The notes beneath the pieces were generated by a model. That model had not been told where the DNA came from. It did no database searches and worked only from the letters and a program-made list of their open reading frames with translations. From positions 1 to 64,000 of the forward strand of contig JAPKZB010000055.1 in the NCBI GenBank assembly GCA_026393985.1: DNA of 64,000 bases, in the 5' to 3' direction. Source of the stretch: Acidobacteriota bacterium (GTDB taxonomy: Bacteria; Acidobacteriota; Terriglobia; Bryobacterales; Bryobacteraceae). How positions within the stretch are numbered: position 1 is the first letter of the stretch; each line of letters begins with the position of its first letter. The position numbers and the translations under genes are program-made. Of the stretch, positions 1 through 64,000 are shown piece by piece.

Positions 1-161
1 TCGGCTTCCCGTTTGGCAAGTTCCTGAGCAAGGGCGGTTTCGACGAAACGCCGTTCGACGCCGAGATGGCGCAGGAGGTGATCGATCGATTCCAGTTGCG
101 AGCGAAACCGACGATATTCGAGGTTGCCGAGGACGGTGGGGACGAAGGGTCGCAGATCGTC
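1..161 (-). CDS. Partial frame, possibly transposase N-terminal part
   Basis: An open minus-strand frame runs off the left edge of the window. It is bounded upstream by an in-frame TAA at 162-164 and has no ATG or GTG, only a CTG at 153-155, so the start is unclear. The protein begins DLRPFVPTVLGNLEYRRF and continues with an amphipathic helical stretch (QLESIDHLLRHLGVE). This vaguely recalls the N-terminal region of some transposases, but I cannot name the family. A second transposase-like scrap follows at 325-381, so this may be decayed mobile DNA. Confidence 0.3.
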
Positions 162-324
162 TTAGCAGGGGAGGAGAGAGGAGGCTGGAAGGGGGAGGGT
201 GGCGGTCACACGATATTATGACTGGCTTCTTTGCTTACCCTTCCTCTTTTTTGCCGCTTATGAAAATACCATAATAGACTTCAGGTCCCAGCGAAACGTG
301 GCTCACAGAAGTTCTGGACGGACT

Positions 325-381
325 CTAGCTCACCCAGCCGGCGAGGGAGATCAACAGGAAGCGGAACAGGTCCAGGGCCTT
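325..381 (-). pseudogene. Transposase/integrase N-terminal remnant
   Basis: The minus-strand frame reads DLFRFLLISLAGWV and then hits TAG at 325-327. From memory this hydrophobic stretch matches the extreme N-terminus of rve-type (integrase core) transposases common in Acidobacteria, where it is followed by a Gln-rich helix. Here nothing of the rest remains, and a CTG stands where an ATG would be expected. I read it as the broken end of an insertion sequence. It is very short, so chance similarity cannot be excluded. Confidence 0.3.
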
Positions 382-568
382 TGACCCCGGGTCATCTCAT
401 GATCGACAACGCCAGGGATTATCTCCCACTGTTTCAGATAGATCGAGTTTCGCGGGGCCCGCTCGGATTTGTGTGCGGTCGCAATTCGGGGCACGAGCCC
501 CGGCGTGAAGGTCAGCAAGATAGCTGGCTTTTTCTGCCGACGCTGATATTGAATTAACAGGATTGGCG
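382..568. other. Intergenic stretch, nothing recognised
   Basis: Between the transposase scrap and the stop codon of the glycosyltransferase I see no convincing gene, hairpin or repeat. The GC content is lower than in the flanking genes, which fits non-coding or decayed DNA. Confidence 0.4.
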
Positions 569-1324
569 CTAGCGCGACCGGTAGAGCCGGCACAACTGCA
601 CGAACGTGGTCGCCAGCGATTTCACCCGGAAGAACTGCGACCGCCCGTGCAGGCGGGGATAGTGACGCACCGGCAGTTCCACCACCTCCATCCCCGAACG
701 TTCGAGCAGCTTCACCAACTCCACGCAAATCGTCCCGCTCGACGAGCGCAGTGGCCTCTGCTCCAGCAGCGAGCGGCGGAAGACGCGGAAGTCGCAATCG
801 ATATCGCGCAGTCGGACACGGAATAAAAAGCGAGCAAACTGGTTATACACCGCCCCAATCACCTTCCGGTGCCAAGGATCCTGCCGGGCGATCTTGTAGC
901 CGTTCACCAGCCCCACCCCCGGCCCCACCACCTCAAGCAGCGGACCCAGATCCCCCACATCGTACTGCCCGTCTCCATCCGTATAGAAGATGAAGTCCTT
1001 GGTCGCGGCGGCAAACCCCGTGCGCAGCGCACCCCCATATCCCCGGTTCTCCGGATGAGTGATCACCCGCAGGAGCGGACCATACTGCTCCTGCAACTGT
1101 GCCAAAACTTCGCCCGTATTGTCCGCGCTACCGTCGTTGACCACAATCACTTCAAAATCGTCCACCAACTCGCCCAACACGTAAAAGGCTTTGCCGATCA
1201 GGGCAGGAAGCGAGGGCGCGTCATTATAAGCGGGGAAAAACGCACTTACGCCGTGCGCGAAACGTCGCGGGTTCGGATTGATCACGAGCGGGCGAACAGT
1301 CTCAGGCTTCAGCGCAAAGGACAT
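569..1324 (-). CDS. Family 2 glycosyltransferase (dolichol-phosphate mannosyltransferase-like)
   Basis: A GT-A fold transferase of 251 residues, probably transferring a sugar from a nucleotide sugar to a lipid phosphate or polysaccharide precursor at the inner membrane face. FFPAYNDA starts the Rossmann-like part at about residue 29, DGSADNT at 64-70 is the nucleotide-binding loop, and DGDGQYD at 116-122 holds the metal-binding DXD. DIDCDFRVFRR in the C-terminal half is typical of DPM1/DPG-like members. No trailing membrane helices are present, so it is the short soluble form. It lies 66 bp downstream of the response-regulator gene on the same strand and could be co-transcribed with it. Acceptor unknown. 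Confidence 0.85.
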   Translation of the reverse strand: MSFALKPETVRPLVINPNPRRFAHGVSAFFPAYNDAPSLPALIGKAFYVLGELVDDFEVIVVNDGSADNTGEVLAQLQEQYGPLLRVITHPENRGYGGALRTGFAAATKDFIFYTDGDGQYDVGDLGPLLEVVGPGVGLVNGYKIARQDPWHRKVIGAVYNQFARFLFRVRLRDIDCDFRVFRRSLLEQRPLRSSSGTICVELVKLLERSGMEVVELPVRHYPRLHGRSQFFRVKSLATTFVQLCRLYRSR

Positions 1325-1390
1325 CCCATAACGATAACGAACGAAAGGTTACGCCGTCTATACTGCTTTTTCTGTAAAGAAATATTAAAC

Positions 1391-2026
1391 TCACGACACG
1401 ATCCCGCGCCGTACGGCGCTCAGCACTAGTTCGGCGGCGCTCCGTACCCCCATCTTCTCCATCACTCTGGCCCGATGGGTTTCGACGGTGTGCAAACTGA
1501 GCCCCAGTTGATAGGCGATCTCTTTGTTGCTATTTCCCTCGGCCAGAAGTTGATAGATGTGACGCTCCCGGTCTGTTAGTCGCTCATACCGGTCATCCAC
1601 CGGGTCCTCCGGCTTGCGGAGGCGAAGAAAACGATCGACCTCGGGACTGAAAAAACGGCGTCCACGGCGAACCTCAAGAATCGCGGTGATCAGTTCCTCT
1701 TCCACGCAGTCCTTTAAAACGTAGCCACTGGCCCCTTCCCGTACCGCCCGGAGCACGTAGCGCTCATCGGCATGCATGCTGAGCATCACTACGGCCAGCC
1801 GCGGAAAGCTGCGGCGCAGTTGGGTTAAAGCCTCCAGTCCGTTCAGACTCTTCATTCCGACGTCGAGCAGCACGAGATCCAGTCCGTGGGTGTGGGCCAG
1901 CGTCACCGCTTCGACACCGCTGCTCGCTTCGGCCACAACCTGCAAGCCCGGATGAGTCTCCAGGATGCGGCGTAACCCCTGGCGAACCAGCGCATGATCA
2001 TCAGCCAGCAGGATGCGATGCAACAT
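1391..2026 (-). CDS. NarL/LuxR-family response regulator
   Basis: DNA-binding response regulator of 211 residues. The receiver domain has the acidic pair at residues 9-10, the phospho-acceptor Asp55 in LVLLDVGM and the conserved Lys105 in GYVLKD. A LuxR-type helix-turn-helix occupies about residues 147-205, with LTDRERHIYQLLAEG and the recognition helix around HTVETHRARVMEKMGV. Its ATG overlaps the stop of the kinase gene by one base (TGATG), so the two are translationally coupled and form a cognate pair. Targets are unknown; the adjacent glycosyltransferase is one candidate. Confidence 0.92.
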   Translation of the reverse strand: MLHRILLADDHALVRQGLRRILETHPGLQVVAEASSGVEAVTLAHTHGLDLVLLDVGMKSLNGLEALTQLRRSFPRLAVVMLSMHADERYVLRAVREGASGYVLKDCVEEELITAILEVRRGRRFFSPEVDRFLRLRKPEDPVDDRYERLTDRERHIYQLLAEGNSNKEIAYQLGLSLHTVETHRARVMEKMGVRSAAELVLSAVRRGIVS

Positions 2027-3336
2027 CAGGAGTAGGTCTCCGAGGGGTGGGTCTTTTCCACCGGGATCTGCACCAGAATGCGGGCCCCCGTTCCGGGCCG
2101 CGACTCCACCAACACTGTCCCGCCGAGCTTTTGCGCCCGCTCTTTTATTCCGAGAATGCCCGTACCCTGCCTAGGAAGCCCACGGTCGCTCAAGGAGAAT
2201 CCCACCCCGTCGTCGAGCACCTCTAACTGCAACCGCTCTCCCTCCTGACCGAGAATGACGCGCACATTCGACGCCCCCGAGTACTTCTCGCAGTTATGCA
2301 ACGCCTCCTGCGCAATGCGGAAAACGCAGGTTTTCGCCTCATCCGAAAGATCTTCGCCAACCTCGGCACCGGAAAACTCGGTCCGGATGCCGGACCGCCG
2401 GCCGAAGTCCTCCAACTGCCACTGCAGCGCCGCACCCAGCCCCAGATCGTCGAGCAGGCTCGGCCGAAGCAGCAACGAGATGTCCCGCACCATGCGAAGG
2501 GTGCGTTCGGCGAGCTCGCGGGCGCGGATGAGCCGGGTGCGCGCTTCACCAACCGCCAACAACGACATCGCGTGCGAGATCTCCATCCGCAAAGCCGTCA
2601 ACGACTGCCCCACTTCGTCATGGAGCTCGCGCGACAACGAGCGCCGCTCTTCCTCCTGAATCTCCAGCAACCGCGCCGAAAGCCGCTCTAACTCCCGCGA
2701 ATGAATCTGGCGCTCGCTCTCGTTCCGGCTCGCAATCCGCAGACTCAGGAACGCCACCGCCAAGCCGACCGTCAGCGAGGCTCCCAGCAGAAAAACCAAC
2801 GTACGCGATGCCTCGGAGCGTTCGGCCAGAAAGCGATCTTGCGCCTCCATCAGTTCCTTGCGCCCCTGATTGCGGAACTCCTCAATCAAAGAAAGCGCCG
2901 AAAGCCGCCGGGGAACCAGGACCTCCGTGATGTAGGATCGCGGCTGACCAGGCGCCGCGCGCAGTTCCCGCAGCCAGACCTGAAACTCAGCATCCACCCG
3001 CAGCGCCCCCATGAGCTCCTCATCCAGGTGCCGGAGTTTCCCCAAAGCAAGGTTGCCTTGGCCTTCCAAATCGCCCAGAGAGAGCGAAAGCTGTTCCCGC
3101 CCGGCCGCGTTGGGCGAAATGAAATAGTCACGCGAGGCAATTCCGGCCACCCAGATCACCCGTCGAAACGCGGCAACCGCGTCTTCTATGGCCACAAACC
3201 GATGATAAGCGGCCTGCTGCGCCGCCCCGCCCGCCGCTTGCAACTGCAGAGCCTCCCACGCCGAAGCCGCCAGCAGGATCAGGATCGCGGCAAAGCCGCC
3301 GCCGAGGACATGCAAGCTATGGAACGACCGTTTCAT
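2026..3336 (-). CDS. Membrane sensor histidine kinase, HisKA_3 (NarX/DegS) class
   Basis: Sensor kinase of 436 residues partnering the NarL-type regulator that it overlaps by one base. A first membrane helix lies at about residues 8-28, followed by a roughly 150-residue extracytoplasmic helical region (CHASE3-like in look) and a second helix near 180-203. The dimerisation/phosphorylation box is LSRELHDEVGQSL, His being the phospho-site. The ATPase domain ends with DDGVGF and GTGILGIKERAQKLGG. I chose the ATG at 3334-3336 over a TTG two codons upstream. Two direct 10-bp repeats (3346-3355, 3358-3367) lie just upstream and may bind a regulator. Confidence 0.9.
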   Translation of the reverse strand: MKRSFHSLHVLGGGFAAILILLAASAWEALQLQAAGGAAQQAAYHRFVAIEDAVAAFRRVIWVAGIASRDYFISPNAAGREQLSLSLGDLEGQGNLALGKLRHLDEELMGALRVDAEFQVWLRELRAAPGQPRSYITEVLVPRRLSALSLIEEFRNQGRKELMEAQDRFLAERSEASRTLVFLLGASLTVGLAVAFLSLRIASRNESERQIHSRELERLSARLLEIQEEERRSLSRELHDEVGQSLTALRMEISHAMSLLAVGEARTRLIRARELAERTLRMVRDISLLLRPSLLDDLGLGAALQWQLEDFGRRSGIRTEFSGAEVGEDLSDEAKTCVFRIAQEALHNCEKYSGASNVRVILGQEGERLQLEVLDDGVGFSLSDRGLPRQGTGILGIKERAQKLGGTVLVESRPGTGARILVQIPVEKTHPSETYS

Positions 3337-3345
3337 CGGCAATCT

Positions 3346-3367
3346 CTTCTTCTATCCCTTCTTCTAT
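3346..3367. repeat. Tandem 10-bp repeat upstream of the kinase gene
   Basis: The motif cttcttctat occurs at 3346-3355 and 3358-3367, a 12-bp period. It sits between the kinase start codon and its probable promoter. Direct repeats about one helical turn apart are common in response-regulator binding sites, so autoregulation is possible; it could equally be low-complexity pyrimidine sequence. Confidence 0.35.
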
Positions 3368-3496
3368 AGAGTATCCTCCCCAGGCCACCCGCATCTCGCA
3401 GCCTACCTGATTTGCCGTACTGCCGGAGCACGGCGCCCTCGGCCTGCGTCCGCATCGCCCGCGGCAGACAGCCACCCGCCCCAGGCAACTCCACGG

Positions 3497-4633
3497 TTAA
3501 TCCATCCATGCTCCGGCCAGCCCCTCCCGGTCAAAAACCACCCCCAACCCCGGCCGCTCCGGCAACACATAGTTGGGCCCGTCCATCTGAATCGGTTCAG
3601 CCAGAAACCGGTTGGCCACTTCGAGAACCCGCGGGTTGTACTCACACAGTCCGCCATTCGGCAGCGCCGCCGCCACATGCACCGCCGCCAGAATCTGCGG
3701 CGCCAGCGCAATACTCACGTGCGGCACCAACCGCTTGGCCAGCTTACCGATCGCCACCGACTCCGTGATCCCGCACCGCCCCAGGTCCGGCTGCAGCACC
3801 CCGGCCAGCCCCTGCCAGGGCCGCAACTCATAACGCGTCCGGTAACTCTCCCCCAACGCCAGCGGCGAACGCGCCCCGGCCACCCACTGCGCATGCGCCT
3901 CGATATCCTCGGGCGGAAACGGACACTCCATCCACTCCAAATCCAGCTCCTGCCCGGCGCCGGCCGGCAGATGCCACAGCGCGTCCACCGCAAACCGCAC
4001 GCCCGGAAAAGCCGACTGGAACAACCGGATGCGCCGCTCCAACTCCGGCCACGACTCTTCGAGATAGACCTTGAAAAGGCGAAATCCCCGCTCGACATAA
4101 TCGCCAATAAACGCCAACCGCTCCTCGTCGGTGGCCCCCGCCACCCCGGACACATACGCCGGAACGCGCCCCACCCCGCCGCCCAGCATCCGGGCCACCG
4201 GTTGACCAGCCAGTTGGCCGGCCAGGTCCCAAAGCGCCAGGTCCACCCCCGCCATCGCGTCTAATTGATAGCCGCCCGTTTGCCCACGGACGCGCATCGT
4301 GTTGTAGAGCAGCTCCCGAATCTCGCTAATCTCCGCCGCCGTCCCCGCAAACGGGCGGCCAGCCAGCAAGGGAGCAAACAACAGCTCGATAATCGTGCAA
4401 GCCACCTCTGGTGCCAGCGGCGCCTGCGCCTCCCCCCAGCCCGTCATGCCGTTGGAAAGGTCCACCCGCACCAGCGCCGTCTCAAAGTCCACCGGATAGA
4501 GCACCGGGTACGCTGTCGACCAGCGGTAGCGACCCTCCCCGCTCACCCCGGTCGGCGAACCCGCCAAGCCGCGGGCCGACTGCCCGTCGCGCGGCACTCG
4601 TACGGCAATCGCCCTGATTTTCTCAATGCGCAT
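3497..4633 (-). CDS. Mandelate racemase/muconate lactonizing enzyme family protein
   Basis: Enolase-superfamily enzyme of 378 residues, most likely a sugar-acid (aldonate) dehydratase or epimerase acting through abstraction of the alpha proton of a carboxylate. Seen in the sequence: an N-terminal capping domain, a barrel with the FKVYLE lysine, metal ligands in FAVDALW, WMECPF and LALGES, then LQPDLGRCGGIT-like QPDLGRCG and a C-terminal SIALAPQ segment. The ATG at 4631-4633 starts MRIEKIRAI, the usual N-terminus; the frame is open further upstream but that part overlaps the divergent regulator. It forms a divergent pair with the GntR gene 37 bp away, which probably controls it. Confidence 0.85.
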   Translation of the reverse strand: MRIEKIRAIAVRVPRDGQSARGLAGSPTGVSGEGRYRWSTAYPVLYPVDFETALVRVDLSNGMTGWGEAQAPLAPEVACTIIELLFAPLLAGRPFAGTAAEISEIRELLYNTMRVRGQTGGYQLDAMAGVDLALWDLAGQLAGQPVARMLGGGVGRVPAYVSGVAGATDEERLAFIGDYVERGFRLFKVYLEESWPELERRIRLFQSAFPGVRFAVDALWHLPAGAGQELDLEWMECPFPPEDIEAHAQWVAGARSPLALGESYRTRYELRPWQGLAGVLQPDLGRCGITESVAIGKLAKRLVPHVSIALAPQILAAVHVAAALPNGGLCEYNPRVLEVANRFLAEPIQMDGPNYVLPERPGLGVVFDREGLAGAWMD

Positions 4634-4646
4634 GAGATCTCCAAAT

Positions 4647-4658
4647 GTTGATAATAAC
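4647..4658. promoter_or_regulatory. Candidate GntR operator between divergent genes
   Basis: In the 37-bp gap between the dehydratase and the regulator the sequence GTTGATAATAAC is an imperfect palindrome (GTT..TA..AAC, 8 of 12 symmetric). It is the only AT-rich dyad there and is in the right place for an FCD-type GntR protein to control both genes. Inference from position and symmetry only. Confidence 0.4.
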
Positions 4659-4670
4659 GGTAGTAACCGA

Positions 4671-5444
4671 ATGAAACTTCGCCGACTTACCCGGAAACGC
4701 GCCACCGACGAGGTGTACGAAGCCCTGCGCGATGCCATTCTTACCCGGGGTTTCAAGCCTGGGGAGCGCTTGCAGGTCGAAGAGATCGCCGAAAAACTCG
4801 GCGTCTCCCTCACCCCGGTGCGCCACTCCGTCCAGCGCCTGTGCACCGAAGGGTTGATTGAAATCCGCCCCCGCTCCGGCACCTTCGTCGCTACGTTGAC
4901 CGTCGAGGACATCCAATCGACCTTCGAAGTCCGCTGCGCCCTCGAATGCCTGGCCGCCGAACTGGCCATTCCGCGCCTGTCCCGCGCCATGGAAGCGGAG
5001 TTTGACGAACTGCTCGCCCTGCTGCGCCAACCCGTCGCCCACGAAGAGTCGCTGCGCCTGCACGAAGAGGCCAACAGCGACCTGCACCAGACCCTGCTGC
5101 AGGCGGCGGGCAACAAACGGCTCGAAGAGGTCTACGCCGGGCTGAACGCCCATCTGACCATCGCCCGCATCCACGCCTCGGAGAGCCGCAAAACCGAAAC
5201 GCCGTTTCAAAGTAAAGAATGGCTGGCGCGATTCGCCCAGGAGCAGGGCGAACACGAAGAGATTGTCGCCGCCTTGAAAGCGAAACATGTCCAGCGCGCC
5301 CAAGAGTGCCTGCGGAAACATATCTACCGCGCTAAGGATGCGATGATTGCGTCGTTTGCAGCGGTGTCCGCACCAGCCACCGGACGATCAGGTAAGAAAT
5401 CGGGTGCAGCAGCCCCATCAAAACGAAAACGCTCGCGTAGCTGA
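4671..5444 (+). CDS. GntR family regulator, FadR/FCD subfamily
   Basis: Transcriptional regulator of 257 residues. The winged helix at about 8-75 contains ATDEVYEALRDAILTRGF and the recognition region VSLTPVRHSVQRLCTEGLIE; the FCD effector domain follows, starting near TFEVRCALECLAAELA and including LHEEANSDLHQTLL, typical of carboxylate-sensing members. The start at 4671 (MKLRRLTRKRA) avoids overlap with the divergent dehydratase gene; an ATG at 4626 is possible but overlaps it. The basic C-terminal tail (KKSGAAAPSKRKRSRS) lies in 113 bp that also encode the end of the convergent transporter gene. Likely a repressor of the sugar-acid genes around it. Confidence 0.88.
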   Translation: MKLRRLTRKRATDEVYEALRDAILTRGFKPGERLQVEEIAEKLGVSLTPVRHSVQRLCTEGLIEIRPRSGTFVATLTVEDIQSTFEVRCALECLAAELAIPRLSRAMEAEFDELLALLRQPVAHEESLRLHEEANSDLHQTLLQAAGNKRLEEVYAGLNAHLTIARIHASESRKTETPFQSKEWLARFAQEQGEHEEIVAALKAKHVQRAQECLRKHIYRAKDAMIASFAAVSAPATGRSGKKSGAAAPSKRKRSRS

Positions 5445-6537
5445 AGTGCACCACCATCCAGCCGGTCAGCGCCGTGAAAATCGTCCCGCCCATCCCGTTG
5501 CCAAAGGCGAGTAAGCCGGCCACCGTACCCACCACCTCCCGCGGGTAGATGTCGTTGGTCAGAGTTGCCTGATTGGTCTTCCATCCCATGTGCGCAAACG
5601 TGACGATGCAAATCAAGGCGAGCGATACCGTCCGGCTCTCGACAAACCCCACGGCCATCGAAAGCGGCATCAACGCAGCAAAAGGAAGCATCCACGCCCG
5701 GCGGGCCTCCACCGGACTCCAACCGCGGCGAATCAACTGACCGGAGAGCCATCCGCCCGCCAGGCTGCCCGCGTCCGCCGTCAGATACGGTACCCAGGCC
5801 AGCATGCCCATCTCCGCCATCGTGAAGCCGCGCTGGTCCACCAGGTACTTGGGCAGCCAAAACAGATAAAACCACCACACGGGGTCGGAGAAAAAACGAG
5901 CCGCCAATAAACCCCACGTCTGCCGGTAACGCAACATCTCGGTCCATTGCCGCCGCGGACCTTCCGGTAGCGGCAGCGCCTCCGCGCGCCGGGTGACCAG
6001 CAACCAGGGAATCAGCCAGAACAGCCCCAGGGCGCCCGTCGCCAGAAACGCCATCCGCCAGCCGTAATGAGACGCCAGCACCGTCACCATCGGCGGGGCC
6101 ACCACGGCGCCTACGCTCGCCCCGGCCTGGATCAATCCATTGATAAACGCCCGGTCCTTGGGCGCGTACCACTCCGAGACGCCCTTGAACGCCGCCATGA
6201 AGTTGCCGCTCTCCCCGGCGCCCAGCAGGAACCGGAAAGCGCCCAGCGACCATGGCCCCCGCACCAAGGCGTGCAGGCTGTTGGCCGCGCTCCACCAGAC
6301 CATGAACAAACCCAACGAAAAGCGCGTACCCCACCGGTCGACAAGAAACCCCGACCCGGCGTACATCAATGTGTAAGCGGCCAGAAACGCCGTCAGAATG
6401 TTCGAGTACTGCTGGTCGGAGATGCCCAGCTCTTTGGTCAGCGTCGGCGCCAGGACGGACAACGTCTGCCGGTCGATGTAGTTGATCACCGTCGACAGAA
6501 ACAGCAGGGTCGCAACGCCCCAGTGCCACGAAGACAT
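5332..6537 (-). CDS. MFS sugar-acid transporter (hexuronate/ExuT-like)
   Basis: Inner-membrane major facilitator of 401 residues with about 12 hydrophobic helices, resembling the anion:cation symporter (ACS) family. The N-terminus has the signature INYIDRQTLSVLAPTL, as in ExuT and galactonate carriers, and the loop 2-3 signature reads GFLVDRWGTRFSLG. It follows the aldolase gene by 2 bp on the same strand, so both are surely one transcript. Substrate is inferred from neighbours to be a uronate or aldonate. Its last 113 bp overlap the convergent GntR gene. Confidence 0.87.
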   Translation of the reverse strand: MSSWHWGVATLLFLSTVINYIDRQTLSVLAPTLTKELGISDQQYSNILTAFLAAYTLMYAGSGFLVDRWGTRFSLGLFMVWWSAANSLHALVRGPWSLGAFRFLLGAGESGNFMAAFKGVSEWYAPKDRAFINGLIQAGASVGAVVAPPMVTVLASHYGWRMAFLATGALGLFWLIPWLLVTRRAEALPLPEGPRRQWTEMLRYRQTWGLLAARFFSDPVWWFYLFWLPKYLVDQRGFTMAEMGMLAWVPYLTADAGSLAGGWLSGQLIRRGWSPVEARRAWMLPFAALMPLSMAVGFVESRTVSLALICIVTFAHMGWKTNQATLTNDIYPREVVGTVAGLLAFGNGMGGTIFTALTGWMVVHFSYASVFVLMGLLHPISYLIVRWLVRTPLQTTQSSHP

Positions 6538-6539
6538 CC

Positions 6540-7442
6540 CTAGACCGCCACGCCAGTCCGGATGCGTTCCCGCAGGAACTGGAGTTCAGCCAGCGAAACC
6601 GCGTCGAGCGAAGCGGTCGGATGCCGCACCCGCGCCGTGGCGATGATCCCCTCGGCCACCAGGTTGTGCTTCATCGCCGAAACGCCCATCCCCGGCTGCA
6701 GCTCAAAACGCAGCAGCGGCAGAATCCGCTCAAACTCCTGCCACGCCCCGGCCACGTCATCGGCCTCCAGCCGGTTCCAAATGGTCACCAACTCCCGCGT
6801 CAGGTCGCTGCCCGGCATCTGCCCGCGGGCGCCGCGCTGATACTCTTCAATAAAAAACTGACAGTTCAGCCCGCCAAACAACGTCAGCGACTCCCCCGCC
6901 ACCGCATGCAAAGCCGAGGTCTTCGGCGCGGTCGGCGGTGCCTCGACTTTGACCAGTTGCACGTGCTCGAGTTCCCGGCCCATGCGCGCCAGCAGCGGCA
7001 CCGGCAGCGGCACCTGCGTCAGCAGCGGCGCGTCCTGCACCATGATCGGAATCGAAACGGCGCGCGAAATCTCGCCAAAGTAGTGCATCAGGCCGTCGCC
7101 GTCGGTCTTGAGATAGTAAGGCGGCAGGATCATCAGCCCATCGGCGCCCAGATCCTCCATCTCCTTTGACAGCGCCACGGCCGCATCGGTCCCCGTATGT
7201 CCCGACGAGGCGATCAGCGGCACTTGCGGCCCGGCCTCGCGCCGGATCAGTTTCATCAGCGCAATCCGCTCCTCCGTCGACAGCGTATAGCCCTCGCTGG
7301 CATTGCCGAACAGGCCCAACCCGTGCGCCCCTTGGTCGAGCAGGTAATGGACCAGGCGGGTCTGGCTGGCATAATCCACCTCGCCGCGGTCGTCAAAAGT
7401 GGTACACAGGATCGGGAAAACCCCGCGGAGTGGCTGCTGCAT
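6540..7442 (-). CDS. DapA-family aldolase (dihydrodipicolinate synthase family)
   Basis: TIM-barrel class I aldolase/dehydratase of 300 residues. The phosphate/carboxylate-binding loop reads LFGNASEGYTLS (near residues 43-54), the region around SSGHTGT follows, and the Schiff-base Lys is the one in VQLVKVEAPPT. With a dehydratase, a uronate carrier and a GntR regulator next door, cleavage of a 2-keto-3-deoxy sugar acid is more likely than lysine synthesis. First gene of the operon with the MFS carrier. An AT-rich stretch upstream (minus strand, TATGATATAAAA at about 7452-7463) is a likely promoter, implying a short leader. Confidence 0.85.
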   Translation of the reverse strand: MQQPLRGVFPILCTTFDDRGEVDYASQTRLVHYLLDQGAHGLGLFGNASEGYTLSTEERIALMKLIRREAGPQVPLIASSGHTGTDAAVALSKEMEDLGADGLMILPPYYLKTDGDGLMHYFGEISRAVSIPIMVQDAPLLTQVPLPVPLLARMGRELEHVQLVKVEAPPTAPKTSALHAVAGESLTLFGGLNCQFFIEEYQRGARGQMPGSDLTRELVTIWNRLEADDVAGAWQEFERILPLLRFELQPGMGVSAMKHNLVAEGIIATARVRHPTASLDAVSLAELQFLRERIRTGVAV

Positions 7443-7559
7443 TCTGAAATTTTATATCATACGATGGGCTCGCGCACCCGGGCCCGCCTAGGCCCCGCCC
7501 TGGCCTTTCCTCCGGCAGCCGCCGCACGCCGACGACCTTCCCCGGACTCGTCAGTCCCA

Positions 7560-8640
7560 ATAGCATTGATCAACACACCGCCAGCGTGTTTCGCCCACTG
7601 GTCACGCTCGAACATTCGGCCGACACGCGGCACGGCGCGTTCTCGAGCGTGTGGGCATCGCTCAGCGGCATCGACTGCGCGGCATTGCCGTCCCAATACA
7701 GGAAGCGCAGATTACCCGGTTTGTAGTAGGCGACAGAGCAGGCCCGAGCGCCTTCAACCGCCGCATTGGTCAGCGCCCACACGGTCTCTGAATGCCCTCC
7801 GTGGAGCCCGGTTCCTCGTAGCGTTACGGGGTGGAGTTCGGTCAGCGCATCGGACCAGCCGGTAGCCACGCCGTCATCGCGAACCAGGTCGCCCCCCCGG
7901 GTGCAAGAAGGTGAAGGGGAACAGTTGGGAGATCCCCGAGGTTACAAACGAAGCCGTGCCGGTGGTGACCGGAGCCATGGGGCCCACGCGGCGAATGCGG
8001 TGGGGGTTCGTGACGGCGATCGCCAGGGCGAGCGAAATGAGCCCGCCGGGCGTGACCTGGCAAACAAGTAACCTGGCAAACAAGTATCGGTAAGCAGTCA
8101 GTTGCCGGCCGAATCAACGGCGATGCCGTTCCCGTTTGCCAGCCGGGTTGCCGTGGAGATGACGCCGCGCGGGGTCGCTCGCCCCCACCCGGCTCTGTAA
8201 CTCCCCGATGGAGAGGTTGCCGCGTCCGACACCAGACTGGTCGAACCGGCCAAGTCTGCAGCACTCGCCTGACCACCCTCTTCGGTGGCGATGTAGCCCC
8301 CCGGTACCGGCGTAGGTGGAGATGATGCCACTGGGGCAACGCGGCGCACGGGCAGGTTGCCGATTGCGGCGATGTACAAGTTCCCCGCAGCGTCGAGGGC
8401 GGGATCTCTTGTGGCTTGCTCAGGGTGGCGGTGACCGCCGTGCCTCCGTCTCCGGAGTAGCGCGGGTGCTGATGACGACGGCTGGGGTGATGCGGCGGAC
8501 TCGGAGTGCTCAACTGCACCGCGGTGGCCCGGCCATTATCACCACCGAAACCCTCCAAACCGGCGTTCGCCGCCGTTGCCATGGTGCGTTGGGCCCAAAC
8601 CTGGCTCAAGAGGCGCAACAAGAACAAAACGGCGGCGAAG
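7560..8640 (-). pseudogene. Decayed NHL-repeat extracellular protein
   Basis: No long intact frame, but minus-strand pieces in different frames read like one gene. In order: a hydrophobic leader ending LLSQVWAQ (about 8570-8630), ANAGLEGFGGDNGRAT, YSGDGGTAVTATLSKP, ALDAAGNLYIAAIGN, GIAVDSAGN, then HRIRRVG, all fragments of NHL beta-propeller repeats. Near 7570-7760 follows TLENAPCRVSAECSSV, close to a C-terminal Ig-like domain I recall from Solibacter secreted proteins. Several frameshifts, stops and deletions separate the pieces. Probably once a secreted protein of over 500 residues. Downstream of the chemoreceptor terminator. Confidence 0.7.
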
Positions 8641-8662
8641 AATGGTTCGAAGGAGAAATACC

Positions 8663-8689
8663 TTCCAGGCAGCCTAACACTGCCTGGAA
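8663..8689 (-). terminator. Perfect 10-bp stem-loop after the chemoreceptor gene
   Basis: Arms 8663-8672 and 8680-8689 (ttccaggcag and its exact complement) enclose a 7-base loop, starting 6 bp beyond the chemoreceptor stop codon. No clean T-run follows on the minus strand (only ATTTCTCC some bases later), so it is a weak intrinsic terminator or an RNA 3'-end stabiliser. Confidence 0.6.
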
Positions 8690-8695
8690 TACCAC

Positions 8696-10204
8696 TTAGG
8701 ACTTCCGTCCCAGCAGGGTGTCGAGCCGCTCGACGACCGAGGTCATCGTGACGATCTCGCCGCGGAGTTGATCGGTCGCCATCGCCGCACCATGATTGGC
8801 CTCGGCGTTCTTCTGGACCACGGTCGATACCCCCTGCAGAGCCGTGGCAATCTGATCCATCGAAGCCGTCCGGTCGATCGCTCCCTGACTCAGCAACGAA
8901 GCCGAGCTGTCAATTGCCTTCGAGCCCTTCAGAATGTCCTGGAACGCTTGCGCTACCTGATCGGTGCGGGCCGCACCCTCAGTCGCGCTTGCCTTGGCCT
9001 CCAACATGATCGCATCGGTGTCCTCGGCGGCCGCAGCACACCGACGGGCCAGAACCCGAACCTCGTCAGCCACCACCGCAAATCCCAAACCGTGCTCACC
9101 AGCCCGCGCCGCTTCAATCGCCGCGTTCAACGCCAGCAGATTGGTCTGAAACGCAATCTGTCCGATGATGCTCACCGCGCCGCGAACGCGCTCCGAGGCA
9201 TTCTGAATCTGCTGCATCGCCGCGTGCAACTGCGACACCGCATCGTTACCCTGCGTGATCTCCTTCGACAAACCCGCAATGCTGCGAGCAATGCTGGAGG
9301 TCTCCTCCCGCTCCCGGTGTGCCCGGTCACGGGTTTCCTGCATCATCGCCGCAATCTCTTCTACCGACGACGCCTGCTCCGAGGCCCCCGAAGAGATGCC
9401 CGCGCTGATCCCCGCCACCGAATCCGCCGTCGACTGCATCTGCACCGCACCGCCATGCAGAGCCTGCGCCGCCGTGCCAATCTCCACCGTAATGCTGATC
9501 GGAACCTGAATCGCAATGAACACACCCAGGATGTAGAAGAACAACGTGGTCACGCTAGCGAACACAATCTTGTCCTGGTAAGCTTTCTGCCGGGCCGCCA
9601 ACAACACGTCGAGCTCGGCCAGCGCCACCTGAGCAAACTTGCTCATCTTCTCGCCGACTTCCCGAGGATCCTGCGAGGGCTTGCTCACCGCCTTTTCCAA
9701 CGCCTGCAGGACCAGGGGAAACCGCTCCTGAAACGACGCACTGACGCCGTAGAAGTTTTCGTCCTCCTTCAACGAGGCCTTGGCCGACCGCAACAGACTG
9801 GCCAGCAGATCCGGCGAATCCGGCTTGGCCGCCAACTGCGGCAGCAACAAACCCACGGCGTCCATCAGGTTATAGGCATCCAGATCGGGATCGAGGATCA
9901 GGAAGCTGTCATCCATCAACTGACGCAACTTCGTCTGCGCGTCCCCGGCATCCTTACCGCCCGCAATCACCTTCGTGAGCAGCGGACCCGCATCAACCAC
10001 ACCCGTCCTTTCCCGGGCCGCGAAGTTGATGTCCTTCTGCAAGGCAGTAACCACAAAATAAAGGGCCGCCATGACCGGCAGCGTTAAGAGGCCTACCGCT
10101 AGCCACATTCGGCGGTTTAGCGGCAACTTGGAGAGCAACTGGCGAGTTCGCTTGGCGATGTCTAGAGACCATGTAGAGGTTTGTTCTGGTATCACACTGT
10201 TCAT
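8696..10204 (-). CDS. Methyl-accepting chemotaxis protein
   Basis: Chemoreceptor-like protein of 502 residues. A basic cytoplasmic start is followed by a first membrane helix ([20 protein letters not shown], about 35-54), a periplasmic helical sensor of roughly 160 residues, a second helix ([16 protein letters not shown]), and the cytoplasmic signalling coiled coil with the conserved hairpin tip [21 protein letters not shown] and [13 protein letters not shown] see no clear HAMP domain and no C-terminal receptor-tethering pentapeptide. The ATG at 10202-10204 is favoured; an upstream extension is open but not conserved-looking. That ATG lies in the loop of an inverted repeat (10192-10228). No che genes are nearby. 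Confidence 0.85.
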
Positions 10205-10228
10205 ATCGGAAGCATCCACACAGTGTGA
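10192..10228. promoter_or_regulatory. Inverted repeat around the chemoreceptor start codon
   Basis: TCACACTGT at 10192-10200 and its exact complement at 10220-10228 are 19 bp apart. The proposed chemoreceptor ATG lies in the gap. It could be a dyad operator covering the promoter/start, or an mRNA hairpin that displays or hides the start codon. Confidence 0.4.
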
Positions 10229-10375
10229 GAAAAAAAGTTCTCGCCGGGAATTTACTTGCCTGCCCGTCCCCGCAATGATACGGTCAAAAAGAACGTGGAT
10301 TGATTTAGGCCTCGCACCCGCTGCCAGCCCGACAAATTGCAACCACGCTAAAAAGTGCTAAAGGAGTTTTGCCGC

Positions 10376-10648
10376 ATGCGCCCCCCTCTTCGCAACCAGC
10401 ATGCCCTGCGCGGAGCCGCAGGAGAGCTGATTATGGTCCGTCTGACCACCTCGGCCCAGGATCTCGAGGAAACCCTCGAAACCCTGGCCGGCCTCGATTT
10501 CCCCGTCAACCCGGAGCTGTTTCACCGCGGCTCGGAAACCACCATCGAGTTTCCTGCCTACACCGGCCAGTTCAGCCACCTCGCCACGGCGCTCGCCGAC
10601 CACGGTCAGCTCGAAACCGTCTCCATGCTCACCGAAATCGGACGCTGA
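10376..10648 (+). CDS. Small protein of unknown function
   Basis: A 90-residue protein I do not recognise. The start at 10376 is supported by a good Shine-Dalgarno (aaggag at 10361-10366) nine bases upstream. Predicted alternation of strands and helices (LIMVRLTTSAQDLEETLETL, then TTIEFPAYTGQFSHLATALAD) suggests a small alpha/beta fold, possibly ACT- or ferredoxin-like. It is divergent from the chemoreceptor and convergent with the anti-sigma gene, with only 7 bp to the latter. Codon use matches neighbours, so it looks like a real gene. Confidence 0.55.
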   Translation: MRPPLRNQHALRGAAGELIMVRLTTSAQDLEETLETLAGLDFPVNPELFHRGSETTIEFPAYTGQFSHLATALADHGQLETVSMLTEIGR

Positions 10649-10655
10649 CTCCCCT

Positions 10656-10907
10656 TCAGGATTCGCCCGTCCGCCGGGCCTCCATCTTGCGGCGCAACGC
10701 CTCCATCAACCGCCCCTCCACCTCGCGCGGAATCGGCTGCGGCTCCATGCCTTTGAACACCTTCATCGTCTTCTTGCAGGTGTCCACCACCACCCAGCAA
10801 TTGGGACACTCGTTGATGTGTTTTTCCAGCTGCATCCGCAACAGCGCGTCCGTCTCTTCATCGAGAAACGCGTTCAATTCCGTCAAAAACTCTTTACATG
10901 TAAGCAA
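10656..10907 (-). CDS. Anti-sigma factor with zinc-finger (ZAS-like)
   Basis: An 83-residue cytoplasmic protein with CKEF near the N-terminus and the zinc motif HINECPNC (HxxxCxxC), typical of zinc-binding anti-sigma domains that hold an ECF sigma factor. A second CK motif follows (VDTCKK). The start is a TTG at 10905-10907, inside the end of the sigma gene (14-bp overlap), so translation is coupled. No membrane helix, so a cytoplasmic redox or metal signal is plausible. Partner: the sigma factor immediately upstream. Confidence 0.8.
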   Translation of the reverse strand: MLTCKEFLTELNAFLDEETDALLRMQLEKHINECPNCWVVVDTCKKTMKVFKGMEPQPIPREVEGRLMEALRRKMEARRTGES

Positions 10908-11517
10908 GCGCGTCGTCTCCCTTTCGCTTGAATACCTTCGTCAGGCGTTCCCGTAATTGCAGGCGGGCCCGGAGCAACCTGCTCTTCACCGCCGGAACGG
11001 AGAGTTCGAGCGCCTCGGCCGTCTCCTCCGTCGACAACTCTTCCACATCCCGCAACTGAAACACGGTGCGAAAAGCCGGCTTCAGACTCTGAATCGCTTC
11101 GTCCAGAATCTGCCGCAACTCCGCCTGCCCGTACTTCTGCTCGGGATCTCCATCCCAAACCGCTATCTCCCGCGTCACCTGCTCCTCGCCAAGGTCGATC
11201 TCGTCATCGAGCGAGACCGTCTTGCCGCTCCGCCGCTTGCGCAGCTTCATCAACGCTTCGTTCACCGCAATCCGCACCACCCACGTGTAGAACTTCGCAT
11301 CCCCATGAAACCGGTCCAGATGCGTATAGGCCTTGAGAAAAGCCTCCTGCAGAACATCCTCGGCGTCCTCATCGTTCTGCGTAATGTTCTTCGCTAGGCG
11401 AAAAACCTTTCGGTGGTAGCGGCTCACCAGCGTCGAAAACGCCCCGTCCTCGCCCTGCCGGGCCATTTCGACCAGAGCGGATTCGTCCATTTCTGCCAGA
11501 GCCTGGGCGGTGTCCAT
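10894..11517 (-). CDS. ECF RNA polymerase sigma factor
   Basis: Sigma-70 family, ECF type, 207 residues. Region 2 contains FSTLVSRYHRKVFRLAKNIT and DAEDVLQEAFLKAY with FHGDAKFYTWVVRIAVNEALMKLRKR; region 4 contains VFQLRDVEELSTEETAEALELSVPAVKSRLLRARLQLRERL. The start at 11515-11517 (MDTAQALAEMDES) leaves out a proline- and cysteine-rich upstream extension. It overlaps the anti-sigma gene by 14 bp and forms an operon with it. Divergent from thrS. Confidence 0.93.
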   Translation of the reverse strand: MDTAQALAEMDESALVEMARQGEDGAFSTLVSRYHRKVFRLAKNITQNDEDAEDVLQEAFLKAYTHLDRFHGDAKFYTWVVRIAVNEALMKLRKRRSGKTVSLDDEIDLGEEQVTREIAVWDGDPEQKYGQAELRQILDEAIQSLKPAFRTVFQLRDVEELSTEETAEALELSVPAVKSRLLRARLQLRERLTKVFKRKGDDALAYM

Positions 11518-11614
11518 GCGCGGAATCCCATCATAACAGCCAGCGCGCCCGGGACAGGCCGCCCGTCCGGGGGCGAGCGCATGGGGGGTGTCCGAACCGG
11601 TCATATGCTACTCT

Positions 11615-11676
11615 GATGTTTACATTCTTCCTTTGGATTCAGCCCTTTGCCGGGCCAATCCGCCGACGTAAACATC
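11615..11676 (+). promoter_or_regulatory. Nested hairpin in the thrS leader
   Basis: Three complementary pairs lie inside each other just before the thrS ATG at 11679: GATGTTTAC 11615-11623 with 11668-11676, GGATT 11635-11639 with 11657-11661, and GCCC 11642-11645 with GGGC 11652-11655. A -10-like TATGCT at 11604-11609 would start the transcript at about the first arm. No Shine-Dalgarno is obvious. E. coli ThrRS represses its own mRNA through leader hairpins; a similar role here is inference. Confidence 0.5.
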
Positions 11677-11678
11677 TC

Positions 11679-13613
11679 ATGTCCAGCATCGTCATCACCC
11701 TGCCCGACGGCAGTCAGAAGAGCCTTCCCGCCGGATCGCGCCCCCTCGACGTCGCCCTCGCCATCAGCCCCCGCCTGGCCGACGACGCCATCGCGGCCAA
11801 AGTCAACGGCGAGATGGCCGACCTCAACCGCCCCCTCGACGCGGACGTCCACCTCCAGATCCTCACCACCCGCGACCCGGAGTCGCTCGAAGTCTACCGC
11901 CACTCCACCGCGCACCTGCTCGCCGCCGCCGTCCTCGAACTCTGGCCCGATACCCAACTCGGCATCGGCCCCCCCATTGAGAATGGCTTCTACTACGACT
12001 TCGACAAAACCGTCCCCTTCACCGCCGACGACCTCGAAAAGATCGAAGCCAAAATGTGGGACATCCAGGCCCGGAACCTCACCTACGATCGCGTCATGAC
12101 CGAAAAAGAGGAGGGCCTCAAAAAGTACGCCCACCTCTGGATGAAAAGCGAGCTCATCGCCGAACGCGCCGGCGAAGTCTTCAGCGAATACACGCTCGGC
12201 CCCCAGTTCATCGACTTCTGCCGCGGACCCCACCTGCCTTCCACCAAGAAAATCAAGGCCTTCAAACTGCTCCACCTCGCCGGGGCCTACTGGAAAGGCG
12301 ACGAACACAACAAGCAGCTCCAGCGCATCTACGGCACCGCCTTCTTCACCAAAAAGGAGCTCGACGAGTTCATCGCCCGCCAGGAAGAGGCCAAACGCCG
12401 CGATCACCGCAAACTCGGCGCCGAACTCGACCTGTTCAGCATCCAGGAGCTCGCCGGACCCGGCCTCATCTTCTTTCACCCCAAGGGCGGCATCATCCGC
12501 AAAACCCTCGAAGACTGGATGCGCGAGGCCTATCTCGAGCGCGGCTACTCCCTCGTCTACACCCCCCACGTCGCCCGCCGCGACCTCTGGAAGGTCTCCG
12601 GACACGCCAACTTCTACAGCGAGAACATGTTCAAGCCGATGGAACTCGACGATGCCGAGTACCAGCTCAAGCCGATGAACTGTCCTTGCCACATCCTGAT
12701 CTTCGCCAACTCGCCCCATAGCTACCGCGACCTCCCCGTCCGCCTCGGCGAACTCGGCACCGTTTACCGCTACGAGCGCAGCGGCACCATGCACGGCCTG
12801 TTGCGCGTCCGCGGCTTCACCCAGGACGACGCCCACATCTTCTGCACCCCGGATCAGATCGAAAGCGAAGTGGTCGGCTGTCTGGAATTCGCCATCCACA
12901 CCCTCCATACCTTCGGCTTCACGCAATACGAGGCCGAACTGTCCACCTGGGACGACGGCGCCAGCGGCAAGTACGACGGCACTCCCGAACTCTGGGCCCT
13001 GGCCGAAAAAGCCCTCTTCGCCGCCACCGAAAAAGTGGGTATGAAGGCCAAGCTGATGAAGGACGAAGCCGCCTTCTACGGCCCCAAGATCGACGTCAAA
13101 CTCGTCGACGCCATCGGCCGAAAATGGCAACTCTCCACCGTCCAGTTCGACTTCACCCTCCCGCAGCGCTTCCAGCTCGAATACACGGCCGAAGACGGCA
13201 AGAAGCACCAGCCGCTGATGGTCCATCGCGCCCTGTTCGGCAGCGTCGAACGCTTCTTCGGCATCCTGGTTGAGCACTACGCCGGCGCCTTCCCCGTCTG
13301 GCTCTCCCCCGTGCAGGTCGCCGTTCTCCCCATCACCGATAAGCAGAACGATTACGCCCGCCAGGTTGTCGACCAGCTTGCCGCCGACGGCGTCCGCGTC
13401 ACCCTCGACGACCGCAACGACAAAGTCAACGCCAAAATCCGCGACGCCCAACTCCAGAAGATTCCCTACATGCTCGTCATCGGCGGCCGCGAAGCCGAAG
13501 GCGGCAACGTCTCGGTCCGGCACCGCAAACACGGCGATCTCGGCGTGCAGGCCGTCGAGGCCTTCCGCGCCCGCATCCGGGAGCTGATCGCTTCCCGCGC
13601 CACTACGGAATAA
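11679..13613 (+). CDS. thrS: Threonine-tRNA ligase
   Basis: Class II aminoacyl-tRNA synthetase charging tRNA-Thr; 644 residues, the usual full length. An N-terminal TGS domain begins SSIVITLPDGSQKSL; the editing-associated domain carries HSTAHLLAAAV near residue 75 and RGPHLPSTKKIKAFKLL. The catalytic core has the zinc-ligand Cys in LKPMNCPCHI and motif 2 RYERSGTMHGLLRVRGFTQDDAHIFC; the anticodon-binding domain starts around WLSPVQVAVLPI. The start at 11679 gives the canonical N-terminus; a frame from 11616 is open but would add a non-conserved leader overlapping the hairpin. It is not followed by infC-rpmI-rplT. Confidence 0.97.
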   Translation: MSSIVITLPDGSQKSLPAGSRPLDVALAISPRLADDAIAAKVNGEMADLNRPLDADVHLQILTTRDPESLEVYRHSTAHLLAAAVLELWPDTQLGIGPPIENGFYYDFDKTVPFTADDLEKIEAKMWDIQARNLTYDRVMTEKEEGLKKYAHLWMKSELIAERAGEVFSEYTLGPQFIDFCRGPHLPSTKKIKAFKLLHLAGAYWKGDEHNKQLQRIYGTAFFTKKELDEFIARQEEAKRRDHRKLGAELDLFSIQELAGPGLIFFHPKGGIIRKTLEDWMREAYLERGYSLVYTPHVARRDLWKVSGHANFYSENMFKPMELDDAEYQLKPMNCPCHILIFANSPHSYRDLPVRLGELGTVYRYERSGTMHGLLRVRGFTQDDAHIFCTPDQIESEVVGCLEFAIHTLHTFGFTQYEAELSTWDDGASGKYDGTPELWALAEKALFAATEKVGMKAKLMKDEAAFYGPKIDVKLVDAIGRKWQLSTVQFDFTLPQRFQLEYTAEDGKKHQPLMVHRALFGSVERFFGILVEHYAGAFPVWLSPVQVAVLPITDKQNDYARQVVDQLAADGVRVTLDDRNDKVNAKIRDAQLQKIPYMLVIGGREAEGGNVSVRHRKHGDLGVQAVEAFRARIRELIASRATTE

Positions 13614-13617
13614 ACCC

Positions 13618-14742
13618 TTGGCGGCGTGGCTTCTGGCGGGCCTGCTCACCGGTTCGCTCGTCTACTGCGGGCTGATTGCCGTCGCCGTCCGCCGCTACCG
13701 GGCCGCCCGCCACGTCGCCCCCGCGAGCGAACCGGTCAGCATTCTCAAACCGCTCGCCGGGCTCGACGAGGGCCTCGAAGACAATCTACGGAGTTTTTTT
13801 GCTCAGGATCATGACAGTTTTGAACTGCTCTTCGCCGTGCGTACGGAGGCCGATCCCGCCTACCCGTTAGTGGAATCCCTCCGCCGCGAATACCCCAACG
13901 TAGCCGCCCGGATCATCCTCACGGGCGAGCCCCCCTGGCCTAATGCTAAAGTTTGGAGTTTGTCGCTCATGATGCAGCAGGCCCAACATGACCTGCTCAT
14001 CATGAGCGACTCCGATATCCGCGTGACTCCCGCGATGGCCCGCACCATCGCCGGCGAGTTTGCCGCGGACCGTGGACTGGCCGTGACCACCTGCCCCTAC
14101 CGGGCGGTGGCCGGCCGGTCGATCTGGTCCCAACTGGAAGCCATGGGCATGAACACCGAATTCTGGGGCGGCGTCCTGGTCGCCCGGATGCTCGACGGTA
14201 TGCGTTTCGCCGTCGGCCCAACCATCGCCGCCCGCCGCGGGGCCATCACCGCCGTCGGCGGCTGGGAGTTGCTGCAGCAGTATCTGGCCGAGGACTTCAT
14301 GCTCGGCAACCTCGCGGCCGACCGCGGCCTCGGAGTCGGACTGTCGAGCTACGTGATTGAGCACCGCATCGGCAGCGAAAGATTCCGGCAAAACGCCGCC
14401 CACCGCATCCGCTGGAACCGCTCCACGCGCCGCTCCCGCCCACTCGGCTATATCGGACAGATCTTCATCAATCCCATCCCCCTCGCCCTTTTGCTCGTCG
14501 CCGTGGAGCCCGCCTGGTGGCCCGTACTGTTCCTGGTGGCTTCGTTTCGCAGTTTAGCCGGTTGGGCCACCGCCGAATCGGTGCTTCACGACCCGGTCTG
14601 CCGCCGCCGCTGGCCGCTGCTGCCCGTCCAGGACCTGTTGAGCTTTGCCTTCTGGGTCGCCGGTTTCTTCGGCCGGACCATCAAATGGCGCGGGCAGCGT
14701 TACCGGCTACTTGCGGACGGTCGCTTTCAGCGGGTGGAGTAA
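13618..14742 (+). CDS. hpnI: HpnI-like/ceramide-type glucosyltransferase
   Basis: Membrane glycosyltransferase (GT2/GT21) of 374 residues. A TTG start 4 bp after thrS begins an N-terminal membrane helix (LLAGLLTGSLVYCGLIAVAV). VSILKPLAGLDEGLEDNLRSFF opens the catalytic domain; D1-D2 appear in LIMSDSDIRV, D3 in LLQQYLAEDFMLG, and a HRIRWNRSTR box stands for (Q/R)XXRW. Three hydrophobic segments close the protein. This is the ceramide glucosyltransferase pattern, annotated HpnI in hopanoid producers, but no other hpn gene is nearby, so the lipid acceptor is uncertain. Its last 62 bp overlap the convergent gene. Confidence 0.7.
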   Translation: MAAWLLAGLLTGSLVYCGLIAVAVRRYRAARHVAPASEPVSILKPLAGLDEGLEDNLRSFFAQDHDSFELLFAVRTEADPAYPLVESLRREYPNVAARIILTGEPPWPNAKVWSLSLMMQQAQHDLLIMSDSDIRVTPAMARTIAGEFAADRGLAVTTCPYRAVAGRSIWSQLEAMGMNTEFWGGVLVARMLDGMRFAVGPTIAARRGAITAVGGWELLQQYLAEDFMLGNLAADRGLGVGLSSYVIEHRIGSERFRQNAAHRIRWNRSTRRSRPLGYIGQIFINPIPLALLLVAVEPAWWPVLFLVASFRSLAGWATAESVLHDPVCRRRWPLLPVQDLLSFAFWVAGFFGRTIKWRGQRYRLLADGRFQRVE

Positions 14743-15268
14743 CCGATTGCAGAAACGTCCGCAGCGTTCCGGCCGCGGCGCTCGCCGATTCGGCGGCCAG
14801 CGCCGGAGCGGGCAACGCCTCCCGCCACGCCGCGCCGCGCGAAAACACCTGCACCTGCCCGGTCCCCAACACCGCGGACACCCTTCGGCTCTTATCCCAA
14901 TACTGCTTCACCCGCTTGTCCTGCAACCGCGCCAGCACCTCCGTCGGCGGCGGCGCCCAGTCGGACTCCTCCTGCGGCTCCCAAACCACCTGGACCAGAA
15001 TAGGTAAATCGGCAAACTCCATCAGCAGCAGCTGCAGCGCCGTCGCCCCGGCCAGCGCCGCCGGCCGCGTCGGTGACAGCACCGCCACCACCCGGATGCG
15101 GTCCGCCGCCCGGTTGAAGTCAGTCTGAAATGGTCCCACGCTCCCTGCCCCCAGACTCACGAGCGGCGACTGCCCTTCCGGGACAGACCCCGGAGTGAAG
15201 ACATACCAGAGCGAAGCCCCCAGCAGAGTCAGCAGGCCCCCAGCCCACACAGCAAAAAACTTGTACAT
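14681..15268 (-). CDS. Membrane-anchored thioredoxin-like protein lacking active-site cysteines
   Basis: A 195-residue protein with one N-terminal membrane helix (FFAVWAGGLLTLLGASLWYVF), otherwise periplasmic. The core RIRVVAVLSPTRPAALAG, then VQVVWEPQ and DKRVKQYWDKSRRVS, resembles a thioredoxin-like family in Acidobacteria and Myxobacteria where the motif is SPTxPxC with Cys or Sec; here it is SPTRPAAL with no Cys, and the whole protein has none. So redox chemistry is unlikely. The family assignment is from memory. Convergent with the HpnI-like gene, overlapping by 62 bp. Confidence 0.5.
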   Translation of the reverse strand: MYKFFAVWAGGLLTLLGASLWYVFTPGSVPEGQSPLVSLGAGSVGPFQTDFNRAADRIRVVAVLSPTRPAALAGATALQLLLMEFADLPILVQVVWEPQEESDWAPPPTEVLARLQDKRVKQYWDKSRRVSAVLGTGQVQVFSRGAAWREALPAPALAAESASAAAGTLRTFLQSVTPPAESDRPQVAGNAARAI

Positions 15269-15310
15269 AGTGCCAGCCTCTGCCGGTCTATCGGCAGAAC
15301 CGGAAATTTT

Positions 15311-17548
15311 CTACGGGGCCGGCTGCAAAATCAGCGTCGAAACGGCCGGCGAATCGAGCGGAAAACCCTCCGCACTCTGATAGGCCCTCCACTGATCTTT
15401 GTAATGCCCCGAGAACGGATGGCCCGAAACGCCCGCCGGCAGATGGTACGACCCGCCCGCCGGATCGCCAAAGTCCACCACCATCCGCATCGACGGCAGC
15501 AAACGCGCCGACGTCTGTTTCACCGTCGTCGTCGACCCATTTGCCGGATAAGGCCCCAGGTTGAAGTAGCCGCCAATCCACGGCAACCGCTCCAGCACCG
15601 GATGGCGCACCGTGAGCTCATTGTAGATCCCGTAACGCCACTTCCGCACATCGGCCCCCTGCGTCCGCTGCCCCTCCTCCAATCCCTCCTCGCACGCCCG
15701 CAGCAACACCGCATCCCAATCCGGAAACCAACCGGGCGGCTTCCGCTCGATCAGCGTTTCAATGTGCGCTGAACTGATGTCGATGTTGTACTCGGCCCCC
15801 GACTGCCCGGCGGCCTTTTCGGCAATCATCCGGCGCAGATGCTGATACGTGTAAGTGATCACCAGCGGCGCGGCCAACTCCGGCATCATCTGCCCGTTCC
15901 ATTCGCGCAACAACGCCACGGCCGGGGCCAGATTAGCCGGACTCCCCCGCCGTGCCCACGCCGCCACCACATGCCCCGCCAAATGATGCGACAACCCGGA
16001 GTACACATCGGCCTGCAGTTCGATCGTCGACGCCGCCGTCCACTTCGGCACGGCCCCAATCCGATCAGCAATCTGCCGGGCCCGGTAGGGCGCCGAAAAG
16101 TTCCCCGAAACCAGATAGGGATAGTTAGCCGGAAACGGATTCTGGTTCGCCGTCAGCACGCGCCCCGACGGCGGATTGTAAACGCTCGGCATCTCGGCAA
16201 ACGGGATATACCCCTCCCACTCAAACTCCCCCGTCGCCCCCTCCACCGGTACATCCCCGGCGTGCTTGCGTCGAATCGGCAGCCGTCCCATCGTCTGCAG
16301 GCCGATGTTGCCATCCACGTCGGCGTAGATCACATTGCTCGGCGCCGCCGGAAAACTCGCCAGCGCCGAACGGAACTCCTCCCAGTTCCTCGCCCGGTTC
16401 AGCGGCAGAATCGCAAAAACAAAAGGCTCGGCCGCGGCGGCCGTCCACCGCAGCGCCGCCTGCCGGTTGCCCACCGTCGTCAGTACCGGTCCGTGTCCGG
16501 TCACCCACTGCCGGAACTCCACCGGGGCCTGCCCCTTGACCGGAATCAACTCCCGGTCCAAGTCCGCCTGCAGCACCTGTCCCTTATAAAGGTAGCGGCC
16601 CGTGGCCGGGTCCAACTGCTCCAGATAGTAATCCTGCACGTCGAAGGCGAGATTCGTAATGCCCCAGGCGATCCGCTCGTTCCGCCCCACAAGGACACCC
16701 GGAATCCCCGGAATCGTCACCCCGCGCACCGCCAGTCCCCCGCCCCGTAACTGCACCGGATACCAGATCCCCGGAATCCCATGCTGCAGATGCGGATCGT
16801 TGGCCAGCAGCGCCTTGCCCGATGCCGTGCGCGACGGAGCCAGCGCCCAGGCGTTCGAACCCGGTTGGATGTCCACCCCGCCCCGCGTCGCAAACAGATA
16901 TTCCACCTTCTCGCGGTCGCCTTTCTGTAAGAGAGCCGCTTTCTGTAACTCCATCCGGCCCGTGCTCGACAGCGTCCGGAACATCAGCAGCCCAATGCCC
17001 AGCGTATCTTCCACGCGCCAGGGCCGCGGGTCAAAACCAAGCAGCCGGAACTCGACCGGGTAATTGCCCCGCTGCTGCCGGATGTAATGGTTCACCCCGC
17101 GCGCAAACGCCGCCAGCGCCGCATAGTCGGCCGCCGGCAGGTTCGCCAGTTGCCGCTCGGCAATCCGCGCCATCCGGTAGCCGCGCGTCTCGCGGTCCAA
17201 CTCCAAAGCCCCCGCCCCCACCACCTCGGCCAGCGTCCCGCTCGCCGCCCGCCGCAGCGACTCCATCTGCCAGAGCCGGTCCTGCGCCGTCACATACCCC
17301 TGGGCAAACAGCAGATCTTCGAGCGTGGCGGCTTCAATCCGCGGCAAGCCGTGCGCATCCCGATGCACGGTCACGGCCGCACCCACCGGCGCCCCCACCG
17401 CGCCGCTGGTCTGCGGCAGCGGACGCCACCCGAACCACCAAACCGCCACCGCGGCAGACAGAGCCACGATACCGATGATTGAGTTGATAAACTTGATAAG
17501 CCAATTCGAGCGCACTCCCTGTATTGTATCGGTCCCGGCAGCGCGCAC
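15311..17548 (-). CDS. Penicillin acylase family hydrolase
   Basis: Ntn-hydrolase of up to 745 residues that would be exported and cleaved into alpha and beta chains. A membrane/signal helix lies at about 18-42 (INSIIGIVALSAAVAVWWFG); GLPRIEAATLEDLLFAQGYVTAQDRLWQME is the classical alpha-chain start. The nucleophile is Ser231 in IQPGSNAWAL, first residue of the beta chain, and the oxyanion Asn is in WGITNLAFDVQD. The substrate may be an acyl-homoserine lactone, N-acyl amino acid or beta-lactam. Starts are GTG at 17548 or GTG at 17515; neither has a clear Shine-Dalgarno. Divergent from the CNNM gene with a 6-bp gap. Confidence 0.88.
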   Translation of the reverse strand: MRAAGTDTIQGVRSNWLIKFINSIIGIVALSAAVAVWWFGWRPLPQTSGAVGAPVGAAVTVHRDAHGLPRIEAATLEDLLFAQGYVTAQDRLWQMESLRRAASGTLAEVVGAGALELDRETRGYRMARIAERQLANLPAADYAALAAFARGVNHYIRQQRGNYPVEFRLLGFDPRPWRVEDTLGIGLLMFRTLSSTGRMELQKAALLQKGDREKVEYLFATRGGVDIQPGSNAWALAPSRTASGKALLANDPHLQHGIPGIWYPVQLRGGGLAVRGVTIPGIPGVLVGRNERIAWGITNLAFDVQDYYLEQLDPATGRYLYKGQVLQADLDRELIPVKGQAPVEFRQWVTGHGPVLTTVGNRQAALRWTAAAAEPFVFAILPLNRARNWEEFRSALASFPAAPSNVIYADVDGNIGLQTMGRLPIRRKHAGDVPVEGATGEFEWEGYIPFAEMPSVYNPPSGRVLTANQNPFPANYPYLVSGNFSAPYRARQIADRIGAVPKWTAASTIELQADVYSGLSHHLAGHVVAAWARRGSPANLAPAVALLREWNGQMMPELAAPLVITYTYQHLRRMIAEKAAGQSGAEYNIDISSAHIETLIERKPPGWFPDWDAVLLRACEEGLEEGQRTQGADVRKWRYGIYNELTVRHPVLERLPWIGGYFNLGPYPANGSTTTVKQTSARLLPSMRMVVDFGDPAGGSYHLPAGVSGHPFSGHYKDQWRAYQSAEGFPLDSPAVSTLILQPAP

Positions 17549-17554
17549 CCCTGC

Positions 17555-18898
17555 ATGTCAGAAGCCAACTACGGATATCGTTTTCTTTTACTGGCGTTGA
17601 TTGTCGCGCTGAACGGATTCTTCGCCGCCTCGGAAGCGGCCATGCTCTCGGTGCGCAAGTCCCGCCTGCAGTCGCTGGCCGACGAAGGCGAGGCCGGAGC
17701 GAAAATAGCGCTCAGTCTGCTCGAAAACCCCGAACGTATGTTGAGCGTCACGCAGGTCGGCGTCACGCTCACCAGCCTCGGCCTCGGCTGGGCCGGCGAA
17801 GATACGCTGTTTCAAATGTTGATCGGCTGGCTGCAGCCCGTCATGACCACCACCACCACCGCCCTCTTCCACGGCATCGCCATCACCGCGGCCTTCACCG
17901 TCATGACCTATTTTCACGTCGTCCTCGGCGAGGTGGTCCCGAAGAACGTCGCCCTCGCTTCAGCCGACAAACTCGCCGTGCTCGTCGCGCCTATCCTGCT
18001 TGTCTTCTCCCGCATCGCCGGGCCGCTCGTCACCACGATCGAGCGTTCCGCCAACGCCATCTCCGCCCGCCTTGGCGTCAGCGGCGAGACCCAATCGAGC
18101 GGACACTCGGTCGAAGAGTTGAAGTTCATCGTCGCCTCGAGCCGCACCGAAGGCCACCTGGTCGGCTTTGAGGAGGACGCCATTCGCCGCCTCCTCGAGC
18201 TATCCAACTTCGCTGCCCGCGAGATCATGGTCCCCCGCAAACAGATGGTCTCAGTCAGCGTCTCCTCCACGCTCGACCACGTGCTGCGCCAGCTCAACGA
18301 ACACCAGTACTCCCGCCTTCCCGTTTACGAAAAGGCGCCCGACCACATCGTCGGCGTCGTCCATCTCAAGGACCTCGTCCAGGTCTGGATGAGCCGCCGC
18401 GCCGCGCCGGAAACCCGCCGCTCCAACGCCCGCGGCTTCGATCTGCGCAAGGTGATGCGCCAGCCGCTGTTCGTACCCGAAACCAAATCCCTCCACGAAC
18501 TCGTCGACGAGTTCCGCGAACACCACTCCCACATGGCCATCGTCGTCGACGAACACGGCTCGGTGGCCGGCCTCGTCACCCTTGAAGACGTGCTCGAACA
18601 GGTCTTCGGCGAAATCGAAGACGAGCACGACATCTCCCGCCCCCGGGCCGCCGCCGACGCCCAAAGCTTCGAAGTCGACGGCATGATCAACATCCCCGAC
18701 CTCGCCAACCAGTACGGCATCGAACTGCCCTCCGACGACGGCTACGAAACCCTGGCCGGCTTCCTCCTGTTTGAGCTCGGCGACCTGCCGCAGGTGGGCA
18801 CCCAGGTCAAACACGAAAAGCTGCGCTTCACCGTCATGGAGATGGAGCGCAACCGCATCGCCCGGGTCCAGGTGGAACGGCTGGGCGCCGATGGCTGA
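17555..18898 (+). CDS. CNNM/CorC (hemolysin C-like) membrane protein
   Basis: 447 residues. An N-terminal DUF21/CNNM transmembrane domain with 3-4 helices (LLLALIVALNGFFAASEAAMLSV; VTQVGVTLTSLGLGWAGEDT; HVVLGEVVPKNVALASADKLAV) is followed by a CBS pair (REIMVPRKQMVSV ... RLPVYEKAPDHIVGVVHLKDLV and MAIVVDEHGSVAGLVTLEDVLEQVFGEIEDEHD) and a C-terminal CorC_HlyC domain (FEVDGMINIPDLANQYGIELP). Relatives take part in magnesium or cobalt efflux; the hemolysin label is historical. Its stop overlaps the start of the CLC gene by 8 bp, so the two are coupled. Confidence 0.92.
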   Translation: MSEANYGYRFLLLALIVALNGFFAASEAAMLSVRKSRLQSLADEGEAGAKIALSLLENPERMLSVTQVGVTLTSLGLGWAGEDTLFQMLIGWLQPVMTTTTTALFHGIAITAAFTVMTYFHVVLGEVVPKNVALASADKLAVLVAPILLVFSRIAGPLVTTIERSANAISARLGVSGETQSSGHSVEELKFIVASSRTEGHLVGFEEDAIRRLLELSNFAAREIMVPRKQMVSVSVSSTLDHVLRQLNEHQYSRLPVYEKAPDHIVGVVHLKDLVQVWMSRRAAPETRRSNARGFDLRKVMRQPLFVPETKSLHELVDEFREHHSHMAIVVDEHGSVAGLVTLEDVLEQVFGEIEDEHDISRPRAAADAQSFEVDGMINIPDLANQYGIELPSDDGYETLAGFLLFELGDLPQVGTQVKHEKLRFTVMEMERNRIARVQVERLGADG

Positions 18899-20003
18899 AG
18901 CGCCCGGGCGCCTTCTCCAGATCCTGGCCACCGCCCTGCTCGCCGGCACCTCCTCGGCCTTCCTGTTGTGGTCACTCGACCGGGCCGGGGAATGGTTCGC
19001 CGCCCATCACGCCATGGTCTGGCTGCTGCCCGCCGCCGGCTGGCTGACGCAATGGCTCTACCGGCGCTCGGGCGCGGGCGGCATGGCGGAGGTGCTGGCC
19101 GACCTCGCCGATCCCCAAAAGCGCGTAAGCTCGAAAATGGCGCCCGCCGTGCTCACCGGCACGCTCCTCACCCACCTGTGCGGCGGTTCGGCCGGGCGCG
19201 AGGGCACCGCCGTGCAGGCCGGCGCCGCCTGGGCCGCCCGCGCCGGCGCCGACCTCCGCATCGGCATCGCCGCCGGCTTCGGCAGCGTCTTCGGCACCCC
19301 CTGGGCCGGCCTGCTCTACGCCAGCGAAATCTCCGGACTCCGCGCCGCCACGCCCGCCGTACTCCTGCCCTGCCTGCTGGCGGCCTTCGCCGCCGACGGG
19401 GTGGCCCAGGCCTGGGGCGCCCAGCATACCGTCTACCGGATCACGACCTGGCCCGGATGGCCGGGCACGGTCGGCGCCGCCGCGGCTGGCTTGCTATTCG
19501 GCGGCGCGGCCTGGCTCTTTCATCTCCTCACGGCCCTGGCCCGGCGCCACCTCTCTGTCCTGGCCGGCGGCGCGCTGGTGGCCGCCTCGCTCTCCGCCTC
19601 CGGGGCCTGGCAGTTCGCCGGGCTTGGGGTGCCGGCCATCGCGGCGGCCTTCACGGCGCCGGCCGGCGCCGGCGATTGGCTCGCCAAGCTGGCGCTGACG
19701 GCCGTCACGGTAGGCAGCGGCTTCCGCGGCGGCGAAGCCACGCCCCTGTTCTTCATCGGCGCCACGTTAGGCAACGCCCTCAGCGGCCCCCTCGGCCTGC
19801 CCCGGGACTGGCTGGCCGGGCTCGGCTTCGTGGCCGTCTTTGCCGCCGCCACGCGCACCCCTCTGGCCAGCAGCGTCATGGCCGTCGAACTGTTCGGCCC
19901 GTCGGTGGTGCCCTTCGCGCTCACCGCGTGCTTCAGCGCGGACCGGGCAGCCGCCACGGCCCAGCGGCTGTGGCATCGAGCCGCCGGATCTGCTGCCCGC
20001 TGA
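18891..20003 (+). CDS. CLC-family anion transporter, fluoride (CLC-F) type
   Basis: 370-residue polytopic membrane protein. The Glu-gate motif is GGSAGREGTAVQAG, with GREGT instead of the chloride-type GREGP, and the third signature is GFRGGEATPLFFIGATLGN rather than GGIFAPSL; the first is GAGGMAEV, not GSGIPE. From memory these replacements mark fluoride/proton antiporters (EriC-F), which expel fluoride. No fluoride riboswitch is visible, because the gene sits directly behind the CNNM gene (ATG at 18891 inside its last codons). The last codons lie in the first copy of a 46-bp repeat shared with folK. Confidence 0.7.
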   Translation: MAEAPGRLLQILATALLAGTSSAFLLWSLDRAGEWFAAHHAMVWLLPAAGWLTQWLYRRSGAGGMAEVLADLADPQKRVSSKMAPAVLTGTLLTHLCGGSAGREGTAVQAGAAWAARAGADLRIGIAAGFGSVFGTPWAGLLYASEISGLRAATPAVLLPCLLAAFAADGVAQAWGAQHTVYRITTWPGWPGTVGAAAAGLLFGGAAWLFHLLTALARRHLSVLAGGALVAASLSASGAWQFAGLGVPAIAAAFTAPAGAGDWLAKLALTAVTVGSGFRGGEATPLFFIGATLGNALSGPLGLPRDWLAGLGFVAVFAAATRTPLASSVMAVELFGPSVVPFALTACFSADRAAATAQRLWHRAAGSAAR

Positions 20004-20086
20004 CCCCGCCTTCTTCAGCCCCGAAAGGGCCCTGGCCACGGCCACGGCCCAGCGGCAGTGGCATGAAGCCGCCGGATCTGCTGCCC
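19953..20086. repeat. 46-bp imperfect direct repeat at a convergent gene junction
   Basis: The block starting gccacggcccagcggc occurs at 19953-19998 and again at 20041-20086, differing at three positions. Copy 1 encodes the C-terminus of the CLC protein on the plus strand (TAQRLWHRAAGSAA); copy 2, read on the minus strand, encodes the C-terminus of FolK (GQQIRRLHATAAGPW). A local duplication seems to have supplied or replaced the tails of both proteins. Confidence 0.7.
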
Positions 20087-20497
20087 ACCGAGCCCCGCCA
20101 GCAGCGGGCTATACGCCGGCAGCAACTCGGCCAGCGGCGCCACAACAAAAGCCCGCTCCGCCAGGCGCGGATGCGGAATCGTCAACCCGGGCGAACGCAG
20201 AACAAAATTGCTATAGAGCAAAATGTCGATATCCAGCGTCCGCGGGGCGTTCGGAAACGGCCGCTCCCGCTGCCGCAATCGCTCAAGGCGGCGCACTTCG
20301 GCAAGCAGCGCCCAGGGCGAGAGCGCCGTGGCGATCTCGCAGACGCAATTCAAGAATGCCTCCTGCGCCAGATAGTGCAGCGGCGCCGTCTCATACATCC
20401 CCGAGACGCGCACCGGGCGCAGCGCCTCAAGCGCAAAGCGCAGGTGCTCCGCGCGGTCGCCCACATTCGAACCGAGACCCAGATACGCCGTATTCAA
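20015..20497 (-). CDS. folK: 2-amino-4-hydroxy-6-hydroxymethyldihydropteridine diphosphokinase
   Basis: HPPK, transferring pyrophosphate from ATP to 6-hydroxymethyl-dihydropterin in folate synthesis; 160 residues. GLGSNVGDRAEHL opens the fold, RTLDIDILLY carries the magnesium-binding aspartates, and IPHPRLAERAFVVAPLAEL closes the active site. The start is a TTG at 20495-20497 overlapping the ruvB stop (TTGA), so it is translated with ruvB. About 25 C-terminal residues after LLAGL are atypical and encoded by the duplicated block. No folB or folP is nearby. Confidence 0.93.
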   Translation of the reverse strand: MNTAYLGLGSNVGDRAEHLRFALEALRPVRVSGMYETAPLHYLAQEAFLNCVCEIATALSPWALLAEVRRLERLRQRERPFPNAPRTLDIDILLYSNFVLRSPGLTIPHPRLAERAFVVAPLAELLPAYSPLLAGLGGQQIRRLHATAAGPWPWPGPFRG

Positions 20498-21519
20498 AAC
20501 AGCGAGTTCTGCGGTCCGGCGGCCGGAGGCGCAATCTTGAAGTAGTCAAACGCCCGCCGTGTGCCCACGCGGCCCCGCGGCGTCCGGTCGAGAAACCCGA
20601 GCTGCATCAGATAGGGCTCGTAGACCTCCTCAATCGTGGCCGATTCTTCATCGATTGACGCCGCAATCGTGTTAATCCCCACCGGCCCGCCGGCGTACTT
20701 ATCGAGGATGGTCATCATGATCTTCTGGTCGATCTCATCGAGGCCGAACCGGTCCACTTCAAGCAGGTCGAGCGCCGTCATCGCCACTTCGAAACTGATC
20801 TCCCCGTTGGCTCGCACCTGCGCGTAGTCCCGCACGCGCCGCAGCAGACGGTTGGCGATGCGCGGGGTGCCCCGGGCGCGCCGGGCTATCTCGCCGGCCG
20901 CCTCTTCTGAGATCGTCAACGCCATCAGCCGGGCCGAGCGATTCACGATCCGCGTCAAATCCGCCTCGTCGTAATGATTCAGCCGCAGGACCAGTCCGAA
21001 GCGCCCCCGCAGCGGCGCCGAAATCAGCCCTTGCCGCGTCGTCGCCCCCACGGCGGTGAACCGCTGAATCGGCAGGGAATGCGTGCGCGCCCCCGGCCCC
21101 GTGCCCACCATGATGTCCACGCGAAAATCCTCGAGCGCCGAATAGAGAATCTCCTCCACATCCGGCAGCAGCCGGTGGATCTCGTCAATAAAGAACACCT
21201 GCCGGGCCTGCACGTTGGTCAGCACCCCGGTCAGATCCAGCTTCTTTTGCAGAATCGGCGCGGCCGTCTGCTCAAAACCCACTTCGAGCTCCTGCGAAAT
21301 CAGCTGCGCCAGGGTCGTCTTGCCCAGGCCCGGGGGCCCGTAGAGCAGCACATGGTCCATCGCCTCGCCCCGCAGCCGCGCCGCTTCAATGGCGATCGCC
21401 AGATTCTCCTTAAGCTTGGGCTGCCCCGTGAAGTCGGCCAGCCGACGGGGACGCAGCGCCGACTCAAACTTCTTATCCTCTTCCTCGAGCGCTCCCGAAA
21501 TGACTTTGCGATTGGCCAT
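20494..21519 (-). CDS. ruvB: Holliday junction branch migration helicase RuvB
   Basis: AAA+ motor of 341 residues that drives branch migration on RuvA-bound Holliday junctions. Walker A is GPPGLGKTT at 61-69 and Walker B is VFFIDEIHRL; sensor 1 is AVGATTRQGLIS, with the arginine finger following in PLRGRFG. The C-terminal winged helix includes GGPVGINTIAASI and GFLDRTPRGR. It lies 3 bp downstream of ruvA and overlaps folK by 4 bp, in one operon. ruvC is not adjacent. Confidence 0.97.
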   Translation of the reverse strand: MANRKVISGALEEEDKKFESALRPRRLADFTGQPKLKENLAIAIEAARLRGEAMDHVLLYGPPGLGKTTLAQLISQELEVGFEQTAAPILQKKLDLTGVLTNVQARQVFFIDEIHRLLPDVEEILYSALEDFRVDIMVGTGPGARTHSLPIQRFTAVGATTRQGLISAPLRGRFGLVLRLNHYDEADLTRIVNRSARLMALTISEEAAGEIARRARGTPRIANRLLRRVRDYAQVRANGEISFEVAMTALDLLEVDRFGLDEIDQKIMMTILDKYAGGPVGINTIAASIDEESATIEEVYEPYLMQLGFLDRTPRGRVGTRRAFDYFKIAPPAAGPQNSLF

Positions 21520-21522
21520 GGC

Positions 21523-22119
21523 TTAACGAACCAACTCGAGCGACCGGCGGAACAGCGGTTCAAACTCCTCACCCGGGACCGTCGCGCGCGCCTTGCGCAC
21601 CGCCGCCTCGGCCGCCGGCCGCGGCGAACCCAGGTTCACCAGCGCTGAGATGATATCGGCTTCAAGCTCCGACACCGGCGCCGCGGACACGAGCGGCTTC
21701 GCGCCGGCCCCCGCCACGGCGTCGATCTTATCGCGCAACTCCAGCACCATGCGCTCGGCCGTCTTCTTGCCGACGCCGGGAATGCGCGTCAGCATCGTCA
21801 CCTCCCCACCCCGTATGGCGGCCGCCAGGTCGGCCGTCGGCAGTCCCGACAGCGCGGTCAGCGCCAGCTTGGCGCCGATGCCCGAAACCGTGATGAGCTT
21901 TTCAAACAGCTGCTTCTCCTCGACCGAAAAGAAACCAAACAGTTGAATGGCGTCTTCGCGCACACTGGTGTAGATCCGCAGCCGGACCTCGGCGCCCGCA
22001 TCCGGCAGCCGGGTGTAGGTGGAAACGGGAATCGCCACATCGTAGCCCACGCCGTGGCAATCGACAATCGCCTGGTGCGGATGTTTCTCAAGTAGGATGC
22101 CGCGCAGGTGCGCAATCAT
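21523..22119 (-). CDS. ruvA: Holliday junction DNA helicase subunit RuvA
   Basis: 198 residues: an N-terminal OB fold (MIAHLRGILLEKHPHQAIVDCHGVGYDVAIP), two helix-hairpin-helix motifs (LITVSGIGAKLALTALSG and LTRIPGVGKKTAERMVLEL) and a C-terminal UBA-like RuvB-contact domain (EADIISALVNLGSPRPAAEAAV). It forms the tetrameric platform for RuvB. First gene of ruvA-ruvB-folK, divergent from rsmE with about 20 bp between starts. Confidence 0.97.
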   Translation of the reverse strand: MIAHLRGILLEKHPHQAIVDCHGVGYDVAIPVSTYTRLPDAGAEVRLRIYTSVREDAIQLFGFFSVEEKQLFEKLITVSGIGAKLALTALSGLPTADLAAAIRGGEVTMLTRIPGVGKKTAERMVLELRDKIDAVAGAGAKPLVSAAPVSELEADIISALVNLGSPRPAAEAAVRKARATVPGEEFEPLFRRSLELVR

Positions 22120-22140
22120 GGTATGAACCTATATTCTCCC

Positions 22141-22875
22141 ATGGCGCGACGACTTTTCTTCGTCCCGGAAGTGAAACGGGATATGGCCGAACTCCACGAC
22201 GAGATGGCCCAGCATCTGACGCGCGTACTCCGCGTCGAACCCGGCCAGGTCTTTGAGATCTCCGATAACGAGCATCTCTACCTCGCCACGGTCGAAGTGG
22301 CCCGCAAAAGCCTGGTGGCCTTCCGCGTCGAGCAGCGCCTGGCGCCGCGGCCCGCGCCCTACCCGGTCACCCTCTATGCCAGCCTGTTCAAGTTCGACCA
22401 CTTTGAATGGATGCTCGAAAAAGCCACCGAACTCGGCGTCGGGCGCATTCAGCCCCTGGTCTCGGAACGCAGCGAACACGGCCTGGCCAAAGCCGCGCCC
22501 AAACGGATCGAACGCTGGCGCCGCATTCTGCTCGAAGCCAGCCAGCAGTGCCGGCGCCCCCGCCTGCCGGAGCTCGGCGAACTGCTCGATTGGCCGGCCG
22601 CGCTGGCCGCCGGTGAGGGCCTGAAAATCTGGTTGGACGAACGGCCGGGCGGTCGGCCCCTGCTCGAACTGATGCACGCCGAACGCCCACCCGTCGCCTC
22701 GCTCCTGCTCGGGCCCGAAGGCGGCTGGGCCGAACGCGAAGCCACGCAAATCACCGACGCCGGCTGGTTGCCGGTCTCGCTGGGCCCCCTGGTGCTGCGG
22801 GCGGAAACCGCCGCTCTCGCCGCCGTGGCCCTCGTGCAGGCTAGCGGATCTGCCGCTCCCGAAAGTCGCTCATAA
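22141..22875 (+). CDS. rsmE: 16S rRNA (uracil1498-N3)-methyltransferase
   Basis: SPOUT-class methyltransferase of 244 residues acting on U1498 of 16S rRNA. The start at 22141 gives MARRLFFVPEV, the usual N-terminus; in-frame ATGs at 22108 and 22123 are alternatives. A PUA-like N-terminal domain includes HLTRVLRVEPGQ; the trefoil-knot part has LEKATELGVGRIQPLVSERSEH, LEASQQCRRPRLPE, LLLGPEGGWAEREA and LGPLVLRAETAALAA. The last 35 bp overlap the convergent gene. Confidence 0.94.
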   Translation: MARRLFFVPEVKRDMAELHDEMAQHLTRVLRVEPGQVFEISDNEHLYLATVEVARKSLVAFRVEQRLAPRPAPYPVTLYASLFKFDHFEWMLEKATELGVGRIQPLVSERSEHGLAKAAPKRIERWRRILLEASQQCRRPRLPELGELLDWPAALAAGEGLKIWLDERPGGRPLLELMHAERPPVASLLLGPEGGWAEREATQITDAGWLPVSLGPLVLRAETAALAAVALVQASGSAAPESRS

Positions 22876-23215
22876 TCCGGTTGAACTTCTTGCGCTGCTC
22901 TTCGGTCAGCAACTGGTCCATGCGGGACTTGCCCGTCGCCCGCACCTCGTCCATCTGCGCCTGGAGCATCTGGTAATACATCGTGAAGTCATCGAGCACG
23001 GTCTCAATTTCAGCCGTCTGCTCCGGCGTCAGACTCAACTCCTTCTGCAGGCGCTTGAGCGTCACGTCTTTATTCGATTCGTTCCAGGAGACCGCCTTCA
23101 CCGATTGCGAGGCCGCCCGGTAGACGAGCGCGCCCGACACCGCGCCGCACAAAAACACACAGGCCAGCGCCACCAGGATCTGCGGGTTTTTCCAAGGTGC
23201 ACTGGAGCGAATCAT
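22841..23215 (-). CDS. Membrane-anchored Spy/CpxP-like periplasmic protein
   Basis: 124 residues. One N-terminal membrane helix (ILVALACVFLCGAVSGALVY) precedes an all-helical periplasmic part with LQKELSLTPEQTAEIETVL and LLTEEQRKKFNRIM, i.e. two LTxxQ-type motifs as in Spy, CpxP and metal-resistance proteins. Last gene of an ECF sigma, anti-sigma, Spy-like operon (16 bp after the anti-sigma stop), which suggests an envelope-stress response. It overlaps rsmE tail to tail by 35 bp. Confidence 0.75.
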   Translation of the reverse strand: MIRSSAPWKNPQILVALACVFLCGAVSGALVYRAASQSVKAVSWNESNKDVTLKRLQKELSLTPEQTAEIETVLDDFTMYYQMLQAQMDEVRATGKSRMDQLLTEEQRKKFNRIMSDFRERQIR

Positions 23216-23231
23216 CGTCGTGGCGGCAGCC

Positions 23232-23699
23232 CTACTCGCCGAAGGTCGCCAAAGTTACCAGGAGCGAATCCCGCCCCTTCTGCGGATTTTCCCCGTCCAC
23301 TGGCACGGTGGGACGGTCAGCCAAAACCTGCACCGGGGTGCTCGCCAGTTCATGCCGCACCGGTTCGGTCGCCAACAAAAACACCCCCATCAGAATCACC
23401 AGCGCCGCCGAGGCGTAGACCAGATTCCGGCCAAAGACCGGATCGAGCAGCAGGCCCCAGAACGACGGCCGGCCCTCGGCCTCCACCCGCCGCATCACCC
23501 GGCCATAAAAGCCGGACGCAGGCTCCAACTCCGCCGGCGCCCGCAAGGAGTGCAACACCTCGGCATGGACCATCATCTGCGAAACGAGATCATGGCATTG
23601 CCGGCAGACACCCACGTGCGCCGCGAAAGCCTCCCGGGCCAGGCCGTCCAGACGGCCCTCGAGAAACTCTTCGATATGATCCTCAACGGAACGATGCAT
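23232..23699 (-). CDS. Transmembrane anti-sigma factor with zf-HC2 domain
   Basis: 155 residues. The N-terminal zinc domain has His and Cys ligands in EAFAAHVGVCRQCHDLV (HxxxCxxC); a single membrane helix (LVYASAALVILMGVFLLA, about 102-119) is followed by a short periplasmic tail. The ATG at 23697-23699 (MHRSVEDHIEEFLEG) gives the standard start. It lies between its sigma factor upstream and the Spy-like protein downstream, fitting a membrane-borne sensor of envelope stress. Confidence 0.85.
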   Translation of the reverse strand: MHRSVEDHIEEFLEGRLDGLAREAFAAHVGVCRQCHDLVSQMMVHAEVLHSLRAPAELEPASGFYGRVMRRVEAEGRPSFWGLLLDPVFGRNLVYASAALVILMGVFLLATEPVRHELASTPVQVLADRPTVPVDGENPQKGRDSLLVTLATFGE

Positions 23700-23731
23700 A
23701 TCCAAAACCTTTCCCCTGCTAAACAACAAGC

Positions 23732-24394
23732 TTACACGCTCCGAGCTGGAATCCGCAGCAAGCGCTGCGCGGACTTGAGCAGCTTCTGCCGGGCGCGAAA
23801 CAGTTTAACCTTTATCGTATTCTCGTTCATTCCGGTCATTTGCGCCAGTTCTTCCACCGAATGGCCTTCCACTTCTTTGAGCATCAGCAGCGAACGATCC
23901 TGTTCGGGAATCTTCGCCAGCAGCTTGGTGACGAGATCCCGGTTGGCCAGCCGCTCATCGATCGGGCCAGACTGCTCAACCGCCGCGTCGCAGTTCTCCA
24001 TCTTGAGCGCGTCATCTTCGGAGAAATCACTCTCGTAGACCAGCTTTCGGACCTTTTTCTTGCGCAGGTAATCGTAGCACTCATTCACCGTAATCTTGTA
24101 GATCCAGGTGAGCAGCGAACTGCGGAAGTCGAAGTTCCGAATCGAAAAATAAACCTTGGCGAAGACCTGCTGCGCGATATCCTCGGCGTCATTGTGGTTG
24201 CGGAGGATACCGTAGATGATCGAATAGATCTTCGACTGATATCGCTCGACGATCTCCCGGAAAGCCATCTCGTCGCCCGCCTGTACCCGGCGCACCAGAA
24301 GCGCTTCGTCGGATTTACTGTGGTCCACTGTTGCCTTCGTCCTGGCGGCCGAACCCGCAATCGGGAAGCTTAAAACATCCAATACGCCACTCAT
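23732..24394 (-). CDS. ECF RNA polymerase sigma factor (second)
   Basis: 220 residues. Region 2: FREIVERYQSKIYSIIYGIL, DAEDIAQQVFAKVY, SSLLTWIYKITVNECYDYLRKKK. Region 4: DRSLLMLKEVEGHSVEELAQMTGMNENTIKVKLFRARQKLLKSAQ. The ATG at 24392-24394 is preferred; the frame extends 22 codons further but includes a cysteine-rich non-conserved leader. Heads the operon with the zf-HC2 anti-sigma and Spy-like protein. Divergent from erpA. Confidence 0.93.
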   Translation of the reverse strand: MSGVLDVLSFPIAGSAARTKATVDHSKSDEALLVRRVQAGDEMAFREIVERYQSKIYSIIYGILRNHNDAEDIAQQVFAKVYFSIRNFDFRSSLLTWIYKITVNECYDYLRKKKVRKLVYESDFSEDDALKMENCDAAVEQSGPIDERLANRDLVTKLLAKIPEQDRSLLMLKEVEGHSVEELAQMTGMNENTIKVKLFRARQKLLKSAQRLLRIPARSV

Positions 24395-24458
24395 GCCACA
24401 TCGGACGCTTGAACAGGGATTCCGGTTTCGAAAACCTGCGCTGCATCCCCACACCCGC

Positions 24459-24478
24459 ACCCTGCATCATTACAGGGT
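24459..24478. promoter_or_regulatory. Dyad between sigma and erpA genes
   Basis: ACCCTG at 24459-24464 and CAGGGT at 24473-24478 form a 6-bp perfect inverted repeat with an 8-base spacer. Position in the divergent promoter region suggests an operator, factor unknown. Confidence 0.3.
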
Positions 24479-24502
24479 AGAACTAGTGATCGCAACGGGC
24501 TA

Positions 24503-24515
24503 AACTAGAATAGTC
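24503..24515 (+). promoter_or_regulatory. Candidate IscR/Rrf2-type site overlapping erpA promoter
   Basis: AACTAGAATAGTC fits the core of the E. coli IscR type 1 site (GACT-R-WWW-Y-AGTC) except at two positions, contains TAGAAT as a plausible -10 element, and ends 29 bp before the erpA ATG. Iron-sulfur-dependent repression would make sense; no Rrf2 gene is in this window. Confidence 0.4.
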
Positions 24516-24544
24516 ATTGCCAATTCGGCACGGAGAGCACATCT

Positions 24545-24844
24545 ATGATCAATTTAACGGAACGGGCGATTGGCAAAGTCGCCGAGATTCTCGATTCGCA
24601 GGAACCGAAACCAGCCGGGCTGCGGATTGCTGTGGTGGGAGGCGGTTGTTCGGGCTTCAGCTACTCGATGGCCTTCGAAAACACCCCCAGCATGCTGGAT
24701 AAGACCTATAGCTACGGCCCCCTAAAGGTTTTCGTCGACCAAGCGAGCCTTCATTACGTCGAGTCCCTCGAGGGGTCCGGATTCAAATTCAACAATCCGC
24801 AGGTGAAGTCCACTTGCGGTTGTGGCAGCTCTTTTAGCGTTTAA
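24545..24844 (+). CDS. erpA: Iron-sulfur cluster assembly/insertion protein (HesB/IscA family)
   Basis: A-type Fe-S carrier of 99 residues, cytoplasmic. The three ligand cysteines are present: GGGCSGFSY and the C-terminal STCGCGSSF. This delivers assembled clusters to target enzymes such as the class I fumarase in this window. I favour ErpA over IscA because there is no iscSU operon around it, but the two are hard to separate by eye. It is followed by a strong hairpin. Confidence 0.9.
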   Translation: MINLTERAIGKVAEILDSQEPKPAGLRIAVVGGGCSGFSYSMAFENTPSMLDKTYSYGPLKVFVDQASLHYVESLEGSGFKFNNPQVKSTCGCGSSFSV

Positions 24845-24915
24845 AACCGCTGGCAAAACGAAAAGGCCTCCGACACGCGAGAGCGCGCAAACCGTTTTCG
24901 TTAGATTTGTTTGAT

Positions 24916-24947
24916 CCGCCGCCAGTCCCGCTCGGGGCTGACGGCGG
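24916..24947 (+). terminator. Strong GC hairpin after erpA
   Basis: A 14-bp stem (one C-A mismatch, one G-T pair) with loop GCTC lies between erpA and ffh and is followed by ttct. It probably ends the erpA transcript; the weak T-run leaves open an attenuator role for ffh. Confidence 0.55.
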
Positions 24948-25028
24948 TTCTCCGGTTGCGGTCCCACCCCCGGAGACGATATGATAGGAATACCCTGACA
25001 CGGGCGAACCGCGTTCGTGCGTCTTCTC

Positions 25029-26359
25029 ATGTTTGATAATCTCTCCGATAAACTGCAGCGAGTTTTCAAGAACTTGCGCGGCGAAGGAAAACTCACTGCC
25101 GAAAACATGGAAGCGGCGCTTCGCGAAATCCGCGTCGCGTTGCTTGAAGCCGATGTCCACTTTAAGGTCGTAAAACAGCTCATCGAAGCTGTCAAGGAAA
25201 AGGCGCTGGGGCAGGAAGTTCTCGCCGCGCTCTCTCCCGCTCAGCAGGTCGTCAAGATCGTCAACGAGGAGTTGATCAAGACCCTCGGGACCCACGCCTC
25301 CCGACTCCGCTTCGCTAACGAACCCCCAACGGTCGTCATGATTGTAGGGCTGCAAGGTTCGGGAAAGACCACCTCCTCGGCGAAACTTGCCCGGTGGCTC
25401 TCGAAAAACCAGCACGCCCCGCTGCTCGTCTCCGTTGACGTTTATCGTCCCGCCGCGCGCGATCAGTTGGCCGTCCTTGCCCAACAACTGTCCCTCCCGA
25501 TCTATACAGGAACGCCGGAAGAGTCCAAACCGCTCGAACTGGCCCGTTCCGCACGCCGCGAGGCGATCCAAACCGGTCGGGACGTCATCCTGATTGACAC
25601 CGCACGGAAATCCTCTTTGTCGCCGACGCCATGACCGGCCAGGATGCCGTCAAATCGGCCGAACAGTTCCATCAGCGGCTGGGAATCACCGGCATCATCC
25701 TGACCAAAATGGATGGCGACGCCCGCGGCGGTGCCGCGCTGTCGATCCGCTCTATCACCGGCCAACCGCTGAAGTTCATCGGGATTGGCGAAAAGCCGGA
25801 CGCCTTTGAGTTATTCCACCCCGACCGGGTCGCCAACCGGATTCTCGGCATGGGGGATGTCCTCAGTCTGATCGAAAAAGTCGAAGAGACCATCGACAAA
25901 AAGCAAGCCGAGGAGATGCAGCGGAAGCTCATTGATAATGAGTTCACCCTGACCGACTTCCGCAACCAGCTCAAGCAGATCCGCAAACTAGGCCCCCTCG
26001 GCGACCTGATGGGTATGATGCCGAATCTACCCGGTCTGGGCGGTGGCATGATGAAGGAGCTCAAAAACGCCAAGGTCGACGAAAAAGAACTCAACCGCGT
26101 GGTGGCGATCATCGACTCGATGACCCCCAAAGAGCGCGACAACCACATGCTTATCAACGGCTCTCGCCGCCGTCGGATCGCCAAGGGCTCCGGCACCAGC
26201 GTCGAGGACGTCAACAACCTGTTAAAGCAGTACACCCAGGCCCGGAAGATGATGAAAGCGTTTTCGGGCACACTGTCGGGCCAGGGCTTCCTGGGCAAAA
26301 AGCTTTCCAAGCTGGGTAAGCTCCCCTCGCTGGGCGATCTCGGTAACTTCAAGTTCTAG
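25029..26359 (+). pseudogene. ffh: Signal recognition particle protein Ffh, frameshifted by an internal deletion
   Basis: Ffh binds 4.5S RNA and targets nascent membrane proteins. The N-terminal frame (25029-25634, 201 codons) has the helical N domain, G1 GLQGSGKTT at 108-116 and DVYRPAARDQL, then stops soon after DVILIDTA. The second frame resumes at about 25604 with TEILFVADAMTGQDA and carries TKMDGDARGG, GIGEKPDAFE and a complete M domain ending GDLGNFKF at 26359. The GR-rich stretch after DTA (about 23 residues in E. coli Ffh) is missing and the frames differ, so the lost length is 3n-2, near 67 bp. A real lesion in this usually essential gene would be surprising; an assembly error is likely. 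Start MFDNLSDKLQ is canonical. Confidence 0.92.
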
Positions 26360-26385
26360 CTAGTTCAATCAGGAGTATATTAATA

Positions 26386-26640
26386 ATGTTGGCAATTCGT
26401 CTTGCGCGGTTCGGTTCGAAGAAGAAACCCACCTACCGCCTTGTGGTCATTGAGAAGGAGCGCGCCCGCGACAGCAAGGCGCTCGAAGTGCTAGGCCATT
26501 ACAACCCGCTCAGCGAACCCGCCGCCGTCGTGTTGGACCACGGCCGGTATGCGCATTGGGTCAAAGTCGGGGCGCAGCCGTCCGACACGGTCCTCCGTCT
26601 CGTCAAAGCCAATCCGGCTCCGGAGCCTGTGGCCGTCTAA
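26386..26640 (+). CDS. rpsP: 30S ribosomal protein S16
   Basis: 84 residues, normal length: MLAIRLARFGSKKKPTYRLVV followed by LGHYNP and a WVKVGAQPSDTV segment. An AGGAG Shine-Dalgarno lies upstream. Second gene of the conserved ffh-rpsP-khpA-rimM-trmD-rplS cluster; its TAA shares one base with the next ATG (TAATG). Confidence 0.97.
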   Translation: MLAIRLARFGSKKKPTYRLVVIEKERARDSKALEVLGHYNPLSEPAAVVLDHGRYAHWVKVGAQPSDTVLRLVKANPAPEPVAV

Positions 26641-26888
26641 TGGCGCCAGTGCTCAAAGAACTCCTCGAAGGGATCGCCCGCTCGATTGTCGATCATCCGG
26701 CCGAAGTGTCGGTGACCGAAACGGGCGGCGAACAGGGGACCAGCCTCGCCCTCCGGGTGGCGCCGGCCGACCTGGGCCGGGTGATCGGCAAGCAAGGCCG
26801 TACCGCCCGTTCGATCCGTACGCTCCTGACCGCGGCTGCGATCAAGGCCAACCGCCGGGTAAGTCTCGAAATCGTCGAGGATCGCTAG
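26640..26888 (+). CDS. khpA: KH-domain RNA-binding protein (KhpA family)
   Basis: 82 residues forming one KH domain with the GxxG loop in LGRVIGKQGRTARSIRTLL. KhpA proteins bind RNA, often as dimers with KhpB, and occur between rpsP and rimM in many genomes. The ATG overlaps the rpsP stop by one base and the gene ends 6 bp before rimM, so it is in the ribosomal operon. Confidence 0.93.
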   Translation: MAPVLKELLEGIARSIVDHPAEVSVTETGGEQGTSLALRVAPADLGRVIGKQGRTARSIRTLLTAAAIKANRRVSLEIVEDR

Positions 26889-26894
26889 GCGCCG

Positions 26895-27425
26895 GTGGAC
26901 GGGCAAACTCCAGATTGGGTCACCCTGGCCGAGGTGATACGCCCCCGGGGCAACCGGGGTGAACTTCTCTGCGTCGATCTTTCCAAAGGCCCCGAGCGGT
27001 ACCGGGAATTGACCCAGGTCATTCTTTTTGATGCGCAGCAGCAGGAGTTAGGGCCATTCACCGTCGAAGATGCCTGGCTCCATCAAGACCAACTCGTCCT
27101 GAAATTTGCCGGGGTCGATAGCATCACCGATGCCGAGCGTTTCCGGGGCGGGGAGGTGCGGATTCCCTTCTCCCAAAGGGCTCCCCTCTCCGCCGGCGAG
27201 TATTATCTGTCGGACCTTCCCGGCTGCGCCGTCGTCGATGATGCCACCGGCGCCCCCCTCGGCACGGTCGCCGCCGCCCTCGAAATGCCCGGATCGAATC
27301 TGATCGAACTCGAAAGCGGCGCTCTCATCCCGCTCTCCCGTGCCATCTGTCCCGTAATCGATCCAGCTAACCGGCTCATCCGGGCCATTATTCCCGATGG
27401 CCTGCTCGAGTTGAACCGCAACTAA
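26895..27425 (+). CDS. rimM: Ribosome maturation factor RimM
   Basis: 176 residues with GTG start at 26895. The N-terminal RimM domain begins WVTLAEVIRPRGNRGELLC, and the PRC barrel contains YYLSDLPGCAVVDDATGAPLGTV and ends IPDGLLELN. It binds S19 and helps 16S 3'-domain assembly in 30S maturation. It lies between khpA and trmD, as in most bacteria. Confidence 0.95.
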   Translation: MDGQTPDWVTLAEVIRPRGNRGELLCVDLSKGPERYRELTQVILFDAQQQELGPFTVEDAWLHQDQLVLKFAGVDSITDAERFRGGEVRIPFSQRAPLSAGEYYLSDLPGCAVVDDATGAPLGTVAAALEMPGSNLIELESGALIPLSRAICPVIDPANRLIRAIIPDGLLELNRN

Positions 27426-27437
27426 CCAGGGCATGCC

Positions 27438-28127
27438 ATGAAGTTCCATGTCCTCACGATCTTTCCCGATTTTTTCGACAGCCCGTTCCGCCACGGCGTC
27501 GTAGCCAAAGCGGCCGAGGCGGGGCGAATCGAACTCCAAATCCACGACCTCCGGCAGTGGACCTTCGACCGCCACCGCAGCGTCGATGACCGCCCCTTCG
27601 GCGGCGGAGAGGGAATGTTGCTGAAACCGGAACCGGTGTTTCACGCCACTGAAGCAATTTTCAAAGAAAAGAGTCATAATAAGAAGGTTGTCCTGATGTC
27701 GGCCCAAGGGGCGCTGTTCTCGCAGCAAACCGCCCGCCGACTCAGCCAGATGTCGGAACTGCTGCTCATCTGTGGCAGGTACGAGGGGATCGACGAACGC
27801 GTCGCCGCCCATCTGGTGGACGAAGAGATTTCCGTAGGTGATTTTGTTTTGAGTGGCGGCGAACTCGCGGCTGCTCTGGTGATTGACGCAGTGGCCCGAC
27901 TGCTTCCCGGGGTCCTCGGCAACGAGGCCTCCCGCGCGAATGAGAGCTTCTCGGAGCCGCTGCTCGATTCTCCGCACTACACCCGCCCAGCGGATTTCCG
28001 GGGATGGAAAGTTCCCGAAGTTCTGCAAAGCGGTAACCATGAGGCGATCCGGCAGTGGCGGCACATCGCGGCCCTGGCCAAGACCCATAAAAACCGGCCC
28101 GATCTCCTCCCCAAGCTTCCACTCTGA
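27438..28127 (+). CDS. trmD: tRNA (guanine37-N1)-methyltransferase
   Basis: SPOUT methyltransferase of 229 residues forming m1G37. MKFHVLTIFPDFFDS is the standard start; VDDRPFGGGEGMLLKPEP and LLICGRYEGIDERV form substrate and knot regions, and EEISVGDFVLSGGELAAALVIDAVARLLPGVLGN completes the trefoil knot. The tail RGWKVPEVLQSGNHEAIRQWR is typical. 12 bp before comes rimM, and rplS follows after 11 bp. Confidence 0.97.
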   Translation: MKFHVLTIFPDFFDSPFRHGVVAKAAEAGRIELQIHDLRQWTFDRHRSVDDRPFGGGEGMLLKPEPVFHATEAIFKEKSHNKKVVLMSAQGALFSQQTARRLSQMSELLLICGRYEGIDERVAAHLVDEEISVGDFVLSGGELAAALVIDAVARLLPGVLGNEASRANESFSEPLLDSPHYTRPADFRGWKVPEVLQSGNHEAIRQWRHIAALAKTHKNRPDLLPKLPL

Positions 28128-28138
28128 GGTAATTCATC

Positions 28139-28486
28139 ATGCAACATGTAGCTCTCACCAAGATCGCCCAACCCCAGGTGCGGACCGACCTGCCAGTGCT
28201 CCGGATCGGCGACACCATTAAAGTTCACGTCAAGATCCGCGAAGGCGAAAAAGAGCGCATCCAGATCTACGAGGGCACCTTGATTGCCCGGAATAATAAA
28301 GGGATCAGCCAGACGATCACTGTCCGCAAGATCAGCTTTAGCGTTGGCGTCGAACGTATCTTCCCGGTCAACTCCCCGGTCATCGACAAGATCGAGGTCG
28401 TCCGCACCGGTTTTGTCCGCCGCGCCAAGCTCTACTACCTCCGCGGCTTGAAGGGCAAGGCAGCCCGCCTCAAAGAGCGCGAATAG
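28139..28486 (+). CDS. rplS: 50S ribosomal protein L19
   Basis: 115 residues. [32 protein letters not shown] and the [22 protein letters not shown] block are diagnostic, with the C-terminus [20 protein letters not shown]. It sits at the 30S-50S interface. Part of the rimM-trmD-rplS-rnhB run. Confidence 0.98.
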
Positions 28487-28509
28487 GTTCCACCGCAGCG
28501 AGGCGATCA

Positions 28510-29136
28510 TTGCCGCAGCGTTGCTCCAACCGCTACGAGCGCAACTTGCGCGCCCAGGGCTTCCTCGCGATTGCGGGTGTTGACGAGGCGGGCCGAGGGT
28601 GCCTGTTCGGACCGGTCTACGCTGCGGCTTGCATTCTGGACCTCGCCAAGCCCCTCCGCGGCCTCGACGATTCGAAAAAATTGGACGTCCCCGCCCGCGA
28701 ACGCCTCCAGCAGTGGATTGAGGAGCGCGCCACCGCCTGGGCCGTAGCCTCGGCCTCAGCCGCCGAAATCGACGCCATTAACATCCTCCAAGCCTCCCGC
28801 CTCGCCATGCGCCGGGCCGTCCAATCGCTTCCCCGCCCCGCCGACTATCTCCTGGTCGATGCCACTTCGGTCGACCTCCCCATTCCGCAGCAAGGCATCA
28901 TCCACGGCGATGCCCTCTCCCGATCCATCGCAGCCGCCTCCATCCTGGCCAAAACCCATCGCGACCGCCGGATGCGAGAGTACGACGAGCAGTACCCCGG
29001 CTACGGCTTCGCCCGGCACAAAGGCTACGGCTCCCCCGAACATCTGGCGGCCCTCGACCGGCTCGGTCCCCTCCCGGAGCACAGATTCTGCTATGCTCCG
29101 GTTCGAGAGCGCGCGCAGCGGACTCTCTTCTCATGA
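28510..29136 (+). CDS. rnhB: Ribonuclease HII
   Basis: 208 residues; removes RNA from RNA-DNA hybrids and single ribonucleotides. The acidic residues are visible in AGVDEAGRG (DE) and in LLVDATSVDLP; DDSKKLD and SIAAASILAKTHRDR are family signatures. A TTG at 28510 is the likely start; no ATG precedes the conserved region. The stop overlaps the next ATG (ATGA). Confidence 0.95.
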   Translation: MPQRCSNRYERNLRAQGFLAIAGVDEAGRGCLFGPVYAAACILDLAKPLRGLDDSKKLDVPARERLQQWIEERATAWAVASASAAEIDAINILQASRLAMRRAVQSLPRPADYLLVDATSVDLPIPQQGIIHGDALSRSIAAASILAKTHRDRRMREYDEQYPGYGFARHKGYGSPEHLAALDRLGPLPEHRFCYAPVRERAQRTLFS

Positions 29137-29423
29137 ATCCTCTGCCCGATCCCCCGCTCCATCCCCGCGTCAGGAACAGCTGGTTCGCCCGCCTGTCCGG
29201 TCTGGCCTGGATTATTCTCTGTTTTGAACTCGGTGTCTTTCTGCTCGTCTATCCGTGGATGGATGGCTGGGAGCGCAACGAAATCGCCAACTGGCGCGAA
29301 GGCGCGCGGGAGATCTGGTCCAATCCCTATCTCCGCGGCGCCATCTCCGGCCTGGGTGTGGTCAACATCGGCATCAGTTTGCGCGACCTCTACACCTACC
29401 TCCGGCAAGTGCTGTTTGATTAG
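29133..29423 (+). CDS. Small membrane protein in the rnhB-lepB operon
   Basis: 96 residues, unknown function. One membrane helix (SGLAWIILCFELGVFLLVYPW, about 23-43) and a second weakly hydrophobic segment (GAISGLGVVNIGISL). WMDGWERNEIANWREGAREIW between them is probably on the outside. The ATG overlaps the rnhB stop by 4 bp and lepB follows after 19 bp, so it is made with the signal peptidase; a role in the envelope is only guessed. Confidence 0.75.
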   Translation: MNPLPDPPLHPRVRNSWFARLSGLAWIILCFELGVFLLVYPWMDGWERNEIANWREGAREIWSNPYLRGAISGLGVVNIGISLRDLYTYLRQVLFD

Positions 29424-29442
29424 TTAGAATTGGAAGATACCT

Positions 29443-30261
29443 GTGGCCCTCGAACAAGATCAAAAGCCAAACCCCGTCGGCGCCTCCGCGCTGGACTTCC
29501 CGTTGTGGAAACAGATTTTCCTTCAACAGAAAGAGGAAACTCCTCGCCATACCATCGCCGAATGGACAGTCACCATTCTCCTGCTCCTGTTCGGCACTAC
29601 CACGCTGGTGCAGGCCTTCGTCATCCCCACCGGATCAATGGAAGATACCCTGCTGATCGGCGACCATCTGCTCGTCGATAAGCTCGCCTACGCCCCGCCC
29701 GGCCCCATCAGTAAGTACTTTCTCCCTTATTCGGCAGTCAAGCGCGGCGACATCATCGTCTTCCGCTGGCCCGACGATATCCGCATGACCTTCGTCAAGC
29801 GCGTCCTCGGCGTCCCCGGCGACCGGATCCGCATCGAAAACAAGCAGGTGTTCCTCAACGGCAAGGCCCTCACCGAACCCTACAAGTATCACAAGACCGA
29901 ATACTTCGATTCCTACCGCGACACCTTCCCCTCCGAGCCCAATACCCGGCTGAGCGAAGGCGGCCGCACCATGCTCGAACAGCACCTCAAGGGCAACGAA
30001 ATCGTCGTCCCCGACAACGGCTACTTCGCCATGGGCGACAATCGCGATCAGTCGCTCGACTCCCGCTACTGGGGCTTTGTCCCCCGCGAAAACATCATCG
30101 GCAAGCCGCTCATCATCTATTGGTCCTACGATGCGCCCACCGAACGTCTGCAGTCCTCCACGCCCGGCTGGGACCACATCCAGGATCTGGCAACCAACTT
30201 CTTTACCAAAACCCGCTGGAGCCGGACCTTCAACCTGATCCACGGCTACCCGGTACAGTAA
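29443..30261 (+). CDS. lepB: Signal peptidase I
   Basis: 272-residue inner-membrane protease removing signal peptides. One membrane anchor (TVTILLLLFGTTTLVQAFVIP, about 42-62), catalytic Ser65 in PTGSMEDTL and general-base Lys119 in FVKRVLGVPGD; MGDNRDQSLDSRYWGFV is the conserved box E. GTG start at 29443. An insert of about 50 residues between the Lys region and the GDN box is usual in this family. Confidence 0.96.
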   Translation: MALEQDQKPNPVGASALDFPLWKQIFLQQKEETPRHTIAEWTVTILLLLFGTTTLVQAFVIPTGSMEDTLLIGDHLLVDKLAYAPPGPISKYFLPYSAVKRGDIIVFRWPDDIRMTFVKRVLGVPGDRIRIENKQVFLNGKALTEPYKYHKTEYFDSYRDTFPSEPNTRLSEGGRTMLEQHLKGNEIVVPDNGYFAMGDNRDQSLDSRYWGFVPRENIIGKPLIIYWSYDAPTERLQSSTPGWDHIQDLATNFFTKTRWSRTFNLIHGYPVQ

Positions 30262-30276
30262 CGTTTTCCCCTCCCC

Positions 30277-31355
30277 ATGGCAAAGACTGATCACCAATAT
30301 GGCCTCATCCTGGCCGGTGGCCGCGGCACCCGCTTCTGGCCCCGCAGCCGCAAGCGTACCGCCAAACAGGTCCTGAACTTCTTCGGCGAGCGGACGTTGA
30401 TCCAACAGACCGTCGACCGCCTGCGCAGCATCCTGCCGCCGGAGCGCATCTGGGTCATCACCAACTCCCATCTCCGCGACACCATCGCCAAGCAGTTGCC
30501 GGAAGTCCCCAAAAAGCAGATCCTCGCCGAACCCGCCCAGCGTAACACCGCCCCGGCCATCGGCCTGATCGCCCAGATCCTCCACCGCCAAGACCCCGAC
30601 GCCGTCATGGGCGTCTTCCCCGCCGACCACGTCATCGAGAAGAACTCCCGCTATCTCCGCCTCGTCAAACCCGCCTTCAAGGCCGCCGCCGAAGGCAAAA
30701 TCGCCGTCCTCGGCGTCCAGCCCCGGTGGGCCGAAACCGGCTATGGCTACATCGAGTTCCCTCCGGGCGTCACGGCCGGCGAAACCACCCCGGTCGCCGT
30801 CCGCAGCTTCCGCGAAAAACCCAATCTCGAAACCGCCAAAGAGTACGTCCACGCCGGTAACTTCTTCTGGAACGCGGGCATGTTCTTCTGGCGCGCCGAT
30901 GTCGTGCTCAACTCCTTGCGCGATCATCTGCCCAAAACCGCGTCCCTGCTCGCCGGCCTCCCGCCCTTCGCCAGCTCGAAGTTCAAGTCCGCCCTCGCCG
31001 AAACCTTCCCCGAGTGCGAAAACATCTCCATCGACTACGCCGTGCTCGAAAAGGCCCAGAACATCGTCGGCATCCCCGCCGACGAGTTCGGCTGGAACGA
31101 CGTCGGCACCTGGAACGCGGTCTATGAACTCGAAGCCCGCGGCATCTACTCAAACGTCTCCCGCGGCGAGGTCATCGCCGAACTCGCCACCGGCAACTAC
31201 ATCGACGTTCCCGGCAAACTCGTCGCCCTGCTTGGTGTGGAAAACCTCGTCATCGTCGAAACCGCCGACGCTCTCCTCATCGCCGACCGCAACCGGTCGC
31301 AGCAGGTCAGCGACATCGTCAAAGCCCTCGAAAAACAGAAACGCGAAGAACTCCT

Positions 31356-31359
<4 letters not shown>
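30277..31359 (+). CDS. manC: Mannose-1-phosphate guanylyltransferase
   Basis: 360 residues; makes GDP-mannose from mannose-1-phosphate and GTP for polysaccharide or glycolipid synthesis. The nucleotidyltransferase signature is [59 protein letters not shown] and [13 protein letters not shown] follow. It lacks the C-terminal isomerase domain of AlgA-type bifunctional enzymes. The stop overlaps the cyclophilin start (ATGA). Confidence 0.93.
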
Positions 31360-31835
<476 letters not shown>

Positions 31836-31893
31836 GTCCCCCTCCCACGGACAACGGGGCGCGCAACCCGGTAGAAAGGAGTAGCATAACGCT

Positions 31894-32460
31894 ATGCGCT
31901 CCTTCTTCACCGGGTTGCTTTTGTTTCATACCGTCCTCTCCGCTCAATTCATTGTGCGGCCCGTCCCTGTTCCTCCGGAGGTGCGCCGTTATCTCGAATT
32001 GACCGATGCGCAAACAACCCGCATCCAACAGCTGAACAGCCGGTTCGAATCCTACCGGCTCGATAAAGTAATCCGGCAAATGACCGTCCAGCAGGAGCTC
32101 GCCGAACAGATGCGGCAAGACCCGCTCGACCCCACCGCCATCGGCCTTCGCCACGTCGAGCTCGAATCCATTCGCCGCGAAACGGAAGCCGAAAAAGCCA
32201 GAACCATCAACGACATCCAGGCCCTCCTCACCCCTGCCCAACGCACCCGGCTCGACGTCCTCGACCAGGTGCTGCGTCAGCACGATCTCGCCTGCAGCGC
32301 CGTTGCCAACAACCTACTTCCCTTGCCCCAGCCGCCGCCTGCCTCCGCAACCGTCCCCCCCGGGTCAGGTCCGGGGTCCTCTGCCATGCCCGCCGCGTGT
32401 CCGACCGCCCTCCTCGTCGGCAACTTTAATTTTGTCCCCGGGTTCGCCGCCGCACGCTGA
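31894..32460 (+). CDS. Secreted Spy/LTxxQ-like helical protein
   Basis: 188 residues with a signal peptide (RSFFTGLLLFHTVLSAQ). The mature part is helical: YLELTDAQTTRIQQLNSRFE and ALLTPAQRTRLDVLDQVL are LTxxQ-type motifs, as in periplasmic Spy/CpxP-like proteins. The C-terminal 60 residues are proline- and serine-rich (LPLPQPPPASA) with two Cys. An AAAGGAG ribosome site lies upstream. Role probably in envelope chaperoning; not certain. Confidence 0.65.
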   Translation: MRSFFTGLLLFHTVLSAQFIVRPVPVPPEVRRYLELTDAQTTRIQQLNSRFESYRLDKVIRQMTVQQELAEQMRQDPLDPTAIGLRHVELESIRRETEAEKARTINDIQALLTPAQRTRLDVLDQVLRQHDLACSAVANNLLPLPQPPPASATVPPGSGPGSSAMPAACPTALLVGNFNFVPGFAAAR

Positions 32461-32503
32461 TCCACCGTTCCCTAACACCCCCAACAGCGCTACACTGCAA
32501 TCC

Positions 32504-34102
32504 ATGCGCCTTCTGCTCGCCCTGCTACCCGCCCTCGCCCTCGCCCAGCAACCCTACGACGTCCTCATCAAAAACGGACGCATCGCCGATGGCACCGGCA
32601 ACCCCACTTTCCTCGCCGATGTCGCCCTCACCGGCGGCAAAATCACCGCCATCGGCAAACTCAACGGCCTCGCCAAACGCACCATCGACGCCACCGGCCT
32701 GATCGTCGCCCCCGGCTTCATCGATATCCATAACCACTCCGATACCTCCCTGCTCGCCGACGGCAACGCCCAATCCTTCATCCGCCAGGGCGTCACCACC
32801 CTCATCTTCGGCGAAGGCCCCTCCGCCGCCCCCTCCCGCGACTTCCCCCGCTTCACCAACTACTGGGAACGCCTCCTCCGCACCGGCATCTCCCCCAACG
32901 TCGGCAGCTACGTCGGCTCCAGCCAGGTCTGGACCCAGGTCCGCGGCCCCAAAGCCGGCCCGCCCACCCCCGCCGAACTCACCCAAATGCGCGCCCTCGT
33001 CAAACAGGCTATGGAAGACGGCGCCCTCGGCGTCTCCAGCTCTCTCTCCGGCCCCCCCGGCTCCTGGATCGATACCGACACCCTGGTCGCCCTCTGCGAA
33101 GAGACCCGCCCCTACGGCGGCATCTACTCGACGCACATGAGAACCGAAGGCCACGGCGTCTTTGAATCCATCGCCGAAGCCATCACCATCTCCAAACGCG
33201 CCGGCGTCCCCGTCGACATCATCCACCTGAAACTGGCCGAAAACAAGCTCTGGGGCAAGATGCCCGAAGTCATCGCCACCCTCGCCAAGGCCCGCGCCGA
33301 AGGCCTCGAAGTCGAGTCCCACGTCTATCCCTACCGCGCCGGCCAGAACAATCTTGCGAGCATCATCCCCCCGTGGGCCCACGAAGGCGGCGTCAACGAA
33401 CTCCTCAAGCGCATCCAGGACCCCGCCCTCAAAGAGCGCCTCACCCGCGAGATCCTCAACGGCATCCCCGGCACCAACTGGTACAACCATTTCACCGCCA
33501 CCGGCTCCTGGGAAGGCATGCAGGTCTCCTCGTTTTCAAACCCCAGCTACAAGAAGTACGAAGGCCAGCGCATGAACCAGATCATCGCCGCCCTCGGCAA
33601 AGACCCCGTCGACGCCCTCTTTCAGGTCCTCTTCGACAACGGCGGCTCCGTGCCCACCGTCTTCTTCCACCACAACGAAGAGGATATGCGCTACGCCCTT
33701 AAACAGCCCTTCGTCTCCATCGGCTCCGATGGCCGCGCCGTCGCCACCATCGGCCTGCTCGCCGCCGAACACCCCCACCCCCGCTACTACGGCACCTTCC
33801 CCCGCATCCTCGGCCGCTACGTCCGCGACGAAAAGGTCATCACCCTGGAAGAGGCCATCCGCAAGATGACCTCGGCCAATGCCAACAAACTGCGCCTCTA
33901 TGACCGCGGCCTTCTCCGCGCCGGCTTAGCGGCCGACGTCACCATCTTCGACCCGGCCAAGGTCATCGACCACTCGACCTACGAAAAGCCCCACCAGTAC
34001 TCCACCGGCATCGTCCACGTCTTCGTCAACGGCGTCGCCGTCCTCCGCGACGGCGAACACACCAGCGCCCGACCGGGCACCATCGTCCTGCGTCAGCGCT
34101 GA
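32504..34102 (+). CDS. Exported N-acyl-D-amino-acid deacylase (D-aminoacylase) family amidohydrolase
   Basis: 532 residues with signal peptide MRLLLALLPALALAQQ. Amidohydrolase signature: YDVLIKNGRIADGTGNP at the start, the metal motif PGFIDIHNHSDTSLL (HxH), GVTTLIFGEGPS, later STHMRTEGHGVFESI and SIGSDGRAVA, ending with LRAGLAADVTIFDPAKV. Typical substrates are N-acyl-D-amino acids or dipeptides, here in the periplasm. The start at 32504 gives a clean signal peptide; longer frames are proline-rich leader. Confidence 0.88.
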   Translation: MRLLLALLPALALAQQPYDVLIKNGRIADGTGNPTFLADVALTGGKITAIGKLNGLAKRTIDATGLIVAPGFIDIHNHSDTSLLADGNAQSFIRQGVTTLIFGEGPSAAPSRDFPRFTNYWERLLRTGISPNVGSYVGSSQVWTQVRGPKAGPPTPAELTQMRALVKQAMEDGALGVSSSLSGPPGSWIDTDTLVALCEETRPYGGIYSTHMRTEGHGVFESIAEAITISKRAGVPVDIIHLKLAENKLWGKMPEVIATLAKARAEGLEVESHVYPYRAGQNNLASIIPPWAHEGGVNELLKRIQDPALKERLTREILNGIPGTNWYNHFTATGSWEGMQVSSFSNPSYKKYEGQRMNQIIAALGKDPVDALFQVLFDNGGSVPTVFFHHNEEDMRYALKQPFVSIGSDGRAVATIGLLAAEHPHPRYYGTFPRILGRYVRDEKVITLEEAIRKMTSANANKLRLYDRGLLRAGLAADVTIFDPAKVIDHSTYEKPHQYSTGIVHVFVNGVAVLRDGEHTSARPGTIVLRQR

Positions 34103-34419
34103 AGTACCCGCTCCCAGGACCCGTACATCGGGTTCGGCAGCAGAAACCAACGTTGGCCGAACAACTGCCGGTGCGGCGCCGGGACCTCCCGCCGCCCGCC
34201 GGGCACTCTTATCGCTCCCGCTGCCCGTCCGGAAAGCGCGGATTCCGCACCGTCGGGTCGTTCTCGTCATCAGCCTGCCAGGTCCGGTTGGTCAGATAAA
34301 CCAGCGACACGCCCCGCATCTGGGCGAACTTCAAAAACTCAATCGCCCCGGGCGCCGCCGTCCACCGCGGCTCCGCTGCGCCGCCAGAGGAAGCGCCAAA
34401 AGAAAAAGAATTGCCTCAT
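34093..34419 (-). pseudogene. Relic of a HAD-type acid phosphatase (lipoprotein e(P4) family)
   Basis: Three minus-strand pieces in different frames: an N-terminal [12 protein letters not shown] whose ATG overlaps the csoR stop (ATGA at 34416-34419); a middle part WTAAPGAIEFLKFAQMRGVSLVYLTNRT, the HAD motif II region; and FGQRWFLLPNPMYGSWERVL, the usual C-terminus of e(P4)-type phosphatases. Most of the roughly 250 expected residues, including the DxDxT loop, are deleted. Its end overlaps the D-aminoacylase tail. It was evidently the last gene of the copper operon before decay. Confidence 0.65.
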
Positions 34420-34682
34420 AACGAATACTTATAAATCAACTCGAGCAGCTCTTTCTGCATCGCCACCGACTTGGCCGGATCGCGCGAGGCAAACGCCGCG
34501 GCGACACAGTGTTCGAGATGCCCCTGCATCACCTGCTTCGACAAGCCCCGCAGCGCCTGCTGCACGCTCGCAATCTGCACCAGAACCTCAGCGCAGTAAC
34601 GGTCCTGTTCAATCATCCTGTGGATACCGCGCACCTGCCCCTCAATGCGCTTCAAACGCTTTAGGTTCTTCTCTTTGCTCAT
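34416..34682 (-). CDS. csoR: CsoR-family copper-sensing repressor
   Basis: 88-residue all-helical repressor (DUF156). [22 protein letters not shown] opens the fold; the copper ligands Cys30, His55 and Cys59 keep the exact spacing of CsoR (C-x24-H-x3-C). Start at 34680-34682 overlaps the copA stop by 4 bp. Being encoded with copZ and copA, it should repress this operon until copper binds; the palindrome at 36901-36919 is the expected site. Confidence 0.92.
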
Positions 34683-36709
34683 AGCCGAATCCGCCCCAGT
34701 CGCAAACTGTTGGCCAGCACGCTCACCGAACTCAGCGCCATCGCCGCGCTCGCCAGCACCGGGTTCAACTCCCCCGCCGCGGCCAGCGGAATGCCAATCG
34801 CGTTGTAAACGAACGCCCAGAACAGGTTCTGCCACATCACCCGCACCGTCGCCCGCGCCAGCGCGAACGCGTCGGCCGCCGCCAGCAGGTCGGGCCGCAA
34901 CAGCGTCACCGCGGCCGTCTCGGCGGCAATGTCCGATCCGGTCGCCATCGCCAGCCCCACATCGGCCTGCGCCAGCGCCGGAGCATCGTTCACCCCGTCA
35001 CCAATCATCGCCACCACCCGCCCCTCCCGCTGCAAACCCACAATAAACTCGAGCTTCCCGCCCGGTAGCAGCCCCGCATGCACCTCCCGAATCCCCACCG
35101 CCGCCGCCACCCGCTCCGCCGCCGCCGCCCGGTCCCCCGTCAGCATCACCGTCCGCACCCCCAGCCGCCGCACCCCCTCCGCCGAAGTCGCCTTCACCGG
35201 GTCGTCCACCTCCAGCGCCAGCGCAAATCTCCCGTCCACCGTCGCCGCCACCGGCAGCGGGCTGTCCACGCCCAACCACGACGGCCGCCCCACCCGCACC
35301 CGCCGGCCCTCCACCACGCCCTCGGCCCCCAACCCCGGCGTCGCCGCAAAACCGGTCACCTCCGGCAGTGGCCCCCCTGCGTAATTTACCACCGCCTGCG
35401 CCAGCGGATGCTCGGAGTGCCGCTCCACGGCCGCGATAACACGAAGCCATTGCGGGTCGCCCTCGAGGTGCGTCACCGCCGGCCGGCCCGCCGTCAACGT
35501 CCCCGTCTTGTCGAGCACCGCCACGTCCACCCGCGCCAGCCGCTCCATCGCCTCGCCGCCCTTGAACAATACCCCCAGGCCCGCCGCCCGCCCCGTCGCC
35601 ACCATCACCGCCGCCGGCACCGCCAGCCCCATCGCGCACGGGCAGGCGATGATCAACACCGCCACGGCGGCTTGCAGCGCGGCGCCCGCGCCGCCGCCCA
35701 CCCACAGCCACGCCCCAAACGTCACCCCCGCAATCGTCACCACCACCGGCACAAAAATCGCGCTGATCCGGTCCGCCAGCCGCTGCAGCGGCGCCCGGGT
35801 CGCCTGCGCCTCGCGCGTCATGCGGACAATCTGCCCCAGCATCGTCCCCGCCCCCACCGCCGTCGCCCGGAACTCAAGCGACCCGGACCCGTTCAACGTC
35901 CCCGCCGCCACCCGGTCGCCCACTCCCTTCGACACCGCCATCGGTTCACCCGTCAGCATCGACTCATCCACCGCCGAACTCCCCGCCTCCACCACCCCAT
36001 CCACCGGAATCCGCTCGGCCGGCTTCACCAGCAGCCGGTCCCCCGGCGCCACCGCCTCCACCGCCACGCTCACCCACTCCTCGCCCCGCCGAACCCAGGC
36101 CGCCGCCGGCGCCATCTGCGCCAGCTTCCGGATCGCCGCGGCCGTCTGGTGCCGGGCGCGCGCCTCCATCGCCCGGCCCGCCAGCACCAGGCCCAGAATG
36201 AATACGACCGCCTCGAAATAAACCTCGTGCACCCACCCCGCCAGCGCCGCCGCCGAATAGGCAAACGCCGCCCCGGTGCCCAGCGTAATCAGCGTGCTCA
36301 TGTCCGTGTTGCCGTGCCGCAGGCCGCTCACCGCCTTGACGTAGTAGCCCCGCCCCGGCCCGGCCATCACCACCAGCGTCAGCCCCAACTGCACCCAGTT
36401 CCACGCCCGGTTCCCGTGCCCCGCCCACGGCATCGCCGCCATCATCAGCAAGCCAATGCCGATACTGATCGCCGCCGGACGCACATAGCCGGTCTCGGCG
36501 CGCACCTCGGCCTCGTAGCCGCTATCGACAATCGCCGCCACCAGCCTGGCCGGCGCCGCCACCGCCGGGTCGTACACCACGCTCGCCTCGTTCGTCAGCA
36601 GGCTCACCGCCGCCCGCTCCACCCCCGGCACCTCTTCAAGCGCCCGTTGTACATGCCCCTGGCAGGCGGCGCACGACATGCCGCCCACCGGGATGATGAC
36701 CGTCTTCAC
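34679..36709 (-). CDS. copA: Copper-exporting P1B-type ATPase
   Basis: 676 residues. N-terminal heavy-metal domain with MSCAAC (Cys13, Cys16); eight membrane helices; TGE loop in [12 protein letters not shown]; the metal-transport motif [16 protein letters not shown]; phosphorylation site [16 protein letters not shown], typical of P1B ATPases; MLTGD; and [10 protein letters not shown]. Cys-Pro-Cys with CxxC domain points to Cu(I) export across the inner membrane. Overlaps copZ and csoR by 4 bp each. Confidence 0.96.
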
Positions 36710-36894
36710 GGCGCCGGCTGCGCCGCATAACCGGCCTTGCGCAAAGCCGCCAGCGCCGCCTCCGCATCGGCCGCCGCAATCACCGCCGCGCCAATCACCA
36801 CCGACTCCACCTTCACGCCCGGCGTCTTCTCAAGCGCCTGCGTCACGCGGCGCACGCAGGCCCCGCAGTGCATGCCTTCAATTTTGAGTTCCAT
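36706..36894 (-). CDS. copZ: Copper chaperone (heavy-metal-associated domain)
   Basis: 62 residues, one HMA domain: [21 protein letters not shown] with the MxCxxC metal site, then [13 protein letters not shown]. It ferries Cu(I) to CopA or CsoR. I chose the ATG at 36892-36894; an ATG at 36901-36903 lies within the operator. First gene of copZ-copA-csoR, coupled to copA by ATGA. Confidence 0.9.
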
Positions 36895-36900
36895 AGGTAG

Positions 36901-36919
36901 CATAGGGTATACCCCTATG
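36901..36919. promoter_or_regulatory. CsoR-type operator of the copper operon
   Basis: CATAGGG-TATAC-CCCTATG is a perfect 7-bp dyad (5-base spacer) ending 7 bp before the copZ ATG. G/C-tract arms around an AT core are typical of CsoR sites. A -10-like TAATAT lies on the minus strand at about 36923-36928, inside the last codons of the upstream gene, so bound CsoR would cover the transcription start. Confidence 0.65.
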
Positions 36920-36921
36920 CC

Positions 36922-38115
36922 CTATATTACCTCGTCGGCGCCCGCCGCGAAGTAACCCACCACCAGCAGCCCCAGAAACAGCTGCAGCACCTCGCTGTCC
37001 CCCAGGTTGTACTCAAACACTCCCGCCGTCAACACCCCGATCACCACCGCCGCCACCCCGTGCAGCACCGCCCGCCGCTCGGCCGCCACCGCCCGCCGCG
37101 CCCCGCGCGCAAACACCACCAACGCCCCGCCCAGCATCCACAACAACGCCGCCACCGCCGGCACGCCCCGCTCGGCCGCAAAATGCAGGTAAATGTTGTG
37201 CAAATGGTCGTACCACCAGCTCGCCGGAAACGGCCGCGGAATATCCGCCGGGGCGTATTCCGGAAACTTCCGCTTCACCATCTCCGGCCCGATGCCCAGC
37301 AACGGGTGCGCCTGAATCATCGCCACCCCCGTGCGGAACATCGCCTGCCGATGCGCGTTCGAATCAAGGTCCCCCCGCGGCCGGACAATCGACAGCGCCC
37401 GGTCCCGCAGCGTCGCCGGCCCCACCGCCAGCACCAGCCCGGCCAACAAAGGCAGCGCCAGCACCACCGGACGCTTCCAGCTCCAGACCAGATAAACCAC
37501 CCCCGCCGCCGCGCCAATCCACATGCCCCGCGTCTGCCCCAGCAGCAGCGCCACCCCCGTCACCCCGGCCACCACCGCCCCGCGCCAGTCCCCCGCAAAA
37601 AGAAACCACGCCACCGCCAGCAGCAGCACCATCATCATCTCGCCGCCAAAGGTCATCCAATGGCTCATGAAGCCCGTCGTGCGGTCGGCAATGTAGGCCA
37701 CCGTGAAGTCCACCCCGGACGCCTGCGCCGCCAAGTACTTCCGCCCGTACTGCACGAAGCTCCACAGCGCCGACAACCCCCCGGCCGCCCCCAGCCCCGC
37801 CAGAATCCACCGCACCTCCACCCACCGCCGCAGCGCCGTCGCCAGCGCGAACAAAATCAGGTACACAAAGAACTTCCGCAACTGCGGAACGCCCGCCGCC
37901 GGCGCTTCGCTGCCCATCACGGCCAGCACCGACAACCCCACAAACGCCGCCAGCGGCACCCCCACCGGCGGAAAACGCCGCTCCCGCCAGCGCCACAGCG
38001 CCAGCGCCGTCGCCACTCCCAACAGAATTTGCGACACCGCAATCGAACAGAGTGCCGCCACCACGGCGCCGCCGGCCACCGCGATGGAGACCCGCTGCCA
38101 CTGCTCGGAACCCAT
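36922..38115 (-). CDS. O-antigen ligase/polymerase-like membrane protein (Wzy/WaaL family)
   Basis: 397 residues with about 10-12 hydrophobic helices and the large periplasmic loop typical of the Wzy_C domain: GIGPEMVKRKFPEY and WWYDHLHNIYLHFAAERGVPAVAALLW, where HNIYL is the family signature. It would join or polymerise glycan units at the periplasmic face. ATG at 38113-38115 (MGSEQWQRV). It lies upstream of copZ on the same strand, but the copper operon has its own promoter. No other polysaccharide genes adjacent. Confidence 0.82.
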   Translation of the reverse strand: MGSEQWQRVSIAVAGGAVVAALCSIAVSQILLGVATALALWRWRERRFPPVGVPLAAFVGLSVLAVMGSEAPAAGVPQLRKFFVYLILFALATALRRWVEVRWILAGLGAAGGLSALWSFVQYGRKYLAAQASGVDFTVAYIADRTTGFMSHWMTFGGEMMMVLLLAVAWFLFAGDWRGAVVAGVTGVALLLGQTRGMWIGAAAGVVYLVWSWKRPVVLALPLLAGLVLAVGPATLRDRALSIVRPRGDLDSNAHRQAMFRTGVAMIQAHPLLGIGPEMVKRKFPEYAPADIPRPFPASWWYDHLHNIYLHFAAERGVPAVAALLWMLGGALVVFARGARRAVAAERRAVLHGVAAVVIGVLTAGVFEYNLGDSEVLQLFLGLLVVGYFAAGADEVI

Positions 38116-38159
38116 GCGCAAGCCTACGAGTATGACAAAATAGGAATCAGTTCGCGACC

Positions 38160-38642
38160 ATGCAGATTTACCTGCTCCGCCACGCCATCGCGGAGGAACC
38201 CACCCCCGGAGTACCCGACGCCGATCGGGCCCTCACCGGAGAAGGCGTCCGCAAGCTGCGTGACGTGCTGAGACGGGCCCGGAGCGGCGGGCTGTCGCCC
38301 AGCCAGATTCTGACGAGCCCCTTCCGCCGCGCCCGCCAAACCGCCGAACTCGCCGCCAAGGCCCTCAGCTTTGATCAACCCCTGCTGACCACCGGGACGC
38401 TTGTGCCCTCCTCCGCCCCCCAGGAAACCTGGGACGAGATCCGGCTCTACAAAGGCGAACCCGCGCTCCTGCTTGTCGGGCACGAACCGGCCATGAGCCA
38501 GTTGGCCGGCTTCCTGCTCGCCGTGCCCGAGCTGCGCATCGACTTCAAGAAAGGCGCCATGGTCCGCATCGACGTTCCCTCGCTCGGCCCTCGGCCCCGC
38601 GGCGTGCTCAAGTGGATGCTCGCCCCCCGGCTTGCCGGCTGA
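38160..38642 (+). CDS. sixA: Phosphohistidine phosphatase SixA-like
   Basis: 160 residues of the histidine phosphatase (RHG) superfamily: MQIYLLRHAIAEE with catalytic His8, LTGEGVRKLRDV, TSPFRRARQTAEL and LLVGHEPAMSQL with the second His. SixA dephosphorylates phosphohistidine, for example in the nitrogen phosphotransferase system. Its last 35 bp overlap the convergent cca gene. Confidence 0.88.
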   Translation: MQIYLLRHAIAEEPTPGVPDADRALTGEGVRKLRDVLRRARSGGLSPSQILTSPFRRARQTAELAAKALSFDQPLLTTGTLVPSSAPQETWDEIRLYKGEPALLLVGHEPAMSQLAGFLLAVPELRIDFKKGAMVRIDVPSLGPRPRGVLKWMLAPRLAG

Positions 38643-39900
38643 GCCAGGCGAGAGCCTCCTCGCGCGTCGTCAGATTCCCCTCTAACTGCTCCTCTTCGAG
38701 CGCGCGCAGCAGCTCGCCAATCCGCGGCCCCGGCGCCACGCCCAGCGCCATCACGTCGCGGCCCGTGGCCAACGGCGCCGGCCGCAGCTCTTCCGGACTC
38801 AGCCCCTCCCACTGCGTCCGCGCATACTCATAGGTGCCCAGCCGCCCACTGCTCCCGAGGCAGTCAAGACGGTGCAACTCGAGCAGATCCGCAAAGCCGT
38901 CGTGGCGCAGAAAGCGCTTGAGCGTCGCCGGCCGCATCTTCGGCAGATCCACAAAACGCATGTGGCCGCTCACCAGATACTGCACCTGATCAATCAGTTC
39001 AGCCGAAGCGCGGAGCCGGCCAAGGATGCGGCCAGCCATCTCGGCGCCCACGCGGTCGTGGCCGTTGAAGCGAATGCGGTCGGTCACCGTCTGCGTCACC
39101 GGCTTGCCCACATCGTGCAGCAGACAGCCCCAGGCCACCGCCGGCCGGGCCGGACCCATCTGCCGGAGCAACTCGAGCGTATGCACCCACACATCGCCCT
39201 CCGGGTGCCAGTCGGGCGGCTGCTCAACGCCCTGCATCGCCTTCACCTCCGGCAGCAGTTCGGCCAGCAGGCCGCAGCGGTCGAGCAGCTCCATCCCCCG
39301 GGCCGCCCCGCCCTCCCCCAGAATCCGGTTCAGCTCAGCCAACACCCGCTCGACGGCAATCCGTCGGATCGCCACCGGGTCAATCGCCGCCAACGTCGCC
39401 GGGTCGATCGAGAAATCGAGCCGGGCGGCGAAACGCACCGCCCGCAGCATCCGCAGATGGTCCTCGGCAAAGCGCACGGCCGGGTCGCCAATGGCGCGCA
39501 CCGTCCGGCTGGCGAGGTCCGCGCGCCCGCCGACAAAGTCGAGCACCTCGCCCGAGAACGGATCGAGAAACATGCCGTTGATCGTAAAGTCCCGCCGCAG
39601 GGCGTCGGCGTTTGGCTTCGTTTCGTAATTTACCGTTACGGGCCGCCGTCCGTCGGCGTAGGCGCCGTCGCTGCGGAAGGTCGCCACCTCCACCTCACCC
39701 ACCAGCATCACCCCGAAATGCGCCCCCACCGGATGCGCCGCCGGAAACAGCCCGGCAATCTGCTCGGGCCGCGCGCTCGTGGCCACGTCGAAGTCCTGCG
39801 GCGGGACCCCGAGCAGCAGATCCCGCACGCAGCCGCCCACCAGCCACGCGCTGTGGCCCGCCGCCCGCAGTACCCGGATGATCTCAGAGCCGTCTTGCAT
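38608..39900 (-). CDS. cca: tRNA nucleotidyltransferase (CCA-adding/poly(A) polymerase family) with HD domain
   Basis: 430 residues. Head domain: HSAWLVGGCVRDLLLGVPPQDFDVATSA with the GG and DxD catalytic motifs; RRDFTINGMFLDPFSGEVLDFVGG; EDHLRMLRAVRFAARLDF. An HD phosphohydrolase domain follows (CLLHDVGKPVTQT). It repairs or adds tRNA 3' CCA; the tRNA-Phe in this window already encodes CCA, so repair or shared A/CC-adding duty is possible. 35-bp tail overlap with sixA; divergent from the APC permease. Confidence 0.92.
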   Translation of the reverse strand: MQDGSEIIRVLRAAGHSAWLVGGCVRDLLLGVPPQDFDVATSARPEQIAGLFPAAHPVGAHFGVMLVGEVEVATFRSDGAYADGRRPVTVNYETKPNADALRRDFTINGMFLDPFSGEVLDFVGGRADLASRTVRAIGDPAVRFAEDHLRMLRAVRFAARLDFSIDPATLAAIDPVAIRRIAVERVLAELNRILGEGGAARGMELLDRCGLLAELLPEVKAMQGVEQPPDWHPEGDVWVHTLELLRQMGPARPAVAWGCLLHDVGKPVTQTVTDRIRFNGHDRVGAEMAGRILGRLRASAELIDQVQYLVSGHMRFVDLPKMRPATLKRFLRHDGFADLLELHRLDCLGSSGRLGTYEYARTQWEGLSPEELRPAPLATGRDVMALGVAPGPRIGELLRALEEEQLEGNLTTREEALAWLSRQAGGRAST

Positions 39901-39920
39901 CCGCTATTATCGTAGCTGGA

Positions 39921-42161
39921 ATGCCTGAGCCACCTGAACGCCAGGCAACCGCACCCGTAAGCAATACTCGGGTTGTTGTTGCCACCACCGTTGCGCTGTC
40001 GTTTATTTCGTTTTGGCGGGGCGCGGCAATCGTCCTGAGCGATCTGGCCTCGACCATGTTCTACGTCGGAGGCATCACCGAACAGGCCATCGGCAAATCC
40101 GCCCCCTGGTTCGTCCTGGCGGTCATGCTGTTCTCCTTCGCCGTCCGGTCCATCTATATGGAGAGCTGCTCCATGTTTGTCCGCGGCGGCGTCTATGTCG
40201 TCGTGCGGGACTCGATCGGCCCCAACATGGCCAAGCTCTCGGTCTCAGCGCTCGTCGTCGACTTCATCCTTACCGGCCCCATCTCCTCGGTCAGCGCCGG
40301 GCAGTACATCGGCCGTCTGATGAACGAAATGGGCGAGGTTGCGGGCTATCCGCTGCACGTCAACCCCAACCTGTTCGCCGTCTTTTTCGGCATCGCCGTC
40401 ACGCTCTACTTCTGGCGCAGCAACACGCGCGGCATCCACGAATCGAGCGGCCATGCGCTACGCATCATGCAGATCACCACCGTAATGGTCGTGATACTGG
40501 TGGCCTGGTCCGCCCTCACACTACTGCTCCGCGGCGGCGCGCCGTTCCCCCCCGCGCCCGTGGCGGCCAATCTGACGATGAACGAACACTCGCTCGGCTG
40601 GCTCGAAGGAACCTTCTGGCCCAGCATCAGCGCGGCGATGCTCGTGGTCGCCTTCGGGCATTCGCTGCTGGCCATGAGCGGCTTTGAAACCCTCGCACAG
40701 GTCTACCGGGAGATCGCCTATCCCAAGATGAAGAACCTGCGGATCACGGCCAACATCGTCTGCATCTACGCCCTGCTGTCCACCGGCCTCATCTCGCTAC
40801 TGGCCGTCATGATCATCCCGGACGCCGTCCGCCCGCAGTACTACGACAACCTCATCGGCGGCCTGTCGATGAGCCTCGAAGGACCGCCGCTGCTCAAGCT
40901 CGGCTTTCACATCTTCGTCGTCATCGTCGGCGGCCTGATTCTTTCGGGCGCCGTCAACACCTCGCTCATCGGCGCCAATGGCGTGCTCAACCGCGTCGCC
41001 GAAGACGGTGTTCTCCTCGGTTGGTTCCGCAAACCGCACACGCGCTTCGGCACCACCTACCGCATCATCAACCTCATCGTCCTGCTGCAGATCCTCACCA
41101 TCATCGGCAGCATGGGCGATGTCTATCTGCTCGGCGAGGCCTACGCCTTCGGCGTCGTATGGAGCTTCTTCCTCAAAGGTCTCGGCGTACTCGCCCTGCG
41201 CTTCCAACGCCACGATCAGGAGTACAAGACCCCGCTGAACCTGCACTGGGGCGGCCGCGAAATCCCCGTCGGCCTCGGCGCCACGGTGCTCATGCTCTTC
41301 CTGGTGGCCATCGCCAACCTGTTCACCAAGAAGATCGCCACCGTCTACGGCGTCTCCTTCACCCTCATCCTGTTTGCCCTCTTCCTCGTCTCCGAACGCG
41401 TCAACGCGCGCCGGACGCGCAAGGCCGTAGCCGCCCAGGCCAACGCCCTCGAAGAGTTCAACCTCGAACACCAGCCCCGCGTCGAAACCGCCCACCTGAC
41501 GGCCCGCCCCGGCTGTATCCTGGTCGCCGTCCGCGACTACAACAACCTTGAACACTTCCGCCGCATCATCGAGAAAACCAACCTCCGGCGCCACGACGTA
41601 GTCGTCATGACCGTCCACCCCATCTCGGCCGGCGCCGGGGAGTTTGAACTGCAGAACGAGCAGCTCTTCGGCTCTTATGAGCAGGAGCTATTCTCGCGCG
41701 TCGTCACCGTCGCCGAAAAAGAAGGCAAGCCGGTCGAGTTACTCGTCGTACCGGCCACCGACCCCTTCGCCGCCATGGTGCAGGCCGCCAACCAGTTGAA
41801 AGCCTCCCGCCTCGTCACCGGCGTTTCGGCCAAGATGGCCTCCGAGGAGTTAGCCCGGCGGATCGGCCTCGCCTGGGAGGCCCTGCCCGAACCGCGCCAT
41901 CCCCTCTCACTCGAAGTCATCCGCCCCGACCGCCAGTCCACCTTCGTCAACCTCGGCCCGCACCCGCCGCGCCTCTGGCCCGAAGATCTCGATCGCCTGC
42001 ATGATATCTGGCTCAAGCTGACCGACCGCGAAGGCCTCGGCCACAAACTCCATCACCGCGACGTGGTCGGCGTCGCCCTCCGGCGCCTCGAACAGGAACT
42101 CGAATCCGACGACAAGGCCGAGATTCTGTCCCAGATCAAAGACGAGATGCGCCGCAACTAA
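39921..42161 (+). CDS. APC-superfamily permease with cytoplasmic C-terminal domain
   Basis: 746 residues. About 12 membrane helices span residues 20-500 (FISFWRGAAIVLSDLASTMFYVGG at the start and FETLAQVYREIAYPKMKNLR after helix 6 are amino-acid/polyamine/organocation features). The last 240 residues are soluble; segments GCILVAVRDYNNLEHFRRII and VELLVVPATDPFAAMVQAANQL look like universal-stress-protein or cation-chloride cotransporter tails. Substrate unknown. The TAA overlaps the stop of the convergent zinc-ribbon gene (CTAA). Confidence 0.82.
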   Translation: MPEPPERQATAPVSNTRVVVATTVALSFISFWRGAAIVLSDLASTMFYVGGITEQAIGKSAPWFVLAVMLFSFAVRSIYMESCSMFVRGGVYVVVRDSIGPNMAKLSVSALVVDFILTGPISSVSAGQYIGRLMNEMGEVAGYPLHVNPNLFAVFFGIAVTLYFWRSNTRGIHESSGHALRIMQITTVMVVILVAWSALTLLLRGGAPFPPAPVAANLTMNEHSLGWLEGTFWPSISAAMLVVAFGHSLLAMSGFETLAQVYREIAYPKMKNLRITANIVCIYALLSTGLISLLAVMIIPDAVRPQYYDNLIGGLSMSLEGPPLLKLGFHIFVVIVGGLILSGAVNTSLIGANGVLNRVAEDGVLLGWFRKPHTRFGTTYRIINLIVLLQILTIIGSMGDVYLLGEAYAFGVVWSFFLKGLGVLALRFQRHDQEYKTPLNLHWGGREIPVGLGATVLMLFLVAIANLFTKKIATVYGVSFTLILFALFLVSERVNARRTRKAVAAQANALEEFNLEHQPRVETAHLTARPGCILVAVRDYNNLEHFRRIIEKTNLRRHDVVVMTVHPISAGAGEFELQNEQLFGSYEQELFSRVVTVAEKEGKPVELLVVPATDPFAAMVQAANQLKASRLVTGVSAKMASEELARRIGLAWEALPEPRHPLSLEVIRPDRQSTFVNLGPHPPRLWPEDLDRLHDIWLKLTDREGLGHKLHHRDVVGVALRRLEQELESDDKAEILSQIKDEMRRN

Positions 42162-42388
42162 TTCGGCTTGGCGTTGCCTTCCTGCTGTGCCTGCAGCAGG
42201 GCCATCGCCTTCAACTCTTTCTTGGTGGGCGGCACGACGGCGTGTTCATAGTCATGGTCCTTGTAGCACGAGCAACAGCGGACTTTCGCTGGTTCCGGGC
42301 CAACCAGCGAAACAATAGCGTGGTTGGTCAGGCGCTTACACTTGGCACAGTAATCGTCGAGGATATCGCCGAGTCGAAACTCGTTCAT
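42158..42388 (-). CDS. Small zinc-ribbon protein
   Basis: 76 residues. Cys14 and Cys17 (YCAKCK) pair with Cys38/39 and Cys41 (RCCSCYKDHDYEH), a CxxC plus CxC metal knot; the C-terminal part is charged and helical (TKKELKAMALLQAQQEG). Function unknown; RNA or protein binding is possible. It overlaps the chromate transporter subunit upstream by 4 bp (ATGA), so it is the last gene of that operon. Confidence 0.75.
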   Translation of the reverse strand: MNEFRLGDILDDYCAKCKRLTNHAIVSLVGPEPAKVRCCSCYKDHDYEHAVVPPTKKELKAMALLQAQQEGNAKPN

Positions 42389-42903
42389 ATTAGCGCCGAG
42401 TATAACAAAGGTATCGCGGCGCAACCGAGGATTACCCAAAAAGAATCGATCCGGGTGCGCAACAGAACCACGGCAGCAGCTACAGCCAGCCCCAGGCCCC
42501 GCGCATCCACAATCGCCTCCCGCGCCAGCGGCAACGCACTCGCCAGGCTCAGACCGGCCGAAGCCAGCAACACGGAATCCAGCACCCGCTGGCAGGCCGG
42601 ATGCGCCTGGTGGCGGCGCAGCCACCCCAGCAGCGGAATGCTCAAAAAGGCCGGCGTCAACAGCGCCAGCCAACCCATCGCCGCCCCGGGATACCCCGCC
42701 AGAAAGTAGCCCACGCCCACCAGATACACCCCGTTGGGCCCCGGCGCCAGTCGCCCGGCGGCAATCGCCGTCGTCAACTGCTGGTCGGTTAACAGCTGCC
42801 GCTCGACGACAAAGTCCTGACGCACGATGGCCAGCGATGTTAAGCCGCTAAAGCTGGTCAAGGTCGCCTTCACCAGCAGCAGATAGAGCAGGAACAGATT
42901 CAT
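42385..42903 (-). CDS. Chromate transporter, C-terminal half subunit
   Basis: 172-residue CHR domain with 5-6 helices: FLLYLLLVKATLTSFSGLTSLAIVRQDFV, QLTTAIAAGRLAPGPNGVYLVGVGYFLAGYPG (the PGP signature). Short CHR proteins work as pairs of opposite topology. The partner is encoded immediately upstream with a 4-bp ATGA overlap. Chromate or sulfate movement is presumed from the family. Confidence 0.85.
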   Translation of the reverse strand: MNLFLLYLLLVKATLTSFSGLTSLAIVRQDFVVERQLLTDQQLTTAIAAGRLAPGPNGVYLVGVGYFLAGYPGAAMGWLALLTPAFLSIPLLGWLRRHQAHPACQRVLDSVLLASAGLSLASALPLAREAIVDARGLGLAVAAAVVLLRTRIDSFWVILGCAAIPLLYSALI

Positions 42904-43451
42904 GCCACCCCCAGCCAGTCCAGCAACAGACCCAAACCCACCGCCGCCACCAGAATCACCACCGGCGAAAGCCACCCCGCGGCCAGCGCCACCGCTGCCC
43001 CACCCGTCAGCAAACCGATGCGCACCCACCGCCTTTGCACCGCATACGGCCGTACCAGTTTGGCCGAGGTGACGCCAAGCAACGCCACCACCGCCGCCAA
43101 CGCTCCGCCCACCGCCGCGGCCACCCACTCAAGCGCCCGCACGCGCTCATAGCCATCCAGCATCGCCAGCAGCAGCAGCGAAGCCGGCAGCGACACCGCC
43201 ACCACCCCCGCCGCCGCCGCGGCCCATCCCCCCAGCCGCCAGCCCAGCGCGGCCGTGCAAGCCAGCACATTCGTCCCCGGCGTGAACCGCGCCAGCCCGT
43301 AGATCAGCCCGAACTCCGCGCCGCTCAGCCACCCCCGCTGCTCCACCAACTCCCGCAGCAGCACGGCCTGAATCGACGAGCCCCCGCCCAGCGTCAAGCT
43401 GCCGGAACGGAAGAACAGAGCAGTGAGCGCGCCCAGGCGCCGGGCCTTCAT
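42900..43451 (-). CDS. Chromate transporter, N-terminal half subunit
   Basis: 183-residue CHR domain: FFRSGSLTLGGGSSIQAVLLRELVEQRGWLSGAEFGLIYGLARFTPGTN has the GGG and PGTN signatures of the first half. Four to five helices follow. Coupled to the second CHR gene by ATGA. Its first ~100 bp and its upstream region are duplicated in tandem just outside the gene (43486-43647). Confidence 0.85.
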   Translation of the reverse strand: MKARRLGALTALFFRSGSLTLGGGSSIQAVLLRELVEQRGWLSGAEFGLIYGLARFTPGTNVLACTAALGWRLGGWAAAAAGVVAVSLPASLLLLAMLDGYERVRALEWVAAAVGGALAAVVALLGVTSAKLVRPYAVQRRWVRIGLLTGGAAVALAAGWLSPVVILVAAVGLGLLLDWLGVA

Positions 43452-43647
43452 GGGGCTACTGTAGCATCGCTACGCCAGACGCAAAGCTGCTCCACCATCT
43501 CCCGCAGCAGCTCCCGCAGCAGCACAGCCTGAATCGACGCCCCCCACCCGGCGTCAAGCCGCCGGCACGGCAGAACAGAGCAGTCAGCGCGCCCAGGCGC
43601 CGGGCCTTCATCGGGCTTCTGTAGCATCGCTACGCTAGACTCAAAGC
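43337..43647. repeat. Tandem duplication of the chromate transporter gene 5' end and promoter
   Basis: 43337-43485 and 43486-43647 are imperfect direct repeats of about 150-160 bp. Each holds the gene's first ~35 codons (minus strand) and the upstream stretch ending gcaaagc/tcaaagc. Copy two has a 12-bp extra tcccgcagcagc and point changes that shift the frame, so it cannot encode the protein. Each copy carries the dyad GTAGCATCGCTAC (43461-43473, 43621-43633), exactly 160 bp apart. The HlyD-like gene starts right at the end of copy two. Confidence 0.8.
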
Positions 43648-44640
43648 ATGCGCGGAAAATGGCTGTTGTTCGGAGGTTGCCTGATCCTGCTGGCGATTGC
43701 CGCCGGTGCAATCACCGTTTGGCGGAAGCAGCAAACCCAGCCCGCCCCCGCCGCCCCGGCGCCGCCCCCGGCGGTGGTGAGCGGCGATCTGAGCCTGAGC
43801 GGGAAGGTCGAGGCGCGCAACGTTGTCCCCGTCAAGTCCCCGTCGGCCGGCACGGTCGAGGAGTATCTGGTCAACGAGGGCGAAGAGGTCTATGAGGGCC
43901 AACTGCTCGCCCGGCTCAACAACCCCACCCTGGCGAGTGAACGCGAACAGGCCAAAGAGCGCGCCGACAAAGCCCAGGAGCGCCTGAATCAGTTCGAAAG
44001 CCAGATGCTCGCCGCCCGCCTCGAAGTCTCCCGCGGCCGCGCCGAACTGGCCCGCATCAAGGACGACTACGCGCGCGCCGACCGCGCCTACCAGCGCCAG
44101 TCCATGCTCAACCAGCAGGGCGCCACTCCCCGCCTTACCTTCGAAAAAGCCCAGAAAGAGTTCGAAGGCCTCCGCGCCGACCTCGAGACCACCACCGCCC
44201 GCCAGCAGGTCGCCGAAGGCCGCATCACCGACCTCACCCGCGACATCGAAGCCGCCCGGAAAACCCTCGAGGAACGGAACACCGACCTTGAAGCCGCCGA
44301 AGCCAACCTGCAGGCCACGCAGGTGCATGCCCCCGTCGACGGCATCATCCTCACCCGCAAGGGCGACGCCGGCGCCGAAATCCAGCAGGGCGAAGACGAC
44401 CTGTTTGAAATCGCGACCGACCTCGGCAACCTGCAGGTCGTCGTCGAGATCAACCAGGCGCAGCAGCAAACGATCAAAGAAGGCGCCCCCGCCCTCGTCT
44501 TCCTCACCGAAATGGGCAACGAGCCGATGAACGGCGAAGTGGCCCGCGTCGCCGACGGCCGCGCCACGGTGCTCTTCCAAAACCCCAACCCGCTTATCAA
44601 GCCCGGCCTCACCGCGCAGGTGAAAATCCGCCTGCCTTGA
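43648..44640 (+). CDS. HlyD/RND-type membrane fusion protein
   Basis: 330 residues: an N-terminal anchor (LLFGGCLILLAIAAGAITVW), proline/alanine linker, biotinyl-lipoyl half (LSGKVEARNVVPVKSPSAGTVEEYLVNEGEEVYEGQLLARL), a long coiled coil (about residues 90-225) and the second lipoyl half (VHAPVDGIILTRKGDAGAEI) with a beta barrel. Such proteins couple an inner-membrane pump to an outer channel, but no ABC or RND pump gene is adjacent. Start directly abuts the tandem repeat, so its promoter may be the duplicated one. Confidence 0.85.
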   Translation: MRGKWLLFGGCLILLAIAAGAITVWRKQQTQPAPAAPAPPPAVVSGDLSLSGKVEARNVVPVKSPSAGTVEEYLVNEGEEVYEGQLLARLNNPTLASEREQAKERADKAQERLNQFESQMLAARLEVSRGRAELARIKDDYARADRAYQRQSMLNQQGATPRLTFEKAQKEFEGLRADLETTTARQQVAEGRITDLTRDIEAARKTLEERNTDLEAAEANLQATQVHAPVDGIILTRKGDAGAEIQQGEDDLFEIATDLGNLQVVVEINQAQQQTIKEGAPALVFLTEMGNEPMNGEVARVADGRATVLFQNPNPLIKPGLTAQVKIRLP

Positions 44641-44656
44641 TAGAATCGGGGCTGGT

Positions 44657-46171
44657 ATGCAATTCCTCGAATCCAGCCTGATTGAACTGATTACCCAGAC
44701 GGCCACCAATCTGCCCCCCGACGTCCGCCAAGCCATGGGCGTCGCCCTCGATCAAGAGAAGCCGGACACTCAGGCTTCCCAGGCGCTCAACATCATCGCC
44801 AACAACATCGACATGGCCGCCGAGGACGAAGGCCCCATCTGCCAGGACACCGGCATGCCCACCTTTGTCGTGCACACCCCGGTCGGCGTCAGCCAGATCG
44901 CCATCAAAAAGGCCATCAAAGCCGCCGTCGCCGAAGCCACGCGCCGCGGTAAGCTCCGCCCCAACTCGGTCGACTCCCTCACCGGCGCCAACTCGGGCGA
45001 CAACCTTGGCGTCGAAACCCCCGTCATTCACTGGGAGCAGTGGGAGCAGGACGACATCGAAGTCAAGCTCATCCTCAAAGGCGGCGGCTGCGAAAACAAG
45101 AACATTCAGTACTCCCTGCCCACCGAACTCGAACACCTCGGCAAGGCCGGCCGCAATCTCGAAGGCGTGAAGAAGTGCCTGCTCCACGCCGTCTGGCAGG
45201 CCCAGGGCCAGGGCTGCGCCCCCGGCGCCATCGGCGTCTGCATCGGCAGCGACCGCGCCCACGGCTACTACCTCGCCAAGCACGAACTGTTCCGCGAACT
45301 CGACGACGTCAACCCCGATCCCGTCCTCGCCCAGCTCGAAGCCGAGATCATGGCCGAAGCCAACAAGATCGGCGTCGGCCCGATGGGCTTCGGCGGCAAC
45401 GTCTCGCTCATCGGCTGCAAGGTCATGGCCGCCAACCGCCTGCCAGCCAGCTTCTTCGTCTCGGTTGCTTATGACTGCTGGGCCTACCGCCGCCTCGGCG
45501 TCCGGCTCGACGCCCAAACCGGCGCCATCAACCACTGGCTCTACCGCGATCCCGAACGCCCCGTCGAAAAGCTTTCCCGCATGGACGGCTTCCCCCTCAC
45601 CGGCCGCGAGGTCACCCTCACCCCGCCCCTCACCGAAGCCCAGATGCGCAGCCTCCACGTCGGTGACGTCGTCATCATCCGCGGCAACCTCTACACCGGC
45701 CGCGATGCCGTCCACGCCCGCCTGATGAACGAACCGCCCCCGGTCAGCCTCGACGGCCAGATTCTTTACCACTGCGGCCCGGTCATGCTCAAAAACGGCG
45801 AGCAGTGGGTGGTCAAGGCCGCCGGCCCCACCACCTCGAGCCGCGAAGAGCCCTACCAGGCCGAAGTCCTCCGCCGCTACGGCGTTCGCGCCGTCATCGG
45901 CAAGGGCGGCATGGGCGCGAAGACCTCGAAAGGGCTGCAGGAGTGCGGCGCCGTTTATCTGAACGGCATCGGCGGCGCGGCCCAGTTCTACGCCCGGACC
46001 CTCAAAAAGGTCAAAGCCGTCCACTGGCTCGAACTCGGCATCCCCGAAGCCATGTGGCACCTCGAAGCAGACGGCTTCGTCGCCATTGTCACCATGGATT
46101 CCCATGGCAACAGCCTCCACGCCGACGTCGAAAAGACCACCGGCGAGTTGCTCGAAGCATTACGAAAGTGA
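44657..46171 (+). CDS. fumA: Class I fumarate hydratase (iron-sulfur, single chain)
   Basis: 504 residues with the alpha (FumA N-terminal) and beta (C-terminal) parts fused. Cluster ligands are the Cys in GPICQDTGMP, in GGGCENKN and in GQGCAPGAIGVCIG. The C-terminal domain starts near EVTLTPPLTEAQM and includes KGGMGAKTSKGLQECGAVYLNG. Interconverts fumarate and malate in the TCA cycle using an oxygen-sensitive 4Fe-4S cluster; the ErpA-like protein could supply it. Confidence 0.95.
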   Translation: MQFLESSLIELITQTATNLPPDVRQAMGVALDQEKPDTQASQALNIIANNIDMAAEDEGPICQDTGMPTFVVHTPVGVSQIAIKKAIKAAVAEATRRGKLRPNSVDSLTGANSGDNLGVETPVIHWEQWEQDDIEVKLILKGGGCENKNIQYSLPTELEHLGKAGRNLEGVKKCLLHAVWQAQGQGCAPGAIGVCIGSDRAHGYYLAKHELFRELDDVNPDPVLAQLEAEIMAEANKIGVGPMGFGGNVSLIGCKVMAANRLPASFFVSVAYDCWAYRRLGVRLDAQTGAINHWLYRDPERPVEKLSRMDGFPLTGREVTLTPPLTEAQMRSLHVGDVVIIRGNLYTGRDAVHARLMNEPPPVSLDGQILYHCGPVMLKNGEQWVVKAAGPTTSSREEPYQAEVLRRYGVRAVIGKGGMGAKTSKGLQECGAVYLNGIGGAAQFYARTLKKVKAVHWLELGIPEAMWHLEADGFVAIVTMDSHGNSLHADVEKTTGELLEALRK

Positions 46172-46188
46172 TAACTTAGAAAGGTAGT

Positions 46189-46264
<76 letters not shown>

Positions 46265-46271
46265 CATTTTC

Positions 46272-46297
46272 AAAGCGACCCAACCGGGTCGCTTTTT
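46272..46297 (+). terminator. Intrinsic terminator after tRNA-Phe
   Basis: AAAGCGACCC (46272-46281) pairs perfectly with GGGTCGCTTT (46286-46295) around loop AACC, and further Ts follow. It lies 7 bp after the tRNA, so it ends the tRNA transcript (and any fumA read-through). Confidence 0.9.
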
Positions 46298-46329
46298 CAT
46301 TTCCCGGGCCTGCTATGCTGAACGCGAGT

Positions 46330-47565
46330 ATGAACCGTAGAGCATTCTTCCAGGCCTGCCTCAGCGCCGGCGCCGCTTCCTGGGCATCCCGCGCCGACGC
46401 CCTCGGCCTCCCCAAAGCCAAGATCACCCGCATCCGTTACTACAAAACCCCCACCGACGCCGCCGGCCGCCCCAACACCCGCCAGCCCCTCTTCAACCAA
46501 AGCACCAACGTCGTCCTCGTCGAAACCGACACGGGCCTCATCGGCGTTGGCGAAGGCGGCGCCCCCGACGTCATGGAACAGTGCGCCGGCCTCCTCATCG
46601 GCCAGGACCCCTTCCGCACCGACCGCCTCTGGCAGTCCATGTTCCGGTCGTACTTCTACCCCGCCGGCCGCGAAAAGGTCCATGCCCTCGGCGCCCTCGA
46701 CGTCGCCCTCTGGGACCTCAAAGCCAAAGCCCTCGGCGTCCCCCTCTACCAGCTCCTCGGTGGCCAGTCCCGCGACTACGTCGAATGCTACTCCACCGGC
46801 TACCCCGCCCAGGGCACGCCGAAAGAGGTCGCTAAAGCCTGCATCGACGCCGGCTTCCGCGCCTACCGCATCTCCACCGACACGCGCGGCCAGGTCATGG
46901 ACCGCTTTGAAACCGTCAACCGCGTGGCCGCCCTCTGCGAACAGGTCCGCGAAGGCGTCGGCCGCGATGGCGGCTGGTGCATCGACTTCCACACCGAACT
47001 CGACTTCCCCGATGCCGTCACCCTCGCCAACAAAATCGAACCCCTGCGCCCCTACTTCGTCGAAGACCTCGTCCGCAGCGAAAACCCCGGCGTCTATCGC
47101 AAACTCCGCGGCCAGGTCCGCGTCCCCATCGCCGTCGGCGAACAGTTCGGCCCCAAGTGGGAATGGAACGAGCTGATTGAAAACCACCTCATCGACTACG
47201 CCCGCGCCACCATCCCCAACGTCGGTGGCATCACCGAGTTCCAAAAGATCGCCGCGATGTGCGAAACCCACTACGTCGGTCTCGTCCCCCACTTCACCGG
47301 CCCCATCTCGGAAGCCGCTATGGTCCACTGCTGCGCCGTCTTCTCCGGCCCCGCGCTGATGGAAATGGTGATGGGCGGCACCCGTCCGTGGCCCTACCTG
47401 AAGACCCACTACGACCTTCGCAACGGCAAGCTCTGGCCCAACGAACGCCTCGGCCTCGGCGTCGAAGTGGACACCTCGCAACTCCAGCAGATCGGCAACT
47501 ACACCGAGGCCTATCAGCTCACCCCCATGCTGCGCCGGCCCGATGGCTCGTTAACGAACTGGTAG
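46330..47565 (+). CDS. Exported mandelate racemase/galactonate dehydratase-like enzyme
   Basis: 411 residues of the enolase superfamily with an N-terminal Tat-like signal (MNRRAFFQACLSAGAASWA), suggesting action in the periplasm. Metal ligands: Asp in WCIDFHTELDF, Glu in FVEDLVRSE, Glu in IAVGEQFG; the catalytic His is in VGLVPHFTGP, matching DgoD-type aldonate dehydratases. The ATG at 46330 is chosen as it begins the signal; one at 46315 is possible. A nitrilase-like hydrolase gene follows after 10 bp. Product likely a 2-keto-3-deoxy acid. Confidence 0.86.
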   Translation: MNRRAFFQACLSAGAASWASRADALGLPKAKITRIRYYKTPTDAAGRPNTRQPLFNQSTNVVLVETDTGLIGVGEGGAPDVMEQCAGLLIGQDPFRTDRLWQSMFRSYFYPAGREKVHALGALDVALWDLKAKALGVPLYQLLGGQSRDYVECYSTGYPAQGTPKEVAKACIDAGFRAYRISTDTRGQVMDRFETVNRVAALCEQVREGVGRDGGWCIDFHTELDFPDAVTLANKIEPLRPYFVEDLVRSENPGVYRKLRGQVRVPIAVGEQFGPKWEWNELIENHLIDYARATIPNVGGITEFQKIAAMCETHYVGLVPHFTGPISEAAMVHCCAVFSGPALMEMVMGGTRPWPYLKTHYDLRNGKLWPNERLGLGVEVDTSQLQQIGNYTEAYQLTPMLRRPDGSLTNW

Positions 47566-47575
47566 GGTAAGGAAT

Positions 47576-48877
47576 ATGCGCCTGGCCCTGCTCTTCTCGC
47601 TGCTCCTGCCCGCCTACGGCGAAGTGCTCTTCCGGCAGTCCGCCTTTGAAGCCGCACCCCCCGATTGGTCCGCCTGGAGCCACCGTCCGGAGTCGATGCC
47701 CCGGACCTTTGTCGATACCCAGGTCAGCCGCGGTGGCCGCGGCTCGCTCGCCGTCAACGGCCAGAGCAACGTGGCCGCCTACGGCGGCTGGCGCAAGCAT
47801 GTCACCGGCCTCCAGGGCGGCGAGTGGCTCCGGCTCCGCGCCTTCTACAAGGCCGAAAGCGTCGCCGCCGAAAACTGGCAGATCGTCGCCCGCCTCGACT
47901 GGCAGAACGCCGCCGGCAAACGCTCCGGCGAACCAGCCTACGTCCCCTGGACCCAGCCCCAGGGTGAATGGAGCGCACTCCAGTCCGAAGCCCAGGCCCC
48001 GGCCGGCACGGCCTCGGTCTACGTCGAACTCTTCCTGGCCAACGCCCCGCAGGGCACCGTCTGGTGGGACGACATCTCGCTCGAACGCATCCCCGCCCCG
48101 CCCGCCCGCAAGGTAAACGTCGCCACGGTCAACTTCCGGCCCCAGACCTCCACGGGCCGCGAAGAGAACATCCAACTCTTCCTCGCCGCCATCGCCAAGT
48201 CCGTCCCCGCCAACGCCGACGTGATCCTGCTACCGGAAGGCATCACCGTCGTCGGCACCGGCAAGAGCTATCAGGACGTCGCCGAACCCATCCCCGGCCC
48301 CACCACCCGCGCCCTCAGCGAAGTCGCCAAAGCCCGCAAGGCCTACATCGCCGCCGGCATCTATGAGCAAGAGGGCCACGTGCTCTACAACACCGCCGTC
48401 CTCCTCGACCGCCAGGGAGAGCTCGTCGGCAAGTACCGCAAAGTCTACCTCCCCCGCGAAGAGGTTGAAAAGGGGCTCACCCCGGGTACCCACTACCCCG
48501 TCTTCCCAACCGACTTCGGCAAGGTCGGCCTCATGATCTGCTACGACGTCTTCTTCGCCGAACCCGCCCGCGCCCTCGCCAACCAGGGCGCCGACATGAT
48601 CCTCATGCCCATCTGGGGAGGCGATGAAAACCTCGCCAAGGCCCGCGCCATTGAAAACGGCGTCTTCCTCGTCACGAGCGGCTACAACCACCCCACGTAC
48701 ATCATGGACCCCGGCGGCGAACGCCTCTCGCAGGCGCGCGAGATCGGCTCCGCCGCCACGGCCACCATCGACCTCGCCAAACCCTACAACTGGCAGTGGC
48801 TCGGCGAAATGCGCACCCGCCGCCTCAAAGAACTGCGGGTGGATGTCGCCGTGCCAACGCCCGGGTTACTCCGCTAA
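47576..48877 (+). CDS. Exported carbon-nitrogen hydrolase with N-terminal beta-sandwich domain
   Basis: 433 residues. Signal peptide MRLALLFSLLLPAYG; residues about 20-175 resemble a carbohydrate-binding jelly roll (WSHRPESMP ... SVYVELFLANAPQGTVWWDDISLE). Then the nitrilase fold: KVNVATVNF, Glu in VILLPEG, Lys in GKYRKVYLPREE and Cys in LMICYDVFFAEPAR form the catalytic triad. It would hydrolyse an amide or nitrile outside the cytoplasm. Same strand as the preceding dehydratase; shares CTAA stop overlap with the dehydrogenase. Confidence 0.85.
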   Translation: MRLALLFSLLLPAYGEVLFRQSAFEAAPPDWSAWSHRPESMPRTFVDTQVSRGGRGSLAVNGQSNVAAYGGWRKHVTGLQGGEWLRLRAFYKAESVAAENWQIVARLDWQNAAGKRSGEPAYVPWTQPQGEWSALQSEAQAPAGTASVYVELFLANAPQGTVWWDDISLERIPAPPARKVNVATVNFRPQTSTGREENIQLFLAAIAKSVPANADVILLPEGITVVGTGKSYQDVAEPIPGPTTRALSEVAKARKAYIAAGIYEQEGHVLYNTAVLLDRQGELVGKYRKVYLPREEVEKGLTPGTHYPVFPTDFGKVGLMICYDVFFAEPARALANQGADMILMPIWGGDENLAKARAIENGVFLVTSGYNHPTYIMDPGGERLSQAREIGSAATATIDLAKPYNWQWLGEMRTRRLKELRVDVAVPTPGLLR

Positions 48878-49905
48878 GGCTGAACGATCACTTTCATCAA
48901 GCCCGGCTCCGCGTCATAGAGCCGTTTGAAGTAGGAAGGCGACTCGTCCAGCGTGATCTTGGCAGAAATGATCGGATCCACCTGAATCATCCCGCTTGCC
49001 AGCAGCTCAATACAGGCCGGGTACTCGCCTGAAGATCCACAGGTGCCCTGCAGCCGGATCTCGCGCGTCACCACCTGTTGCAGCGGCAGTTCGATGTTCG
49101 GCGTAATGTTGCCGACCAGCGTCACCGCCCCGCCCTTGCGCACGCACGCAATGGCGGTCTTGATCGGGTCCGTCGCGCCCACGCATTCAAGCGCCACGTC
49201 CGCGCCCCGGCCCTGGGTCCGCTGCAAAATCTCCGCCTTCACATCGCACTCGAGCGGGTTGAAGGTTTCGGTCGCCCCCAGTCGCTTGGCCATCGCCAGC
49301 TTCTCGTTGTTCGTGTCGACGGCGAACACCCGCGCGCACCCGGCCACCTTGGCCGCCTGCAGCGTCAGCGAGCCAATCATGCCCGCGCCCACAATCACCG
49401 CCGTATCGCCCAGCTCGATCGGGGTCAAGCGGACGGCGTGCACGCCGATCGAAATCGCTTCAATCAACGCGGCGTGTTCAAAGCTCACCTCGTCCGGGAG
49501 CCCGTAAAGAATATGCTGCGGCACGGCCACGAACTCGGCAAACGCGCCGTGGCGGCGGTAGTCGCCGCAGGAGACGCCCAGTACCATCCGGTTATCACAC
49601 AGGTTCACCTGCCCCGCCCGGCAGAAGTGGCACTTGCCGCAGGAGACGGTGGAATCAAACGTCACCCGGTCGCCCACCTTCCACTGCGTCACGGCCGCGC
49701 CCACCTTGGCAATCGAGCCGGCCGCCTCGTGGCCCATCACCAGCGGCGGAATCCGCCGGCCGGAGCTGCCGTCCCAACCGTGGACGTCGCTGCCGCAAAT
49801 GCCGCAGGCGCCCACGCGGATCAATACGTCCTCCGGACCTAACTCCGGTTCAGGGAAGTCCGTCACTTCCAGGTTCAAATACTCTTTCAACAGCAGTGCT
49901 TTCAT
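48874..49905 (-). CDS. Zinc-dependent alcohol/polyol dehydrogenase
   Basis: 343-residue medium-chain dehydrogenase. Catalytic zinc: CGICGSDVHG and GHEAAG; structural zinc Cys cluster in VSCGKCHFCRAGQVNLC; NAD(P)-binding VIVGAGMIGSLTLQAAKVAG with an acidic residue after (FAVDTNNEK), suggesting NAD. Similar enzymes oxidise sorbitol, threonine or sugar acids (for example galactonate or tagaturonate steps). Divergent from the Gfo/Idh/MocA gene, 29 bp apart, with a small dyad ATAC-TACG-GTAT (49911-49922) between. Confidence 0.92.
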   Translation of the reverse strand: MKALLLKEYLNLEVTDFPEPELGPEDVLIRVGACGICGSDVHGWDGSSGRRIPPLVMGHEAAGSIAKVGAAVTQWKVGDRVTFDSTVSCGKCHFCRAGQVNLCDNRMVLGVSCGDYRRHGAFAEFVAVPQHILYGLPDEVSFEHAALIEAISIGVHAVRLTPIELGDTAVIVGAGMIGSLTLQAAKVAGCARVFAVDTNNEKLAMAKRLGATETFNPLECDVKAEILQRTQGRGADVALECVGATDPIKTAIACVRKGGAVTLVGNITPNIELPLQQVVTREIRLQGTCGSSGEYPACIELLASGMIQVDPIISAKITLDESPSYFKRLYDAEPGLMKVIVQP

Positions 49906-49934
49906 CGCGAATACTACGGTATCATCGTCGCGTT

Positions 49935-51080
49935 ATGGAGCGCAGAACCTTCCTCGGCGGCTCGCTGCTGGCCTATGCGCCGGCCAGTCAGATCCGCCTC
50001 GGCGTCATCGGCAGCGGCAGCCGCGGCACCTTCGTCATGGGCGTTTTTCAGAAAGATCCCGCCCTCGCCGTCGGCGCCATCTCCGACGTCTACGAACCCA
50101 ACCTCGAACGCGCCCTCTCCCTGGCCAAAGGCGCCAAAGCCTATCGGGACTACCGCGACCTCCTCGCCGACCGCACCATCGACGCCGTCCTCATCGCCAC
50201 CCCCGAGCACTGGCACCACCGCATGATCCTCGACGCCCTCGCCGCCGGCAAGGACGTCTATGTCGAAAAGCCGCTCTGCCGCACCCCACAGGAGGCCCGC
50301 GAACTCGTCGAAGCCGAAAAACGATCGAAGCAGATCATCCAGGTCGGCATGCAGCGCCGCTCCTACGACCTCTACCAGGACGCCCGCGGCGTCGTCGCCG
50401 CCGGCACCCTCGGCCACGTCCGCATGGTGCGTAGCTGGTGGCTCAACAACCACCTGAACGCCGTCCCCGCCACCAAACTCGACGGCAAGCTCGACTGGGA
50501 GGCTTGGCAGGGCCCCGCCGAACGGCGCCCCTTCGACGCCAACCGCTTCCGCGCCTGGCGCTTCTACCAGGACTACGCCGGCGGCATCGTCGCCGACCAG
50601 GGCGCCCACGCCTTCGACGGCATCCAGATGATCCTGGGCGCCGGCTTCGTCCGCGCCGTCACCGCCGCCGCCCTCCCGCCCCTGCGCCCCGGCGTCGACC
50701 AGCCCGACTGCGTCGTCGTCAGCGCCGAGTACCCCGAAGGCTTCCTGGCCACCTTCACCGTCAACTACGCCGCCATGAAGTACCAGAGCCGCAACGACCA
50801 GTTGAACCAAGCCGACGGCGATAAAGCCCGCCTCGACATCGGCCGCGAGACCTTCCGCGTCCTCCCCGCCGGCGACGAGGACATGCCGATTCTCGAACGC
50901 AAAAGCGCCCGCGGCTTCGGCTGGGCCACCGACCTGCACGTGCAAAACTTCCTCGCCTGCGTCCGTACCCGCCAGCGCCCCACCGCGCCCATGGCCCTGG
51001 GCGCGCAGGCGGCGCTCGTCGTCCAACTGGCCAACCAATCCCTCCGCGAAGGCCGCCGCATCAAAAACACCACTTTTTAG
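49935..51080 (+). CDS. Exported Gfo/Idh/MocA family oxidoreductase
   Basis: 381 residues. A short N-terminal MERRTFLGGSLLAYAP resembles a Tat signal; then the Rossmann motif IRLGVIGSGSRG, IDAVLIATPEHWHHRM and the catalytic-lysine motif VYVEKPLCRTPQEAREL. C-terminal beta sheet domain includes GGIVADQGAHAFDGI. Exported members are common in Acidobacteria and Planctomycetes and act on sugars or glycosides with tightly bound NAD(P). Forms a divergent pair with the dehydrogenase. Confidence 0.87.
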   Translation: MERRTFLGGSLLAYAPASQIRLGVIGSGSRGTFVMGVFQKDPALAVGAISDVYEPNLERALSLAKGAKAYRDYRDLLADRTIDAVLIATPEHWHHRMILDALAAGKDVYVEKPLCRTPQEARELVEAEKRSKQIIQVGMQRRSYDLYQDARGVVAAGTLGHVRMVRSWWLNNHLNAVPATKLDGKLDWEAWQGPAERRPFDANRFRAWRFYQDYAGGIVADQGAHAFDGIQMILGAGFVRAVTAAALPPLRPGVDQPDCVVVSAEYPEGFLATFTVNYAAMKYQSRNDQLNQADGDKARLDIGRETFRVLPAGDEDMPILERKSARGFGWATDLHVQNFLACVRTRQRPTAPMALGAQAALVVQLANQSLREGRRIKNTTF

Positions 51081-51083
51081 TGG

Positions 51084-51112
51084 TTGAAAATCGCCCCGCT
51101 TCCCCGTATTCT
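51084..51112 (+). promoter_or_regulatory. Sigma70-type promoter of the candidate ncRNA
   Basis: TTGAAA at 51084-51089 and TATTCT at 51107-51112 are separated by exactly 17 bp, one of the best housekeeping-type promoters in the window. Transcription would begin near 51118-51120, precisely where the first arm of a long RNA stem begins. Confidence 0.65.
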
Positions 51113-51117
51113 GTAGT

Positions 51118-51276
51118 AGTCGAAAGCAAGCGCCTACGACCATTGCTGGTTACGCCCGGCTGTCCGGACGCGTGAGGCTGGTCTACGGCGCAGGCAGTCT
51201 CTGTTACTGCGTTCCGCACCGCGCCTTGCTCTCGACTCCATGGAAACGGCTGTAAACCGTCGGGTTCGAAACCCAT
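51118..51276 (+). ncRNA. Candidate structured RNA with tRNA-like arms upstream of slipin
   Basis: A closing stem pairs 51118-51133 with 51221-51237 (16 pairs, one mismatch, one bulge), beginning at the predicted transcription start. Inside are GACCA/TGGTC (51138-51142 with 51179-51183) enclosing an ACGCCCGG/CCGGacGCGT hairpin, and a GCAGT/ACTGC hairpin (about 51195-51209). Just after comes ACGG-CTGTAAA-CCGT (51246-51260), like a tRNA-Tyr anticodon arm with GUA, and GGG-TTCGAAA-CCC (51262-51274), a textbook T-arm loop. No acceptor stem or CCA is seen, so it is not a tRNA. Bacterial Y RNAs combine a long stem with a tRNA mimic; relation to these is inference. Confidence 0.5.
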
Positions 51277-51295
51277 CTCTGTTCACCCCTTAACC

Positions 51296-51398
51296 CCGCT
51301 TGCGGATGGTCGAGCAACCTGCGTGGCCGCTGAAACTGCCGGATGGCGGAGGCCGGCTCTGGCGCTCACCCTTGCCAAACCTGCTGTCCCGCAAGCGG
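51296..51398 (+). promoter_or_regulatory. Second folded segment in the slipin leader
   Basis: CCGCTTGCGG (51296-51305) and its exact complement (51389-51398) enclose 83 bases that hold further dyads (GCCGG/CCGGC). The closing stem ends 15 bases before the GGAGGA ribosome site (51413-51418) of slipin. It may be a second small RNA or a control element of slipin translation. Confidence 0.4.
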
Positions 51399-51425
51399 AC
51401 CCTACCTGTTCTGGAGGACACTCCC

Positions 51426-52514
51426 ATGCCCCGCATTCGCTACACCATCGGCGACGCCGAGCGCGCGGTCATCTCGCGCGGCGGCCGCTTTCTCACCATC
51501 GCCGGACCGGGCACCCACTACGGGCGCTTCGTCACCGTCGAAACCCACTCCACGCTCAACGCCGCCTTCTCCTCCCCCTGGGCGGAAATCCTCTGGCGCA
51601 CCCGCCCCGATGTCGTCGCCCGCCACTTTGTCCCGGTGGAAACCGCCGAGCGGCAGTTAGCGCTTGTCCGCGTCCACAGTCGCCTCGAAGCGATCGTCGG
51701 CCCCGGCCAGCGGCAGCTGTTCTGGCAGCCCGCCACGGTCGAGATGGTCGACCTCGACGCGGCGCCGGAGGTGCCCACCGCCCTGTTCACCGCGGTCGAA
51801 CGCACCAACGCCGCCGCCCTCAACGTCTACGAGGTTGCCGCCGGCATGGCCGGCGTCCTGTGCCGCGATGGCCGCTTCGTCCGCGTCCTCGAACCCGGCC
51901 GCTACGGCTTCTGGCAGGCGGCCGCCCCGGTCGCCATCACGCTGATCGACCTGCGCCGGCAGATGCTCGAAGTCCCCGGCCAGGAGATCCTCACCCGCGA
52001 CAAAGTCTCCCTCCGCGTCAACATCCTGGCCGAGTACCGGGTCGCCGACCCCGCCACCGCCGCCATCGCCGTCCAAAACTACGGCGAAACCCTCTACCGC
52101 CTGCTGCAACTCGCCGTCCGCTCCAGCCTCGGCAAACGCTCGCTCGACGAGGTGTTGGCCGACAAGGTCGACATCGAACCCGAATCCGCTGCCGCCGTCC
52201 GGCGCGAGATGGCGGCCCTCGGCGTCGAGCTGACCAACATCGCCTTCAAGGACATCATCCTGCCCGGCGAAATCCGCGGCATCCTCAACCAGGTCGTCGC
52301 CGCCGAAAAGCAGGCGCAGGCCAACCTCATCCGCCGCCGCGAGGAGACCGCTGCCACCCGGTCCCTCCTCAACACGGCGAAACTCATGGAAGACAACCCG
52401 ACCCTGATTCGTCTCAAGGAGTTGGAAACCCTCGAACGCCTCACCGAAAAGGTCGGCACCGTCAACGTCCACGGCGGATTCGACGGTTTGCTCAGCAAAC
52501 TGTTACCGTCCTGA
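51426..52514 (+). CDS. Slipin (SPFH/band-7 family), extended form
   Basis: 362 residues, longer than common 250-residue slipins. Three related segments precede the SPFH domain: GGRFLTIAGPGTHY (19-32), SRLEAIVGPGQRQLFW (85-100) and DGRFVRVLEPGRYGFW (148-163). The SPFH part has LIDLRRQMLEVPGQEILTRDKVSLRVN and ends with a coiled coil (AAEKQAQANLIRRREETAATRS) and NPTLIRLKELETLERL. No membrane helix is seen. Extended slipins of this sort are, to my recollection, found near RtcB RNA-repair genes; none is in this window. GGAGGA eight bases upstream supports the ATG at 51426. Confidence 0.87.
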   Translation: MPRIRYTIGDAERAVISRGGRFLTIAGPGTHYGRFVTVETHSTLNAAFSSPWAEILWRTRPDVVARHFVPVETAERQLALVRVHSRLEAIVGPGQRQLFWQPATVEMVDLDAAPEVPTALFTAVERTNAAALNVYEVAAGMAGVLCRDGRFVRVLEPGRYGFWQAAAPVAITLIDLRRQMLEVPGQEILTRDKVSLRVNILAEYRVADPATAAIAVQNYGETLYRLLQLAVRSSLGKRSLDEVLADKVDIEPESAAAVRREMAALGVELTNIAFKDIILPGEIRGILNQVVAAEKQAQANLIRRREETAATRSLLNTAKLMEDNPTLIRLKELETLERLTEKVGTVNVHGGFDGLLSKLLPS

Positions 52515-52526
52515 CCGTGGCCTACG

Positions 52527-53894
52527 CTACACCAGCAGCGGCCGGACCACCCGCCCATGCACATCCGTTAGCCGGTAGTGGCGCCCCTGAAACTTAAACG
52601 TCAGTTTGGTGTGATCGACGCCTAAACAGTGCAGCATCGTCGCATGGAGATCATGAACATCCATGGGATCCCTGGCGATGTTGTAACTATAGTCGTCGGT
52701 CTCACCATAGCTGACCCCAGGCTTGAACCCACCCCCCGCCGCCAACATCGTAAAGCACCGCGGATGATGATCCCGCCCGTAGTCGGTCGCCGTCAGCGTC
52801 CCCTGCGAATACACCGTCCGCCCGAACTCCCCACCCCACAGCACCAGCGTGTCGTCAAGCAGGCCCCGCTGCTGCAAGTCCGTCAGCAGCGCCGCCGAGG
52901 GCTGATCGGTATCCTCGCATTGCCAGCGGATCTGCTTCGGCAGGCTCCCGTGCTGGTCCCAACCCCGGTGGAAGAGCTGAATAAAACGAACGCCCCGCTC
53001 CGCCAGCCGCCGCGCCAGAATGCAGTTGGCTGCATAGCTGCCCGGCTTCCGGCTCTCCGGCCCGTAGAGCGCGAAGGTCGACTCCGGCTCCTTCGACAAA
53101 TCCGCCAGCTCCGGCACCGAAGCCTGCATGCGGAACGCCATCTCGTACTGCGCAATCCGCGTGGCGATCTCCGGGTCCTGATACTCATCGAGCTTCAACC
53201 GGTTCAGTTGCCCGAGATCGTCGAGAAACCGTCTCCGCGCCGTCCGGTCATAACCCTCCGGATCGCTCAAATACAGCACCGGATCCTTCCCGCCCCGGAA
53301 CTTCACCCCCTGATGACTCGTCGGAATAAACCCGGAACCCCACATCCGGTCCGCCAGCGCCTGCGCGTTCCCGCGGCCCTGCGAAATCATCACCACAAAC
53401 GCGGGCAGATCCTTATTCTCGCTCCCCAGCCCGTAGGAGACCCACGAGCCGATCGACGGCCGGCCCGCCAGTTGAAACCCGGTCTGAAAGAAGGTCACGG
53501 CCGGGTCATGGTTGATCTGCTCGGTCGACAGCGACTTCAGGATCGTCCATCGGTCGGCGTGCTTGGCCATGTGCGGCAGCAGTTCGCTGAACCACGCCCC
53601 GGACTGCCCGTGCTGGGCAAACTGAAACAGGCTGGGCGCGGTGGGAAACGTCGCCTGGTAGGCCGTCATCCCGGTCAGCCGCTGCCCCCGCCGGATGGAA
53701 TCCGGCAGATCCTGGCCCCGCACTTTGGCCAAATTCGGCTTGTAGTCGAACAGATCGAGCTGCGACGGCCCTCCGTGCTGGAACAGCGTAATCACGCGCT
53801 TGGCCTTCGGCGCATGGTGCAGCACCGGCCCTTCGGCATAGCCGTTCTCGGCGAGCAGCGTCGTTAAGGCGGCGAGAAACTGGCGGCGTTGCAT
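52527..53894 (-). CDS. DUF1501 family exported protein
   Basis: 455 residues related to sulfatase/alkaline-phosphatase folds. Short N-terminal Tat-like start [16 protein letters not shown]; then [20 protein letters not shown], the DUF1501 opening, [57 protein letters not shown] and [18 protein letters not shown], all diagnostic. ATG at 53892-53894 preferred over a GTG two codons upstream. Found next to PSD1-type cytochrome proteins in Planctomycetes and Acidobacteria; activity unknown. Confidence 0.93.
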
Positions 53895-53900
53895 GGTCAC

Positions 53901-56864
53901 TTACTCCTTGGTCACAAACTCATCGGTATTCAGCAGCAGGCTGGCCACGGCCTGATAAGCCGCCAGGTCCCGTTCGGGCAGTTGCGCCGACCGGCTCTCG
54001 CCCTGCCACAACAGCGCCTTGGCCTCGGCCGGCTTGCCGGCGAAATAGTCCAGGTGATAGTTCAGGTTGCCGCGCAGCACGGTCAACTCGGCCGGCTTGG
54101 GCCACCGGCCCAGCGCGATCCGGAAGCCATGCCGCAGCCGGCTGTCTGCGTCGGCGCCGCCTTCGAGCAGCATCCGCTGGCCGATGAAGCGTGCCGCCTC
54201 GACAAACGTCACATCGTTCATCAGGTTCAGCGCCTGCAGCGGCGTATTCGTCCGGTTCTCGCGCACCGTGCAGGCCTCCCGCTGCGAAGCATCGAAGTTC
54301 ATCATCATCGGCGGCGCCGATGTCCGCTTCCAGAAGGTGTACAGGCTGCGGCGGTACAGGTCCGGACCCTTGGCCTGGTCGTACTCGAAGTCCTGCATGA
54401 TCACCTCCTTCCACAACCCCTCCGGCTGATACGGCTTCACGGACGGCCCGCCCAGCTTCTCGTGCAGCAGCCCGGCGGCGTGGAGCGCCGTATCACGAAT
54501 CATCTCGGCCGGCATGCGCAGGCGCGGGCCGCGCGACAGCAGCCGGTTGTCCGGGTCGCGCTGCACCAGCTCCGGCGTCGCCTGCGACGACTGCCGGTAG
54601 GCCGCGCTCATCACCATCCGCTTGATCATCGCCTTGGTATCCCACCCGCCGCGGATGAACTCCGTGGCGAGGTAGTCGAGCAGCTCCGGGTGCGTCGGCC
54701 ACTCACCCTGCAGGCCGAAGTCCTCGGTCGTCTTCACGATTCCCGTGCCGAACAGACTCTGCCAGAAGCGGTTCACCGTCACCCGCGCCAGCAGCGGATT
54801 GGCCGGGTCCACCACCCACTGCGCAAAGCCCAGCCGGTCGGCCGCCGCCCGCCGCGGTAGAAACGCGGGCAGCCCCGGCTCCACCACCTCGCCCGGCTTA
54901 TCGTACTGCCCCCGCAGCAGCAGATGGGTCGGTTTGCGCTGCGGCGCCTCGGCCATCACCATCACCGTCGGAAAGGTTCGCTCCAGCTTCTCCCGCTGCT
55001 CCCGCAGCCCGGCCAGCGTCTGCCACGCCGCCCGCACCTCCGGCGCCGCTGCCGTTTCAAGGTAGTACAGCTCCACTTGGCGCTGCTCCGGCTGGGTTCG
55101 TTTTCTCCCCGCCAGTGCCGACAGCGGCTGCCCCACGGCCAGCATCGCCACCTCTTCGCCGGTCAACACCCGCGCGTACAGCCGCACCTGGTTCAGCGTG
55201 CCTTGAAACTGGTTCTCCTTACCCGCGCCGCCGCCCACCCGCACCGGCTCTTTGTACACGCCCCCGGCGTTGCGGAACGGCCGGTACAGCGTGTCCATCA
55301 CCGTCGTCGTCTCCGCCAACTGCCCATCCACGTACACCTTCACCCCTTCCGCCATCCGCGAACCGGTGTACGTCACGGCCACATGATGCGCCCGCCCCGG
55401 CTCGAGCGGCTTCACCGTCTCGACGCGCAACGCATCGTTCACCCAGTTGCTCGTGATGTGGAAAAACACCTTCCCGTCCCGCACGTGCAGCCCATAGCCC
55501 TTCCCCTCCGGCCGGTTGCCGGAAATGCGGGTCAGCACCGACCCTTGGCCATCCACCCACGCCGAAACCGACCACCGGTCGTCAATATCGAACTTGCCTG
55601 ATTTCGCGTCCACCTCCACGCGGCTGCCGTCGAACCGCTCCGGCGCCCCCTGCGTGAAGTACTCGCCATCGCGCATGCTCGCCGGCGCCCAGTGCACGGC
55701 TGGCATCTCCCGCTCCCACCTCCGCCGCGCGGCTTCGATCGTCGTCGCCCGCGCCGCCAGCCACCGCTCCTGCCCCGCAATCTTGGCATCGAGCGCCGCC
55801 AGCGCCGCCTGCTGTTCGGCCGTCGGCGCCGGCATCAGCGGCGGCGAGTTGCCGTACTTCATAGCCCGCCCCAGCTCCGGCACGTTGTTGAAGTAGGAAA
55901 AGATCTGGTAGAACTCCTTCTGCGTCAGCGGGTCGTACTTATGGTTATGGCACCGCGCGCACCCGAGCGTCAGCCCGAGAAACACCGCGCCGGTCGTCTC
56001 CACGCGGTCGACGACATACTCAACGGCATACTCCTCCGGCACAATGCCGTCTTCCGTGTTGCCCCGGTGATTCCGGTTGAAGCCCGTCGCCAACCGCTGC
56101 TCGAAGGTCGCATTCGGCAGCATATCCCCGGCCAACTGTTCCAGCACGAACCGGTCAAACGGCTTGTTCCGATTGAAGCTGTCGATGACGTAATCCCGCC
56201 ACCGCCACATCACCCGCTCCCCGTCGTACTGATAGCCGTTGGTATCGGCATAGCGCGCCGCATCGAGCCACCGCGCGGCCATCCGCTCGCCAAAACGCGG
56301 CGAAGCCAGCAGCCGGTCCACCAGCTTCTCGTAAGCCTGCGGCGTGGTATCCCGCAGAAAGGCATCCAGCTCCCGCGGCGTCGGCGGCAGACCGGTCAGG
56401 TCGAGCGTCACGCGGCGCGCCTGCGTCTCCCGGCTCGCCGGCGGCCGCATCGTCAGGCCCTCTTTGCTCAGGCGCGCCGCGATGAAATGATCGATACTCG
56501 CCGGACCCGCCGGCGCCTTCGGTGGCACAAAACTCCAATGCGGCTGCCACTCGGCGCCCTGCCCCACCCACGCGGCCAGCGTCTCCTTCTCTCTCGCCGT
56601 CAACGTCAGCCCCGAGTAGGGCGGCGGCATCTGCTGGCCCTTCTTCTCGCTCGTAATACGGGCCACGAGTTTGCCGGCCGCAATCGCCGCGCGCGCCTCC
56701 TGCTCCACGTCGAGCCGCAGCGGAATGCCTTTGGTCTTGGCGTCCGGCCCGTGGCAGTGGTAGCACTTATCCGACAAAATCGGGCGGACATCGCGATTAA
56801 ACTCCAGTTTAGGCTCGGCGGCCAAAACTATCGCGGGAACAAAAACGGCCAGCAGAACGCGCAT
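53901..56864 (-). CDS. PSD1/DUF1549/DUF1553 protein with planctomycete cytochrome c and LamG domains
   Basis: 987 residues with signal peptide (RVLLAVFVPAIVLAAEP). Cytochrome-like motif CYHCHG near residue 34 (haem c ligand site), DUF1549 with QARRVTLDLTGLPPTPRELDAFL and CARCHNHKYDP (second CxxCH), a concanavalin/LamG insert (WSVSAWVDGQGSVLTRI ... RAHHVAVTYTGSR), then DUF1553 with FAQWVVDPANPLLARVTVNRFWQSLFGTGIV and SPRLRMPAEMIRD-like RLRMPAEMIRD. Secreted redox/hydrolase-like protein of unknown reaction, paired with the DUF1501 gene 6 bp away. Confidence 0.93.
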   Translation of the reverse strand: MRVLLAVFVPAIVLAAEPKLEFNRDVRPILSDKCYHCHGPDAKTKGIPLRLDVEQEARAAIAAGKLVARITSEKKGQQMPPPYSGLTLTAREKETLAAWVGQGAEWQPHWSFVPPKAPAGPASIDHFIAARLSKEGLTMRPPASRETQARRVTLDLTGLPPTPRELDAFLRDTTPQAYEKLVDRLLASPRFGERMAARWLDAARYADTNGYQYDGERVMWRWRDYVIDSFNRNKPFDRFVLEQLAGDMLPNATFEQRLATGFNRNHRGNTEDGIVPEEYAVEYVVDRVETTGAVFLGLTLGCARCHNHKYDPLTQKEFYQIFSYFNNVPELGRAMKYGNSPPLMPAPTAEQQAALAALDAKIAGQERWLAARATTIEAARRRWEREMPAVHWAPASMRDGEYFTQGAPERFDGSRVEVDAKSGKFDIDDRWSVSAWVDGQGSVLTRISGNRPEGKGYGLHVRDGKVFFHITSNWVNDALRVETVKPLEPGRAHHVAVTYTGSRMAEGVKVYVDGQLAETTTVMDTLYRPFRNAGGVYKEPVRVGGGAGKENQFQGTLNQVRLYARVLTGEEVAMLAVGQPLSALAGRKRTQPEQRQVELYYLETAAAPEVRAAWQTLAGLREQREKLERTFPTVMVMAEAPQRKPTHLLLRGQYDKPGEVVEPGLPAFLPRRAAADRLGFAQWVVDPANPLLARVTVNRFWQSLFGTGIVKTTEDFGLQGEWPTHPELLDYLATEFIRGGWDTKAMIKRMVMSAAYRQSSQATPELVQRDPDNRLLSRGPRLRMPAEMIRDTALHAAGLLHEKLGGPSVKPYQPEGLWKEVIMQDFEYDQAKGPDLYRRSLYTFWKRTSAPPMMMNFDASQREACTVRENRTNTPLQALNLMNDVTFVEAARFIGQRMLLEGGADADSRLRHGFRIALGRWPKPAELTVLRGNLNYHLDYFAGKPAEAKALLWQGESRSAQLPERDLAAYQAVASLLLNTDEFVTKE

Positions 56865-56918
56865 AATCCAACTCCATTCTATGAGAACAACGCCCGCAGC
56901 GTGGCACTACCGCCATAG

Positions 56919-57323
56919 ATGCGCCTCCTCGTCGTTTTCCTCTGGCTGACCCTCGGCGCGGCCGCCCAGACCACGCCGCGCTCCTCCTCCGCCGCCCAGC
57001 ACAAACGGGCGCAGACCCCGGCACCCCAACTCTCCGATGCCGCCATTGAACAGGCCCTCAAGGCCAAGCTCGCGAAATCCAAAATGGCCGCCAACGGCTT
57101 CACCGTCAAGGTCTCGAACGGCACGGCCACCATTGAAGGCAAAGCCGGCGTGATCCAGCACAAAGGCGCCATGACCCGCATGGCCAAGGCCGCCGGCGCC
57201 ACCCGCGTGCTCAATAACATCCAGATCTCGGAAGAGGCGAAAGCCAAGGCCCGCGCCAAACTCGCCAGCGGCCGCCGCCGCGCCCAGATCAAGCGCGGCG
57301 ACCCGCGCAGCCAACCGCGATAA
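56919..57323 (+). CDS. Exported BON-domain protein
   Basis: 134 residues: signal peptide [17 protein letters not shown], a Ser/Gln-rich linker, one BON domain ([56 protein letters not shown]) and a very basic tail ([14 protein letters not shown]). BON domains bind phospholipids and stabilise the envelope. It ends 10 bp before the UxaA-family gene. Confidence 0.85.
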
Positions 57324-57333
57324 ACTGAGCGGT

Positions 57334-58851
57334 TTGGAACCCCTTTACATCCGCGTCCACCCCAGCGACAACGTCGCCATCATCGTCAACCCGGAAGGCG
57401 TCCCCCCCGGCGCCCGCTTCCCCAATGGCTTCGTTTCGTCAGAAGCCATTCCGCAGTCGCACAAGATCGCCCTCGCCGACCTCGCCCCCGGCCAACCTGT
57501 CATCCGCTACGGCCAAATCATCGGCCACGCCACCCGCCCCCTCCCCGCCGGCTCCTGGGTCCGCGAAGACTGCCTCGACCTGCCCGTTCCGCCCGCCCTC
57601 AGCGAACTCGCGCTCGCCACCGCGCCGCCCCCGGCCCCCCCGCCCCTGCCCGAATACACCTTCGAAGGCTACCCCAACCCCGACGGCACCTACGCCACCC
57701 GCAACATCCTCGGCATCACCACCACCGTCCAATGCGTTGCGCCCACCGTCGCCTACGCCGTCCGCAAGATCAAAGCCGAAATCCTGCCCCGCTACCCCAA
57801 CGTCGACGACGTCGTCGCCATCACGCACTCCTACGGCTGCGGCGTCGCCATTGACGCCCCCGGCGCCGCCGTCCCCATCCGCTCCATCCGCAACCTCGCC
57901 CGCCATCCCAACTTCGGCGCCGACCCCCTTGTCGTCAGCCTCGGCTGCGAAAAGCTGCAACCCGTCCGCCTCGCCCTGCCCGGCCTCCAACCCGCCGACC
58001 ACGTCATCCGCCTGCAGGACAACCACGGCTTCGCCGCCACCGTCGCCCGCCTCTGCGACGCCGCCGAAAAACGCCTCGCCGTGTTGAACCTCCGCCGCCG
58101 CGTTCCCTGCCCCGCCTCCGGCCTCGTCGTCGGCCTCCAGTGCGGCGGCAGCGACGCCTTCTCCGGCGTTACCTGCAATCCCGCCGTCGGCTACGCCGCC
58201 GACCTCCTCGTCCGCGCCGGCGCCACCGTCCTGTTCAGCGAAGTCACCGAGGTCCGCGACGCCGTTCACCTCCTCACCCCGCGCTGCGCCACCCCCGCCG
58301 TCGCCGAAGCCCTCATCCGCGAAATGCAGTGGTACGACGACTACCTCGCCACCGGCCGCGCCGACCGCTCCGCCAACCCCACGCCCGGCAATAAACGCGG
58401 CGGCCTGTCGAACGTCGTCGAAAAGGCGCTCGGCTCGGTGGCCAAGTCCGGCACCTCGGCCCTCCGCCAGGTCACCACCCACGGCGAAGTCCCCACCGAA
58501 CGCGGCCTCATCTTCGCCGCCACCCCGGCCAGCGACTTCATCTGCGGCACCCAGCAACTGGCCGCCCACATGAACATGCACATCTTCACCACCGGCGAAG
58601 GCACCCCCTACGGCCTCGCCATGGCGCCGGTCATCAAAGTCTCCAGCCGCACGACTCTCGCCGAAAAGTGGCCCGACCTCATCGACCTCGACGCCGGCCG
58701 CATCGCCACCGGCCACGCCACCATCGAATCGGTTGGCTGGGAGCTGTTCCACCTCATCCGCGACGTGGCCAGCGGGCGCAAGCAAACCTGGGCCGACCAC
58801 TGGGGCCTGCACAACGATCTTGCGCCCTTCAATCCCGGGCCGGTAACCTAA
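57334..58851 (+). CDS. uxaA: UxaA/GarD-family altronate or galactarate dehydratase
   Basis: 505 residues. N-terminal SAF domain ([15 protein letters not shown] ... [24 protein letters not shown]), linker, then the large dehydratase domain: [84 protein letters not shown] and [13 protein letters not shown]. Iron-dependent dehydration gives 2-keto-3-deoxy acids. TTG start at 57334. Being tail to tail with uxaC it fits altronate dehydration, though galactarate cannot be excluded. Confidence 0.85.
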
Positions 58852-60251
58852 ACGCCCAGGTTCAAATACTCGCTCGCGTTCCGGTAGCAGATGTTGCGGA
58901 TCATGCCGCCCACCCAGTCCTCGCGGTCCGGCAACAGGCCCGCCTCGACGTCCTGCCCCACCAGGTTGCACAGCGTCCGCCGGAAATACTCATGCCGCGG
59001 GTAGGAGAGAAACGACCGCGAATCCGTCAGCATCCCCACGAACCGCGACAGCAGCCCGCAGTTCGATAGCGCGTTGATCTGCATCTCCATGCCCTCTTTC
59101 TGATCGAGGAACCACCAGCCGCTGCCGAACTGCACCTTGCCCGCCACGGTGCCGTCCTGGAAGTTGCCGATCATCGTCGCAAAGGCGTAATTATTGACCG
59201 GGTTGACGTTATAGACAATCGTCCGCGGCAACGTGTTGTCCTGGTCGAGACGATCGAGATACGCCCCCAGCGCCTCGGCCTGCGACCAGTCGCCCATCGA
59301 GTCAAAGCCCGCGTCCGGCCCGATGGTCCGGAACAGCCGCGTGCTGTTGTTGCGCCGCGCGCCCAGGTGGAGCTGCTTGGTCCAGCCCCGGGCCGCGTCG
59401 AGCTGCCCGAAGAACAGCATCAGGTTGGCCGCGAACTGCTGCTGCTCGGCCGGCGAAGCGGCCTGGCCGTGCAGCGCCCGGTCGAAGATCGAAGCCGCCT
59501 CGGCTTCGGAGCAGAAATCGGCGTAGCAGTGGTTCAGCCCGTGATCGGACAACCGCCCGCCGAGCGCGTGGAAAAAGTCGTGGCGGCTCTTGAGGGCGTC
59601 GAGAAACCGCGAGTAGTTCGTGATGTCGACGTTGGCCGCGGCGGCCAGCTTGCTCACCCACGGCAGAAACACCTCCGGCAAGTGAACCGTCAGCGCCTTG
59701 TCCGGCCGGAACGTCGGAAACACCTTGGTGGGCAGACCGGAGGCGGCAATCTGCCGGTGGTAGCGCAGGTCATCAGTGGGGTCGTCGGTCGTGCAGGTAG
59801 CGCGCACGTGGAACTGTTCAAAGATGCCGTGCACGCGCAGCCGGTCGCCGGCCAACTGTTCGTTGGCCCGGTCCCAGATGCTCCGCGCCGTCGTCTCGTC
59901 GAGCAACTCGTCGATGCCGAAGTAGCGGTTGAGTTCGAGATGGGTCCAATGGAAGAGCGGATTGCGCAGCGTGTGCGGCACGGTGCGGGCCCAGGCTTCG
60001 AACTTTTCGTAGGGCGTGGCATCGCCGGTGCAGTAGCGTTCGGCCACGCCGTTGGCCCGCATCGCGCGCCACTTATAATGGTCGCCCTCAAGCCAGATTT
60101 CGAACAGATTGGCAAACTGGCGATTTTCGGCGATGTCCTTCGGCGGCAGGTGGCAGTGGTAGTCGAGAATCGGCTCGGGCGCCGCATAGTCGTGGTAGAG
60201 GTGCCGCGCGGCGGCGGTCGTCAGCAGGAAATCGTCGTGAATGAAGGACAT
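58848..60251 (-). CDS. uxaC: Glucuronate isomerase
   Basis: 467 residues of the amidohydrolase-like uronate isomerase family: [19 protein letters not shown] (metal HxH), [100 protein letters not shown]. Converts glucuronate to fructuronate and galacturonate to tagaturonate, the entry to the Ashwell pathway. Stop shared (CTAA) with the convergent UxaA-family gene. Confidence 0.96.
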
Positions 60252-60323
60252 GGGCCTAACTTACGAGGATGCCACACTCAGATTTCCTGGCGCTGCCTCC
60301 GGCCCGGCGGCATCCAACGTGGC

Positions 60324-61520
60324 ATGCGTCTGCTTCTCCTCCTGCTGCCCGCCGCCCTGCTTGCCGCCGACATCTGGCCCCAGTTCCGCGGCCCGGAGCG
60401 CTCGGGCGTAGCGCCGGGCAAGACGTGGCCGGAGAACTTCGCCGGCTTGAAGCCGCTCTGGCGCGTCGATCTCGACAAGGGCTTCCCCGGACCCGTCGTC
60501 TCCGCTGATAAGGTGTTCGTCGCCGAGACCGCCAACAAAGACACCGAAGTCGTCCGCGCGCTCGACCGCAAAACCGGCAAAGAGCTCTGGCGCGCCTCCT
60601 GGCCCGGCCAGATCTCGGTGCCCTTCTACGCCAAGCGTAGCGGCGATTGGATCCGCGCCACCCCCGCCCTCGACGGCGATACGCTCTACGTCGCCGGCAT
60701 GGAGGAGGTGCTCGTCGCCCTCGATGTCAAGACTGGCAAAGAGCGCTGGCGCGTCGACTTCCCCAAACGCTTCGGCACCCCGAAGCCCGACTTCGGCTTC
60801 GCCAGCTCCCCGCTCGTTGACGGCGAGGCGATCTTCGTCCAGGCTGCCAACTCCTTCGTCAAGCTGAACAAGCGCACCGGCGCCACCGTCTGGCGCATCC
60901 TGCCCGTCGCCGGCGGCGTCGGCGAAAGTGGGGCGTTCTCTTCGCCGGTGATGGCCACGCTCGCCGGCCGCCGCCAGCTGCTCGTGCAGGCCCGCATCCA
61001 TCTGCACGGCGTCGACCCCGAAACCGGCGAGGTCCTCTGGTCGCAGGAGGTGCCGAACTTCCGCGGCATGAATATCCTGATGCCCACCACCTTCGGCGAC
61101 ACGATTTTCACGAGCACCCATCGCATCGACTCCTTCGCCTACCAGGTCTCCAAGCAAGGCATCAAGCCGCTCTGGACCAATAAAGCTAAAGGCTACATGT
61201 CGACGCCGGTCATCCTTGACGGCTACGCCTATCTCCATCTCACCAACCAGCGCTTCACCTGCATCAACCTCCGCAACGGCGAAACCACTTGGACCACCGA
61301 ACCCTTCGGCCAGTACTGGTCGATGGCCGTTCGCGAAGGCAAGATTCTCGCCCTCGACGAGAGCGGCAAGCTGCTGCTAATTCGCGCCAACCCCGCCAAG
61401 TTCGAACTCCTGGACACGAAGGAGATCGCCAATACGACAACCTGGGGCCACATCGCGGTGGCCGGCGAGGAGATCTTCGTCCGCGAGTTGACCGGGGTCG
61501 CCGCCTACCGCTGGAACTAG
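60324..61520 (+). CDS. Exported PQQ-like beta-propeller protein
   Basis: 398 residues with signal peptide MRLLLLLLPAALLAA and then IWPQFRGPERSGVAPGKTWPENF, the usual opening of outer-membrane BamB/PQQ-propeller proteins in this phylum. Repeated blades include ALDRKTGKELWRASWPG, ALDVKTGKERWRVDFPK, KLNKRTGATVWRI, GVDPETGEVLWSQE and CINLRNGETTWTTE. No PQQ-binding residues can be judged by eye. Divergent from uxaC. Last four bases (CTAG) shared with the convergent NTPase gene stop. Confidence 0.9.
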   Translation: MRLLLLLLPAALLAADIWPQFRGPERSGVAPGKTWPENFAGLKPLWRVDLDKGFPGPVVSADKVFVAETANKDTEVVRALDRKTGKELWRASWPGQISVPFYAKRSGDWIRATPALDGDTLYVAGMEEVLVALDVKTGKERWRVDFPKRFGTPKPDFGFASSPLVDGEAIFVQAANSFVKLNKRTGATVWRILPVAGGVGESGAFSSPVMATLAGRRQLLVQARIHLHGVDPETGEVLWSQEVPNFRGMNILMPTTFGDTIFTSTHRIDSFAYQVSKQGIKPLWTNKAKGYMSTPVILDGYAYLHLTNQRFTCINLRNGETTWTTEPFGQYWSMAVREGKILALDESGKLLLIRANPAKFELLDTKEIANTTTWGHIAVAGEEIFVRELTGVAAYRWN

Positions 61521-62791
61521 AACAGCGATAGCTGCTCGCCCTCCCCCACCAGGTTCTTCAACTCGCCGTCGCTGTCCACCACAAACGCCAGCTTCCCCCG
61601 CGCCACGTCCGCCGTGGCGCGGTCGCCCCGCCCTTCGGCCTCGGCCTCCAGCCGCTCCATCACCGCCACCGCCTCCCGCTGCCGGCCCCCCTCTGAGTAG
61701 CAGTCAAACGCCGCCCGGCACAGGTCAATTGTCTCCTCCCAGGCCTCGGCGAAGCCAAACTCCAGCGCCGCCTCCAGTTCGTAATCCGCCGCCGCACACG
61801 CCTCCGGCCGCGCTCGCCAGTAGCGAAACCGGTGCAGCACGGCCGCAAAGTGGCGTCCCTCCACATCCGGCCCCACGGAGACCGGCTGCACCAGCCGGTA
61901 CCGTTCCCGCACCGCGTCCACCACCTGAGCCGCCTCGCCGGGCAGCGCCTCCGGTTCGCCCGCAATCTCCCGCGCTAAACTCAGCGGAAAATCCGCTCCC
62001 ACGCACGCCGACATCGCCTCCCGCAGCCCCGGCGAGCACCCCGCCGGCGGCAGGGGAAACCGTTCTTCGAGGTCGAGCCACTCGCCTTCGCCCAACAGCT
62101 CCGGCCCGGTCACCAGCACCGAGTACGGCGCCCCCGGCAGTGCGAGCGGCTCCCGCAGATCGTCGAGCACCAGCAGCGTCCGGCCCGCCGGCAGCCGCCG
62201 GTCGATCTCGCGCTGAATCGACTCCGCCGAACGCCGTCCGCAGCCAATCCAGATCGTCGCCTGAAAGTGGCCGCGCGCGGCGTGGGCAAACGCCTGCGCC
62301 AGGCGGCTCTTGCCCGTCGCGGGCCGGCCCGTAATCCAATACGTCCCCGCGCCATCCACCAGCACCGCCCACAACTCGGCGGGCACTTCGGCGGCCACCG
62401 GCGCTACGGTAGAGGATGGCGTCCGCGGCAGCAATCCCACCGCCCAACGTTCGAGCGCACGCGCCTCCGCCGGCCAGCGGAAAAAACTCCGCCGCTCAAA
62501 CACCGGCGGGTAGGCCCGCGCGCCGCAGTGCACATAGGCAATCGGCCGCGGTCCCGGATAGTCGATCAGCCCGCCCCAATACTGCCGCGAGGCCTGCGGC
62601 GGCATCGCATCCGGATGCAGCAGCACCACCACCCCGGTCGCGTCCAAACCCTCCTCCCAGGTCTCCGACACCGGCGCGTCCACTGTGGTGAGCGACTGCA
62701 GCCGCAGCCCCGGAAACCGCTCGAGCCGCGGACGCACCAGCGCCTCGGCCGCGGGAGCGCCGCACAGGCTGACAACGGGAAGAACAGACAT
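61517..62791 (-). CDS. TIR-like domain plus STAND-type NTPase
   Basis: 424 residues. Residues 1-120 look like a diverged TIR-type domain: VVVLLHPDAMPPQASRQYWGGL, then RPIAYVHCGARAYPPVFERRSFFRW as in TIR-like acidobacterial proteins. A P-loop follows (ITGRPATGKS, 153-162), with Walker B LLVLDD at 206-211, an arm region, and C-terminal helical repeats (GFAEAWEETIDLCRAAFDCYSEGGRQREAVAVMERLEAEA, TPR-like). STAND proteins are signalling switches in immunity or cell death; no partner gene is adjacent. The TIR assignment is weak, the NTPase part better. Confidence 0.55.
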   Translation of the reverse strand: MSVLPVVSLCGAPAAEALVRPRLERFPGLRLQSLTTVDAPVSETWEEGLDATGVVVLLHPDAMPPQASRQYWGGLIDYPGPRPIAYVHCGARAYPPVFERRSFFRWPAEARALERWAVGLLPRTPSSTVAPVAAEVPAELWAVLVDGAGTYWITGRPATGKSRLAQAFAHAARGHFQATIWIGCGRRSAESIQREIDRRLPAGRTLLVLDDLREPLALPGAPYSVLVTGPELLGEGEWLDLEERFPLPPAGCSPGLREAMSACVGADFPLSLAREIAGEPEALPGEAAQVVDAVRERYRLVQPVSVGPDVEGRHFAAVLHRFRYWRARPEACAAADYELEAALEFGFAEAWEETIDLCRAAFDCYSEGGRQREAVAVMERLEAEAEGRGDRATADVARGKLAFVVDSDGELKNLVGEGEQLSLF

Positions 62792-62834
62792 CTTTTCAGT
62801 GTCCCCCAGCGGTCCGATTGCTTACAATCGCGGT

Positions 62835-63770
62835 ATGCTCCGCCGTCACCTGCTTGGCCTCCCGCTCGCCGCCCTCGCCCAACCGCCGGGCCGCAAGGTG
62901 CAATCGCTCCGCATTCAGATTCTCTCCACCATGCTCGCCGACGCCGGCATCGGCGAATGGGGCTTCGCCGCCATGGTCGAAGCCGACGGCCAGCGCATCC
63001 TGTTCGACGCCGGCACGCGGCCCGACACGGTGCTCGAGAACGCGAAGACACTCAAGGTAGACCTCGCCGTCAACGAGATGATGCTCAGCCACTTCCACGG
63101 CGACCACAACGGCGGCCTGCTCACGCTGCGCAAAGCCGTCGCCCCCGCCCTCGGCCGCTGCTACGTCGGCGAAGGCATCTTTCTGCCCCGGCGCGCGAGC
63201 CAGTTCGACGAACGCGAAGGCAACGCGACACTCCTGCTCAAGCCCGCCTACGAGGCCTCGGGCGGCAAGTTCGTCACCATCGCCAAGCCCACCGAAATCC
63301 ACCCCGGCATCTGGCTCACCGGCCCCGTCCCGCGCAAGTATCCCGAACGCAACTGGAGCGGCTCGGGCCGCATCGTCACGGCCAAGGGACAGGTGGAAGA
63401 CACCGTGCCCGAAGATATGTCCCTGGTCTTTGATACCGCCGCCGGCCTGGTGGTCCTGTCCGGCTGCGGCCACTCCGGCATCATCAACACGCTCGAACAC
63501 GCCCGCGCCACCATCCGGCAGGCCCCCATCCATGCGGCCATTGGCGGGTTCCATCTGTTCGACGCCAATGACCAGACGCTCGCCTGGACGGCAAGCAAGC
63601 TCCGCGAATTTGGCCTCGCCAACTTCGTCGGCTCGCACTGCACCGGCATCGAGCCGGTCTATCAGTTCCGCGAGCGCCTCGGGCTCGGCCGCCAGCACAG
63701 CGTCGTGGGCGCCGTGGGCGCCGGCTTCGACCTGGCCAAAGGCATCCTGCCCGGCCGGCTGGCCCGATGA
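62835..63770 (+). CDS. Exported metallo-beta-lactamase-fold hydrolase
   Basis: 311 residues. A short signal-like start (LRRHLLGLPLAALAQP) precedes the MBL core: LFDAGTRPDTVLENA, the zinc motif MLSHFHGDHNGGL (HxHxDH), MSLVFDTAAGLVVLSGCGHSGIIN and FVGSHCTGIEP. The arrangement matches the DHPS-type (7,8-dihydropterin-6-yl-methyl) branch. Start at 62835. ATGA overlap with the following phosphodiesterase gene. Confidence 0.88.
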   Translation: MLRRHLLGLPLAALAQPPGRKVQSLRIQILSTMLADAGIGEWGFAAMVEADGQRILFDAGTRPDTVLENAKTLKVDLAVNEMMLSHFHGDHNGGLLTLRKAVAPALGRCYVGEGIFLPRRASQFDEREGNATLLLKPAYEASGGKFVTIAKPTEIHPGIWLTGPVPRKYPERNWSGSGRIVTAKGQVEDTVPEDMSLVFDTAAGLVVLSGCGHSGIINTLEHARATIRQAPIHAAIGGFHLFDANDQTLAWTASKLREFGLANFVGSHCTGIEPVYQFRERLGLGRQHSVVGAVGAGFDLAKGILPGRLAR

Positions 63771-64000
63771 AGCGGACCAGCCTCTGCCTCCTCCTCCTGG
63801 CCCGCGCCGCTGCGGCCGAAACGGTTTTTCTGTTCTCGCTCGACGGCCTCGGCCACGAGGTGTTCAAAACGGCTCCGCTGCCCACCCTGCACCGTCTGGC
63901 GCGGCAAGGCGCGCAGGCCGACGGCATCCAACCCGCCTTCCCCAGCGCTACGGCCCTCTCCCACGCCGCGCTCTGGACCGGTGCCTACGGCGACGTCTCC
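63767..64000 (+). CDS. Alkaline phosphatase/phosphodiesterase family protein, 5' part
   Basis: The frame starts at ATG 63767 (overlapping the previous stop by 4 bp) and leaves the window at 64000 with 78 codons. A signal peptide (LCLLLLARAAAAE) precedes VFLFSLDGLGHEVF, LPTLHRLARQGAQADGI and FPSATALSHAALWTGAYG, the metal Asp and nucleophile-Ser/Thr region of type I phosphodiesterase/nucleotide pyrophosphatases. Exported enzyme cleaving phosphodiesters or pyrophosphates; the active-site Thr is in PSATALSH. Confidence 0.82.
   Translation, partial: MKRTSLCLLLLARAAAAETVFLFSLDGLGHEVFKTAPLPTLHRLARQGAQADGIQPAFPSATALSHAALWTGAYGDVS

What the first reader, a model, noticed from the sequence alone, without database searches (positions are those of the whole stretch)
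51084..51276. Candidate structured non-coding RNA with tRNA-like arms, own promoter, beside an extended slipin
A near-ideal promoter (TTGAAA-17-TATTCT) would start RNA exactly at a 16-bp closing stem (51118-51133 with 51221-51237). Nested hairpins lie inside, and after it stand an anticodon-arm look-alike (loop CTGTAAA, GUA) and a T-arm with loop TTCGAAA. There is no acceptor stem or CCA. Bacterial Y RNAs mix a long stem with a tRNA mimic, and extended slipins are reported near RNA repair genes, so this may be a related but separate tRNA-mimic RNA system in Acidobacteria.
Basis: partly seen in the sequence, partly recalled or inferred. Interest (0 to 1): 0.85.

Follow-up and report, generated by a model that had tools for sequence, protein, structure and literature searches.

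The report
Eroded tRNA-mimic RNA beside extended slipin
In front of a ring-forming protein gene in a soil bacterium lies a conserved folded RNA, a worn-down relative of transfer-RNA look-alikes that sit at the same place in many bacteria, often beside RNA-repair genes, which suggests a partner RNA for sensing or handling damaged RNA.

Summary
Promoter, closing stem and two small hairpins are where stated, and the closing stem and core hairpin covary in relatives. The RNA is longer: a 3' domain (51296-51398) runs to the slipin ribosome-binding site. In the same order, 28 of 33 extended-slipin loci with enough upstream sequence carry a genuine tRNA-like fold with a variable anticodon between the same 5' and 3' parts; the five without it, and the window, form one clade that keeps only an anticodon-like and a T-arm-like hairpin. 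tRNA-likes precede 71 of 80 extended slipins found in the genome collection and none of 20 ordinary SPFH genes. Neighbours elsewhere include RtcB, RtcR, RlaP and PrfH. No Rfam family, Y RNA or tRNA matches the window element. An SPFH/Band-7-linked 'novel tRNA-like molecule' in RNA repair was, as I recall an abstract, proposed in 2016, so this is an eroded variant of a known kind; its genome shows no RtcB or RlaP. Binding to the slipin, induction and processing are inferred. The slipin's three tandem SPFH1-like modules allow a vault-like reading.

The parts
51070..51083 (.). palindrome CCACTTTTTAGTGG abutting the -35, candidate operator
   Evidence: kept in all five clade relatives, of which L112 and L113 have a different upstream sequence; CCAC-N5/6-GTGG in 18 of 35 loci against 0.64 in shuffles, though in L128, L130, L136, L142 it lies in a hairpin instead; one exact site CCACNNNNNAGTGGTTGAMA in the own genome
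51084..51112 (+). sigma70-type promoter TTGAAA-17-TATTCT
   Evidence: TTGACA in the relatives
51118..51237 (+). 5' domain enclosed by the closing stem (51118-51133 with 51221-51237)
51182..51223 (+). core hairpin shared with the order-wide RNA family
   Evidence: 94.1% of cells paired against 75.5% shuffled, 10 of 12 pairs with double changes over 33 loci, window included
51246..51260 (+). anticodon-like hairpin, loop CTGTAAA
   Evidence: loop differs in relatives; resembles the CUGNAAA-type hairpin that often follows the tRNA-like elsewhere (by eye)
51262..51274 (+). T-arm-like hairpin GGGTTCGAAACCC
   Evidence: GGGTTCGANNCCC in 4 of 6 clade members
51296..51398 (+). 3' domain, closed by CCGCTTGCGG/CCGCAAGCGG, with GAAACTG at 51332-51338
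   Evidence: conserved in five relatives; GAAACTG in 18 of 35 loci against 0.33 in shuffles
51413..51417 (+). ribosome-binding site GGAGG
   Evidence: sequence, conserved
51426..52514 (+). extended slipin gene (Band_7), 362 aa
   Evidence: PF01145 E 2.1e-29 at residues 137-307; model with three N-terminal beta modules

Best explanation
The RNA (51118 to about 51400, roughly 280 nt) is the cognate structured RNA of an extended-slipin system that deals with damaged RNA. It is made from its own promoter, probably repressed through the CCAC-N6-GTGG palindrome, and read through into the slipin gene; its folded part, whole or cut out, forms an RNP with a soluble ring or cage of the slipin. In most relatives the middle of the RNA is a tRNA mimic with a short acceptor stem and a variable anticodon, suited to attract enzymes that act on tRNAs (anticodon nucleases, repair or processing enzymes) without being charged. 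In the window's clade that middle has shrunk to an anticodon-like and a T-arm-like hairpin. Shown: conserved and covarying fold, order of the modules, place before extended slipins, repair genes as neighbours in other lineages. Inferred: transcription, repression, processing, binding to the slipin, role in RNA damage.
For: Covariation of core and closing stem. A model built only from the window and two near relatives finds the three more distant clade members and same-genus loci that do carry the tRNA-like (L128, L130, L142 at E about 9e-4; core alone in L136, L139). Core model: of 32 genome matches with E<=1e-4, 30 lie roughly 200-600 nt upstream of an extended slipin and 2 at contig ends. 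tRNA-like: 28 of 33 loci of the order, 71 of 80 loci of the genome collection, 0 of 20 ordinary SPFH loci. tRNA-like helices covary, 14 of 19 pairs. Company: rtcR, tRNA-like, slipin, rtcB in Burkholderia, rtcR and slipin in Citrobacter, slipin and RlaP in E. coli, RtcB-cluster protein downstream in 36 of 116 loci.
Against: The window clade fails the tRNA-like model. The window's genome shows no RtcB and no RlaP, and none of the six clade genomes has RtcB, so a repair role here is by analogy. No terminator separates the RNA from the gene, which suits a leader as well. ARAGORN names many of the relatives' tRNA-likes as ordinary tRNAs, so some may be real tRNA genes. No expression or binding data.
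Confidence: 0.55

Rival explanations
1. Cis-acting leader: the RNA is the 5' untranslated region of the slipin mRNA and controls that gene only, for instance by letting a tRNA-binding protein, an anticodon nuclease or the slipin itself bind the mimic and change translation or stability.
For: It ends about 15 nt before the ribosome-binding site, no proper terminator lies between, and in the order it is found 200-600 nt upstream of the slipin.
Against: Several modules, tandem tRNA-likes in some loci and up to 758 nt between tRNA-like and gene are more than a leader needs; the published proposal, as recalled, is of a cognate RNA.
Confidence: 0.3
2. Relic: in this clade the RNA has lost its function with the tRNA mimic and RtcB, and only the slipin is still used.
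For: tRNA-like lost, no RtcB in 6 of 6 clade genomes.
Against: Closing stem, core and 3' domain still conserved and covarying within the clade and towards its neighbours.
Confidence: 0.1
3. Chance hairpins or a tRNA fragment left by an integration event.
For: Lone T-arm; energy of the long stretch not remarkable.
Against: Same place and order in relatives, covariation, single copy in the genome, no plasmid DNA match.
Confidence: 0.02

Closest known systems
SPFH/Band-7-associated 'novel tRNA-like molecule' of RNA-repair systems (Burroughs and Aravind 2016, 10.1093/nar/gkw722; abstract recalled, paper not held)
   Same: Structured RNA before an extended slipin; in relatives a genuine tRNA-like and RNA-repair neighbours
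   Different: In the window the tRNA-like fold is lost and no RtcB or RlaP is found in the genome; the conserved 5' core and 3' domain may not have been described (I could not check)
Bacterial Y RNA YrlA (RF02553)
   Same: tRNA mimic combined with a long stem, found in RNA-repair operons (PMC7790460, passages)
   Different: No match in the window element; stem and mimic lie side by side here; partner is a Band-7 protein; presence of a Ro protein was not tested
Eukaryotic vault: major vault protein and vault RNA
   Same: SPFH fold with beta modules in front, no clear membrane helix; vault RNA has tRNA-like promoter boxes (recalled)
   Different: The first N-terminal module resembles SPFH1 of erlin, prohibitin and HflK more than vault repeats; no vault family by sequence
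sX15 sRNA (RF02234)
   Same: Similar closed multi-branch outline over 51119-51241
   Different: 19.1 bits, E 0.57, threshold 55: no relation shown

Membership tests
Slipin-linked tRNA-like RNA | lies directly upstream of an extended slipin on the same strand | tested here: met
Slipin-linked tRNA-like RNA | tRNA-like fold with D, anticodon and T arms | tested here: not met
   best match of model R1 is the T-arm alone, 7.9 bits; no match in L002-L006 either. Hence filed as an eroded relative, not as a tRNA-like RNA
Slipin-linked tRNA-like RNA | 5' core hairpin and closing stem shared with the family | tested here: met
   R2 was built with the window in it, R3 was not built with the loci L114-L116, L128, L130, L136, L139, L142 that it finds
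Slipin-linked tRNA-like RNA | RNA-repair enzymes in the same genome | tested here: inconclusive
   no RtcB, no RlaP; an RtcR-domain protein at 38.6 bits elsewhere in the genome; an RNA_ligase-domain match at 34.1 bits, not followed up
Bacterial Y RNA (YrlA) | match to the Rfam model | tested here: not met
   no match at E up to 5 in 51050-51440
Bacterial Y RNA (YrlA) | Ro/Rsr partner gene | not tested
   no search for Ro was made
Functional tRNA | acceptor stem and four-arm fold | tested here: not met
Extended slipin | Band_7 domain with an N-terminal extension instead of a membrane helix | tested here: met
PF01145 at residues 137-307 of 362; beta modules before it; highest 19-residue hydropathy 1.2.
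Major vault protein | vault-type N-terminal repeats | tested here: inconclusive
   N-terminal model alone: MVP Z up to 4.6, erlin/prohibitin/HflK Z up to 6.7; whole model MVP Z 9.5-11.0; no Vault family in Pfam at E up to 5

The most novel reading that the evidence does not exclude
A bacterial vault-like RNP: a soluble SPFH cage, its wall lengthened by tandem SPFH1 modules where canonical SPFH proteins have their membrane anchor, that packages its own tRNA-like RNA, a parallel by descent or convergence to the eukaryotic vault with its tRNA-boxed vault RNA; the variable anticodons would make the RNA bait for tRNA-cutting enzymes.
Probability: 0.12. Interest if true: 0.9.

Novelty: new variant of a known kind. 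Interest (0 to 1): 0.6.

Why it matters
It gives a defined, covarying RNA for which Rfam 15 has no family, and shows that its constant parts are the 5' core and, in many relatives, the 3' domain, while the tRNA mimic varies in anticodon and can be lost. A reduced form stands before a slipin gene that, with its leader, is present in 1621 of 5426 complete E. coli genomes, so what Band-7 proteins and tRNA-like RNAs do in RNA damage can be asked in an easy laboratory species. If the slipin forms a soluble cage around the RNA, it bears on the unsolved role and origin of vaults.

Tried and rejected
Y RNA, tRNA, tmRNA and riboswitch readings: no support from Rfam or ARAGORN for 51050-51440. Integration-site or plasmid origin: single copy in the genome, no plasmid DNA match. 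sX15 likeness: E 0.57. Vault repeats by sequence: nothing in Pfam or among PDB sequences; in the structure comparison MVP is not among the best matches of the N-terminal part alone. A regulon of the operator: one exact site in the own genome, a second with one mismatch not followed up.

The cognate-flank test of the closing stem is positive overall (mean -30.7 against -24.8 kcal/mol, 0 of 20000 permutations), but the window ranks only 15 of 33 and L004 and L005 do worse than the average non-cognate pair; the flanks hold more than the stem. I rely instead, whose alignment is fitted to the structure. L141, of the same genus, was not found by R3 at E<=0.05. Whether the anticodon-like arm of the window derives from the anticodon arm or from the hairpin after the tRNA-like is not resolved. 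Numbers of RtcB, WYL and PrfH neighbours are BLAST clusters of which one member each was checked by profile. Paper searches for slipin, SPFH, Band-7 or extended slipin with tRNA-like, Y RNA, RtcB or RNA repair found no paper on this RNA (one search listed 20 of 1,225); much of the subscription literature is not held.

Full report
What is there. Between an oxidoreductase ORF ending at 51080 and a Band_7 gene starting at 51426 lies a promoter TTGAAA-17-TATTCT that abuts the palindrome CCACTTTTTAGTGG. A start about 7 nt after the -10 falls near 51119, the foot of the closing stem. The stem has 15 pairs with two interruptions. The only + strand terminator-like hit between promoter and gene is the T-arm hairpin itself.

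Is it more than chance? Energy is a weak witness: 51114-51241 gives z -2.6, 51110-51300 z -1.23, and the complement of the latter z -3.55. Covariation is a better one. A model of the 5' domain from the window and two near relatives (R3) finds the three more distant clade members (36.5-43 bits), three same-genus loci with another type of slipin (L128, L130, L142, E about 9e-4) and the core alone in L136 and L139; 34 sources were given and 11 match at E<=0.05, the three model sequences' loci included. On that alignment, fitted to the structure, the two closing-stem helices are 95.6% and 93.2% paired and 13 of their 14 pairs have changes on both sides; the two inner arms are only about 81% paired. 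The core hairpin (51182-51223), aligned by sequence over 33 loci, is 94.1% paired against 75.5% in shuffles and at most 45.7% when slid; 10 of 12 pairs have double changes.

The family in the order. Of 257 genomes of the order 36 hold a long extended-slipin match (E up to 1.3e-90, counted by me). The core model gives 39 matches in 38 genomes at E<=0.01. Of the 32 with E<=1e-4, 30 lie roughly 200-600 nt upstream of an extended slipin (one of these slipins is broken, G026); two (G234:C153, G111:C568) end at contig edges. Of the seven weaker ones three are beside a slipin (G059, G060, G066) and four are not (G086:C43, G104, G195, G206). Three of the 36 genomes have no match (G058, G062, G216). 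The model was built from many of these loci, so this shows linkage more than independent discovery. Among L112-L146, 33 have enough upstream sequence: 28 carry a tRNA-like and the five without are the window's clade; L118 and L146 are cut. The tRNA-like helices are 95.9% paired, 14 of 19 pairs with double changes. The modelled acceptor has five pairs, 87.9% paired; no CCA was seen by eye. 21 of 28 anticodon loops have seven bases, with 16 different triplets; U33 and A37 each in 16 of 21. A hairpin with a loop like CUGNAAA often follows (by eye). GAAACTG in the 3' region occurs in 18 of 35 loci against 0.33 in shuffles.

Beyond the order. With the tRNA-like model R1, 71 of the 80 loci L002-L081 have a match that starts 301-758 nt upstream of the slipin. 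In Bacteroidetes records some scores are as low as 19.6 bits, true tRNA genes also lie near, and ARAGORN names a good many of the elements as ordinary tRNAs. Without a match: L002-L006 (window clade), L071, L076, L061 (only 62 nt upstream), and L056, which has just a weak overlong one 798-923 nt away. Of 20 loci of ordinary SPFH genes from the same genomes none has one at E up to 0.1. The core model gives weak matches just 5' of the tRNA-like in L068, L018, L013 and L029 (E 0.009-0.5). Burkholderia has a tRNA-like of 53.9 bits. In Citrobacter, E. coli and L169, a viral-collection contig, R1 finds nothing, but in the first two a lone T-arm GGGTTCGATTCCC stands in the leader after a sigma54-like TGGCACG site (by eye): a reduced form like that of the window. 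In E. coli 1621 of 5426 complete genomes cover at least 80% of a leader-plus-slipin query.

Company. Burkholderia: rtcR, tRNA-like, slipin, rtcB. Citrobacter: rtcR, slipin, a nucleotidyltransferase gene (rtcR checked). E. coli: slipin and RlaP, 'RNA repair pathway DNA polymerase beta family'. Among 116 loci with neighbours extracted, duplicates included, 36 have a downstream protein of one BLAST cluster whose checked member is RtcB, 21 an upstream protein of a cluster whose checked member has a WYL domain, 10 a protein of a cluster whose checked member is PrfH. In Anabaena a slipin gene and rtcB are both strongly raised when the repressor TrcR is removed (PMC10272220, passages). An RtcR-controlled operon is regulated by damaged tRNAs (PMC7790460, title and passages). 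In the window's genome no RtcB and no RlaP was found. None of the six clade genomes has RtcB; of the other 30 genomes with a long extended slipin 21 have it (counted by me). The clade is one lineage, so this is one event at most.

The protein. The AlphaFold2 model (pLDDT 83.5, pTM 0.59) shows three five-stranded modules, the SPFH core and a long helix. The three modules resemble each other more than shuffles do (0 of 500 for each pair). No clear membrane helix: highest 19-residue hydropathy 1.2 in the window protein; 3 of 35 members exceed 1.6. In the N-terminal model the first module matches the SPFH1 part of erlin, prohibitin and HflK (Z up to 6.7) better than vault repeats (Z up to 4.6); Foldseek gives that model no match with E<=0.001. 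The whole model matches stomatin (Z 14.8) and, at Z 9.5-11.0, the major vault protein, in several entries from residue 4 on. A 2026 paper calls membrane anchoring a unifying feature of SPFH proteins from which the vault stands out, and MVP domains unique to the vault (PMC13100048, passages). So the slipin is vault-like in plan, not shown to be a vault relative.

Mechanism. Shown: a conserved, covarying RNA in fixed order before an extended slipin, with a tRNA mimic in most relatives, and RNA-repair genes around it in several groups. Inferred: regulated transcription, an RNP with a slipin ring, attraction of tRNA-acting enzymes by the mimic. A variable anticodon beside mostly constant U33 and A37 fits bait for anticodon-cutting enzymes, but loose constraint would look alike. 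The strongest rival is a cis-acting leader.

Novelty. As I recall its abstract, Burroughs and Aravind 2016 proposed SPFH/Band-7 modules with a cognate tRNA-like molecule as RNA-repair scaffolds; the paper is not held, and its existence is seen in reference lists. The kind is therefore known. Not found in print by the searches made nor in Rfam are the eroded clade, the conserved 5' core and 3' domain, the anticodon variety and the tandem SPFH1 modules.

Noticed in passing
10289-10371: SAM-II riboswitch, 46.8 bits against a threshold of 44.
   Followed up: no
46189-46264: tRNA-Phe gene whose 3' part overlaps a TTG-started ORF 46204-47565; the true start of that gene is probably the later ATG.
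   Followed up: no
51300: An in-frame TTG at 51300 would extend the slipin ORF to 404 aa through the conserved 3' RNA domain; relatives and the ribosome-binding site favour the ATG at 51426.
   Followed up: partly
L173 (contig 65 of the own genome), 346-2040 (-) and 1937-3295 (-): A sigma54 activator with a partial RtcR domain (38.6 bits) beside an ORF that looks like an ADP-ribosylglycohydrolase (my reading, not scanned): perhaps another RNA-repair or NAD-linked system in this genome.
   Followed up: no
L170 5680-6000: E. coli leader before slipin and RlaP: sigma54-like TGGCACG site and a lone T-arm GGGTTCGATTCCC at 5805-5817, with the leader and gene in 1621 of 5426 complete genomes.
   Followed up: partly
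L016, L019, L021 and others upstream of the slipin: Two tRNA-likes in tandem; in L016 the first scores 72.1 bits as tRNA in Rfam, so it may be a working or recently captured tRNA.
   Followed up: no
L169: One contig of the viral collection encodes an extended slipin (38% identity) without a tRNA-like match (only 204 bases lie upstream); it may be a mis-sorted bacterial contig.
   Followed up: no
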